Positions 1 through 34,505 of a DNA stretch of 34,505 nt are shown piece after piece. The notes beneath the pieces were generated by a model. That model saw only the letters and a list, made by a program, of their open reading frames with translations, made no database searches and was not told where the DNA came from. The DNA comes from Prochloraceae cyanobacterium (GTDB taxonomy: Bacteria > Cyanobacteriota > Cyanobacteriia > Cyanobacteriales > JASJDA01), in NCBI GenBank assembly GCA_030065755.1, contig JASJDA010000101.1, positions 1 to 34,505 of the forward strand. The letters run 5' to 3'. Position numbers and translations under genes: made by a program. Each line of letters starts with the position of its first letter. The stretch's first letter is position 1.

Positions 1-30
1 AACCAAACGAACGCACGCCTTGGAAATCTT

Positions 31-119
31 TTATTTTTAATAAGGAAGTCCTTTACGATAACTTATCTGCGGAAGTATTTAACTCAACTGCTTTATGAGG
101 ACTTCCTTATTAAAAATAA
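31..119. repeat. 22-bp perfect inverted repeat (stem-loop copy 1)
   Basis: Arms 31-52 and 98-119 are perfectly complementary over 22 bp and enclose a 45-nt spacer. The outer 13 bases read TTATTTTTAATAA and the inner nine GGAAGTCCT. A second element at 8011-8097 has the same outer 13 bases and a similar 43-nt spacer, but a different inner stem that is still fully paired. I see no target-site duplication. It could be a small non-autonomous mobile element, an IS end, or a structured RNA; which one is not decided by the sequence. Confidence 0.85.
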
Positions 120-262
120 GAAAATCTGTCCCTATTGTCCTTCGCAAGAGATTCTCTTGTTCTCTTGTTGGGTAAAACCTATATCGGTAGGCACGTTCGG
201 TCATTTACAGCAATTAATTTATTTATTTTCACATTTTAACACACTTTTGTGTGAGTACACAA

Positions 263-314
263 TTGGAGGCGCGGCTTTCCTCCCATCGCTAAAAGCGAGG
301 GTCTCCAGCCGCGA
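263..314 (+). repeat. IS200/IS605-end-like hairpin upstream of pxcA
   Basis: The outer stem CGCGGCT pairs with AGCCGCG, and an inner stem TCGCT-AAA-AGCGA is flanked by CCC/GGG. The arrangement (CTTTCCTCCC, short hairpin, GAGGGTCTCC) resembles, from memory, the subterminal hairpins of IS200/IS605 (IS1341-type) elements in cyanobacteria. It ends a few bases before the pxcA start codon, so it may form the 5' leader of that mRNA. No transposase gene remains between it and the stem-loop at 31-119. Confidence 0.5.
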
Positions 315-320
315 AATTAG

Positions 321-1598
321 ATGAAACTTAGAGCTATTTTAGGCGCTTTCCGACATTGGTTTTCTGACACTCCACAGAGAGCTTTAGATCGAGCCTATAA
401 AGCAGCATTGGCGATCGAATCGATCGAAAAAGAGTATTTTAAGGGTCAAAAAATTTCTGCTGAATTTTCTGACTATAGTGACAGTGTCGTTGCTTATTTT
501 GTAGCTAAATTTAACAAATATTTGCAAATAATTAAAATGAGAATGGCTGAATTTCAAGCCAGTTGTTATTTTGCCAATATCAATTCAGTGGATGCCCAAA
601 ATACAGCGATCGTTAAAAAGATTCAGTTTATTGAAAAAGTTATATCTAAATATGAGGCAAACTTTCTCAATGGTGAAACTATTTCTGTTGATTCTGTCAA
701 GCTTTCTTCCCAAGAATTAAACAAGCCGTCGCAAAAAAAAATAGATTTAAATTCTCAGCTAAAAGACCCAAAAAAAATTAATACACTATCCAATCGAACT
801 AGTATATTACCCAGATCTTTATTTAGAACATTTAATCGAATTAAGAGGGAAGCATTTTCTCGATCGCCAGAAAAAACAGAGGGAGAAGTAATTAAAAATT
901 TTCGCGAATCTCGCCGTAAAACTTCAATATCTCTGAGATTTTTACTAATTTTAATACTCGTTCCTTTTCTAACTCATCTATTAACAAAAACTCTGATAGT
1001 AAACCCAATAGTAGAACATTATTTTGCTCGACATACCGAGATTATTTTTATCAATACTGACCTGGAAGATCGAGCTTATAGCGAGTTGCAAAAATTTGAA
1101 GAAAGACTGCGTTTTAGAAGCTTAACTGGTTTAGCACCAGAAATGTCTCCAGAAGAGATAGAAAAACAAGTCAAACAAAAAGCTAAGGAAACCGTAAATA
1201 AATATCGCGATCGAGGAAGTGATGCTATCTCCAATATTTTTGCCGATATTTTTTCTCTAATTGCTTTTGCGGCGATCGTCTTTACGAGTCGAAGAGAAAT
1301 TGAAATTTTCAAATCATTTTTAGACGAAATTATTTATGGTTTGAGTGACTCAGCTAAAGCATTTTTAATTATCTTACTCACAGATATGTTTGTCGGATAT
1401 CACTCACCTCACGGTTGGGAAATTATCCTCGAAAGTATTTCGCGACACTTTGGAATTCCAGAGAGTCGAGAATTTAACTTCATCTTTATTGCTACTTTTC
1501 CCGTAATTTTAGACACAGTACTCAAATACTGGATTTTCCGCTACTTAAACCGAATTTCCCCTTCATCCGTAGCAACTTACAAACATATGAATCAATAA
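321..1598 (+). CDS. pxcA: Proton extrusion protein PxcA (CotA/CemA family)
   Basis: This is an inner-membrane (or envelope) protein needed in cyanobacteria for light-induced proton extrusion and indirectly for inorganic carbon uptake; CemA is the plastid homologue. The N-terminal ~190 residues are soluble and basic, the extension that separates PxcA from the shorter CemA. The C-terminal half carries the conserved membrane core: a first helix around residues 200-225 (RFLLILILVPFLTHLL), a charged loop with EIEKQVKQKAKE, and further helices near 300-320 (IFADIFSLIAFAAIVF), 345-362 and 385-405. The length of 425 residues fits the family. The ATG at 321 follows a weak ribosome-binding context directly behind an IS-like hairpin. 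It converges on a DUF760 gene. Family assignment is by recognition of the C-terminal core. Confidence 0.93.
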   Translation: MKLRAILGAFRHWFSDTPQRALDRAYKAALAIESIEKEYFKGQKISAEFSDYSDSVVAYFVAKFNKYLQIIKMRMAEFQASCYFANINSVDAQNTAIVKKIQFIEKVISKYEANFLNGETISVDSVKLSSQELNKPSQKKIDLNSQLKDPKKINTLSNRTSILPRSLFRTFNRIKREAFSRSPEKTEGEVIKNFRESRRKTSISLRFLLILILVPFLTHLLTKTLIVNPIVEHYFARHTEIIFINTDLEDRAYSELQKFEERLRFRSLTGLAPEMSPEEIEKQVKQKAKETVNKYRDRGSDAISNIFADIFSLIAFAAIVFTSRREIEIFKSFLDEIIYGLSDSAKAFLIILLTDMFVGYHSPHGWEIILESISRHFGIPESREFNFIFIATFPVILDTVLKYWIFRYLNRISPSSVATYKHMNQ

Positions 1599-1605
1599 CT
1601 AGTAG

Positions 1606-1631
1606 GTGAAGAAGGAGAAGCGGGGGAAGAG
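1606..1631 (+). repeat. GA-rich low-complexity tract after pxcA
   Basis: A purine-rich run of GAAG/GGAG units lies directly behind the pxcA stop. A similar tract on the other strand ends gmd near 27215-27281. Such tracts are common at gene ends in cyanobacterial genomes. Confidence 0.5.
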
Positions 1632-1694
1632 TTAATAGATAGAGAGAGTGAGTTGATTATTAATAAGCTAAATCTCTCACTATACTCACTATCC

Positions 1695-2051
1695 TCAATC
1701 ACTACCTCCATCGGGGTTAAATTTAGAATTCATAGAATCAGAATTAGATAAAGCGTCTTCTAAATCCTTTCGCTGTTCCATTTGACCCAGAAAATATCCT
1801 GTCATCATAGCCGAAGCTAAAAGTGTAGCCAAATTGTCCCGATCTGTTGTAATTTGGATATTGAAATCTCCTGAAGGCAACATCCCCACAAGTCCGCGAA
1901 CATTGTGAGAAATTATTTGCTTAATTTCTGGACTAGCTGACTGAGCTACTCGGGCTAAAATTTCAGGATTTTGCTGTTGGAGATATTGCAGAAGTGAATT
2001 GATTGAAGGTTCTTGTTGGTCGGAATTGAAAAATTCAGAGTTAAATATCAT
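1695..2051 (-). CDS. DUF760 domain-containing protein
   Basis: This is a small acidic soluble protein of 118 residues of the DUF760 family, found in cyanobacteria and plastid-bearing plants; its function is not established. The family pattern is visible: an N-terminal helix with SLLQYLQQQNPE, then SPEIKQIISHNVRGLVGMLP, then a motif ITTDRDNLATLLASAMMTGYFLGQMEQR. No signal peptide or membrane segment is seen. It lies 88 bases downstream of scpB on the same strand and may be cotranscribed with it. The start is an ATG. Confidence 0.87.
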   Translation of the reverse strand: MIFNSEFFNSDQQEPSINSLLQYLQQQNPEILARVAQSASPEIKQIISHNVRGLVGMLPSGDFNIQITTDRDNLATLLASAMMTGYFLGQMEQRKDLEDALSNSDSMNSKFNPDGGSD

Positions 2052-2139
2052 TAGAACTCTTTGAGTTGTGTCTACTTATACTCAATGTGACATACTTTAC
2101 AGTTTAACCGCTAGAAAGTTAAGGTCGTCAAAATTAAGT

Positions 2140-2607
2140 TTAAAGTTGAGAAAGCTGTTCGATTTCAAAATATTGATAAAATTTGTCAGTTAATTGCAAC
2201 CAGTAGGAGCGACCGTCGGTTTGACGACGTTTGCGAATTAATCCCAATTCCACAAGTTGTCGGACGTGTTCGTAAGCAGTGCTACCTCGCAGTTCAATTA
2301 ATTCAGTTTGGAGGATAGGAGTTTTTAGGGCGATCGCTGCTAAAGTTCGCAAGGTTCCAATACCCAATTCTGCTGGGACTAAGTTTTGCAATAAACCTTG
2401 AAAACAAGAGCGTAACTGAAGACTGTAACCAGTAGGCATTTCTACTACTTCTAGAGCGCTATCTCGATGGGCGTAATCCGACATTAGTTCCACAATAGCA
2501 ACTTCTGCATCCGCGCGATCGCAGCCTGCTAAATTAGCGATTTCTACAACGGTTAGAGGTTGACCTTTGAGATAGAGAATTGCTTCAATCTTACTCGCTA
2601 ATTTCAA
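2140..2607 (-). CDS. scpB: Segregation and condensation protein ScpB
   Basis: ScpB is the dimeric winged-helix partner of ScpA and SMC in bacterial condensin, acting on the nucleoid in chromosome compaction and segregation. The N-terminus KIEAILYLKGQPLTVVEIA is the typical first winged helix, and the second wing is seen in GSTAYEHVRQLVELGLIRKR. The 155 residues are at the short end of the family, with little C-terminal tail. The start codon is TTG at 2605-2607, preceded at about nine bases by GAGGAG, and no upstream in-frame ATG fits better. DUF760 follows on the same strand. scpA and smc are not in this window. Confidence 0.93.
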   Translation of the reverse strand: MKLASKIEAILYLKGQPLTVVEIANLAGCDRADAEVAIVELMSDYAHRDSALEVVEMPTGYSLQLRSCFQGLLQNLVPAELGIGTLRTLAAIALKTPILQTELIELRGSTAYEHVRQLVELGLIRKRRQTDGRSYWLQLTDKFYQYFEIEQLSQL

Positions 2608-2807
2608 CGTGGCTTTCTCCTCTCATTTGACTCTAATGGTTGGTTTTCTGGTATACAAGAACTTTGATCTATATGTTTATTTATTAACAAAAAAAACTAA
2701 ATTATAAATTTTATATCTATTAGCTTCGATATTCTTTACCTAGGTTAACATAATTTAGGCAAAAAAAAAATTATACTTTGCTAAGATAATTAACCTAAAA
2801 AATATTA

Positions 2808-3080
2808 CTAATCGACGTTTCTAAAATATTCGCTGTCTTCTTCGGTTCGAGCGATTTCCTGTAAAGTTTTCCAACCAGCTGACCACAAAGTACTATCTTT
2901 AAGCTGTTGGGCATTAATCCAAAAACGAACGCTAGGATCGCAAGAAGCAACCATTTCAGCAAATATCCATTTCCCCTTATCTTTCCGATTAACTACTTGA
3001 AAATGTCTCCATCCCCAATTATTATGTCTTGCTGTCCATTTAGACCCGAGCAAATAAGGAAATTTTTGTTTTTTTGGCAT
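2808..3080 (-). CDS. Trp-rich small protein, TIGR02450 family
   Basis: This 90-residue protein of unknown function matches the Trp-rich family by pattern: LLGSKWTARHNNWGWRHF, then KGKWIFAEMVASCD and FWINAQQLKD, LWSAGWKTLQE. It contains eight tryptophans. No membrane segment or signal peptide is seen. It is transcribed alone, away from the Wza-like gene, and a TCGAGTT/AACTCGA palindrome lies in the shared upstream region. The ATG at 3080 has no good Shine-Dalgarno sequence. Confidence 0.88.
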   Translation of the reverse strand: MPKKQKFPYLLGSKWTARHNNWGWRHFQVVNRKDKGKWIFAEMVASCDPSVRFWINAQQLKDSTLWSAGWKTLQEIARTEEDSEYFRNVD

Positions 3081-3131
3081 TTTTTAAGGAGTATATTAAT
3101 AAAATGAAAATTTAAATCAACATCGCTATAG

Positions 3132-3151
3132 TCGAGTTAAAAAAAACTCGA
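3132..3151. promoter_or_regulatory. Palindrome TCGAGTT-N6-AACTCGA between divergent genes
   Basis: A perfect 7-bp inverted repeat with a six-A spacer lies between the TIGR02450 gene (-) and the Wza-like gene (+). Its place between two divergent starts suits an operator, but it could equally form a weak terminator-like hairpin. No regulator is identified. Confidence 0.4.
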
Positions 3152-3261
3152 TAAAGTTAGATTTTGAAAAGTAAAAGGCTATTTACTTATTATCTATTAC
3201 GTTATTAAAGATGATAACCTAATTGCCAGAGTACATCTGTAATATTTTAGATGGTGTCTCG

Positions 3262-4731
3262 ATGAAAGTAAGTATAATTTTAGATTGCCAATTGAAAAGA
3301 ACACTAGGAGAAATTTCCCAAATTGCTGCGTCTTGTTTGCTGTTGTGTTTAGTAGGCATCCCTCAAGTTGTTGCCGTACCAGCAGAAACATCGGAAACAT
3401 CCCGAGAACGAGTTTTTAGCAGTAATACAGGAAATTTACCACCAAACACCCCATATATTTTGGGGCCAGGCGATCGAGTAAGGATTGATATCTTTCAGGT
3501 AGAAGAGTACAGTGGCGAATACTTAATATTAGTAGACGGTACGGTGAATTTGCCATTAATAGGGGCCATCCTAGTAGAAGGGCTGACTATATCCCAGGCG
3601 AATCAGCTCCTAACTAAAGAATACGCTCCATTTCTCAAACGTCCCATAATCACCGTCGGGATCGTAACTCCTCGTCCGATGAGAATAGCAGTAGCAGGGG
3701 AGGTCAATTTTCCTGGAACTTATGAAATTAGACTAGACCAGGAACAGCAATTTCCCTCCGTAACTGATATAATTCAAGTCGCCGGCGGAATCAGTGCTGC
3801 GGCAGACATTCATAGAGTTCAAATAAGAAGAAACGTCGGAGGATTAGAACAAGTATTCACTGTTGATTTGTGGGACTTAGTTAAAACAGGGAATATAACT
3901 CAGGATGTCAACCTGAGGGGTGGAGACTCGATTCTCATACCCGCACAAGAAAAAATAGACCCAAATGAAACCCGTCAGTTAACTGAAATTAACTTTGGCA
4001 TCCAGGCAGTTCAGCCCATTACAATAACTGTGGTGGGAGAAGTCAACCGTCCTGGCTCCTACACAATTAGGCCAGAAGAAAGAACCAGAAATATTGTCTC
4101 TCAAGAGCTTCAATCGCCACGACCCCCAACACTGACCAGAGCAATAGGAGAAGCAGGAGGAATTAAAGCCTTAACTGCCGATCTGCGCAACGTCAAACTT
4201 CGCCGCTTAACCAAAACAGGTCCCGAACAAATAATTGATGTAGATTTGTGGAACCTACTCAAGACAGGAAACGTTAATCAAGATTTGCCGTTGCAGCAAG
4301 GAGATACGGTTATCGTTCCCAAAGCTGAAAAACTAGATCCAGCAGAATCAGAAACTATAGGTGATGCAAGCTTTGCTCCCGATACAATTTCAGTTAATGT
4401 AATTGGGGAAGTAAAACAACCAGGGATTAAACAAGTCGATCCCAATACAACCTTGAATGAAGCTTTACAAGCAGCAGGAATTTTCGATTGGGAACGAGCC
4501 CATTCTCGATCGGTAGATTTAATACGTCTCAATCAGGACGGCACGGTTAGTAAGCGGACAATCGAATTAAATTTTGCTGACAATCTCAATCGAGATACTA
4601 ATCCAGCTTTGCGTAACAATGACGTGGTTCTAGTTAAGCGAGCGGGAATTACCGTGTTTACAGATGGGGTACAAATGGTATTGGGTCCCTTATTACAACC
4701 CATCCTTACTATCCGAGCCATTTTTGACTAA
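3262..4731 (+). CDS. Wza-like polysaccharide export protein (SLBB)
   Basis: This is an outer-membrane/periplasmic polysaccharide export protein that would form the exit channel for capsule or exopolysaccharide. A signal peptide occupies the first ~40 residues (LGEISQIAASCLLLCLVGI, cleavage near VVA). The export domain begins at YILGPGDRVRIDIFQ and contains GEYLILVDGTVNLPLIG; three SLBB-type repeats follow, each starting like VAGEVNFPGTYEI, VVGEVNRPGSYTI and VIGEVKQPGIKQV. I chose the ATG at 3262 because it starts directly on the signal peptide; a TTG at 3223 in the same frame would add 13 residues. No lipobox cysteine is evident at the cleavage site. The BY-kinase gene follows 98 bases later, the usual Wza-Wzc pairing. 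Confidence 0.9.
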   Translation: MKVSIILDCQLKRTLGEISQIAASCLLLCLVGIPQVVAVPAETSETSRERVFSSNTGNLPPNTPYILGPGDRVRIDIFQVEEYSGEYLILVDGTVNLPLIGAILVEGLTISQANQLLTKEYAPFLKRPIITVGIVTPRPMRIAVAGEVNFPGTYEIRLDQEQQFPSVTDIIQVAGGISAAADIHRVQIRRNVGGLEQVFTVDLWDLVKTGNITQDVNLRGGDSILIPAQEKIDPNETRQLTEINFGIQAVQPITITVVGEVNRPGSYTIRPEERTRNIVSQELQSPRPPTLTRAIGEAGGIKALTADLRNVKLRRLTKTGPEQIIDVDLWNLLKTGNVNQDLPLQQGDTVIVPKAEKLDPAESETIGDASFAPDTISVNVIGEVKQPGIKQVDPNTTLNEALQAAGIFDWERAHSRSVDLIRLNQDGTVSKRTIELNFADNLNRDTNPALRNNDVVLVKRAGITVFTDGVQMVLGPLLQPILTIRAIFD

Positions 4732-4762
4732 TTTCCTTCGAGCCGACCTCCCAATAATTAGG

Positions 4763-4786
4763 GTAACTATATTTCTCGATAGTTAC
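4763..4786 (+). other. Intercistronic stem-loop between wza-like and wzc-like genes
   Basis: GTAACTAT (4763-4770) and ATAGTTAC (4779-4786) form an 8-bp perfect stem with an 8-nt loop. No T-run follows, so it is not a classical terminator. It could protect or process the mRNA and so set the ratio of export protein to kinase. Confidence 0.5.
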
Positions 4787-4829
4787 TCGACATTAAGTTA
4801 ACTAAAGTAAAAATTCTAGAGGATTGATT

Positions 4830-7208
4830 ATGGAAGAGCAGCGTAACTATCAATTTATCCCTCTTGGCAACAATGAGAATGTTAATAACAATGGAAATTA
4901 TCAGCTATATTCCCTTCCTGTAATTAATCAAAATAATAATAATAATAATGTCAGTGATGTTGAAGAAGAAGAAGGCATAGACATACGTCAGCTTTTGAAT
5001 GTAGCAAAGCACCGCATTCGTCTTATAGCTAGAGTAGCAATTGGCGTGACTTTAGCTACAGGTATTTATATTTTTGCGCAAAAACCAACATATGAAGGGA
5101 CTTTTCAGGTCTTAGTTGGGAAACCGACCAGCGATGACTCTCAAATGAGTCTTCTTGCGGGATTGGGTGGGTCTGATGATATAGATTATGAGACTCAAAT
5201 TGAAGTCTTACGCAGTCCCAGCGTGCTAGAACCAATTATCGAGAAATTATCTCACAAGTATCCTGACATTGAATACGAAGATCTAATTACTGAGAACAAA
5301 TCACCACTGACAATTAAACAACTTAGAGATACTAAAATTTTAGAAGTATCTTATCAAGATACAGATCCAGAAAAAATTCAGTTTATTTTAGAGAATCTGG
5401 CTGATGCTTATTTGCGCTATAGCTTAGAACAGCGAAAAAAAGATATCGACCAGGGTATAGAGTTTGTTGACGATCAGTTGCCTGTTTTGAAAGCCAAAGT
5501 CGATAGCAGACAAGAAGAACTGCAAAGATTTCGCCAAAAGCACAACCTCCTCGATCCAGAAAAACAAGCAGAGCAAATCTCAAAACAACTAATAGAGCTG
5601 GAGAACCAATACTTTGCCACCAGTGTAGCGCTCAATGAGAATAAAACTAATTACGCCCTCCTGCAACAACAATTAGGTCTAGAACCATTGCAGGCTATGG
5701 CTTCAAGCTATTTGAGCGAATCTACTCGCTATCAAAAATTGCTCAACCAGCTTCAAGCAATAGAAGTTAAACTAGCAGCACAATCAACTGTTTGGGAAGA
5801 AGATAGCCCCATCATCCAAGCGCTCCAAGAAGAAAAGGAACAATTGCTGCCTTTACTGAATGTAGAAGCAAAAAAAGCTCTGGGAAATCATTTTTCTACA
5901 CATGTAAGCAATTCAGAGTCTTTGGCAACTCCAAGCTCGCTGCGCTTAGAACTAAATCAACAATTTATTCAATCTGCCAACCAAATTCAAGTGTTGGAGG
6001 TCAGACGCTCAGCCCAAGCTCGAGCTATAGAGAGTTTAAACGAGAATGTCCAAGTAATGCCCGCGATCGCTCGTGAGTACGCGAATTTACTAATGGAACT
6101 CAAGATAGCAACTCAAAGCTTGCAAGGTTTTTTAACAGCTAAGGAAAAACTACAGCTTGAAGTAGCTAAGCAAGCTTTACCTTGGCAGTTGATTGCTCAA
6201 CCAGAGTTACCAGAAGACCAGATCTTTCCTAAACCTCCCCTACATTTGACCATGGGATTAATAGTAGGTGTACTTCTAGGATTTGGCTCGGCAATATTAG
6301 CTGAGCGACTAGATCCAGTATTCCACTCTATTGAAGAACTCAAAGAGACCGTACCCCTAATACCTATTCTCGGCTTTATCCCAGCGCAAAAAGATCTCAA
6401 GACAGTCGAAAAAGTTACCCAAAGAGTTTTGCCTCAGATCCAAATTGGCAATACTACAATTGGTTTCCCTAACCCTAATAGCGATCGCGAGCGCGAAAGA
6501 CAAAGACGCTATAATTCTTCTGCTTTCCTAGAAGCATTCCGCTTTCTCAACACCAATATTCGGTTGCTGGGTTTTGACAGTCCCATCAGATCTTTAGTAA
6601 TTAGTTCTTCTGAACCAGCAGAAGGTAAATCTACTGTTTCCATACATTTGGCTAAAGCAGCATCAGCTATGGGACAGCGAGTATTATTGATAGACACTGA
6701 CTTGCGACGACCTCAAGTTCATTGTCGTTTTGGTTTGAAAAATAAGAAAGGACTTAGCAATGTAATTGCTAAAGATCTAGATTTGGAAACAGCTATCCAA
6801 ACAGTCCCTCAATGCAAAGGTCTTTCGGTTGTAACTGCAGGAGATATTCCACCAGATCCCACCAGACTACTTTCATCTCAGCGAATGCAACAGATAATGA
6901 AACAGTTAGAAGAGGAAGCGAGGTTCGATCTGGTTATTTACGATACCCCTCCTATGTTAGGTTTTGCAGATGCTAGGATTTTAGCCAAGCACACCACTGG
7001 TATGATTTTGGTAGCGAAAATCGGTAAAACAGATCGTTCTGCACTCAGGCAAAGTATTGATATATTAAAAATGTCTAAGGTTTCTATCTTAGGTCTGGTT
7101 GCTAACAACGCCATCAATGACGGTATGAAATCTAACTATTACTACGATCGTTACTATAGCGATCGCCCTGACGAAAAAGAGGAAGAAGAAGTTGTCGAAC
7201 AAATATAG
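4830..7208 (+). CDS. Wzc-like BY-kinase / chain-length determinant
   Basis: This is an inner-membrane bacterial tyrosine kinase that controls polymer length and export with the Wza-type channel. The N-terminus is Asn-rich (an AAT run) and is followed by a membrane segment near residues 60-80 (IRLIARVAIGVTLATGIYIF), a Wzz domain, long coiled coils at about 195-460, and a second membrane segment near 475-495 (LTMGLIVGVLLGFGSAIL). The cytoplasmic kinase shows Walker A (EPAEGKST, ~residue 600), Walker A' (LLIDTDLRRP, ~620) and Walker B (DLVIYDTPP, ~700). The C-terminal tyrosine cluster YYYDRYYSD is the expected autophosphorylation site. The ATG at 4830 has AGAGG seven bases upstream; a TTG six bases earlier is less likely. 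No Wzx or Wzy lies nearby. Confidence 0.92.
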   Translation: MEEQRNYQFIPLGNNENVNNNGNYQLYSLPVINQNNNNNNVSDVEEEEGIDIRQLLNVAKHRIRLIARVAIGVTLATGIYIFAQKPTYEGTFQVLVGKPTSDDSQMSLLAGLGGSDDIDYETQIEVLRSPSVLEPIIEKLSHKYPDIEYEDLITENKSPLTIKQLRDTKILEVSYQDTDPEKIQFILENLADAYLRYSLEQRKKDIDQGIEFVDDQLPVLKAKVDSRQEELQRFRQKHNLLDPEKQAEQISKQLIELENQYFATSVALNENKTNYALLQQQLGLEPLQAMASSYLSESTRYQKLLNQLQAIEVKLAAQSTVWEEDSPIIQALQEEKEQLLPLLNVEAKKALGNHFSTHVSNSESLATPSSLRLELNQQFIQSANQIQVLEVRRSAQARAIESLNENVQVMPAIAREYANLLMELKIATQSLQGFLTAKEKLQLEVAKQALPWQLIAQPELPEDQIFPKPPLHLTMGLIVGVLLGFGSAILAERLDPVFHSIEELKETVPLIPILGFIPAQKDLKTVEKVTQRVLPQIQIGNTTIGFPNPNSDRERERQRRYNSSAFLEAFRFLNTNIRLLGFDSPIRSLVISSSEPAEGKSTVSIHLAKAASAMGQRVLLIDTDLRRPQVHCRFGLKNKKGLSNVIAKDLDLETAIQTVPQCKGLSVVTAGDIPPDPTRLLSSQRMQQIMKQLEEEARFDLVIYDTPPMLGFADARILAKHTTGMILVAKIGKTDRSALRQSIDILKMSKVSILGLVANNAINDGMKSNYYYDRYYSDRPDEKEEEEVVEQI

Positions 7209-7362
7209 TTAGGGGCAAAAATAACTAGAAAACAAAAATTGGATTTAGCAAATTAGTGATTATCCCTCGTCGATCGCGTGGGAATATGGGATTGGCGAGC
7301 AGATATCGTTACTATTGGCTCTAGATTGCTAAAATAAAATTTTTGTTGTTCAGAGGTACGCC

Positions 7363-7935
7363 GTGGATAAGTCTATTATTGCTTCTACCTTACTGTTAAC
7401 TTTGCTATTGATGGTAGGTCTTGTTTTCTTCATCCGCGCCTCTGTCAAAGAGCGGACACAAAAAGTTGAATTAATATTTGAAGAACCTCTTGAATCCGTT
7501 GTTTCCCATTTTCAGGAGTATTTTCAGCAGCGATCTTATCAAACTATTGCTCTCGATACTGACAAAAAACAAGGGACTGCGACTTTTGAAGGGTTTGTCC
7601 GTCCTAGTTGGTTTCTCGCTATTTTCTTGACTTTTCTAGCTGGGATTGGCTTGTCGTGTTCGATGCTAGTTTTCTCTTTTTTGTATCCTTCGGCGAGTAA
7701 TTTTTTCCCGCTTTTAGTTCTATTGGCACCAGGAGCCGGTTATTTTTATTGGCAGAAAGCAGGACGTATAGAACAAGTTGATTTCAAAATAAAAACTCTC
7801 GATAATTCTTCTGAGAATAAACAAAGCCTAGTTACTATTAAAGCCCATAGAGACGAATTAATTGAACTTCAGCGATCGATAATACCAGTGAATTCGACTG
7901 GCAGCAAGCAATTCCAAAAATTTAGAGAAGATTAA
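7363..7935 (+). CDS. CCB1-like cofactor assembly of complex C subunit B
   Basis: This 190-residue membrane protein resembles the CCB1 family, which in plastids helps attach haem c(i) to cytochrome b6. The visible features are an N-terminal helix at residues 5-27 (STLLLTLLLMVGLVFFIRAS), a soluble stretch containing VSHFQEYFQQRSYQ and ATFEGFVRPS, and a helical pair at about 80-130 (LAIFLTFLAGIGLSCSMLVF and FFPLLVLLAPGAGYFYW). The start is GTG at 7363, with CAGAGG about six bases upstream. It stands between the BY-kinase and the IS remnant and appears to be an independent unit. The family name is from recognition of sequence pattern; a role in haem attachment is inferred. Confidence 0.8.
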   Translation: MDKSIIASTLLLTLLLMVGLVFFIRASVKERTQKVELIFEEPLESVVSHFQEYFQQRSYQTIALDTDKKQGTATFEGFVRPSWFLAIFLTFLAGIGLSCSMLVFSFLYPSASNFFPLLVLLAPGAGYFYWQKAGRIEQVDFKIKTLDNSSENKQSLVTIKAHRDELIELQRSIIPVNSTGSKQFQKFRED

Positions 7936-7978
7936 CGATAGGCAGATTTTAGTAAACTTTAACTAGATGTCAAAAGAA

Positions 7979-8002
7979 GTCCCACTGTTTCACTGTGGGG
8001 AC
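7979..8002 (-). repeat. Inverted copy of the TnpB-element end hairpin
   Basis: CCCAC-T-GT-TTC-AC-T-GTGGG is a hairpin with one T-T mismatch. Its reverse complement matches the hairpin at 8947-8965 at 17 of 19 positions. The two differences turn the A-A mismatch (minus strand) into a G-C pair in the other copy. The flanking AAG and AGTT-like bases are also partly shared. Confidence 0.7.
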
Positions 8003-8010
8003 TGATGTTC

Positions 8011-8097
8011 TTATTTTTAATAAAGTACCCCTTTTCTTTAAGTTATTGGTGTGAGGGATAGGTTATCGGTTTTAGAGGGGTACTTTATTAAAAATAA
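8011..8097. repeat. 22-bp perfect inverted repeat (stem-loop copy 2)
   Basis: Arms 8011-8032 and 8076-8097 are complementary over 22 bp around a 43-nt spacer. The outer 13 bases (TTATTTTTAATAA) are identical to the element at 31-119. The inner nine bases, AGTACCCCT, differ from its GGAAGTCCT at four positions, and each change is matched on the other arm. The element ends 21 bases before the first in-frame codon of the truncated tnpB. Confidence 0.85.
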
Positions 8098-8118
8098 AAG
8101 ATTTTCCAGGGATGAATT

Positions 8119-8943
8119 TTGACCAACAATAAACGCGGGGTAGCGCATCCTTATTCTATATTAAAAACTGTAACTATCAGCAAAACTCCAACAGGAAAAT
8201 ATTACGCCTCATTATTATTTGATACTAAGCAAGAAGAGCCTGAAGTAGTTATTAGTGGAAAAGTTATTGGTATAGACTTGGGAATTAAAGACTTTGCTGT
8301 TACTAATAATGGAGAAAAAAGCTCTAAATATAATAATCCCAAACATCTTGCTAAACATGAGAAAAATTTAGTCCGCAAACAAAAAAAGTTAGCTAGATGT
8401 GTTAAAGATAGTAACAGTAGACTTAAAGCTAAAAGGTTAGTTGCTAGGGTATACGAACGAATAAGCAATGCCCGTCAAGACTTTCTACACAAGTTATCTA
8501 GAAAAATAGTCAATGATAACCAAGTAGTAGTTATTGAAAATTTGAATGTCAAAGGTATGGTTCGTAATCGCAAATTAGCTAAAGCTATATCTGATGTTGG
8601 CTGGGGAATGTTTACCAATTTCTTAGACTACAAACTGAAAGAAAAAGGTGGAAAGTTACTAGAAATTGATAGATGGTTTCCTAGCTCTAAAACCTGCTCT
8701 AGCTGTCTTTATCAAATGAATGAAATGCCATTGGATGTAAGAGAATGGACGTGTCCTAGTTGTGGAACTCATCACGATCGTGATGAAAACGCAGCTAAGA
8801 ATATTAGAGCAGAAGGTATCAGACAATTATCGGTCTTAGGGACTAGGACTGCTGCTAGTGGAGGGGATGTCAGACCAAAAGGTGGGCGAAAGTCTGTCTT
8901 GAGGCAATCCCCGATTGAAGTCAAACAACTTCAGGGAAGCTAG
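8119..8943 (+). CDS. tnpB: N-terminally truncated TnpB (RNA-guided nuclease family)
   Basis: TnpB proteins are RNA-guided DNA nucleases of IS200/IS605 elements and ancestors of Cas12. The RuvC residues are all visible: Asp53 in IGIDLG, Glu140 in VVIENL and Asp222 in HDRDENAA. The zinc ribbon cysteines are at 193, 196, 212 and 215. The usual length is about 370-410 residues; here about 110-130 N-terminal residues (helix-turn-helix/WED and part of REC) are missing. An in-frame TGA at 8113-8115 closes the frame upstream, and the best start is a TTG at 8119 without a clear ribosome-binding site. A 22-bp stem-loop occupies the lost region. It is most likely a decayed gene; a repurposed short protein is possible but unproven. 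Confidence 0.85.
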   Translation: MTNNKRGVAHPYSILKTVTISKTPTGKYYASLLFDTKQEEPEVVISGKVIGIDLGIKDFAVTNNGEKSSKYNNPKHLAKHEKNLVRKQKKLARCVKDSNSRLKAKRLVARVYERISNARQDFLHKLSRKIVNDNQVVVIENLNVKGMVRNRKLAKAISDVGWGMFTNFLDYKLKEKGGKLLEIDRWFPSSKTCSSCLYQMNEMPLDVREWTCPSCGTHHDRDENAAKNIRAEGIRQLSVLGTRTAASGGDVRPKGGRKSVLRQSPIEVKQLQGS

Positions 8944-8973
8944 AAGCCCACGGTGAAACCGTGGGTAGTTCAC
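8830..8973 (+). ncRNA. Candidate omega-RNA (reRNA) at the tnpB 3' end
   Basis: In this family the guide RNA scaffold overlaps the 3' end of tnpB and finishes at the element's right end. Here that end is the 8-bp hairpin CCCACGGT-GAA-ACCGTGGG (8947-8965) followed by TAGTTCAC (8966-8973). The 5' limit given is a guess. The guide would then be whatever follows base 8973. Confidence 0.4.
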
Positions 8974-9014
8974 CCCCGCTCAATTGTTGCAAAATTGAAC
9001 GGGGATTTATTATT
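8974..9014 (+). terminator. Terminator-like hairpin after the TnpB element
   Basis: CCCCG-C-TCAATT (8974-8985) pairs with AATTGA-A-CGGGG (8993-9004), 11 pairs with one C-A mismatch and a 7-nt loop, followed by the AT-rich ATTTATTATT. It separates tnpB from the convergent DUF3155 gene. Confidence 0.6.
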
Positions 9015-9025
9015 ATAGTTAAACC

Positions 9026-9343
9026 TTAATGAGCGGCTACAGGTGATGGATTTGTTTTATTCTGAGGAAGTAGCTCTCTCAAACTAGGAAAGAGAAAATG
9101 ATTTTCTTCAACGTATTGAGCTCCAAACAAACCTTTTTCTGCCCAAAAGTATTTATCCGTAGTGTGTTCGTTCCGTCTGACAATTAAAACTGCTGGAGGG
9201 GGAATATCTCGCTCGGCTATATATCTGCGTGCTGCTGTTACCGGTTTTTCTTCTCCGCTTTCAATATTATACTGGGGTACTAATTCAAGTATTTTGCGTC
9301 CTTCTTGGCGACGGCGGCTTTTACGCTTGCGTTTTCTTGCCAA
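9026..9343 (-). CDS. DUF3155 domain-containing protein
   Basis: This 105-residue protein belongs to a cyanobacterial family of unknown function. It starts with a very basic stretch (MARKRKRKSRRRQEGRK) that could bind nucleic acid. Conserved blocks follow: VPQYNIESGEEKPVTAARRY, PPPAVLIVRRNEHTTDKYFW and AEKGLFGAQYVEENHFLFPS. No membrane segment is seen. The start codon is TTG at 9341-9343, firmly set by a strong Shine-Dalgarno GGAGGT eight bases upstream. The C-terminal ~12 residues are low-complexity. It converges on the TnpB remnant. Confidence 0.87.
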   Translation of the reverse strand: MARKRKRKSRRRQEGRKILELVPQYNIESGEEKPVTAARRYIAERDIPPPAVLIVRRNEHTTDKYFWAEKGLFGAQYVEENHFLFPSLRELLPQNKTNPSPVAAH

Positions 9344-9580
9344 CCCACTTACCTCCTATCTCTTATCTTAACTGTAATCATAGTTACAAAAATCGAGAAA
9401 ATTATATCCAGAAAAGGACAGAAAATCAACCACTTGTAACGAATTAAACCTAGGTATTTGATGACCTGCAACAAAGACTGGCAGGGGTTTAAAGGGCATA
9501 ATAAGTGGCTGACAAAAAATAAAAAAAATATAAATTTGTTCAGAAAAAGATAACAAAGACTAATTTAGTAGATAGAGCAA

Positions 9581-10921
9581 ATGTCCGATCGAGACCCCAT
9601 TATTATTTGTGCTAGCAGAGAATTTATTACCCTGTGTAAATCGCAGATAGCCCTTTTGACTACAGCTTTGGGGGCTTCAATGAGTGCTGTCTACGTAGCT
9701 GAAGACTTGCTAGAAAATACTCAAGCTAAATTGATCGAGATAGCAGTATATCCAGAAAACGATACCATCTGGTCAGAAGATACTCGTTCAGAAGTCATAC
9801 CACAAATTTGGGGAAGGTGGCGAGAAACACCTCGTTTACCAAGAGCAGCATTACCAGAAGCACAAAAGAAAATATTGGAGCAAGAGAGCGCCGACTCAAC
9901 AGCAACACAAAGACAACAGGGATCTTTAAGAATGCACCGTCAAATTGTATTACCTTTAATTTATGAAGACGTGGTGGTAGGTTTGCTAGTAACGGGAAGA
10001 TCCGATCGACAATGGAATCAACAAGAATACGCTCAAATCGAACGAATTGCTACAACTATTGCTAGCGCTCGTTTTCTCGATCGACGTCTTAACTGGTATC
10101 GGGAGCGGTTAGACAGAGAAGAAAAACTGCGCACCATAAGTCAAAATAGGCTAGATGACTTCCTACATCAATTGCGCAATCCCATAACTGCTTTGCGTAC
10201 CTTTAGTAAGCTGTTACTCAAACGTCTATTACCAGAAGATCGCAACCAAACTGTTGCTCGAAGTATGTTAAGAGAAAGCGAGCGATTACAAGAATTAGTG
10301 CAACAATTCGATCTCCAGGGAAATTTAAACAACGCAGATTCCCCCCTAATTCTCCAACCAGCTAAGCATTCTTTAGCACAAGGAGCGACAACATCTTCTA
10401 GCTATAGCTCTTTTGAACCCGAAAATACTCTTAGTTTAGAACCAATATCTCTACGAGAAATCCTCGACCCTCTATTAACTTCTGCTGGCGCGATCGCAAG
10501 CGAGCGAGATATTAACTTGACCTACCAGATTCGAGAGAATTTAGCCCCTGTTAAAGCCAATGCTATGGCACTGCGGGAGGTCGCCAGCAACTTAATCGAC
10601 AACGCCTTAAAATACACCCCAGCAGGGGGTAGAGTGGACGTAGAGGCTGGAATAGAGCTAGTGGCAGACAACGAGCGCCTCTGTGGAATTTCTATTCGCG
10701 ATACGGGCTGTGGCATCCCCCCAGAAGACCGCGAGCGCATTTTCGATCGCCATTACCGAGGAGTCCAAGCAGCAGGGGACATTCCTGGTACTGGTTTAGG
10801 ACTGGCGATCGCCAAAGAATTAGTGGAACAAATGCACGGATTTATCGAATTAATTAGCTCCAATACATCTCCTCAAAAAGGAACGACCTTTATTATTTGG
10901 CTCCCTGTTACCGATAATTAA
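9581..10921 (+). CDS. hik2: GAF-domain sensor histidine kinase, Hik2/CSK-like
   Basis: This 446-residue soluble histidine kinase has an N-terminal GAF domain (about residues 5-165) and no membrane segment, like cyanobacterial Hik2 and the chloroplast sensor kinase CSK, which sense redox state (photosynthetic electron carriers). Cys10 and Cys19 lie in IICASREFITLC; from memory, the conserved cysteine of the GAF domain in Hik2/CSK supports an iron-sulphur cluster. The phospho-acceptor is His196 in DDFLHQLRNPITALRT. The ATPase domain shows the N box (NLIDNALKY), G1 (DTGCGIP), F box (IFDRHYRG) and G2 (GTGLGLAIAKEL). No response regulator is adjacent, as is usual for Hik2. The assignment to Hik2 rather than another GAF kinase is fairly secure by architecture and N-terminal pattern. 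Confidence 0.85.
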   Translation: MSDRDPIIICASREFITLCKSQIALLTTALGASMSAVYVAEDLLENTQAKLIEIAVYPENDTIWSEDTRSEVIPQIWGRWRETPRLPRAALPEAQKKILEQESADSTATQRQQGSLRMHRQIVLPLIYEDVVVGLLVTGRSDRQWNQQEYAQIERIATTIASARFLDRRLNWYRERLDREEKLRTISQNRLDDFLHQLRNPITALRTFSKLLLKRLLPEDRNQTVARSMLRESERLQELVQQFDLQGNLNNADSPLILQPAKHSLAQGATTSSSYSSFEPENTLSLEPISLREILDPLLTSAGAIASERDINLTYQIRENLAPVKANAMALREVASNLIDNALKYTPAGGRVDVEAGIELVADNERLCGISIRDTGCGIPPEDRERIFDRHYRGVQAAGDIPGTGLGLAIAKELVEQMHGFIELISSNTSPQKGTTFIIWLPVTDN

Positions 10922-11300
10922 AAAAAATAAATTTAGTTAAATATATCTTGAAGTTTAGTTAAATAAATCGAGAAAATAAGGATTGTACGCAAACAATCTC
11001 AAGCAGATTCTCCGTATATTCACTTATCCAAAAACAATAAACTTAAAATTTCCGTATATCTATTCATGCGTATGCGAAGTTTTTCTAGATATGATTTTAT
11101 ATCAGCTTTACTATACACCGTATAACTAGCGCCTCAAGGCGCTGAATTCTTGGCCAGTTGGGTATTGAGAGATATTAAAGCCCGAATTAAATTACCTTGT
11201 ATCTCAAGATACCAACTAACAGTAAAAGCAAAAAAAACATCTATTTTGCTGGTAAAGTCTCATTAGATTTATCCCAACAATAAACGGAAAAATAAAACCG
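10922..11300. other. 379-base intergenic region with short repeats
   Basis: No gene is supported. The region is AT-rich. TTTAGTTAAATA occurs twice within 30 bases after the kinase gene and TCCGTATAT occurs twice near 11010-11060. A 7-bp hairpin AGCGCCT-CA-AGGCGCT lies at 11128-11143. The promoter of the channel gene is probably here, but no boxes can be assigned with confidence. Confidence 0.5.
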
Positions 11301-12938
11301 ATGACAGGCACACAAATAATAGAAGTGGATATCTCAAGCCTCTCACCATTGCTATTAGCACAATCGGATACAGCTTCAGAACCCTCAACTTTGGGTATTG
11401 AGTCATTTATCTCGGCAATAAGTGAAAGTCTCGGCGGTTCAGTGCCAAATATAATTGGGGCGATCGCCTTTTTGGTAGTGGGCTGGATCGTGGCCTTAAT
11501 TGCGTCAGGAATTGTTAGAGGAATACTCAGTAAAACTGATATAGACAACAAAATTGCTGCTTGGATTACTGGAGCCAAAGAGGAAAAAGGCCCGCCTGTA
11601 GAAAAATGGGCGGGCGATATCGCATATTGGCTAGTCATCTTATTTACTTTGGTTGGGGTCCTCAATTCCCTCCAACTAGATGCAGTTTCTGAGCCTCTTA
11701 ACGAATTTTTAGGGCAAGTAACTGGCTTTCTGCCCAAGCTTGGCGGTGCGGCGATCTTGATAGGGGTTGCTTGGCTGCTAGCAACTGTGGCTCAACTGGT
11801 TCTCAACAGAGCTTTGGGGACGCTTCGCCTCGACGAACGCCTCAATCAACAAATGGGAGAGGAAGCACCTCCAGAAAGCCAATTTCACCTCAGCGAAACC
11901 CTCGGTAATGCAGTTTACTGGTTCATTTTTTTACTGTTCTTACCATCTATCCTGGGTACTTTGGAATTAGAAGGAACCCTCCAACCAGTACAAGCACTTC
12001 TAGACCAAACCCTCTCTATTTTGCCCAAAATTTTGGCAGCAGTGCTGATTGGTGCAGTAGGCTGGTTAATCGCTCAGATAGTGCGTCGCGTGGTGAGAAG
12101 TTTTTTGGCAGCTACAGGATGCGATCGTCTTGGCGAAAAATTTGGCTTGTCTGCTAGTGCGGGTCGTCAATCTCTGTCTTGGATTATTGCCACTATTGTC
12201 TATATCTCGATCTTAATTCCCGTAGCTATTTCCGCTCTTAATGCCCTGCAGATTGAAGCGATTTCCGCTCCAGCGGTCGCCATGCTGCAAGACGTGCTTA
12301 GCATTCTACCTAAAATATTTGCTGCTTCAGTCGTTTTAATCGTTGCTTATGTTATCGGACAGTATGTATCTGAATTAGTTACTAGTATTCTTACTGGGGT
12401 TGGCTTCAATAATGTTTTTCAATGGCTGGGTTTATCTTCTCGCCCTGCAACTCCAGCCAGTCCAGAAACAAAAAAAGACCCATCTTCTGATGGGACTAGA
12501 ACCCCCTCACAACTGGTAGGAGTTATTGCCCAAGTTGGTATTATCCTAATTGCGACTTTGACTGCTGTTGATATTCTCAAAATTGAAGCTCTAACAACAG
12601 TGGTTAAAGTAATTTTAGCGATCGCTTCTCAAGTCTTGATTGGAGTGGTTGTCTTTGCTATTGGTCTATATTTGGCTAATGCTGCTTTCTACTTTATTTC
12701 TACTTCTGGTACTCGTCAGTCTAAAATACTCGGACAAACTGCTCGCATTGCTATTATTACCTTGGTGTCCGCAATGGCACTTCAACAAATGGGTATTGCC
12801 CCTAATATTGTTAATTTAGCTTTCGGGTTGCTCGTAGGTGGAATTGCGGTTGCTATTGCCCTTGCTTTCGGTATAGGCGGTCGGCAAATTGCTGCCCAAC
12901 AATTACAAGAATGGCTCGATGCTTTGAAGAAAGAGTGA
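11301..12938 (+). CDS. Mechanosensitive-channel-like TM-helix repeat protein
   Basis: This 545-residue integral membrane protein is built from repeated units in which an amphipathic segment (for example GQVTGFLPKLGGAAILIGVA, then LSILPKILAAVLIGAVGWLI and LSILPKIFAASVVLIVAYVI) leads into a hydrophobic helix and a short charged linker. This is the TM-helix repeat of CmpX-type proteins, often annotated as mechanosensitive ion channel family. At least four such repeats plus additional helices are seen. The beta-domain and C-terminal cage of MscS are not evident; the protein ends soon after the last glycine-rich helix (LAFGIGGRQIAAQQL). A role in turgor or envelope stress is inferred. A terminator lies 33 bases after the stop. 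Confidence 0.78.
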   Translation: MTGTQIIEVDISSLSPLLLAQSDTASEPSTLGIESFISAISESLGGSVPNIIGAIAFLVVGWIVALIASGIVRGILSKTDIDNKIAAWITGAKEEKGPPVEKWAGDIAYWLVILFTLVGVLNSLQLDAVSEPLNEFLGQVTGFLPKLGGAAILIGVAWLLATVAQLVLNRALGTLRLDERLNQQMGEEAPPESQFHLSETLGNAVYWFIFLLFLPSILGTLELEGTLQPVQALLDQTLSILPKILAAVLIGAVGWLIAQIVRRVVRSFLAATGCDRLGEKFGLSASAGRQSLSWIIATIVYISILIPVAISALNALQIEAISAPAVAMLQDVLSILPKIFAASVVLIVAYVIGQYVSELVTSILTGVGFNNVFQWLGLSSRPATPASPETKKDPSSDGTRTPSQLVGVIAQVGIILIATLTAVDILKIEALTTVVKVILAIASQVLIGVVVFAIGLYLANAAFYFISTSGTRQSKILGQTARIAIITLVSAMALQQMGIAPNIVNLAFGLLVGGIAVAIALAFGIGGRQIAAQQLQEWLDALKKE

Positions 12939-12970
12939 TAGTCCCTTTTTATTTCTAGAGAAAATGGATG

Positions 12971-13007
12971 AGACGCTTCCATGAAACTGGAGCGTCTTTT
13001 TCTTTGC
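12971..13007 (+). terminator. Rho-independent terminator after channel gene
   Basis: AGACGCT-T-CCA pairs with TGGAGCGTCT (one bulged T, loop TGAAAC), followed directly by TTTTTCTTTG. This is the clearest intrinsic terminator in the window. Confidence 0.85.
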
Positions 13008-13128
13008 TTTATATTTTTTTATTTATTTTTAATCTTATGTTCGACATAACACATATTTATCGTGATATTCACAGAAAAATATTTAAATTTATGTTAAGTA
13101 AGTAAGAGGAATAATAAATAAATGGTAA

Positions 13129-13614
13129 ATGGATAATAAATCTTTATCAAAACCTTTAGGAGTAATATTAGAACAGGCGGGCTTAGTCTCAACTGCACAA
13201 ATACAAGTAGCTTTAAGAGATCAGATTCTCTACACTCACCTGCGACTTGGAGAAATTCTGGCCTTGCGAGGATGGGTTAAACAAGAAACTATTGATTTTT
13301 TTGTGGACAAATTACCCGAACTCTTAGATAGCAAAATCGAACAACCTATAGGTGAATACCTCAAACAAGCTAGCCTCTTGAATGAAGATCAAATCAAGAT
13401 CGTTCTCAAAAAACAAAAAGAAACGGGAATGTTGTTTGGGTCTTTAGTTGTTCGTCTGGGATGGGTCAAACAAACAACCATAGACTTTTTTGTCGCCAAA
13501 ATTACGGAAAATCTTAATTCAAAATTAGAGATAGAAATAGAAAAGTGGGATAATACACCAGAATCGAAATCGCCCCAGAAAGTTGAATTGGCTGTAGAAG
13601 GAAATCTCTGTTAA
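13129..13614 (+). CDS. Small protein with two MshEN/GspE-N-like domains
   Basis: This 161-residue soluble protein is made of two tandem copies of a two-part helical repeat. Copy 1 reads PLGVILEQAGLVSTAQIQVA... then RLGEILALRGWVKQETIDFF; copy 2 reads PIGEYLKQASLLNEDQIKIV... then LFGSLVVRLGWVKQTTIDFF. The spacing and the LGxxLxxxG pattern match the N-terminal domain of type II secretion/type IV pilus ATPases (T2SSE_N, MshEN), which in MshE binds cyclic-di-GMP. No ATPase domain follows. A stand-alone sensor or adaptor of pilus or polysaccharide regulation is inferred, not shown. The C-terminal ~30 residues are polar and irregular. The start ATG at 13129 lies downstream of an AGAGGA; an ATG at 13122 stops after four codons. 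Confidence 0.7.
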   Translation: MDNKSLSKPLGVILEQAGLVSTAQIQVALRDQILYTHLRLGEILALRGWVKQETIDFFVDKLPELLDSKIEQPIGEYLKQASLLNEDQIKIVLKKQKETGMLFGSLVVRLGWVKQTTIDFFVAKITENLNSKLEIEIEKWDNTPESKSPQKVELAVEGNLC

Positions 13615-13644
13615 CTGAAGTATGATTTAGATTGAACTACTTAG

Positions 13645-14946
13645 CTAGATTTGACTTTCTATAATAGGAATATTTCGACTAGAATCGCCAAAATAACTAT
13701 TTTTAAGACTATTATTTCTCGCGAAACTGGGTATGACTTGCCAGTGACGAGACAAGCGCTGCAAAAAACTATCTTGCTTAGAGCGAAAGAGATCTACATT
13801 AGAGCCTTGATTGATAATAGCAAAACAAACCAAACCTCTTTCTTTAGTAGGAATTACACCTGCTAAAGCGCTAACTCTTGCTAAAGTCCCTGTTTTAACT
13901 GCCATACCCGATGGAATATGGCGACCTACCATAGTTCCGTGGCGATCGCGACCCGATACGGGGAATAAATCCGTAACCCTTAAAGACTCAGACTTTAAAT
14001 TACGGTCAATTGTGCTTAACATAGCACATACAGCCCTTGGAGAAATTCGGTTGTCCACTCCCAACCCCGAACCGTTAATTAACTGAATTTCTATTGGAGG
14101 AACCTTAGCAGCATCGGCAGCTATCTTAGAAACAATTCTAGCTCCACCCGCAGAATCGGCTAGCATTTGAGCCACATAATTATTGCTGTAAATATTCATT
14201 TGCTTGAGGATTTGTGCCAGAGTTAGAGACTTGTGGCTCAGCAATAATTGCGCATTAGCTGGAATAGTGTTTTGAACTGAGACAGTACCAGAGATAGCTA
14301 ATTGAGGTTGGGGGACGTTCCCACCCATATTGACATGCTGTTTTCTTATCGCTCTCGACCACAGACGAGAATTTAACCCGACTTTGAGGAAACTTCCAGC
14401 CACAGCAGGATTAGACTTAAAGTTCATGTAAAAATTGTCAACAATTACGAGATTGCCCGTAACTTGACGAATACCCAATTTATTAAGAGCATTTCCCAGG
14501 GCGATCGCCTCTTCCCAAACAAACAAGGGATCTCCACTACCCCGAACTACCAAATCCCCTTGCAATACTCCATTTTTAACCGAACCCGCAGCATAAACAA
14601 GGGTTTCAAATTGATGAGAAGCGCCCCATTTTTCCAGCGCACCTAGGGTCGTCGCCACCTTAGTTAAGGAAGCAGCAGAAATAGGCACTTTACCCCGATA
14701 ATTTCCTAAAGATGTCCAATCAGATTGCAGCCAAACCCCTTGATTTTTCGCCGAAATTCCCAAAGCTGTCAAATCTTGGATATATTCTGTGACGATTGAT
14801 TCTACCTGGGAATCGGTCGCCTTAGGCAAAACAAAAATGTCAGCTTCTTGCCAGGATAGGGGTTCGATCTTCTCCAAATTAGTTTGCTCTTTTGCCAAAA
14901 TATTTGGCACAGTACTTGCTAAACAAAAACCAATAATTTCCAGCAT
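13645..14946 (-). CDS. dacB: D-alanyl-D-alanine carboxypeptidase (PBP4/DacB, S13 family)
   Basis: This is a periplasmic penicillin-binding protein that removes the terminal D-Ala or cuts peptide cross-links in peptidoglycan. All three active-site motifs are present: SxxK as Ser93-Leu-Thr-Lys96, SxN as SNN in NIYSNNYVAQML, and KTG in MAVKTGTLARVSA. The order and spacing with a large insert between the first two motifs fit family S13. The N-terminus (MLEIIGFCLASTVPNILAKE) is a short hydrophobic signal without a basic n-region. The start ATG at 14946 is supported by GAGGAG seven bases upstream. An in-frame TAG lies directly before it. It converges with the MshEN-like gene, 30 bases away. Confidence 0.92.
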   Translation of the reverse strand: MLEIIGFCLASTVPNILAKEQTNLEKIEPLSWQEADIFVLPKATDSQVESIVTEYIQDLTALGISAKNQGVWLQSDWTSLGNYRGKVPISAASLTKVATTLGALEKWGASHQFETLVYAAGSVKNGVLQGDLVVRGSGDPLFVWEEAIALGNALNKLGIRQVTGNLVIVDNFYMNFKSNPAVAGSFLKVGLNSRLWSRAIRKQHVNMGGNVPQPQLAISGTVSVQNTIPANAQLLLSHKSLTLAQILKQMNIYSNNYVAQMLADSAGGARIVSKIAADAAKVPPIEIQLINGSGLGVDNRISPRAVCAMLSTIDRNLKSESLRVTDLFPVSGRDRHGTMVGRHIPSGMAVKTGTLARVSALAGVIPTKERGLVCFAIINQGSNVDLFRSKQDSFLQRLSRHWQVIPSFARNNSLKNSYFGDSSRNIPIIESQI

Positions 14947-15351
14947 CTAGCAACTCCTCGATCGCGCCATTCTTGATTCTTTTGCCGTTTCTCGAACCTA
15001 AGTGCGAAAAAGCCTAAAAACACTTTTTGAGAGCGTCCCGATCGCTCTTTTGTGACGCGACATATCTTACAGGCTATCGTTCTATTAGTCAAGAAAAAAA
15101 GCCCAAAAAAATGACTGCTTCCTTATTATTAGAAGAATTTAAGACAAAGGCTTTGAAGTCCTAAGTTTTTTGTAAAATATCTATTGACTATAACCAAGTT
15201 CTAATTTGGCTATACTGGGCTTTCAGTAGTAAATCGAAATTCAAGATAACTACAAAAAATACTTTACTAATACTCATAATGAGTCTAACAGAAGAGAATT
15301 TTTGCCCAATACTGTTAAAATTTTTAAGGTTTATATCATAAAGATCGATAA
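14947..15351. other. 405-base divergent promoter region dacB/plsX
   Basis: No gene is supported. It must hold the promoters for dacB (-) and the plsX-fabH-fabD block (+). A short hairpin AGAGCG-N7-CGCTCT followed by TTTGTG lies near 15032-15055; whether it acts as terminator or leader is unclear. The 150 bases before plsX are strongly AT-rich. Confidence 0.5.
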
Positions 15352-16422
15352 ATGAGCTCGACTCGCGCAAGAATTGCACTAGACGCTATGGGAGGAGACC
15401 ACGCTCCCTTTGAAATTGTCCTTGGAGCTATCCGAGCTGCCGAAGAACTAGACACAGAGATTTTTCTAGTTGGCGACCCCGATCGGATTGAATCAGTTCT
15501 CCAACAACACCCCCATAATTCCAGTTTGTTAAAAATCGTTGCTGCCGAAGATACCGTAACTATGGATGAAAAAGCCATTAAAGGTATTCGACGCAAGCCC
15601 AAAGCATCGATTAACGTGGCAATGAATCTAGTAAAAGAACGACTTGCAGATGCAGTAGTGTCTGCCGGACACTCTGGAGCAGCAATGGGTGCAGCTGCCC
15701 TTCGCCTAGGTCGTTTGCCAGGTATTGCCCGCCCAGCCATAGGAGCCATGTTTCCTACCCTAATTGCCGGAAAATCCGTAATTATCCTCGACGTAGGGGC
15801 AAATGTGGACAGTCAACCCGAATATTTAGAGCAATTTGCTCTAATGGGAACGATTTATAGCAAATACGTTATGGACGTCGAAGAACCACAAGTAGGATTG
15901 CTCAACATTGGGGAAGAATCCTCTAAAGGAGATAAATTAGCAATTAAAACTCACCAACTCCTAGAAGAGAACGAACAAATTCCCTTTATCGGCAATGCTG
16001 AAGGTAGAGACGTTCTTTCCGGTAAATTTGACGTAATTGTCTGCGACGGCTTTACAGGTAACGTATTGCTCAAATTTGCCGAGGCAGTTGGAGAAATCAT
16101 GATCCAAATTTTGCGAGAAGAATTGCCCCAAGGATTGCGAGGTAAAATAGGAACGTCTATACTTAAGCCTAACTTGCAGCGAATTAAACAAAGAATTGAC
16201 CACGCAGAACACGGCGGGGCTCTATTGTTAGGAGTAGATGGAGTCTGTATTATTAGTCACGGAAGTTCCCAAGCACCCTCAATTTTTAGCGCTATTCGTC
16301 TGGCTAAAGAAGCCGTAGACAATAAAGTACTAGAGCAGATTCAGTTTTACAACCAGAAACACAATCACTCTGCAAGTAGTTCTAAAACAGCTTCTAATAG
16401 TAAATTATCTGGGAAGAGCTAA
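15352..16422 (+). CDS. plsX: Phosphate acyltransferase PlsX
   Basis: PlsX converts acyl-ACP and phosphate to acyl-phosphate, the donor used by PlsY for the first acylation of glycerol-3-phosphate; it is a peripheral membrane enzyme. The family signatures are clear: RIALDAMGGDHAP at the N-terminus, SAGHSGAAMGAAALRLGRLPG in the middle, and CDGFTGNVLLKFAE and EHGGALLLGVDGV towards the end. The length of 356 residues is usual, with a Ser/Lys-rich tail. The ATG at 15352 starts the recognised N-terminus. fabH follows 35 bases downstream and fabD after that, a conserved cyanobacterial order implying cotranscription. Confidence 0.96.
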   Translation: MSSTRARIALDAMGGDHAPFEIVLGAIRAAEELDTEIFLVGDPDRIESVLQQHPHNSSLLKIVAAEDTVTMDEKAIKGIRRKPKASINVAMNLVKERLADAVVSAGHSGAAMGAAALRLGRLPGIARPAIGAMFPTLIAGKSVIILDVGANVDSQPEYLEQFALMGTIYSKYVMDVEEPQVGLLNIGEESSKGDKLAIKTHQLLEENEQIPFIGNAEGRDVLSGKFDVIVCDGFTGNVLLKFAEAVGEIMIQILREELPQGLRGKIGTSILKPNLQRIKQRIDHAEHGGALLLGVDGVCIISHGSSQAPSIFSAIRLAKEAVDNKVLEQIQFYNQKHNHSASSSKTASNSKLSGKS

Positions 16423-16457
16423 AACTTGCTCGTAAATAGCGCTAGTAATGGAGAAAA

Positions 16458-17465
16458 GTGTTGAAAAGATCGGGAACCGGAATTGCCATTACCGGAAGCG
16501 GAAGTGCAGCACCAGCAGGAATATTAACTAACGACGACCTGGCGAAAATTGTTGACACTTCAGATGAGTGGATAAAGAGCAGGACAGGAATAAAAAATCG
16601 ACATTTAGCAACAGCAAGTGAATCTGTTTGCCAAATATCTACTGTTGCAGCTCAAAAGGCAATATCTATGGCTCAAATAGATGCCGCAGATATCGATTTA
16701 ATTATTTTGGCTACCTCAACTCCTGACGATTTGTTCGGTAGTGCGAGTAAAATTCAAAATATGCTGGGTGCTTCAAAAGCCGTAGCTTTTGACCTGACTG
16801 CAGCCTGTTCGGGATTTGTTTTTGCCCTAGTAACAGCAGCTCAGTTTATTCGTACGGGAGCGTATCAAAACATTTTAGTGATTGGAGGAGATATCCTCAG
16901 CAGATGGGTAGATTGGTCGGATAGAAGTAGTAACATTCTCTTTGGCGACGGCGCAGGAGCAATAGTTTGTCAAGCTACAGATTCGGGCGATCGCCTGTTG
17001 GGATTTGAAATCTACAGCGATGGCACTAAAAATGATTGTCTCACACTAGCTTATCAAGGAGGCGATCGAGAACTCATTGACGGGATCTCGATCGCTAAAG
17101 GTGCTTACCAACCCATTTGGATGAATGGTAGAGAAATTTATCGCTTTGCCATAGCAAAAGTTCCAGAAGTTATCGAAAAAGCTCTCTTTAGAGCAGGGCT
17201 GACAGCAGATGCCATAGATTGGTTGATCTTACATCAAGCTAATCAACGTATTATGGACGCTGTTGCCGAGCGCTTAAATATAGAATCGGAAAAAGTAATT
17301 AGTAATATCGCTGAATACGGAAATACTTCTGCCGCTTCTATTCCGATCGCTCTCGACGAAGCAGTAAGAGCGGGCAAAATTCGCTCGGGAGATTTAATCG
17401 CTATCTCTGGCTTCGGTGCAGGACTTACTTGGGGTGCTGCTATTTTTCAATGGGGAGATAGATAG
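16458..17465 (+). CDS. fabH: Beta-ketoacyl-ACP synthase III (FabH)
   Basis: FabH condenses acetyl-CoA with malonyl-ACP and so starts type II fatty-acid synthesis in the cytosol. The catalytic triad is visible: Cys117 in TAACSGF, His in ILHQANQRI, and Asn in YGNTSAAS. The family N-terminus AITGSGSAAPAGILTNDDL aligns from about residue 10. The start is GTG at 16458 or the adjacent TTG at 16461. GGAG ends four bases before the GTG and seven before the TTG, so TTG is possible; the nearby ATG at 16448 is out of frame. It lies between plsX and fabD and is probably in their operon. Confidence 0.95.
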   Translation: MLKRSGTGIAITGSGSAAPAGILTNDDLAKIVDTSDEWIKSRTGIKNRHLATASESVCQISTVAAQKAISMAQIDAADIDLIILATSTPDDLFGSASKIQNMLGASKAVAFDLTAACSGFVFALVTAAQFIRTGAYQNILVIGGDILSRWVDWSDRSSNILFGDGAGAIVCQATDSGDRLLGFEIYSDGTKNDCLTLAYQGGDRELIDGISIAKGAYQPIWMNGREIYRFAIAKVPEVIEKALFRAGLTADAIDWLILHQANQRIMDAVAERLNIESEKVISNIAEYGNTSAASIPIALDEAVRAGKIRSGDLIAISGFGAGLTWGAAIFQWGDR

Positions 17466-17522
17466 GTAAACTCATACCTCAGGTGCTAACACAAACAATC
17501 AATAACAAATAAGCAATAAAAA

Positions 17523-18437
17523 ATGACCAAAACAGCATGGCTATTTCCAGGACAAGGTTCGCAAGAAGTAGGAATGGGATGGGATTTAAAAGATATTCCA
17601 GCCGCCCAGATTAAATTTGAGACAGCAGATAAAATATTAGGTTGGTCTATTTTAGAGGTTACTGGAGCCAACGACGAAAAATTGTCCCGTACTCTTTATA
17701 CTCAGCCGTGTTTGTATGTTATAGAATCTATCTTCGCTGACTTGCTGGTGGAAAAAGGCTATTTACCTGACTTAGTGGCAGGTCACAGCCTAGGAGAATA
17801 TGCGGCTCTATACGCTGCTAGAGTCTTTGACTTCGAGACGGGATTGCAATTAGTCAAACATCGCGCTCAACTAATGGACTCTGCTGCTGGAGGTAAAATG
17901 GTAGCGATCGTGAAATTCGATCGCCAACAGTTAGAAAATGCTATTGACAAAACAGCAGACGTTGTGATCGCGAATGACAACAGTGCGGCACAAGTAGTTA
18001 TTTCAGGCAAGCCAGAAGCAGTAGATTCGATCGTATCTCAAATTAAGGCAAAACGCACCGTCCCCCTCAAAGTCTCTGGAGCTTTTCACTCCCCTCTCAT
18101 GAGTCCAGCAGCAGAAAAATTTCAATTGCTCTTGGACTCACTTCCCTTTAATAATGCCAAAATTCCCGTAATATCCAACGTAGAACCCTCTCCAACCACT
18201 GAGGCAGACCAATTGAAACAAAGACTGATGGAACAGATGACAGGCTCAGTACGCTGGCGGGAAACTATGCTTAAATTACCAGAAATAGGAATCTCCCAAA
18301 TATTAGAAGTAGGACCAGGTAAAGTCTTAACAGGCTTGATTAAAAGAACTTGTCCCGATTTAAATGGGATGAATATAAATAGTCTCGATCGCTTGAGTGT
18401 ATTACCCCAAGAGTTAGCTGCTTGTCAACCCTCTTAA
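17523..18437 (+). CDS. fabD: Malonyl-CoA:ACP transacylase (FabD)
   Basis: FabD loads malonate from malonyl-CoA onto acyl carrier protein, supplying FabH and the elongating synthases. The signatures are WLFPGQGSQEVGMG at the N-terminus, the nucleophile Ser89 in AGHSLGEYAAL, and the catalytic His in VSGAFHSPLM. The C-terminal motif LEVGPGKVLTGLIKR is also typical. The length of 304 residues fits. It follows fabH by 57 bases. A structured region after the stop (18475-18516) may end the plsX-fabH-fabD transcript before plsC. Confidence 0.96.
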   Translation: MTKTAWLFPGQGSQEVGMGWDLKDIPAAQIKFETADKILGWSILEVTGANDEKLSRTLYTQPCLYVIESIFADLLVEKGYLPDLVAGHSLGEYAALYAARVFDFETGLQLVKHRAQLMDSAAGGKMVAIVKFDRQQLENAIDKTADVVIANDNSAAQVVISGKPEAVDSIVSQIKAKRTVPLKVSGAFHSPLMSPAAEKFQLLLDSLPFNNAKIPVISNVEPSPTTEADQLKQRLMEQMTGSVRWRETMLKLPEIGISQILEVGPGKVLTGLIKRTCPDLNGMNINSLDRLSVLPQELAACQPS

Positions 18438-18474
18438 ACAGTCCTCAAAGGTTTGAACAATTAAAAAAAACCGC

Positions 18475-18530
18475 GACAGTCCGATCGCTTACCCACAATA
18501 CAAGCGAAAGGCTGTCTTGTTAGTTTTTGT
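18475..18530 (+). terminator. Bulged hairpin after fabD
   Basis: GACAG-t-CC-gat-CGCTT pairs with AAGCG-aaa-GG-CTGTC around an 11-nt loop; T-rich sequence (TTGTTAGTTTTT) follows. The interrupted stem makes it a probable but weak terminator, or a processing site between fabD and plsC. Confidence 0.5.
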
Positions 18531-18598
18531 GGGAATATATGTATTGCCGAAGATGTTTGCTATGGGTCTAGCAAATAAAAGAGAACAGTTGAAAAAAA

Positions 18599-19261
18599 AT
18601 GTTACAAAACAATCTTTCTGCGGAAAATAGAAATCGAGAGCCGTTTGCTAGCTTAGTACTGTATCACTTATTTAAGTGGTCAGTAGTAAGCCCCGTGCTT
18701 CATACTTATTTTAGAGTTAAGATCTATGGAGCAGAAATTGTTCCTCAATCGGGGCCCATAGTAGTCGTGAGCAATCACGCTAGTTACTTCGACCCGCCAA
18801 TTGTCTCGTGCAGCGTACGTCGTCCTGTGTCTTTTATGGCTAAAGAAGAGCTATTTAAAATACCGCTATTTAAACAAGCCATCGAATTATACGGTGCTTA
18901 TCCGGTCAAAAGAAATGCAGCAGATCGCGGTGCGATCGCCTCGGCAGTTTCTAGTTTAAAACAGGGTTGGGCAACAGGAATTTTCTTACAAGGTACTCGT
19001 ACCCCAGATGGGAAAATTACCAACCCCAAACTAGGAGCAGCTACAATTGCAGCTAAAGCTGGAGCTCCCTTACTGCCAATATGTTTGTGGGGAACGCAAG
19101 AAATTTTACCTGTAGGTTCCTCCCTCCCCAGGCCTGTGCCAATAACCGTCCGAATTGGTAAATTAATAGAGACACCAACTTCAACTAAACGTGAAGAATT
19201 GTACGAAATTACCCAAAAATGCGCTGCTGCAATTAATGCAATGCACGATCTAGGACGTTAA
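18599..19261 (+). CDS. plsC: 1-acyl-sn-glycerol-3-phosphate acyltransferase (PlsC)
   Basis: PlsC acylates lysophosphatidate to phosphatidate, the second acylation in membrane glycerolipid synthesis. The catalytic NHx4D motif is seen as SNHASYFDPP, and the substrate-binding block as YGAYPVKRNAADRGA. The third motif reads FLQGTRTPDG, with Gln where many homologues have Glu (EGTR). The fourth, APLLPICLWGTQE, is also present. At 220 residues it is a typical compact family member with a single hydrophobic segment near the N-terminus (LVLYHLFKWSVVSPVLHTYF). The ATG is at 18599. It follows fabD by 161 bases, completing a phospholipid block. Confidence 0.94.
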   Translation: MLQNNLSAENRNREPFASLVLYHLFKWSVVSPVLHTYFRVKIYGAEIVPQSGPIVVVSNHASYFDPPIVSCSVRRPVSFMAKEELFKIPLFKQAIELYGAYPVKRNAADRGAIASAVSSLKQGWATGIFLQGTRTPDGKITNPKLGAATIAAKAGAPLLPICLWGTQEILPVGSSLPRPVPITVRIGKLIETPTSTKREELYEITQKCAAAINAMHDLGR

Positions 19262-19364
19262 AAATAATTTAGGGAGTAAAATCGTCAACAGAGAGTCTAA
19301 AAAAATCTGACGAGCAGTTGAAAAACTGATTGACTCCATTAGACATTACTGCTTATGAGAACCC

Positions 19365-20249
19365 ATGCCTGACGATGTTAATCGACTGAAAATTAATTTT
19401 TGGGGCGTTAGAGGAAGTATTCCTTGTCCTGGACCGGAAACTGTTCGCTATGGCGGTAATACCCCCTGCATTGAAATGTTGGTAGGTAAAGAACGTATAA
19501 TTTTTGATGGCGGTACGGGATTGAGGGTTTTAGGAGAGTCTCTACTTTCCCAAATGCCAGTAAAAGCTCACTTGTTTTTTACCCATTCCCATTGGGATCA
19601 CATTCAGGGTTTTCCTTTCTTCGTTCCTGCTTTTATTAAAGGAAATAGCTTTAATATTTATGGAACCCTCGCCCCTAATGGAGCCACAATTAAAAAACGC
19701 CTTCACGATCAGATGCTTCACCCTAATTTTCCAGTGCCCTTGCAAATTATGCAAGCTGACCTGCAGTTTAAAGATATCGACGTGGGGCAGAAAATAGAAA
19801 TTGGCGAGGTGACAGTAGAAAACGCTCAACTAAATCATCCAGGAGAAGCTGTAGGCTATCGAGTTAATTGGCGAGGACTCTCAGTAGCTTATATTACAGA
19901 CACAGAACACTATCCCGATCGCGTGGACGAAAATGTTCTCTGGCTGGCAAGAAATGCGGATGTGGTTATTCTTGATTGTACCTATACCGATGAAGAATAT
20001 CACGATGAGAAATCTAGGAAAGAAGGTTGGGGACATTCAACCTGGCAGGAAGGAGTGAAGATAGCTAAAAAAGCTGGTGTCAAACAGTTAGTTATTTTTC
20101 ACCACGATCCAGCTCACAATGATAATTTTCTAGATGGAATTGGCAAAAAAGCAGCAACGGAATTTTCTAATGCTACTTTAGCTCGTGAAGGTCAATCAAT
20201 TGAGTTACTACCCCCTAAAAAAATTCTAGCAGCAAAAACGCGAGAGTAA
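19365..20249 (+). CDS. MBL-fold metallo-hydrolase
   Basis: This 294-residue soluble metallo-beta-lactamase-fold hydrolase has an N-terminus KINFWGVRGSIPCPGPETVR, characteristic of a subgroup related to PhnP and RNase Z-like phosphodiesterases. The metal site is THSHWDHIQG (His74, His76, Asp78, His79), with further ligands likely in LNHPGEAVGY, YITDTEHY and VIFHHDPAHND. Its substrate is not known; a cyclic phosphodiester or similar phosphoester is inferred from the subgroup. The ATG at 19365 stands 103 bases after plsC, without a visible terminator, and ribF follows. Fold is certain, reaction is not. Confidence 0.9.
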   Translation: MPDDVNRLKINFWGVRGSIPCPGPETVRYGGNTPCIEMLVGKERIIFDGGTGLRVLGESLLSQMPVKAHLFFTHSHWDHIQGFPFFVPAFIKGNSFNIYGTLAPNGATIKKRLHDQMLHPNFPVPLQIMQADLQFKDIDVGQKIEIGEVTVENAQLNHPGEAVGYRVNWRGLSVAYITDTEHYPDRVDENVLWLARNADVVILDCTYTDEEYHDEKSRKEGWGHSTWQEGVKIAKKAGVKQLVIFHHDPAHNDNFLDGIGKKAATEFSNATLAREGQSIELLPPKKILAAKTRE

Positions 20250-20303
20250 TTTTTCTAAACAAAAGATTAAATTGCTCTCTAAGAATTGCTAATTTATGTA
20301 AAA

Positions 20304-21314
20304 ATGCAAGGTGTGTGGATAACATCATCGATCGCCAAAGTCTTAAAACCAAATGCAATCGCCCTCGGTAACTTTGACGGTATTCATAGAGGGCACAAGC
20401 AAGTATTGCAACCAATTTTGAAACCGCCTGGCAGCAAAATTGACAGTCTAGATATTAATAATAGTCACAAAAAGCAAGGAAACTACATTTACTCTACAGT
20501 AGTTACCTTTAATCCCCATCCCCGCGAATTTTTCAGCGGAGAAACTAGAAAGCTGCTCAGTCCTACAGCAGAAAAAGGAAAACTATTAGAATCCCTAGGA
20601 GTAGAACAATTAGTTTTATTGCCTTTTGACCGAGAATTAGCTCGTTTGACTCCTCAGCAGTTTGTCGAAGAAATTTTACTCGCTCAATTACAGGTCTCGA
20701 AGATTAGTGTGGGAGAAGATTTTCGCTTCGGTCGCGATCGAACTGGAACCAGTGCAGATTTAGCCGCGATCGCCGCACAATTTGGAGTAGAAGTAATTGT
20801 GAATTGTCTACAAAAACACTCCGAAGATAGTTCTCAAACAACGGTACGGATTAGCAGTTCTCTAATTCGTCAAGCCCTAGAACAAGGTAAAATCGCCTTA
20901 GCCAATCAAATGCTAGGACGAGCTTACAGTCTGAGAGGAGTTGTAGTGACAGGACAAAAGCTAGGCAGAACAATTGGTTTTCCCACTGCTAATCTTAAGT
21001 TACCTCCCTCCAAACTTCTACCCTGTCGCGGAGTATATTCGGTAAAAGTCTTTATTGAAGACACTCCAGAAAACAATTATTTCAATCTTTCATCTCCAAT
21101 TCAAGGAGTCATGAATATAGGTAGTCGTCCTACCGTAGACGGTGGCTCTACCTCAGTTGAAGTTCATTTGTTAGACTGGTCGGGCGACCTATACGATCGA
21201 ACCCTGACGGTAGAGATCGAGCATTTTTTGCGATCGGAACAAAAATTTCCTTCCCTAGAAGCACTAAAAGCACAAATTGCTGCTGACTGCGAGATAGCCA
21301 GAAAAATTATTTAA
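20304..21314 (+). CDS. ribF: Bifunctional riboflavin kinase / FAD synthetase RibF
   Basis: RibF phosphorylates riboflavin to FMN and adenylylates FMN to FAD in the cytosol. The N-terminal FAD-synthetase module shows ALGNFDGIHRGHKQV, TFNPHPREFF, VGEDFRFGRDRTG and ISSSLIRQALEQG. The C-terminal kinase module shows GQKLGRTIGFPTANL and GVMNIGSRPTVDGG, with EVHLLD and LYDRTLTVE after them. I place the start at ATG 20304, which gives the usual MxGVWITSS-type N-terminus; a TTG at 20286 would add six residues. The resulting 336 residues are normal. A linker rich in polar residues (SKIDSLDINNSHKKQGN) is inserted in the first module. The ABC ATPase gene follows after 12 bases, so the two are likely cotranscribed. 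Confidence 0.95.
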   Translation: MQGVWITSSIAKVLKPNAIALGNFDGIHRGHKQVLQPILKPPGSKIDSLDINNSHKKQGNYIYSTVVTFNPHPREFFSGETRKLLSPTAEKGKLLESLGVEQLVLLPFDRELARLTPQQFVEEILLAQLQVSKISVGEDFRFGRDRTGTSADLAAIAAQFGVEVIVNCLQKHSEDSSQTTVRISSSLIRQALEQGKIALANQMLGRAYSLRGVVVTGQKLGRTIGFPTANLKLPPSKLLPCRGVYSVKVFIEDTPENNYFNLSSPIQGVMNIGSRPTVDGGSTSVEVHLLDWSGDLYDRTLTVEIEHFLRSEQKFPSLEALKAQIAADCEIARKII

Positions 21315-21326
21315 TCAAACTCCCTG

Positions 21327-22316
21327 ATGGCGATCGAAGCGATTAATTTAAGTAAAAAATACCAGAAAGTAACTGCGGTTGAAGACGTTTCTTTCCAGGT
21401 GGCTCCAGGGGAAACCTTGGGACTGATCGGGACGAGTGGCTGCGGAAAAACAACTACTCTCAAAATGCTCAACCGCTTGATAGAACCTACTTCTGGGCGC
21501 ATTCTCATTAATGGAGAAGACGTAAGAAAACGTCAACCAGAAAAACTGCGTCAAAGTATCGGTTATGCGATTCAGAATACTGGACTATTTCCTCACTATA
21601 CTGTAGCCGAGAATGTCGCCGTAGTACCGCGCTTGCTCAAGTGGAAAGAAAAGCGCATTGCGGAACGCACTTCTACTTTGTTAGAAATGGTAGGACTGCC
21701 TCCCGATCGCTTCGCCAATCGATATCCTAGGGAACTCAGTGGCGGTCAACAACAAAGGGTGGGAATAGCAAGGGCGCTAGCTGCCGATCCGCCTATTATC
21801 TTACTAGACGAACCCTTTGGAGCCCTAGATCGAATCACCAGAAAACAAATTCAAGAAGAATTTAAACAGTTAGAAAGCTTGCTGAAGAAAACCATAGTAT
21901 TAGTCACTCACGACGTATTTGAAGCCGCGACCCTCTGCGATCGCATCTGCTTAATGGATCGGGGAAGAGTAGAGCAAATTGGCAGCCCTAAAGAATTGAT
22001 TTTTCAACCGAAAAATGATTTCGTGCGGGACTTTTTTCAAAGTAATCGCTTTCAATTAGAATTAGAAGTCACTGTTATTGCAGATATTATTAAGTGGTTA
22101 AAACCGCAAGATAGTGAGGAGGTATCAAGGGAGAAATATCAGGAAAACCAGAGCTTGCTCCAAGTTTTAGAAAGTGTAAAAAAATCTTCGGGGATCCGTA
22201 TTAGCGATCGCAACGGCGAAACCATTCTCACGACTAATTGCGAAGACCTTTTGCAAGCATTTTATCAGTTCAAGGGCTCTCGAACAGATCCGCTACGCGG
22301 TGCGCGCCCCAACTAA
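21327..22316 (+). CDS. ABC transporter ATPase, osmoprotectant type (OpuCA/ProV-like)
   Basis: This ATP-binding subunit is of the quaternary-amine (glycine betaine/choline/proline) uptake class. Motifs: Walker A GTSGCGKTT (residues 35-43), Q-loop IQNTGLFPHYTVAENVAVVP, signature ELSGGQQQRVGIARAL (~136-151), Walker B IILLDEPFGALD (~157-168) and switch His in VTHDVFEA. The phrase FPHYTVAENV and LKMLNRLIEPTSG are typical of OpuCA/OsmV. Instead of tandem CBS domains, a shorter C-terminal region of about 90 residues follows. No permease or binding protein is in the window, so its partners must be elsewhere. The last codons (DPLRGARPN) derive from a GC-rich palindrome, CCGCTACGCGG. Its stop overlaps the convergent DUF4114 stop. 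Confidence 0.88.
   Translation: MAIEAINLSKKYQKVTAVEDVSFQVAPGETLGLIGTSGCGKTTTLKMLNRLIEPTSGRILINGEDVRKRQPEKLRQSIGYAIQNTGLFPHYTVAENVAVVPRLLKWKEKRIAERTSTLLEMVGLPPDRFANRYPRELSGGQQQRVGIARALAADPPIILLDEPFGALDRITRKQIQEEFKQLESLLKKTIVLVTHDVFEAATLCDRICLMDRGRVEQIGSPKELIFQPKNDFVRDFFQSNRFQLELEVTVIADIIKWLKPQDSEEVSREKYQENQSLLQVLESVKKSSGIRISDRNGETILTTNCEDLLQAFYQFKGSRTDPLRGARPN
22290..22300. repeat. Short GC-rich palindrome CCGC-TAC-GCGG at a gene end
   Basis: A GC-rich block with the hairpin CCGC-TAC-GCGG, followed by TGCGCGCCCC, contrasts with its AT-rich surroundings. It encodes the last residues of the ABC ATPase. It resembles dispersed palindromic repeats seen in other cyanobacteria. Confidence 0.45.
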
Positions 22317-23545
22317 ACGTTAGTCAAATTTACCCTAAAAACAAGATCGTTGTAGTCTAAGTCTCCACCACCTGCTGTATCTTCAAAAGCAAAAGTATTA
22401 TCTCCGAGCAAGCGGACGTGATCTACTCCTTGGGGGTTAGCATCTAGGAAAGGGAAATATATATTAGTAAAATCTTCATTAGGAGTGCCATCAGCAACCA
22501 AGAATGGCACGTAAATAAATCCACCTTCAAGATCTACAGGAACGGTACTATCACTGTCAAAATTCTCTACTCTCTGTTGAAAAGCAGTTCGCGCATAACT
22601 TATCGAACCTAGCTGGTCGAAGCCGATTCCAGTTAGGTTGCCCAATCGGTCTGCGATTAGACCCGTGCGCGGATCGACTTTATAGAAACCAACAAAATTA
22701 TCAAACTCCGCTTCCCTACCCAATACCTCAAATTCAGCGCGCACTAGTTGTTGCCGTGTAAGAGTTGGAAAATTGGGACCAGCACCTAAGACTAAAGAGA
22801 TAAATTCTCCTTCCTCGAATCCTTGTAAATCCGTTCCTACGGGAAAAAACTCGTTTACTGGCTCCACTCTCATGACAAGATCGTTAAAATCTCGATCGCC
22901 TCCACCCTCCAAGTCTTCCCAACGTAATGTAAACTGGCCAGTTTGAGGATCTGGCTCTGACCCTTGTAAATGGTCAAAACCGTCCTGATTAGCTGCAACT
23001 GGAGCAAAAAATACTGTGGGAGTGTTTCTAGCTAGCAATTCAGTTTGTGCTGCAGAGGTAGTGCTATTCGGTACGAGATAAAAAACCAGATCGCTACCGC
23101 CCAAAACAGGAAAAATCGTATTAGTCGTTTGAGTGAGAAAATTATTTCCCAAAGTGGAAGAAATTGAACCGCCAGTAGATCGTCCGAGATCGAGAGCCTC
23201 TTGTAGATAATTTGGGTCTTCTGGATTGACAACAACAGTACGATCCTCAATACTTTCAATTCCCCCATTGGGTCGATCGGCGAAAATTACTCCGATTTCA
23301 TTGACAAAACTAGCGTCACCTTCAATGACAGTAAACCGCAGTGAAGTACTTTCTTGGGGAGTACCTCCAATAGTATAAATATCGTCATTATTTTGGCTTT
23401 TACTTATACTAAGAAATTGTGGCTCTGGGGCATTTCTCGCTTCTTGAGCCACTGGTGAAAGGAGATCGTCTAAAAGATTCAAATTAGTATTAGGATCGTT
23501 GGGATTAGGAAGAGAAATAATTTCAGTTATTGATGGACGTGACAT
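22313..23545 (-). CDS. Protein with two DUF4114 domains
   Basis: This 410-residue acidic protein has two copies of the DUF4114 signature: LRWEDLEGGGDRDFNDLVMRV (ending near residue 227) and AFEDTAGGGDLDYNDLVFRV (ending near 405). The Asp/Asn-rich GGGDxDxNDLV loop is likely to bind calcium (inference). Each copy is preceded by a FFxP/YFPFLDANPQGVDH-type segment. No Sec signal peptide is present; such proteins in cyanobacteria are often large, extracellular and exported by type I systems, which fits the lack of a signal and the low cysteine content. AGGTAA precedes the ATG at 23545 by a normal spacing. It converges on the ABC ATPase with overlapping stop codons and no terminator between. Confidence 0.85.
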   Translation of the reverse strand: MSRPSITEIISLPNPNDPNTNLNLLDDLLSPVAQEARNAPEPQFLSISKSQNNDDIYTIGGTPQESTSLRFTVIEGDASFVNEIGVIFADRPNGGIESIEDRTVVVNPEDPNYLQEALDLGRSTGGSISSTLGNNFLTQTTNTIFPVLGGSDLVFYLVPNSTTSAAQTELLARNTPTVFFAPVAANQDGFDHLQGSEPDPQTGQFTLRWEDLEGGGDRDFNDLVMRVEPVNEFFPVGTDLQGFEEGEFISLVLGAGPNFPTLTRQQLVRAEFEVLGREAEFDNFVGFYKVDPRTGLIADRLGNLTGIGFDQLGSISYARTAFQQRVENFDSDSTVPVDLEGGFIYVPFLVADGTPNEDFTNIYFPFLDANPQGVDHVRLLGDNTFAFEDTAGGGDLDYNDLVFRVNLTNV

Positions 23546-23771
23546 AATTTACCTCTGTTTTTGAGAGAAATAGGTAACAGAGAATAAAGTTTACCTGGTT
23601 ATTTTTTTTAGTCAATGTGCTGCGCAAGAAATATTGATATTTATTTGCAATCTGTTTCTTCAATGCTATTAATACATGAGAAGCATTAATATTTGCTAGC
23701 TAATTTGAGAGAAGGCGCAAGTTAGTTTATATTAAACAATCAATAATAGAGATTTTATTGAGGTATGTTTG

Positions 23772-24785
23772 ATGACAAGACGGGCTTTTGTAACAGGAGG
23801 AACTGGATTTGTTGGAGCAAATTTAGTACGATCGCTTCTAAAAAACGGATATTCAGTAAAGGCTTTAGCACGTAATAATAGTTGTTTGGACAATCTTCAA
23901 GGCTTAGATATTGAAATAGTTGAAAGCGACCTCAAAGACCCAGATTTAGACGAAAAAATGCGAGGTTGCGAAGTGTTATTTCACGTTGCTGCCCGTTATT
24001 CTCTATGGCAAAAAGATAAAAAAGCAGTATATCGAGATAATGTTTTAGGAACTAGAAATATTTTAGAAGCAGCGCGAAAAGCAGGAATTGAACGCACTGT
24101 TTATACTAGTTCTGTCGCCGCAATTGGAGTAGAAAATCCAGGGACAATTGCCGATGAAAATTATCAAAGTCCGGTAGAAAAATTAATAGGTAACTATAAA
24201 AAATCTAAATTTTATGCCGAACGAGAAGCAGTTAAAGCAATTGAATTAGGTCAAGATATAGTAATAGTTAATCCCAGTACTCCTATTGGCCCTTGGGACA
24301 TTAAACCTACACCTACTGGAGATATTATTTTACGGTTTTTGCGCCGTCAAATGCCTGTTTATGTAAATACTGGTTTAAATTTTATCGACGTGCGAGACGT
24401 AGCGATCGGACACATATTAGCTTTAGAAAAGGGAAAAACAGGCGATCGCTACATCCTGGGAAACGAAAATCTTACTTTAAAAGCTTTACTCGATCGACTG
24501 GCAAAAATAACAGGAATACCAGCACCTCAAAGAACTATACCTCTTTGGGTGCCTCTAACTGTAGCGGCGATCGACGAATATGTCCTTACACCCTTAGGTA
24601 AAAAACCTTCCCTTCCTTTCGATGGAGTTCGCATGTCAGGGCAAAAAATGTATTACGATGCCTCCAAAGCAGTACGGGAACTGGGTTTACCCCAATCTTG
24701 CACTACAGTTGCTCTCCAAGATGCTGTCAACTGGTTCGCCGAAAAAAAATCTATTTTTCAACCCACTTGCTCTCGCTTGAATTAA
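23772..24785 (+). CDS. hpnA: NAD-dependent epimerase/reductase, HpnA-like
   Basis: This extended short-chain dehydrogenase resembles the hopanoid-associated sugar epimerase HpnA and dihydroflavonol 4-reductases. The Rossmann motif is FVTGGTGFVGANLV at the N-terminus; LFHVAARYSLW and TSSVAAIGV follow, and the catalytic YxxxK is NYKKSKFYAE. The later block FIDVRDVAIGHILALEKG is typical. The substrate is unproven; a role in hopanoid head-group or sugar metabolism is inferred from family resemblance, and no squalene-hopene genes are adjacent. I chose ATG 23772, with GAGG eight bases upstream; a TTG one codon earlier is possible and an ATG at 23765 is out of frame. glgA follows after 62 bases that hold an AT-rich inverted repeat. 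Confidence 0.83.
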   Translation: MTRRAFVTGGTGFVGANLVRSLLKNGYSVKALARNNSCLDNLQGLDIEIVESDLKDPDLDEKMRGCEVLFHVAARYSLWQKDKKAVYRDNVLGTRNILEAARKAGIERTVYTSSVAAIGVENPGTIADENYQSPVEKLIGNYKKSKFYAEREAVKAIELGQDIVIVNPSTPIGPWDIKPTPTGDIILRFLRRQMPVYVNTGLNFIDVRDVAIGHILALEKGKTGDRYILGNENLTLKALLDRLAKITGIPAPQRTIPLWVPLTVAAIDEYVLTPLGKKPSLPFDGVRMSGQKMYYDASKAVRELGLPQSCTTVALQDAVNWFAEKKSIFQPTCSRLN

Positions 24786-24824
24786 AATTTTATGATATCT
24801 CGATATAAAGAAAAATAAAATTTT
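24784..24824 (+). other. 10-bp AT-rich inverted repeat between hpnA and glgA
   Basis: AAAATTTTAT (24784-24793) and ATAAAATTTT (24815-24824) are perfect inverted copies around 21 bases, just after the hpnA stop. The right arm ends in a T-run, so it may act as a weak terminator or as an AT-rich promoter element for glgA. Confidence 0.45.
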
Positions 24825-24847
24825 GTTAATAAGCAAGGAGTAATTAT

Positions 24848-26323
24848 ATGTATATAGTCCAGATCGCCTCGGAATGCGCCCCCGTAATTAAAGCGGGAGG
24901 TTTAGGCGATGTGGTTTACGGACTCAGCAGAGAATTAGAAATTCGCGATAACTGCGTTGAGATTATTCTCCCCATGTACGATTGTATGCGTTACGACCAT
25001 ATCTGGGGACTCCACGAAGCATATCGCGATCTTTTCGTACCTTGGTATGGAGGTACAATTCACTGTTCTGTATTCTGCGGTTGGGTACACGAAAGATTGT
25101 GCTTCTTTATTCAGCCACACTCAGGGGATAATTTCTTTAACCGAGGTCACTATTACGGTAGTAACGACGACTATATGCGCTTTGCTTTCTTCAGTAAAGC
25201 TGCTTTAGAATTCCTCCTAGTTAGTAACAAGCGTCCCAATATTATTCACTGTCACGACTGGCAAACTGGTTTAATCCCAGTTATGCTATTCGAGATTTAC
25301 AAGTGGCACGGAATGTGGCAACAACGAGTATGTTACACCATTCATAACTTCAAACACCAAGGAATAGCTGGAATTGACGCTCTTTGGGGAACGGGGCTAA
25401 ATAACGACCTTTACTACTTAAACTACGATCGCCTGCAAGATAATTTCAACGGATCGGCAATCAATTTTATGAAGGGCGGTATAGTCTACTCTAATTACGT
25501 TAATACAGTTTCACCTCACCATGCCTGGGAAGCGCGATTTTCTGATATTGGTTATGGACTCGGACATACCCTAGAAATACACCAACACAAATTTGGAGGT
25601 ATTCTCAACGGCATCGACAACAATATCTGGAATCCATCAACCGACAATCATATACCCTATCACTACGATAAAGATAACCTCAAAGACAAAGTCTGGAACA
25701 AAAAAGCCCTGCGGGAGCGACTTTTATTGCAGGATTGCGATAAACCAATTATTGCTTACATAGGTCGTCTAGACGATCAAAAAGGCGTTCATCTGGTACA
25801 CCATGCCATATACTACGCCCTAAACAGGGGAGCGCAATTCGTTCTTTTAGGTTCGGCGACCAATCAGGAAATAAATAACTGGTTCTGGCACGAAAAACAC
25901 CATCTAAATAATAACCCCGACTGTCATTTAGAAATTGGTTTTAACGAAGAATTAGCTCACCTGATTTATGCAGGGGCGGATATGATGGTAGTTCCCAGTA
26001 ATTACGAACCTTGCGGACTAACCCAGATGATTAGTTTGAGATACGGTACTGTCCCCATTGTGCGAGGGGTTGGCGGTTTGTTAAGTACGGTGTTCGATCG
26101 CGACCACGAAGCCGATCGTCCCCCAGAAGAACGCAATGGTTACGTATTCTATCAAACAGACCCTCACGCTCTAGAATCAGCAATGGAGCGAGCGATCGGA
26201 TTGTACTACGAATATCCTGATGAGTTCAAAAAACTCGTTACTCAAGGCATGAGTTGTGACTATTCCTGGAATAATCCAGGAGACAAATATATGGAAGTTT
26301 ACGAATTAATCCGAGATTTCTAA
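24848..26323 (+). CDS. glgA: Glycogen synthase GlgA (GlgA2-type)
   Basis: This GT5 glucosyltransferase extends alpha-1,4-glucan from ADP-glucose in glycogen storage. The ADP-glucose-binding motif is KAGGLGDVVYGLS (Lys15). Further blocks are IIHCHDWQTGLIP, GILNGIDNNIWNP, IAYIGRLDDQKGVHLV and the C-terminal donor site SNYEPCGLTQMISLRYGTVPIVRGVGGL. Cyanobacteria carry two synthases; the length of 491 residues and the many Tyr/His/Trp residues point to the GlgA2 isoform, by comparison from memory with the Synechocystis pair. AGGAG lies seven bases before the ATG. A 9-bp hairpin follows the gene at 26344-26364. Confidence 0.93.
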   Translation: MYIVQIASECAPVIKAGGLGDVVYGLSRELEIRDNCVEIILPMYDCMRYDHIWGLHEAYRDLFVPWYGGTIHCSVFCGWVHERLCFFIQPHSGDNFFNRGHYYGSNDDYMRFAFFSKAALEFLLVSNKRPNIIHCHDWQTGLIPVMLFEIYKWHGMWQQRVCYTIHNFKHQGIAGIDALWGTGLNNDLYYLNYDRLQDNFNGSAINFMKGGIVYSNYVNTVSPHHAWEARFSDIGYGLGHTLEIHQHKFGGILNGIDNNIWNPSTDNHIPYHYDKDNLKDKVWNKKALRERLLLQDCDKPIIAYIGRLDDQKGVHLVHHAIYYALNRGAQFVLLGSATNQEINNWFWHEKHHLNNNPDCHLEIGFNEELAHLIYAGADMMVVPSNYEPCGLTQMISLRYGTVPIVRGVGGLLSTVFDRDHEADRPPEERNGYVFYQTDPHALESAMERAIGLYYEYPDEFKKLVTQGMSCDYSWNNPGDKYMEVYELIRDF

Positions 26324-26343
26324 CTTCCCTCTTCTGTAAAGTT

Positions 26344-26364
26344 CCCCTAACTAGAAGTTAGGGG
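26344..26364. terminator. 9-bp hairpin between convergent genes
   Basis: CCCCTAACT-AGA-AGTTAGGGG forms a perfect 9-bp stem with a 3-nt loop between glgA (+) and the next gene (-). No clear T-run follows on either strand, so termination is inferred from strength and position only. Confidence 0.55.
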
Positions 26365-26407
26365 ATTATCCCCCCTCGATCGAAGTTCAGATAGGTTAGG
26401 AAAAAGT

Positions 26408-27151
26408 TTACTCTAGTATTTGTAAAGAGTTAAAAAAGATGGCTACTTTTTCTTTTTGCTGCCGTTTAATTTGTTGGCTAGCTCCCAAAACATATAGGCG
26501 TTCTTCTACCAAATAAATTCTGAAAATTATAGTTTCAGTATTATCTTGTAGGCTAAATTCTTTTCCGCGATTTTTACCGAGATTAATAGAACGCTCTTGT
26601 GTCAACTTAAATTGTGTTTCTTCGATAATTGCGTCGCGTATTTTTTCTAAGAATGCTTCTGTATTTTCTATATTCTCTGCATCCAAATTATCTGAGTAAG
26701 CAACAATAAATTCTTCTGATACTGCATTAGAAGTAAATAATTTAAACTCAATTGGCTCGTTGGAAGTTTTTAAATTAATAGTTTCTTGGCTAAAAACTCC
26801 TTGAGGTATCCAAATACTAAATCCAGCTTCAAGAAACATCAAGGGATGCCAGGTAGAAGAAGATGATTCAGGAGTGGAAATATTTAAAGTAGGATCGGGT
26901 TTCCTTTCTTGAATCCTTCTAATTTCACGTTCTAATAGTTCGTCTCCTCGTCGAAAAAAGTCTGGTCGTCTATAAAAATCAGCTAGAACTTTGGTAAAAG
27001 AAAAAGTACCAGTTAACAACAATATAGTGACAATAAATGTCAATTTCCTAGAAGAGATCGACTCGATCTCTATCTTGAAATTATCTTTGCGCCAACGATT
27101 CCAAATATTACAACTTTGCTCTATAATTTTCTGATACCGACGATTAATCAT
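26408..27151 (-). CDS. Uncharacterised membrane-anchored protein
   Basis: I do not recognise a named family with confidence. The 247-residue protein has a basic N-terminus, one membrane segment at about residues 35-57 (KLTFIVTILLLTGTFSFTKV), a charged linker (LLEREIRRIQERKPDP) and a C-terminal domain. In that domain GFSIWIPQG, EFIVAYSDN, GKNRGKEFSLQ and IIFRIYLVEERLYVLGAS follow one another and resemble small PsbP/Mog1-like folds found in cyanobacterial and planctomycete hypothetical proteins. It is most likely anchored in the membrane with the domain outside the cytoplasm. It lies downstream of gmd with a low-complexity tract between, so membership of that operon is uncertain. Confidence 0.65.
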   Translation of the reverse strand: MINRRYQKIIEQSCNIWNRWRKDNFKIEIESISSRKLTFIVTILLLTGTFSFTKVLADFYRRPDFFRRGDELLEREIRRIQERKPDPTLNISTPESSSSTWHPLMFLEAGFSIWIPQGVFSQETINLKTSNEPIEFKLFTSNAVSEEFIVAYSDNLDAENIENTEAFLEKIRDAIIEETQFKLTQERSINLGKNRGKEFSLQDNTETIIFRIYLVEERLYVLGASQQIKRQQKEKVAIFFNSLQILE

Positions 27152-27214
27152 ATATTTATTATACGATCGAAATTTATTACCAACTAAATCAATTTTTGAA
27201 AAGTAAAAAGTAAT

Positions 27215-27281
27215 CTCTTTCTCCCCGTCTCCCTTACTCCCCTACTCCCCTGCTCCCCCTCTTCTTCGTCTCCCTTCTACC
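27215..27281 (-). repeat. GGAG-rich low-complexity tract overlapping the gmd end
   Basis: On the minus strand this is a run of GGGGAGTAGG/GGAGAC-like units. The gmd reading frame enters it and stops at a TAG formed by the repeat itself, giving the tail RRRRGGAGE. The tract continues about 25 bases past the stop. Confidence 0.65.
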
Positions 27282-28213
27282 ATCATACGCACTACGTCCC
27301 TCATTTTAGAGCGCGCTTCCCATCCTAATTTAGCTTTGGCTTTAGCTGGATTTCCCCTACTAATAGCTAAATCTGTCGGTCTCAATAGACTTTTATCGGT
27401 AACTACGTATTTCTGCCAATCTAGATTCATACAAGCAAAAGCAGATGCCACAAAATCCCCTAACTTGTTGCTTTCTCCTGTAGCAATTACATAATCGTCT
27501 GGCTGTTCCTGCTGCAGCATTAAATACATAGCTTCTACGTATTCTGGAGCCCAACCCCAGTCTCTTTGAATAGAAATATTACCCAGACGCAGTTTTTCAG
27601 CGCTGCCATTAGCAATTTTAAGAACAGCAGCGATAATTTTTTGAGTAACGAACCTTTCGGGTCTGAGAGGCGATTCGTGATTAAAAAGGATGCCAGAACA
27701 AGCAAATAAACCGTAAGCCTCCCGATAATTAGCTACTTGCCAAAAAGCAGCAGATTTAGCTACAGCATAAGGGCTTCTGGGACGAAAGGGAGTGTTTTCG
27801 TCTGCGGCTTCACTACCTATATCCCCAAAACACTCACTCGAACCCGCATTGTAAAACTTGATTGGTGCCTTAGTAAAGCGAATTGCTTCGAGGAGATTTA
27901 AAGTTCCAGTAGCGATACTTTCTAGGGTTTCTACGGGTTGCTCGAAAGAAAGACCTACAGAAGTTTGTCCTGCGAGATTATAAACTTCGTCAGGTTCAGT
28001 TTTCAGCAACACTTGTAAGACACTGCGAAAATCTGTGAGGGCTACAGACTCTAATTTAATTCGATCGCGAATGTTCAGGAATTCTAATTTTCTAAAGGAG
28101 GACATTTGTGCGTCCCGCGAAGTTCCGCAGACTTCATAACCCTTGCTTAGCAGTAACTTAGCTAGATAAGCTCCATCTTGACCGGAAACACCACAAATTA
28201 GTGCTTTTTTCAT
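27242..28213 (-). CDS. gmd: GDP-mannose 4,6-dehydratase
   Basis: Gmd converts GDP-mannose to GDP-4-keto-6-deoxymannose, the precursor of GDP-fucose, GDP-rhamnose and related deoxysugars. The NAD(P)-binding motif is CGVSGQDGAYLAKLL (residues 7-21). The active site shows GSSECFG (124-130) and the YxxxK pair Tyr149/Lys153, with the substrate loop FNHESPLRPERFVTQKI. WGWAPEYVEAMYLML is also typical. The C-terminal ~9 residues come from a GGAG-rich repeat and are not family sequence. The ATG overlaps the stop of the upstream glycosyltransferase by four bases (ATGA), indicating translational coupling. No GDP-fucose synthase or 4-ketoreductase is in the window. Confidence 0.94.
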   Translation of the reverse strand: MKKALICGVSGQDGAYLAKLLLSKGYEVCGTSRDAQMSSFRKLEFLNIRDRIKLESVALTDFRSVLQVLLKTEPDEVYNLAGQTSVGLSFEQPVETLESIATGTLNLLEAIRFTKAPIKFYNAGSSECFGDIGSEAADENTPFRPRSPYAVAKSAAFWQVANYREAYGLFACSGILFNHESPLRPERFVTQKIIAAVLKIANGSAEKLRLGNISIQRDWGWAPEYVEAMYLMLQQEQPDDYVIATGESNKLGDFVASAFACMNLDWQKYVVTDKSLLRPTDLAISRGNPAKAKAKLGWEARSKMRDVVRMMVEGRRRRGGAGE

Positions 28214-29148
28214 GATTTTTCTTGCTTAGTAGGTGTTTGTATCATATTTTGTATGACAGCACTTAAATAACCAATTTGACCGTAAGCGTAGAGCAAGTTT
28301 TCAAAGCGAACTCCAGGGTCGGGAAAGTATTTCACAGTTTTATAGAGTCCGCGCAAAATACGTTCTCCACCCGTCCGCAAACGGCTAATACCAGTACGAT
28401 CGCTCAATTGTTCTCGATAACACTCGCTGATACCTTGCCACCAGCTACGCTGTAAAAACCAACTGGGTTTGAGACGTTCGGGAGCAACATTATGAGCAGC
28501 TAAAGCTTCGGGAAGATAAGCGACTTGCCAACCCCGATCGAGAGCCAATTCGGTCATATACAATTCTTCATTAGATAATAACTTTTTGCCCACTCTCCCC
28601 AGATTGAGATCGAAGCCGCCAACTTGCTCTAAAAAAGTCCTTCTAATCGAGTAATTTAAGCCTCTAGGGGTTAAACCAGGATTGTCTATATAGACCACAC
28701 TATCCCCCAGGTCGTAAGCCCCCAAACACCCTGCTGAACTTGGAGAAATCCACTTGGGAGGAGTAACCCCATCGGGCCAAATTAGAGTGACTTTTCCCCC
28801 TGCGATCGCCAGTTTTTCGTTATTCTCATAGGCTTTGAGCAGCACAGAAAGCCATTGGGGGCTGGCTACAGCGTCGTCGTCTAGATAAGCAAGAAGAGGC
28901 GCATTGCTAGATTTAGCACCAGTGTTGCGCGCTGTAGAAAGACCCAGAGTTGGTTCGTAAATGTATTTTAGATGGGGATGGGAAAGGCGCGCTTCTACTA
29001 CTTCGCGGGTGCGATCGCTCGATGCATTATCCACCACCACTATTTCAAAATCGGGACAATCTTGCGCCAAAAGGCTATCGATCGCATCTCCTAAATACTT
29101 ATCTCGATTGTGAGTACAGATAATAGCAGCTATTTGAGATTCTGACAT
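28210..29148 (-). CDS. Family 2 glycosyltransferase (operon member)
   Basis: This GT-A-fold glycosyltransferase transfers a sugar from a nucleotide donor in surface polysaccharide synthesis. It opens with IAAIICTHNRDKYLGDAIDS, typical of GT2, then FEIVVVDNASSDRT and the donor/metal site AYLDDDAVASPQW. A later block GFDLNLGRVGKKLLSNEELY supplies the conserved acidic region before the acceptor-side WW motif (RSWWQG). No membrane segment is apparent except weak hydrophobicity near the C-terminus. It starts three bases after the GT4 gene ends and overlaps gmd by four bases, so the three form one operon. Donor and acceptor cannot be deduced, though a GDP-deoxysugar is plausible from gmd. Confidence 0.9.
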   Translation of the reverse strand: MSESQIAAIICTHNRDKYLGDAIDSLLAQDCPDFEIVVVDNASSDRTREVVEARLSHPHLKYIYEPTLGLSTARNTGAKSSNAPLLAYLDDDAVASPQWLSVLLKAYENNEKLAIAGGKVTLIWPDGVTPPKWISPSSAGCLGAYDLGDSVVYIDNPGLTPRGLNYSIRRTFLEQVGGFDLNLGRVGKKLLSNEELYMTELALDRGWQVAYLPEALAAHNVAPERLKPSWFLQRSWWQGISECYREQLSDRTGISRLRTGGERILRGLYKTVKYFPDPGVRFENLLYAYGQIGYLSAVIQNMIQTPTKQEKS

Positions 29149-29151
29149 GAG

Positions 29152-30396
29152 TTATTGCTTACCTGTTATTGGGTTTGTCGGTTTATTGAGTAAAACTTGT
29201 TCGTAACGCTTACCTATTTTTTCCCAAGAATATTCTTTTTCTACCAACGATCGTCCGTTTTCTGAGAGCTTTTCTCGCAGTTTAGGTTCTTCAAATAAGC
29301 GACCAACAGCATATACGTATTCGTCGATTTCATTAGCTCTCATGGCGCGCAAAGGAACCCCAGCACCGTCTACCTGTAAATTAGCCAAAGCGCGATCGCT
29401 TGCCACTATTGGTACTCCTGCAGCCATGACTCGCAGGACTGAGTCTTTTTCTCCCAATCCTTTGCGATGAGGCATTACACACGCTGTTGCCCAGTGTAGA
29501 ATATCTACTAAGGACGTAATCCGATCTGACACTGAAATATTAGGCAACTCACCTAATTCTAATACTTGTGGAGTTGGGTGAGAACCGATCAATTCTAATT
29601 TTGCTTCTGGATAGCGTTTTTTGATTTCTGGGAACACTTCTAAACATAAAAAACGCGCTGCATCAATATTTGGAGCTTTATCCATCTCCCCAATAAAAAC
29701 TAACCTTTGTCCTCCTCTATTAGAAGCGCGCAAAGGGAACAAACTCAAATCGACACCATTAGGAATGGCGATAATTTTGGCATCGGGACTCAATTTTTCG
29801 ATTTGTTTTCGATCTTCGGTACTAGAGGTAACAATTGCCGAAAATTTAGAACAATATTGCTGTTCGTAACGACGCAATAGGGGCAAGTTGAACCGATCTG
29901 ACAGCCCCGACTCCGAAATCTTTGTTTCTATATAATTCTGGCACGTACGATATACAGAACTGTGAATATTTACTACTGTCCGCACTTTTTCTCGCCACTG
30001 GGGTCGAATATAAATTTCATTAGCGCTATCCTCGCAGGTAATTACATCAAAGCGATCGCCTTTTACCGCCTCGTCTATCCACTCTTGCATCGCTGGAGAG
30101 TAAGTAGATAATACCTGTGGTGGGGTTCCCTGTTGAATAAATGTCCCCAACTGTTTAGCTTTATCTAATATCCCTTCTTTGACTTTAGATTGTTTCACCC
30201 TGGGAAAAATCGTCAATTGCTGCGTCCATTGTTTTAGTTGTTCTACTTGCGCTTCGCTAATATCGTCTCCTCTTTGAGTAACTAGGTGGACTTCGTGGTT
30301 TTGATGGATATATTTCAGTATGTTAAAAGTTCTCCTCTGAGTTTCCCCAATGCTTGGCGGATAGGGAAAAATAGAAGAGATCATTAAAATCTTCAT
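29152..30396 (-). CDS. Family 4 glycosyltransferase
   Basis: This GT-B-fold glycosyltransferase probably adds a sugar in the same polysaccharide pathway as the following GT2 and Gmd. The N-terminus MKILMISSIFPYPPSIGETQ is the usual acceptor-side start. The donor domain has IPNGVDLSLFP, LVFIGEMDKAPNIDAARFL and an unusual donor-site loop CVMPHRKGLGEKDSVLRVMAAGVPIV in place of the common ExGxxxxxxE form, with Glu/Lys/Asp spaced slightly differently. The 414 residues fit GT4. AGGA lies five bases before the ATG at 30396. It is the first gene of the three-gene minus-strand operon. Confidence 0.9.
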   Translation of the reverse strand: MKILMISSIFPYPPSIGETQRRTFNILKYIHQNHEVHLVTQRGDDISEAQVEQLKQWTQQLTIFPRVKQSKVKEGILDKAKQLGTFIQQGTPPQVLSTYSPAMQEWIDEAVKGDRFDVITCEDSANEIYIRPQWREKVRTVVNIHSSVYRTCQNYIETKISESGLSDRFNLPLLRRYEQQYCSKFSAIVTSSTEDRKQIEKLSPDAKIIAIPNGVDLSLFPLRASNRGGQRLVFIGEMDKAPNIDAARFLCLEVFPEIKKRYPEAKLELIGSHPTPQVLELGELPNISVSDRITSLVDILHWATACVMPHRKGLGEKDSVLRVMAAGVPIVASDRALANLQVDGAGVPLRAMRANEIDEYVYAVGRLFEEPKLREKLSENGRSLVEKEYSWEKIGKRYEQVLLNKPTNPITGKQ

Positions 30397-30489
30397 TGTT
30401 TCCTCACAATAATCATAGATAAATTTCTTTTATAGCGATAACATCGATAATATCTAGCTTTCTTTAAATCGGATACGGTATTATCATAG

Positions 30490-31479
30490 ATGCCCAAAGT
30501 TAGTGTTTGCATTCCTACCTATAATCGCGCTCATTATCTGGTTTATTCGGTTAATAGCGTTCTCGATCAAACTTATTCGGATTTTGAGTTAATTGTCTGT
30601 GATGACGGTTCTCCCGATAATACTGCTGAGGTAGTAAGTCAGTGGAAAGATCCTCGAATTCGCTATATCAGACATCCAGAAAATATCGGGCGCAGTCGCA
30701 ATATGCGTTCTGGTTTTGATGCTGCGGAAGGAGAATATTTCATCAAATTCGACGACGATGACGGTTTGACTCCTGATTTTTTAGCCCGTACGGTGGCAGT
30801 ATTAGACTCGGAACCTACTGTAGACTTCGTTTGTACCGATCATTGGATTATTAACGCTAAAGGAGAAAAACAAGAGTCAGCGACGCGAGAAAATTCCGCT
30901 AAGTGGGGTAAGAACAGGTTAAAACAAGGGGTAATTGAAGATTTAATTCGAGAGACTTTTGAGTATCAAAGTTTGCAGGTAGGTTCGACTCTCTTTCGTC
31001 GTGCGACTTTACAAGAAGTTGACTATATGCGTCCAGAAGCAGATGGCTGTGAGGATTTCGATTTATTAGTCCGCTTGGCGATCGCTCAGAAGCAAGGCTA
31101 TTTTCTTCCAGAATTATTAATGGAATATCGCTTCCACGGTCAGCAGACGAGTTTAAAGCAAGATCTCCACTTTTTGTCTGCTAAAACTTTTTGTATTGAC
31201 AGTTATCGTTTTCCCAACGACGAACTAGAAAAGTTACGAGTTGAAAAATTAGCCCTAACAAGACAGGCTTTAGGTTTAAGACTCATCGAAAAAGGAGATG
31301 CTAACAAAGGGCGAGAGTTATTACAACAATCTACTAAAGTTTTAGGCAGTTCTTCTAAAGTAACTTCGGGCTTTATTTTGTCTTATTTGCCTTTGAATTT
31401 GCGACAATTTCTACTCAATTTATTCCGTCAAACTCGCCCCAAAGACTATTCGGAAAAAGTACGAGAAACTGCTGGATAA
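30490..31479 (+). CDS. Family 2 glycosyltransferase (divergent)
   Basis: This second GT2 enzyme is transcribed away from the GT4-GT2-gmd operon. It opens with MPKVSVCIPTYNRAHYLVYS, followed by FELIVCDDGSPDN, IRHPENIGRSRNM and the metal/donor motif FIKFDDDDGLTPDF. The acceptor region has SLQVGSTLFRRATL and DGCEDFDLLVRLA, and LLMEYRFHGQQTS is a common GT2 ending of the catalytic domain. The C-terminal ~90 residues contain a helical tail with a weak hydrophobic stretch (GFILSYLPLNLRQFLLNLF) that may touch the membrane. It shares a 93-base divergent promoter region with the GT4 gene, suggesting common regulation. Confidence 0.9.
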   Translation: MPKVSVCIPTYNRAHYLVYSVNSVLDQTYSDFELIVCDDGSPDNTAEVVSQWKDPRIRYIRHPENIGRSRNMRSGFDAAEGEYFIKFDDDDGLTPDFLARTVAVLDSEPTVDFVCTDHWIINAKGEKQESATRENSAKWGKNRLKQGVIEDLIRETFEYQSLQVGSTLFRRATLQEVDYMRPEADGCEDFDLLVRLAIAQKQGYFLPELLMEYRFHGQQTSLKQDLHFLSAKTFCIDSYRFPNDELEKLRVEKLALTRQALGLRLIEKGDANKGRELLQQSTKVLGSSSKVTSGFILSYLPLNLRQFLLNLFRQTRPKDYSEKVRETAG

Positions 31480-31818
31480 ATTGGCAGGCGATCGAGCGCT
31501 GTCTTTGACAAAAAGCTCTCGGTAGTAGTGAACTACCTATACGATTGAATCAAAGCAAAGATTACAATCGTAGGATTCTCGCGAATTTTGCTAAATTCAT
31601 ATCAGTTGCTATCTCTCTTCAATATAGTAATTGTGTCGATTTTTTGCGGATAAGGATAAATTTAATCATAAATTTTAGCAAATTTGCGATCGAGCAAGTG
31701 CATAATAAAAATATTGAAATCAGAAGTTTTAACTTCACTCAAAGCAGGAAATATCAATAAAAAAATGAAAATATAGCATCCGAAATAAGCAATCGATACC
31801 GAAATTCAATACAAATTT
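31480..31818. other. 339-base intergenic region
   Basis: I see no convincing gene. Shortly after the GT2 stop there are nested hairpins: TGTC-TTT-GACA inside GAGC/GCTC (31495-31520) and GGTAGT-N5-ACTACC (31521-31537), possibly a terminator region. The remainder is AT-rich and probably contains the promoter for the transporter gene. Confidence 0.5.
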
Positions 31819-33192
31819 ATGAGCGATCGAGATACAAAAAAATCCCCTCTAGAAAAATTAAAATTGTACCAGCTATGGAATATGAATTTTGGGTTTCTCG
31901 GGATTCAGTTTGGTTGGGGATTGCAAATGGCGAACATGAGTGCTATTTTCGAGTACTTAGGAGCTAACGCTTATCAACTTCCCCTCCTCTGGATTGCAGC
32001 ACCCCTCACAGGTTTAATAGTCCAACCAATAATAGGGAATCTCAGCGATTATACTTGGGGACCATTAGGCAGAAGAAGACCTTATATTTTAATGGGAGGG
32101 GTATTTGCTTTTATTGGCTTAATCTTAATGCCCCATTGCTCTACACTGTGGATGGCAGCAGGATTATTGTGGATTTTAGACACCAGTGTAAATGTCAGTA
32201 TGGTGCCATTTCGTGCCTTTATCGGCGATTTACTGCCTAAAGAGCAACGCACTGTAGGATTTGCCATGCAAAGCTTAATGGTAGGAATAGGAGCGGTATG
32301 TGCCTCAGCTCTACCCTGGATTTTAGATCGTATTTTCTCAGTAGCCAACTCCAGCAATGCTCAAAGTAAAATCCCTCTCAATGTTGAAATTTCTTTTTAT
32401 ATAGGTGCTGCAGTATTTTTAGTTACAGTATTGTGGACGATCGTAACTACTAAAGAAAGACCGCCAAAAAATTTAGGAGCATTTGCAAAGTTACGAGAGC
32501 AAAAAGGGGGTATTCTCCTAAGTATCCAAGAAACTTGGCTTTCATTGCAAAAAATGCCCTCAACCATGTATCAATTAGCCTGGGTACAATTTTTTAGCTG
32601 GTTGGGAATATTCTGTTTCTTCCTCTATTTTGCCCCAGCCGTAGCTCGCAATATATTTGGTGCAGTTTCTCAAGATTCAAATTCGTACGTTGAAGGCATA
32701 GAATGGGCTGGATTGTGCTTCGCTTTGTATAATGCTGTTTGCATAGGTTTTTCCTTTCTTTTACCTCATCTGGTCAAACGCACCAGCAGTCAAATTACCC
32801 ACAGTTTTTGCTTGACTTTCGGGGGATTGAGTTTAACCTCGTTGTTGGTAATACACAATCAATATGTACTATTATTAGCTATGATAGGCTTCGGGATAAC
32901 TTGGTCGAGCGTTTTGGCCCTGCCCTATGCAATGTTAGTTGAATCTATTCCTTCTCAACGTCAAGGAATATATCAAGGTATTTTTAATTTATTTGTCGTT
33001 TTACCGCAAATAAGTGTTTCTCTGGGTTTCGGTTGGGTAATGAGAAATTTACTCCACGAAGATTGCGCATTAGCTGTGGTTTTGGGAGGAGTATTTTTAA
33101 TCTTAGCTGCAGTTTTAACTCAGTTAGTCAAGATTAGTCCTGTGGTAGTAGAAAATAAATCCTCAGCCAACATTTTATCGAAAGTAACGTAA
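31819..33192 (+). CDS. MFS sugar transporter, SLC45/SUT-like
   Basis: This 457-residue, 12-helix major facilitator protein resembles the SLC45/GPH-type sucrose or maltose proton symporters. The N-terminus LWNMNFGFLGIQFGWGLQMANMS and the cytoplasmic loop LSDYTWGPLGRRRPYILMGG are the hallmark of that group, and MVPFRAFIGDLLPKEQRTVGFAMQ forms the next conserved block. The second half has SFLLPHLVKRTSS and ALPYAMLVESIPSQRQGIYQG. A sucrose or other disaccharide substrate is inferred from the family; direction is unknown. The ATG at 31819 lies in ATGAGCGATCGAG, a HIP1-like sequence. It stands alone. Confidence 0.88.
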   Translation: MSDRDTKKSPLEKLKLYQLWNMNFGFLGIQFGWGLQMANMSAIFEYLGANAYQLPLLWIAAPLTGLIVQPIIGNLSDYTWGPLGRRRPYILMGGVFAFIGLILMPHCSTLWMAAGLLWILDTSVNVSMVPFRAFIGDLLPKEQRTVGFAMQSLMVGIGAVCASALPWILDRIFSVANSSNAQSKIPLNVEISFYIGAAVFLVTVLWTIVTTKERPPKNLGAFAKLREQKGGILLSIQETWLSLQKMPSTMYQLAWVQFFSWLGIFCFFLYFAPAVARNIFGAVSQDSNSYVEGIEWAGLCFALYNAVCIGFSFLLPHLVKRTSSQITHSFCLTFGGLSLTSLLVIHNQYVLLLAMIGFGITWSSVLALPYAMLVESIPSQRQGIYQGIFNLFVVLPQISVSLGFGWVMRNLLHEDCALAVVLGGVFLILAAVLTQLVKISPVVVENKSSANILSKVT

Positions 33193-33528
33193 AGATTTAG
33201 GTCAGAGCGATTGAGAAAAATTGAGTTATTTAAGCGACGATCGAAGATGGCAAGAATTTGAGAGTAAGTTAGGAAGCGATCTTTTGCGAGTCTACGATCT
33301 TTAAGACTTTTTTGCGTCTTTTAGCACAAAAGAGAAAGAGAGAACAGTATTTTTACTAATGACACTAGTATTATTTTTTGTTTCAATATGATTGAAAGGT
33401 CTTTGTGAATAATTTTCAGCCAATAATTAAACATTAAACAATATACAAAACGGCGATTTAGTCAATTTTAAATCTTTCAAATCTTGAATTTTATCAATCA
33501 AATATATTTTATTTGTCCGAGAGAAAAA
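33193..33528. other. 336-base intergenic region before prepilin gene
   Basis: No gene is supported. A short AAGAC-N8-GTCTT hairpin at 33303-33320, followed by TTAG, may weakly terminate the transporter transcript. The rest is AT-rich and likely carries the promoter of the prepilin-like gene. Confidence 0.5.
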
Positions 33529-34505
33529 ATGAGCAAAAAAATTAATTTAGCACTATGGCGATGGCTTGCCAGAAAAAAAGAAAGTGGCTTCGCTTTGCCC
33601 CTTGTCTTAATGTTAGGACTGGTTATGAGTATCATCGCCATAACCATGATAGGGCGCTCGCAAAACGACCAATTAGATGCTGTAAGCCAGAAAAAAACTG
33701 AGCAAGTACGACTAGTAACTGAGGGAGGGATCGATCGCGCCCTGACAATTTTGAATCAAGCGCGACTAGCCCTAATTACAGACGTTAACGACGACGATAA
33801 GATCGATGAGTTGGACTGGGAAAACTTTTACCCATATAATTCTACCAAGACTGTGAAAGAACTGTTTGACGAAGCATATCCCAATACAGACAATAGCACA
33901 GCCGAAATAGTGAGTTATTCATACAGCAAAGATACTAACACTGCAACGCTAGTCGTCAAGGGTTCCCTCAATGATGGCGTTAAAACCCAATCTCAGATCA
34001 AAGTAACAATCCCAGTGATAATCGACAAACCAGATTCAAGGGATAGCGTAGCTTCAATTATTGGAGAGGATATTGAACTCCAGCAAAGTGATGTCATAGG
34101 TAATATTATTTGCTCAGTACCAGCAGTTAATAACTCCTCAGTTAATGACGGCGACAATTGTCAAGCGACTGGCGATAACGAAAATGATTTAAGAAATGCA
34201 ATTGGAGCGAACAGTAGTAATGCTAAAATAATCGATCCTGAAGATACGAGTAAGACAGGAGAAATTAAAGTAGGGACGGTGAAGATCCCTGACGTGCCAG
34301 ATTCCCCCTCAGATGCAACAGTTTACGATCTAGGAAATATTTACAGCGATCTGAAACTGCCACGCTCTGGCGACAAACCCTACAATGGCGTTTATTACTA
34401 TGAAATAAACAAAGTAGATAAGGCATCTCTCCTCATTAAAGAAGATTCTCAGGTAAGGCTCTATGTCAAAGGAAACATAGAGTTAAGCGGAAATGACGCT
34501 ATTAC
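33529..34505 (+). CDS. Prepilin-like (PilX/GspK-type) protein, 3' end outside window
   Basis: An open frame starts at ATG 33529 and runs off the window after 325 codons without a stop, so it is incomplete. The N-terminus is a type IV prepilin leader: a basic stretch (ALWRWLARKKESG) ending in Gly20, then a hydrophobic helix FALPLVLMLGLVMSIIAIT. Residue 5 of the mature protein is Leu rather than the usual Glu, as in GspK-type minor pseudopilins. A SQNDQLDAVSQKKTEQVRLVTEGGIDRAL segment (split here as helix continuation) precedes a long Asp/Asn/Ser-rich region resembling PilX-like cyanobacterial pilus proteins. A role at a pilus tip or in secretion is inferred. GAGAG lies about six bases before the ATG. 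Confidence 0.75.
   Translation, partial: MSKKINLALWRWLARKKESGFALPLVLMLGLVMSIIAITMIGRSQNDQLDAVSQKKTEQVRLVTEGGIDRALTILNQARLALITDVNDDDKIDELDWENFYPYNSTKTVKELFDEAYPNTDNSTAEIVSYSYSKDTNTATLVVKGSLNDGVKTQSQIKVTIPVIIDKPDSRDSVASIIGEDIELQQSDVIGNIICSVPAVNNSSVNDGDNCQATGDNENDLRNAIGANSSNAKIIDPEDTSKTGEIKVGTVKIPDVPDSPSDATVYDLGNIYSDLKLPRSGDKPYNGVYYYEINKVDKASLLIKEDSQVRLYVKGNIELSGNDAI

Follow-up and report, generated by a model that had tools for sequence, protein, structure and literature searches.

The window, i.e. the whole stretch of 34,505 nt analysed here, carries two perfect hairpins, the first inside an interrupted tnpB gene at the start of the contig and the second in front of a tnpB reading frame lacking its N-terminal part (Table 1). 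The remainder of the tnpB split by the first hairpin passes beyond the contig end. The second lies in a repeated, hairpin-bearing fragment that is probably an IS605-type end, judging from the adjoining tnpB. Between them, positions 3223-7208 hold a gene pair adjoining CCB1, namely a polysaccharide export protein and a Wzz/ParA-like gene, with ScpB and CemA farther upstream; all of these are ordinary cyanobacterial genes.

Table 1. Features of the two hairpin elements in the window, and related palindromes at other loci
Feature	Position	Strand	Basis
Element copy 1, foot to foot, 110 bp	21..130	-	family alignment and empty sites of same-site paralogue L040_1515
Copy 1 feet on the minus strand, GACAGATTTTC ... 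AAGATTTCCA	21..130	-	
Copy 1 left 22-bp arm, TTATTTTTAATAAGGAAGTCCT	31..52	.	sequence
Copy 1 spacer, 45 nt, GATAACTTATCTGC type	53..97	.	spacer alignment
Copy 1 right 22-bp arm	98..119	.	sequence
CCT direct repeat (AGG on the minus strand) adjoining copy 1	18..20	.	sequence; empty paralogues, ATAGG joined to (C/T)TGCG
CCT direct repeat, other side of copy 1	131..133	.	sequence and empty paralogues
Interrupted IS605/IS607-type tnpB, N-terminal piece (..YRFYPTREQENLLRRTIG)	134..195	-	flank read by eye
Element copy 2, foot to foot, 109 bp	8000..8108	+	empty sites L160, L161
Copy 2 feet, GACTGATGTTC ... AAGATTTTCCA	8000..8108	+	
Copy 2 left 22-bp arm, TTATTTTTAATAAAGTACCCCT	8011..8032	.	sequence
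Copy 2 spacer, 43 nt; spacer family of copy 1, inverted and diverged	8033..8075	.	spacer alignment
Copy 2 right 22-bp arm	8076..8097	.	sequence
GGG, target direct repeat left of copy 2	7997..7999	.	empty site in L160, ACTGTGGG joined to ATGAATTTTG
GGG, target direct repeat right of copy 2	8109..8111	.	empty site in L160
Repeated hairpin-bearing fragment (GTCCCACTGTTTCACTGTGGG) entered by copy 2	7960..7999	.	occurs empty at L160, L161
tnpB (OrfB_IS605, Cas12f1-like TNB) ORF without N-terminal part	8119..8943	+	
Y1 genes or fragments with a palindrome copy shortly downstream	L177, L178, L179, L192		
Palindromes of genome G187	L167:282-359, L167:885-964, L168:642-718, L169		

An earlier, sequence-only reading of this DNA had described two inverted repeats with perfect 22-bp arms and spacers of 43 and 45 nt, sharing their outer 13 bases and differing at four of the inner nine positions, each difference being compensated on the opposite arm. 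This description is borne out in full, with 100% complementarity of the arms. Chance alone would yield about 4e-7 perfect inverted repeats of 22 bp within 200 bp per window of this size; this is our own estimate at equal base frequencies, and AT-richness pushes it upward, though not to a relevant level. The spacers had been called unrelated, which proved wrong: when one of them is reverse-complemented, both align to a single family spacer (CGATAACYTATC...AACTTA) that contains two short direct repeats (ATAACTTATCTGC ... TTAACTTAACTAC), and they are linked to each other via intermediates such as L020 and L013. The boundaries of copy 2, with GGG on both sides, follow from the L160 empty site, which reads straight through the junction. 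The target site of copy 1 is less clean and shows a 1-bp indel relative to its empty paralogues (L150, L151 and L165), while its core is that of the same-site paralogue L040_1515 (0/45 spacer differences).

Both hairpins belong to a family of MITE-like, non-autonomous palindromic elements some 105-112 bp long. When all copies are oriented by their flanks, a common plan emerges: a first foot of 9-12 nt (e.g. GACCGATGTTC, GAAGGATGTAT, GAGAGATGTTT or GGAAGAAAA), a perfect arm of 20-22 bp, a spacer of 42-46 nt (37 nt in a single outlier), the complementary arm and then a second foot unlike the first (e.g. AAGATTTGCAN, AATCATTGTAA, ACTTTTTGTCG or ATTATTCG), with a short direct repeat flanking the element on the outside. 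The two feet are imperfectly inverted (GAAGGATGTAT versus TTACAATGATT), and in one copy (L078) the 3'-kind foot stands at both ends, so that the entire copy is palindromic. Foot sequence differs by class, and the constant tetranucleotide tag (GTAG/CGTC) of REP/RAYT systems is absent.

The 8.46-Mb draft genome contains 24 exact instances of the outer-arm pattern and none of a reversed-pattern control; a looser pattern raises the count to 375 over both strands, with 57 for the corresponding control. A search with a covariance model, which the sequence-only reading had proposed, was run with a model made from 21 copies and returned at least 148 matches in the genome, both strands counted. From the loci, 126 places were read, including three from the sister species, yielding 116 distinct element sequences. 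Counts resting on the covariance model are lower bounds, and the genome has more than 110 distinct copies; since many copies lie at contig ends, contig-end duplicates are possible and the true copy total is uncertain. Many contigs start or stop at a copy, among them the window's own (at position 1) and C120, C203, C204, C239, C257 and C287. The high copy number (116 distinct sequences), small size, lack of coding capacity and inverted repeats are all as in MITEs.

Copy number is high in this species and low in its sister species, the sole congener examined, which has three copies. Among 391 genomes of the order, the only match beyond these two species came from one genome of another family (G187), whose elements have the same architecture, with perfect arms of 17-18 bp and spacers of 43-44 nt, and unrelated arm sequences. 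The plasmids searched gave no match to the element, and the exact 22-mer arm was absent from viral contigs. A wide pattern search of genome contigs gave nine single matches in unrelated, named AT-rich genomes, which are best read as chance.

Empty sites, also proposed as a check by the sequence-only reading, speak for insertion. For more than 20 copies, the two flanks, once joined, align cleanly across the insertion point to intact paralogues, either from this genome or from the sister species, usually revealing a direct repeat of 3-4 bp, as expected for a MITE, albeit imperfect in some foot classes. Exact 3-bp repeats at these sites are GGC (L020, L042, L039_1401), CCC (L076), GGG (L037, L050 and the window copy at 8011), ACC (L027_123) and TCC (L039_537), and 4-bp repeats are TTAC in L048_2176 and CTAC in L103. 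Direct repeats 3 bp or longer flank 89 of 116 copies in the whole set. Shuffling the right flanks lowers this number to 71 (maximum 80) if exchange stays inside each foot class and to 48 (maximum 63) if it runs across all copies. Near-identical copies, with 3-9 differences in about 110 bases, occupy unrelated sites, so the view that the pattern arose by something 'rather than recent copying' fails for a family that has plainly been copied around the genome.

The target triplet can be predicted from the foot. Counting same-site paralogues, the left triplet is CCC in 16/16 copies with GAAGG/GAAAG feet, GGC in 13/15 with GACCG, GGG in 6/8 with GACAG, GACTG or GATAG, and TAC in 6/10 with GGAAG. 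The direct repeat is unclean in the GGAAG class, where the right triplet is TAC in three of the four copies with a non-TAC left triplet, as though it were part of the element. GC-richness of the target is limited to three positions, i.e. the triplet itself. Hairpin-shaped targets were considered and rejected, as the joined target sites fold no better than neighbouring sequence (p = 0.95).

Insertions at this short, mostly GC-rich triplet often fall within transposase genes, and some lie in other copies of the element. Mobile-element families account for many of the 40 flanking reading-frame fragments, namely TnpB/OrfB_IS605, several DDE families, ISL3, resolvase and integrase; five flanking frames without an obvious name matched no Pfam family. 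Excision of the element plus one repeat restores a split reading frame for 29 of 126 copies. The insertion lengths modulo 3 are 0, 1 and 2 in 14, 7 and 8 cases, and general in-frame insertion is rejected, only 5/29 interrupted frames being read through in frame. Copies of foot class F6 are open more often (15/22). Two copies (L028:1515 and 1801) lie within one IS607-type resolvase gene, at least one of them read through in frame (KENIIFNKEVL...DFLIKNKNIP), and L126 and L127 are in-frame copies inside PemK/MazF-like toxin-antitoxin genes. Copies nested in the spacers or arms of others were found at L072, L073, L077, L082, L095, L116 and L124. There are also clusters of copies (L073:1715-2125, L102:600-1980, L080, L082), some nested in another's spacer or arm, which include tandemly repeated half-elements (52-bp left and 32-bp right halves).

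Where diverged paralogues carry a copy at the same site, the elements have diverged far less than their surroundings: the feet differ by 2.6%, the next 30 nt by about 12% and the flank at 45-200 nt by 16-17%. Such a divergence step at the element ends is seen, for example, in L126/L127, L040_2431/L071 and L027/L031/L032/L049. This same-site likeness could stem from recombinational spread of an occupied site between paralogues or from repeated insertion at the same nucleotide.

The arms of each copy match almost without exception while differing between copies. Among the 116 distinct copies there are 45 arm haplotypes; 107 copies are perfect over 20 pairs, and mismatches affect just 10 of the 2,320 pairs at positions 3-22, versus about 499 when arms are shuffled between copies (1,000 shuffles, minimum 440). 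In the first 21 copies (462 cells), 33 changes are both-sided and none is one-sided. Matched double changes have also occurred in place: L036_2787 (AGTAGCCCT) and L084 (AGTACCCCT) share a site, and L052 has a unique outer arm (TTATTTTGAATAA) at the site it shares with L050 and the window copy. Spacers, for their part, flip. L087 and L103 have site and arms in common and differ at 3/45 spacer positions when one is inverted against 26/50 in direct alignment; many other pairs of closely similar copies, sitting at different sites, are also inverted relative to each other. L050 and the copy at 8011 share arms and site and have different spacers.

Chance, or debris, had been the fallback of the sequence-only reading should the pair be the only two hits. 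AT-rich outer arms do arise by chance in other AT-rich genomes, as the nine single matches illustrate, but more than 110 homologous copies, clean empty sites and extreme covariation reduce this explanation to a negligible probability. The same reading had put forward two further explanations, selection on the structure or repair between arms, and the covariation that it had suggested testing is far above shuffles. Under selection on RNA (or single-stranded DNA) structure, the stem would be kept by classical compensatory mutations; the strong predicted folds (z -4 to -6) and the excess of covariation over shuffles fit this account. Compensatory evolution should, however, leave G-U intermediates, and wobble pairs are not enriched (G-T makes up 3/10 inner mismatches) while one-sided changes are hardly seen. 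Copies that interrupt genes or lie as nested debris are equally perfect, spacer inversion is not predicted, and positions 1-12000 of the window had no Rfam match at gathering score. We consider structural selection an improbable main cause. Scarce intermediates, matched double changes and spacer inversion at the same sites point instead to a process at the DNA level. Template switching in yeast produces both arm homogenisation and spacer inversion (PMC8604942), and it can maintain hairpin pairing through single multi-base events or double changes (PMC8794818). As arm matching together with spacer inversion is this published signature (PMC8604942), 'repair between arms' is well supported and preferred over structural selection, and template switching is, from the pattern, the most likely process in these hairpin elements. 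Some of the arm change may nevertheless be exchange of whole cores between copies, e.g. 8011 versus L050, which counts against arm-to-arm copying as its only source.

How the elements move is a separate matter, on which two accounts compete. They may be classical MITEs moved by the DDE transposase of some insertion sequence, with the feet as imperfect terminal inverted repeats and a target duplication of 3-4 bp. Their size, copy number and direct repeats, the imperfectly inverted feet and the insertion into many unrelated genes agree with this, as does the co-variation of left and right triplets, which favours a DDE-moved MITE. Class-specific target triplets are unusual for classical MITEs, though, and no insertion sequence with such ends was found: the end motif GATGTNNTTATTTTTA occurs at 112 places, and among the matches listed there is no inverted pair 1-2.5 kb apart that would mark an autonomous partner, in a draft assembly that breaks at copies. 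We rate this account as plausible, a little short of even odds. The other account holds that they are single-strand hairpin elements of the IS200/IS605 type, moved by a Y1 (HUH) transposase that recognises the target through its base pairing with the element's foot. In that case the right triplet would be the site at which the element itself is cleaved rather than a duplicated target. Foot-specific targets favour such pairing, since foot type predicts a triplet to which it is partly complementary (GAAGG/GAAAG at CCC 16/16, GACCG at GGC 13/15), and some GGAAG copies retain the right triplet TAC next to a different left one. The genome has 16 Y1_Tnp matches, of which at least 11 are near-complete. 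Of these 16 genes or fragments, four are followed by a copy, in three cases about 50-60 bp beyond the stop codon; one has a copy on its 5' side, the others none. The downstream copies are not all of one foot type, as would be expected if each had entered an IS200/IS605 element independently, and a Y1 gene as dedicated partner, repeat-flanked as in REP/RAYT systems, was accordingly rejected. Moreover, GGAAG and GAGAG feet lack complementarity to their targets, and the triplets co-vary within foot class (89 versus 71 shuffled, with TGC/TGC and TAC/TAC in one class), as true duplications would. We hold movement by a Y1 enzyme to be conceivable but less likely than not.

Taken together, we favour, at a probability of roughly 80%, a MITE-like palindromic mobile element whose arms are homogenised by template switching and which is moved in trans. 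During replication, template switching would keep the two arms of each copy identical, one arm being copied from the other on a hairpin or sister-strand template. In this way a mutation in one arm would become a matching change on both in a single event, which would sometimes flip the spacer as well. A putative trans-acting transposase would mobilise the elements, with the target triplet set by the foot sequence. A broader superfamily of cyanobacterial hairpin elements, including those of G187, with mobility guided by pairing between foot and three-base target and stems kept unselected by template switching, is conceivable but rather unlikely.

The sequence-only reading knew of no named family that the hairpins match. 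This stands insofar as positions 1-12000 of the window gave no Rfam match at gathering score and the family appears new as such, as far as the tools and literature searched show; in its behaviour, however, it resembles MITEs or Rickettsia palindromic elements (RPEs). RPEs, as described in PMC10969869, are likewise palindromic mobile repeats of about 100-150 bp with many copies in several families, inserted within protein-coding genes and partly read through in frame (here L028, L015 and L126/L127). The present elements differ in host bacterium and sequence, in that a minority of interrupted genes is read through (5/29) and these genes are often transposase genes, and they show class-specific target triplets and spacer inversion. 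Prokaryotic MITEs such as Nezha of cyanobacteria and the Correia elements are also short, non-coding and high-copy, with inverted repeats, terminal direct repeats and empty sites; in our family, by contrast, inverted repeats occupy most of the length, the arms vary in concert and no parent insertion sequence was found. REP/BIME and the IS200/IS605-derived palindromic elements (PATEs) share hairpins with non-identical feet and foot-linked target choice, whereas the hairpin family has an apparent 3-4-bp duplication, a length of about 110 bp, a 42-46-nt loop, no constant GTAG-like tag and many copies within genes. Quasipalindrome template switching in E. coli and yeast shows the same arm homogenisation and spacer inversion (PMC8604942), but here it would act on more than 110 natural copies of one bacterial mobile family with 45 haplotypes. 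We therefore regard the hairpin family as an ordinary MITE/RPE-like palindromic mobile element with unusual features, namely concerted arms, flipping spacers, foot-specific targets and self-nesting.

Compensatory change is commonly taken as proof of a selected RNA structure. In this bacterial family, with its more than 110 copies and 45 arm haplotypes, stems have apparently stayed perfect by arm-to-arm copying, which cautions against relying on covariation alone in RNA discovery. As a naturally occurring collection, the family lends itself to testing how frequently template switching mimics selection, and its foot-dependent target choice is testable by a simple assay.
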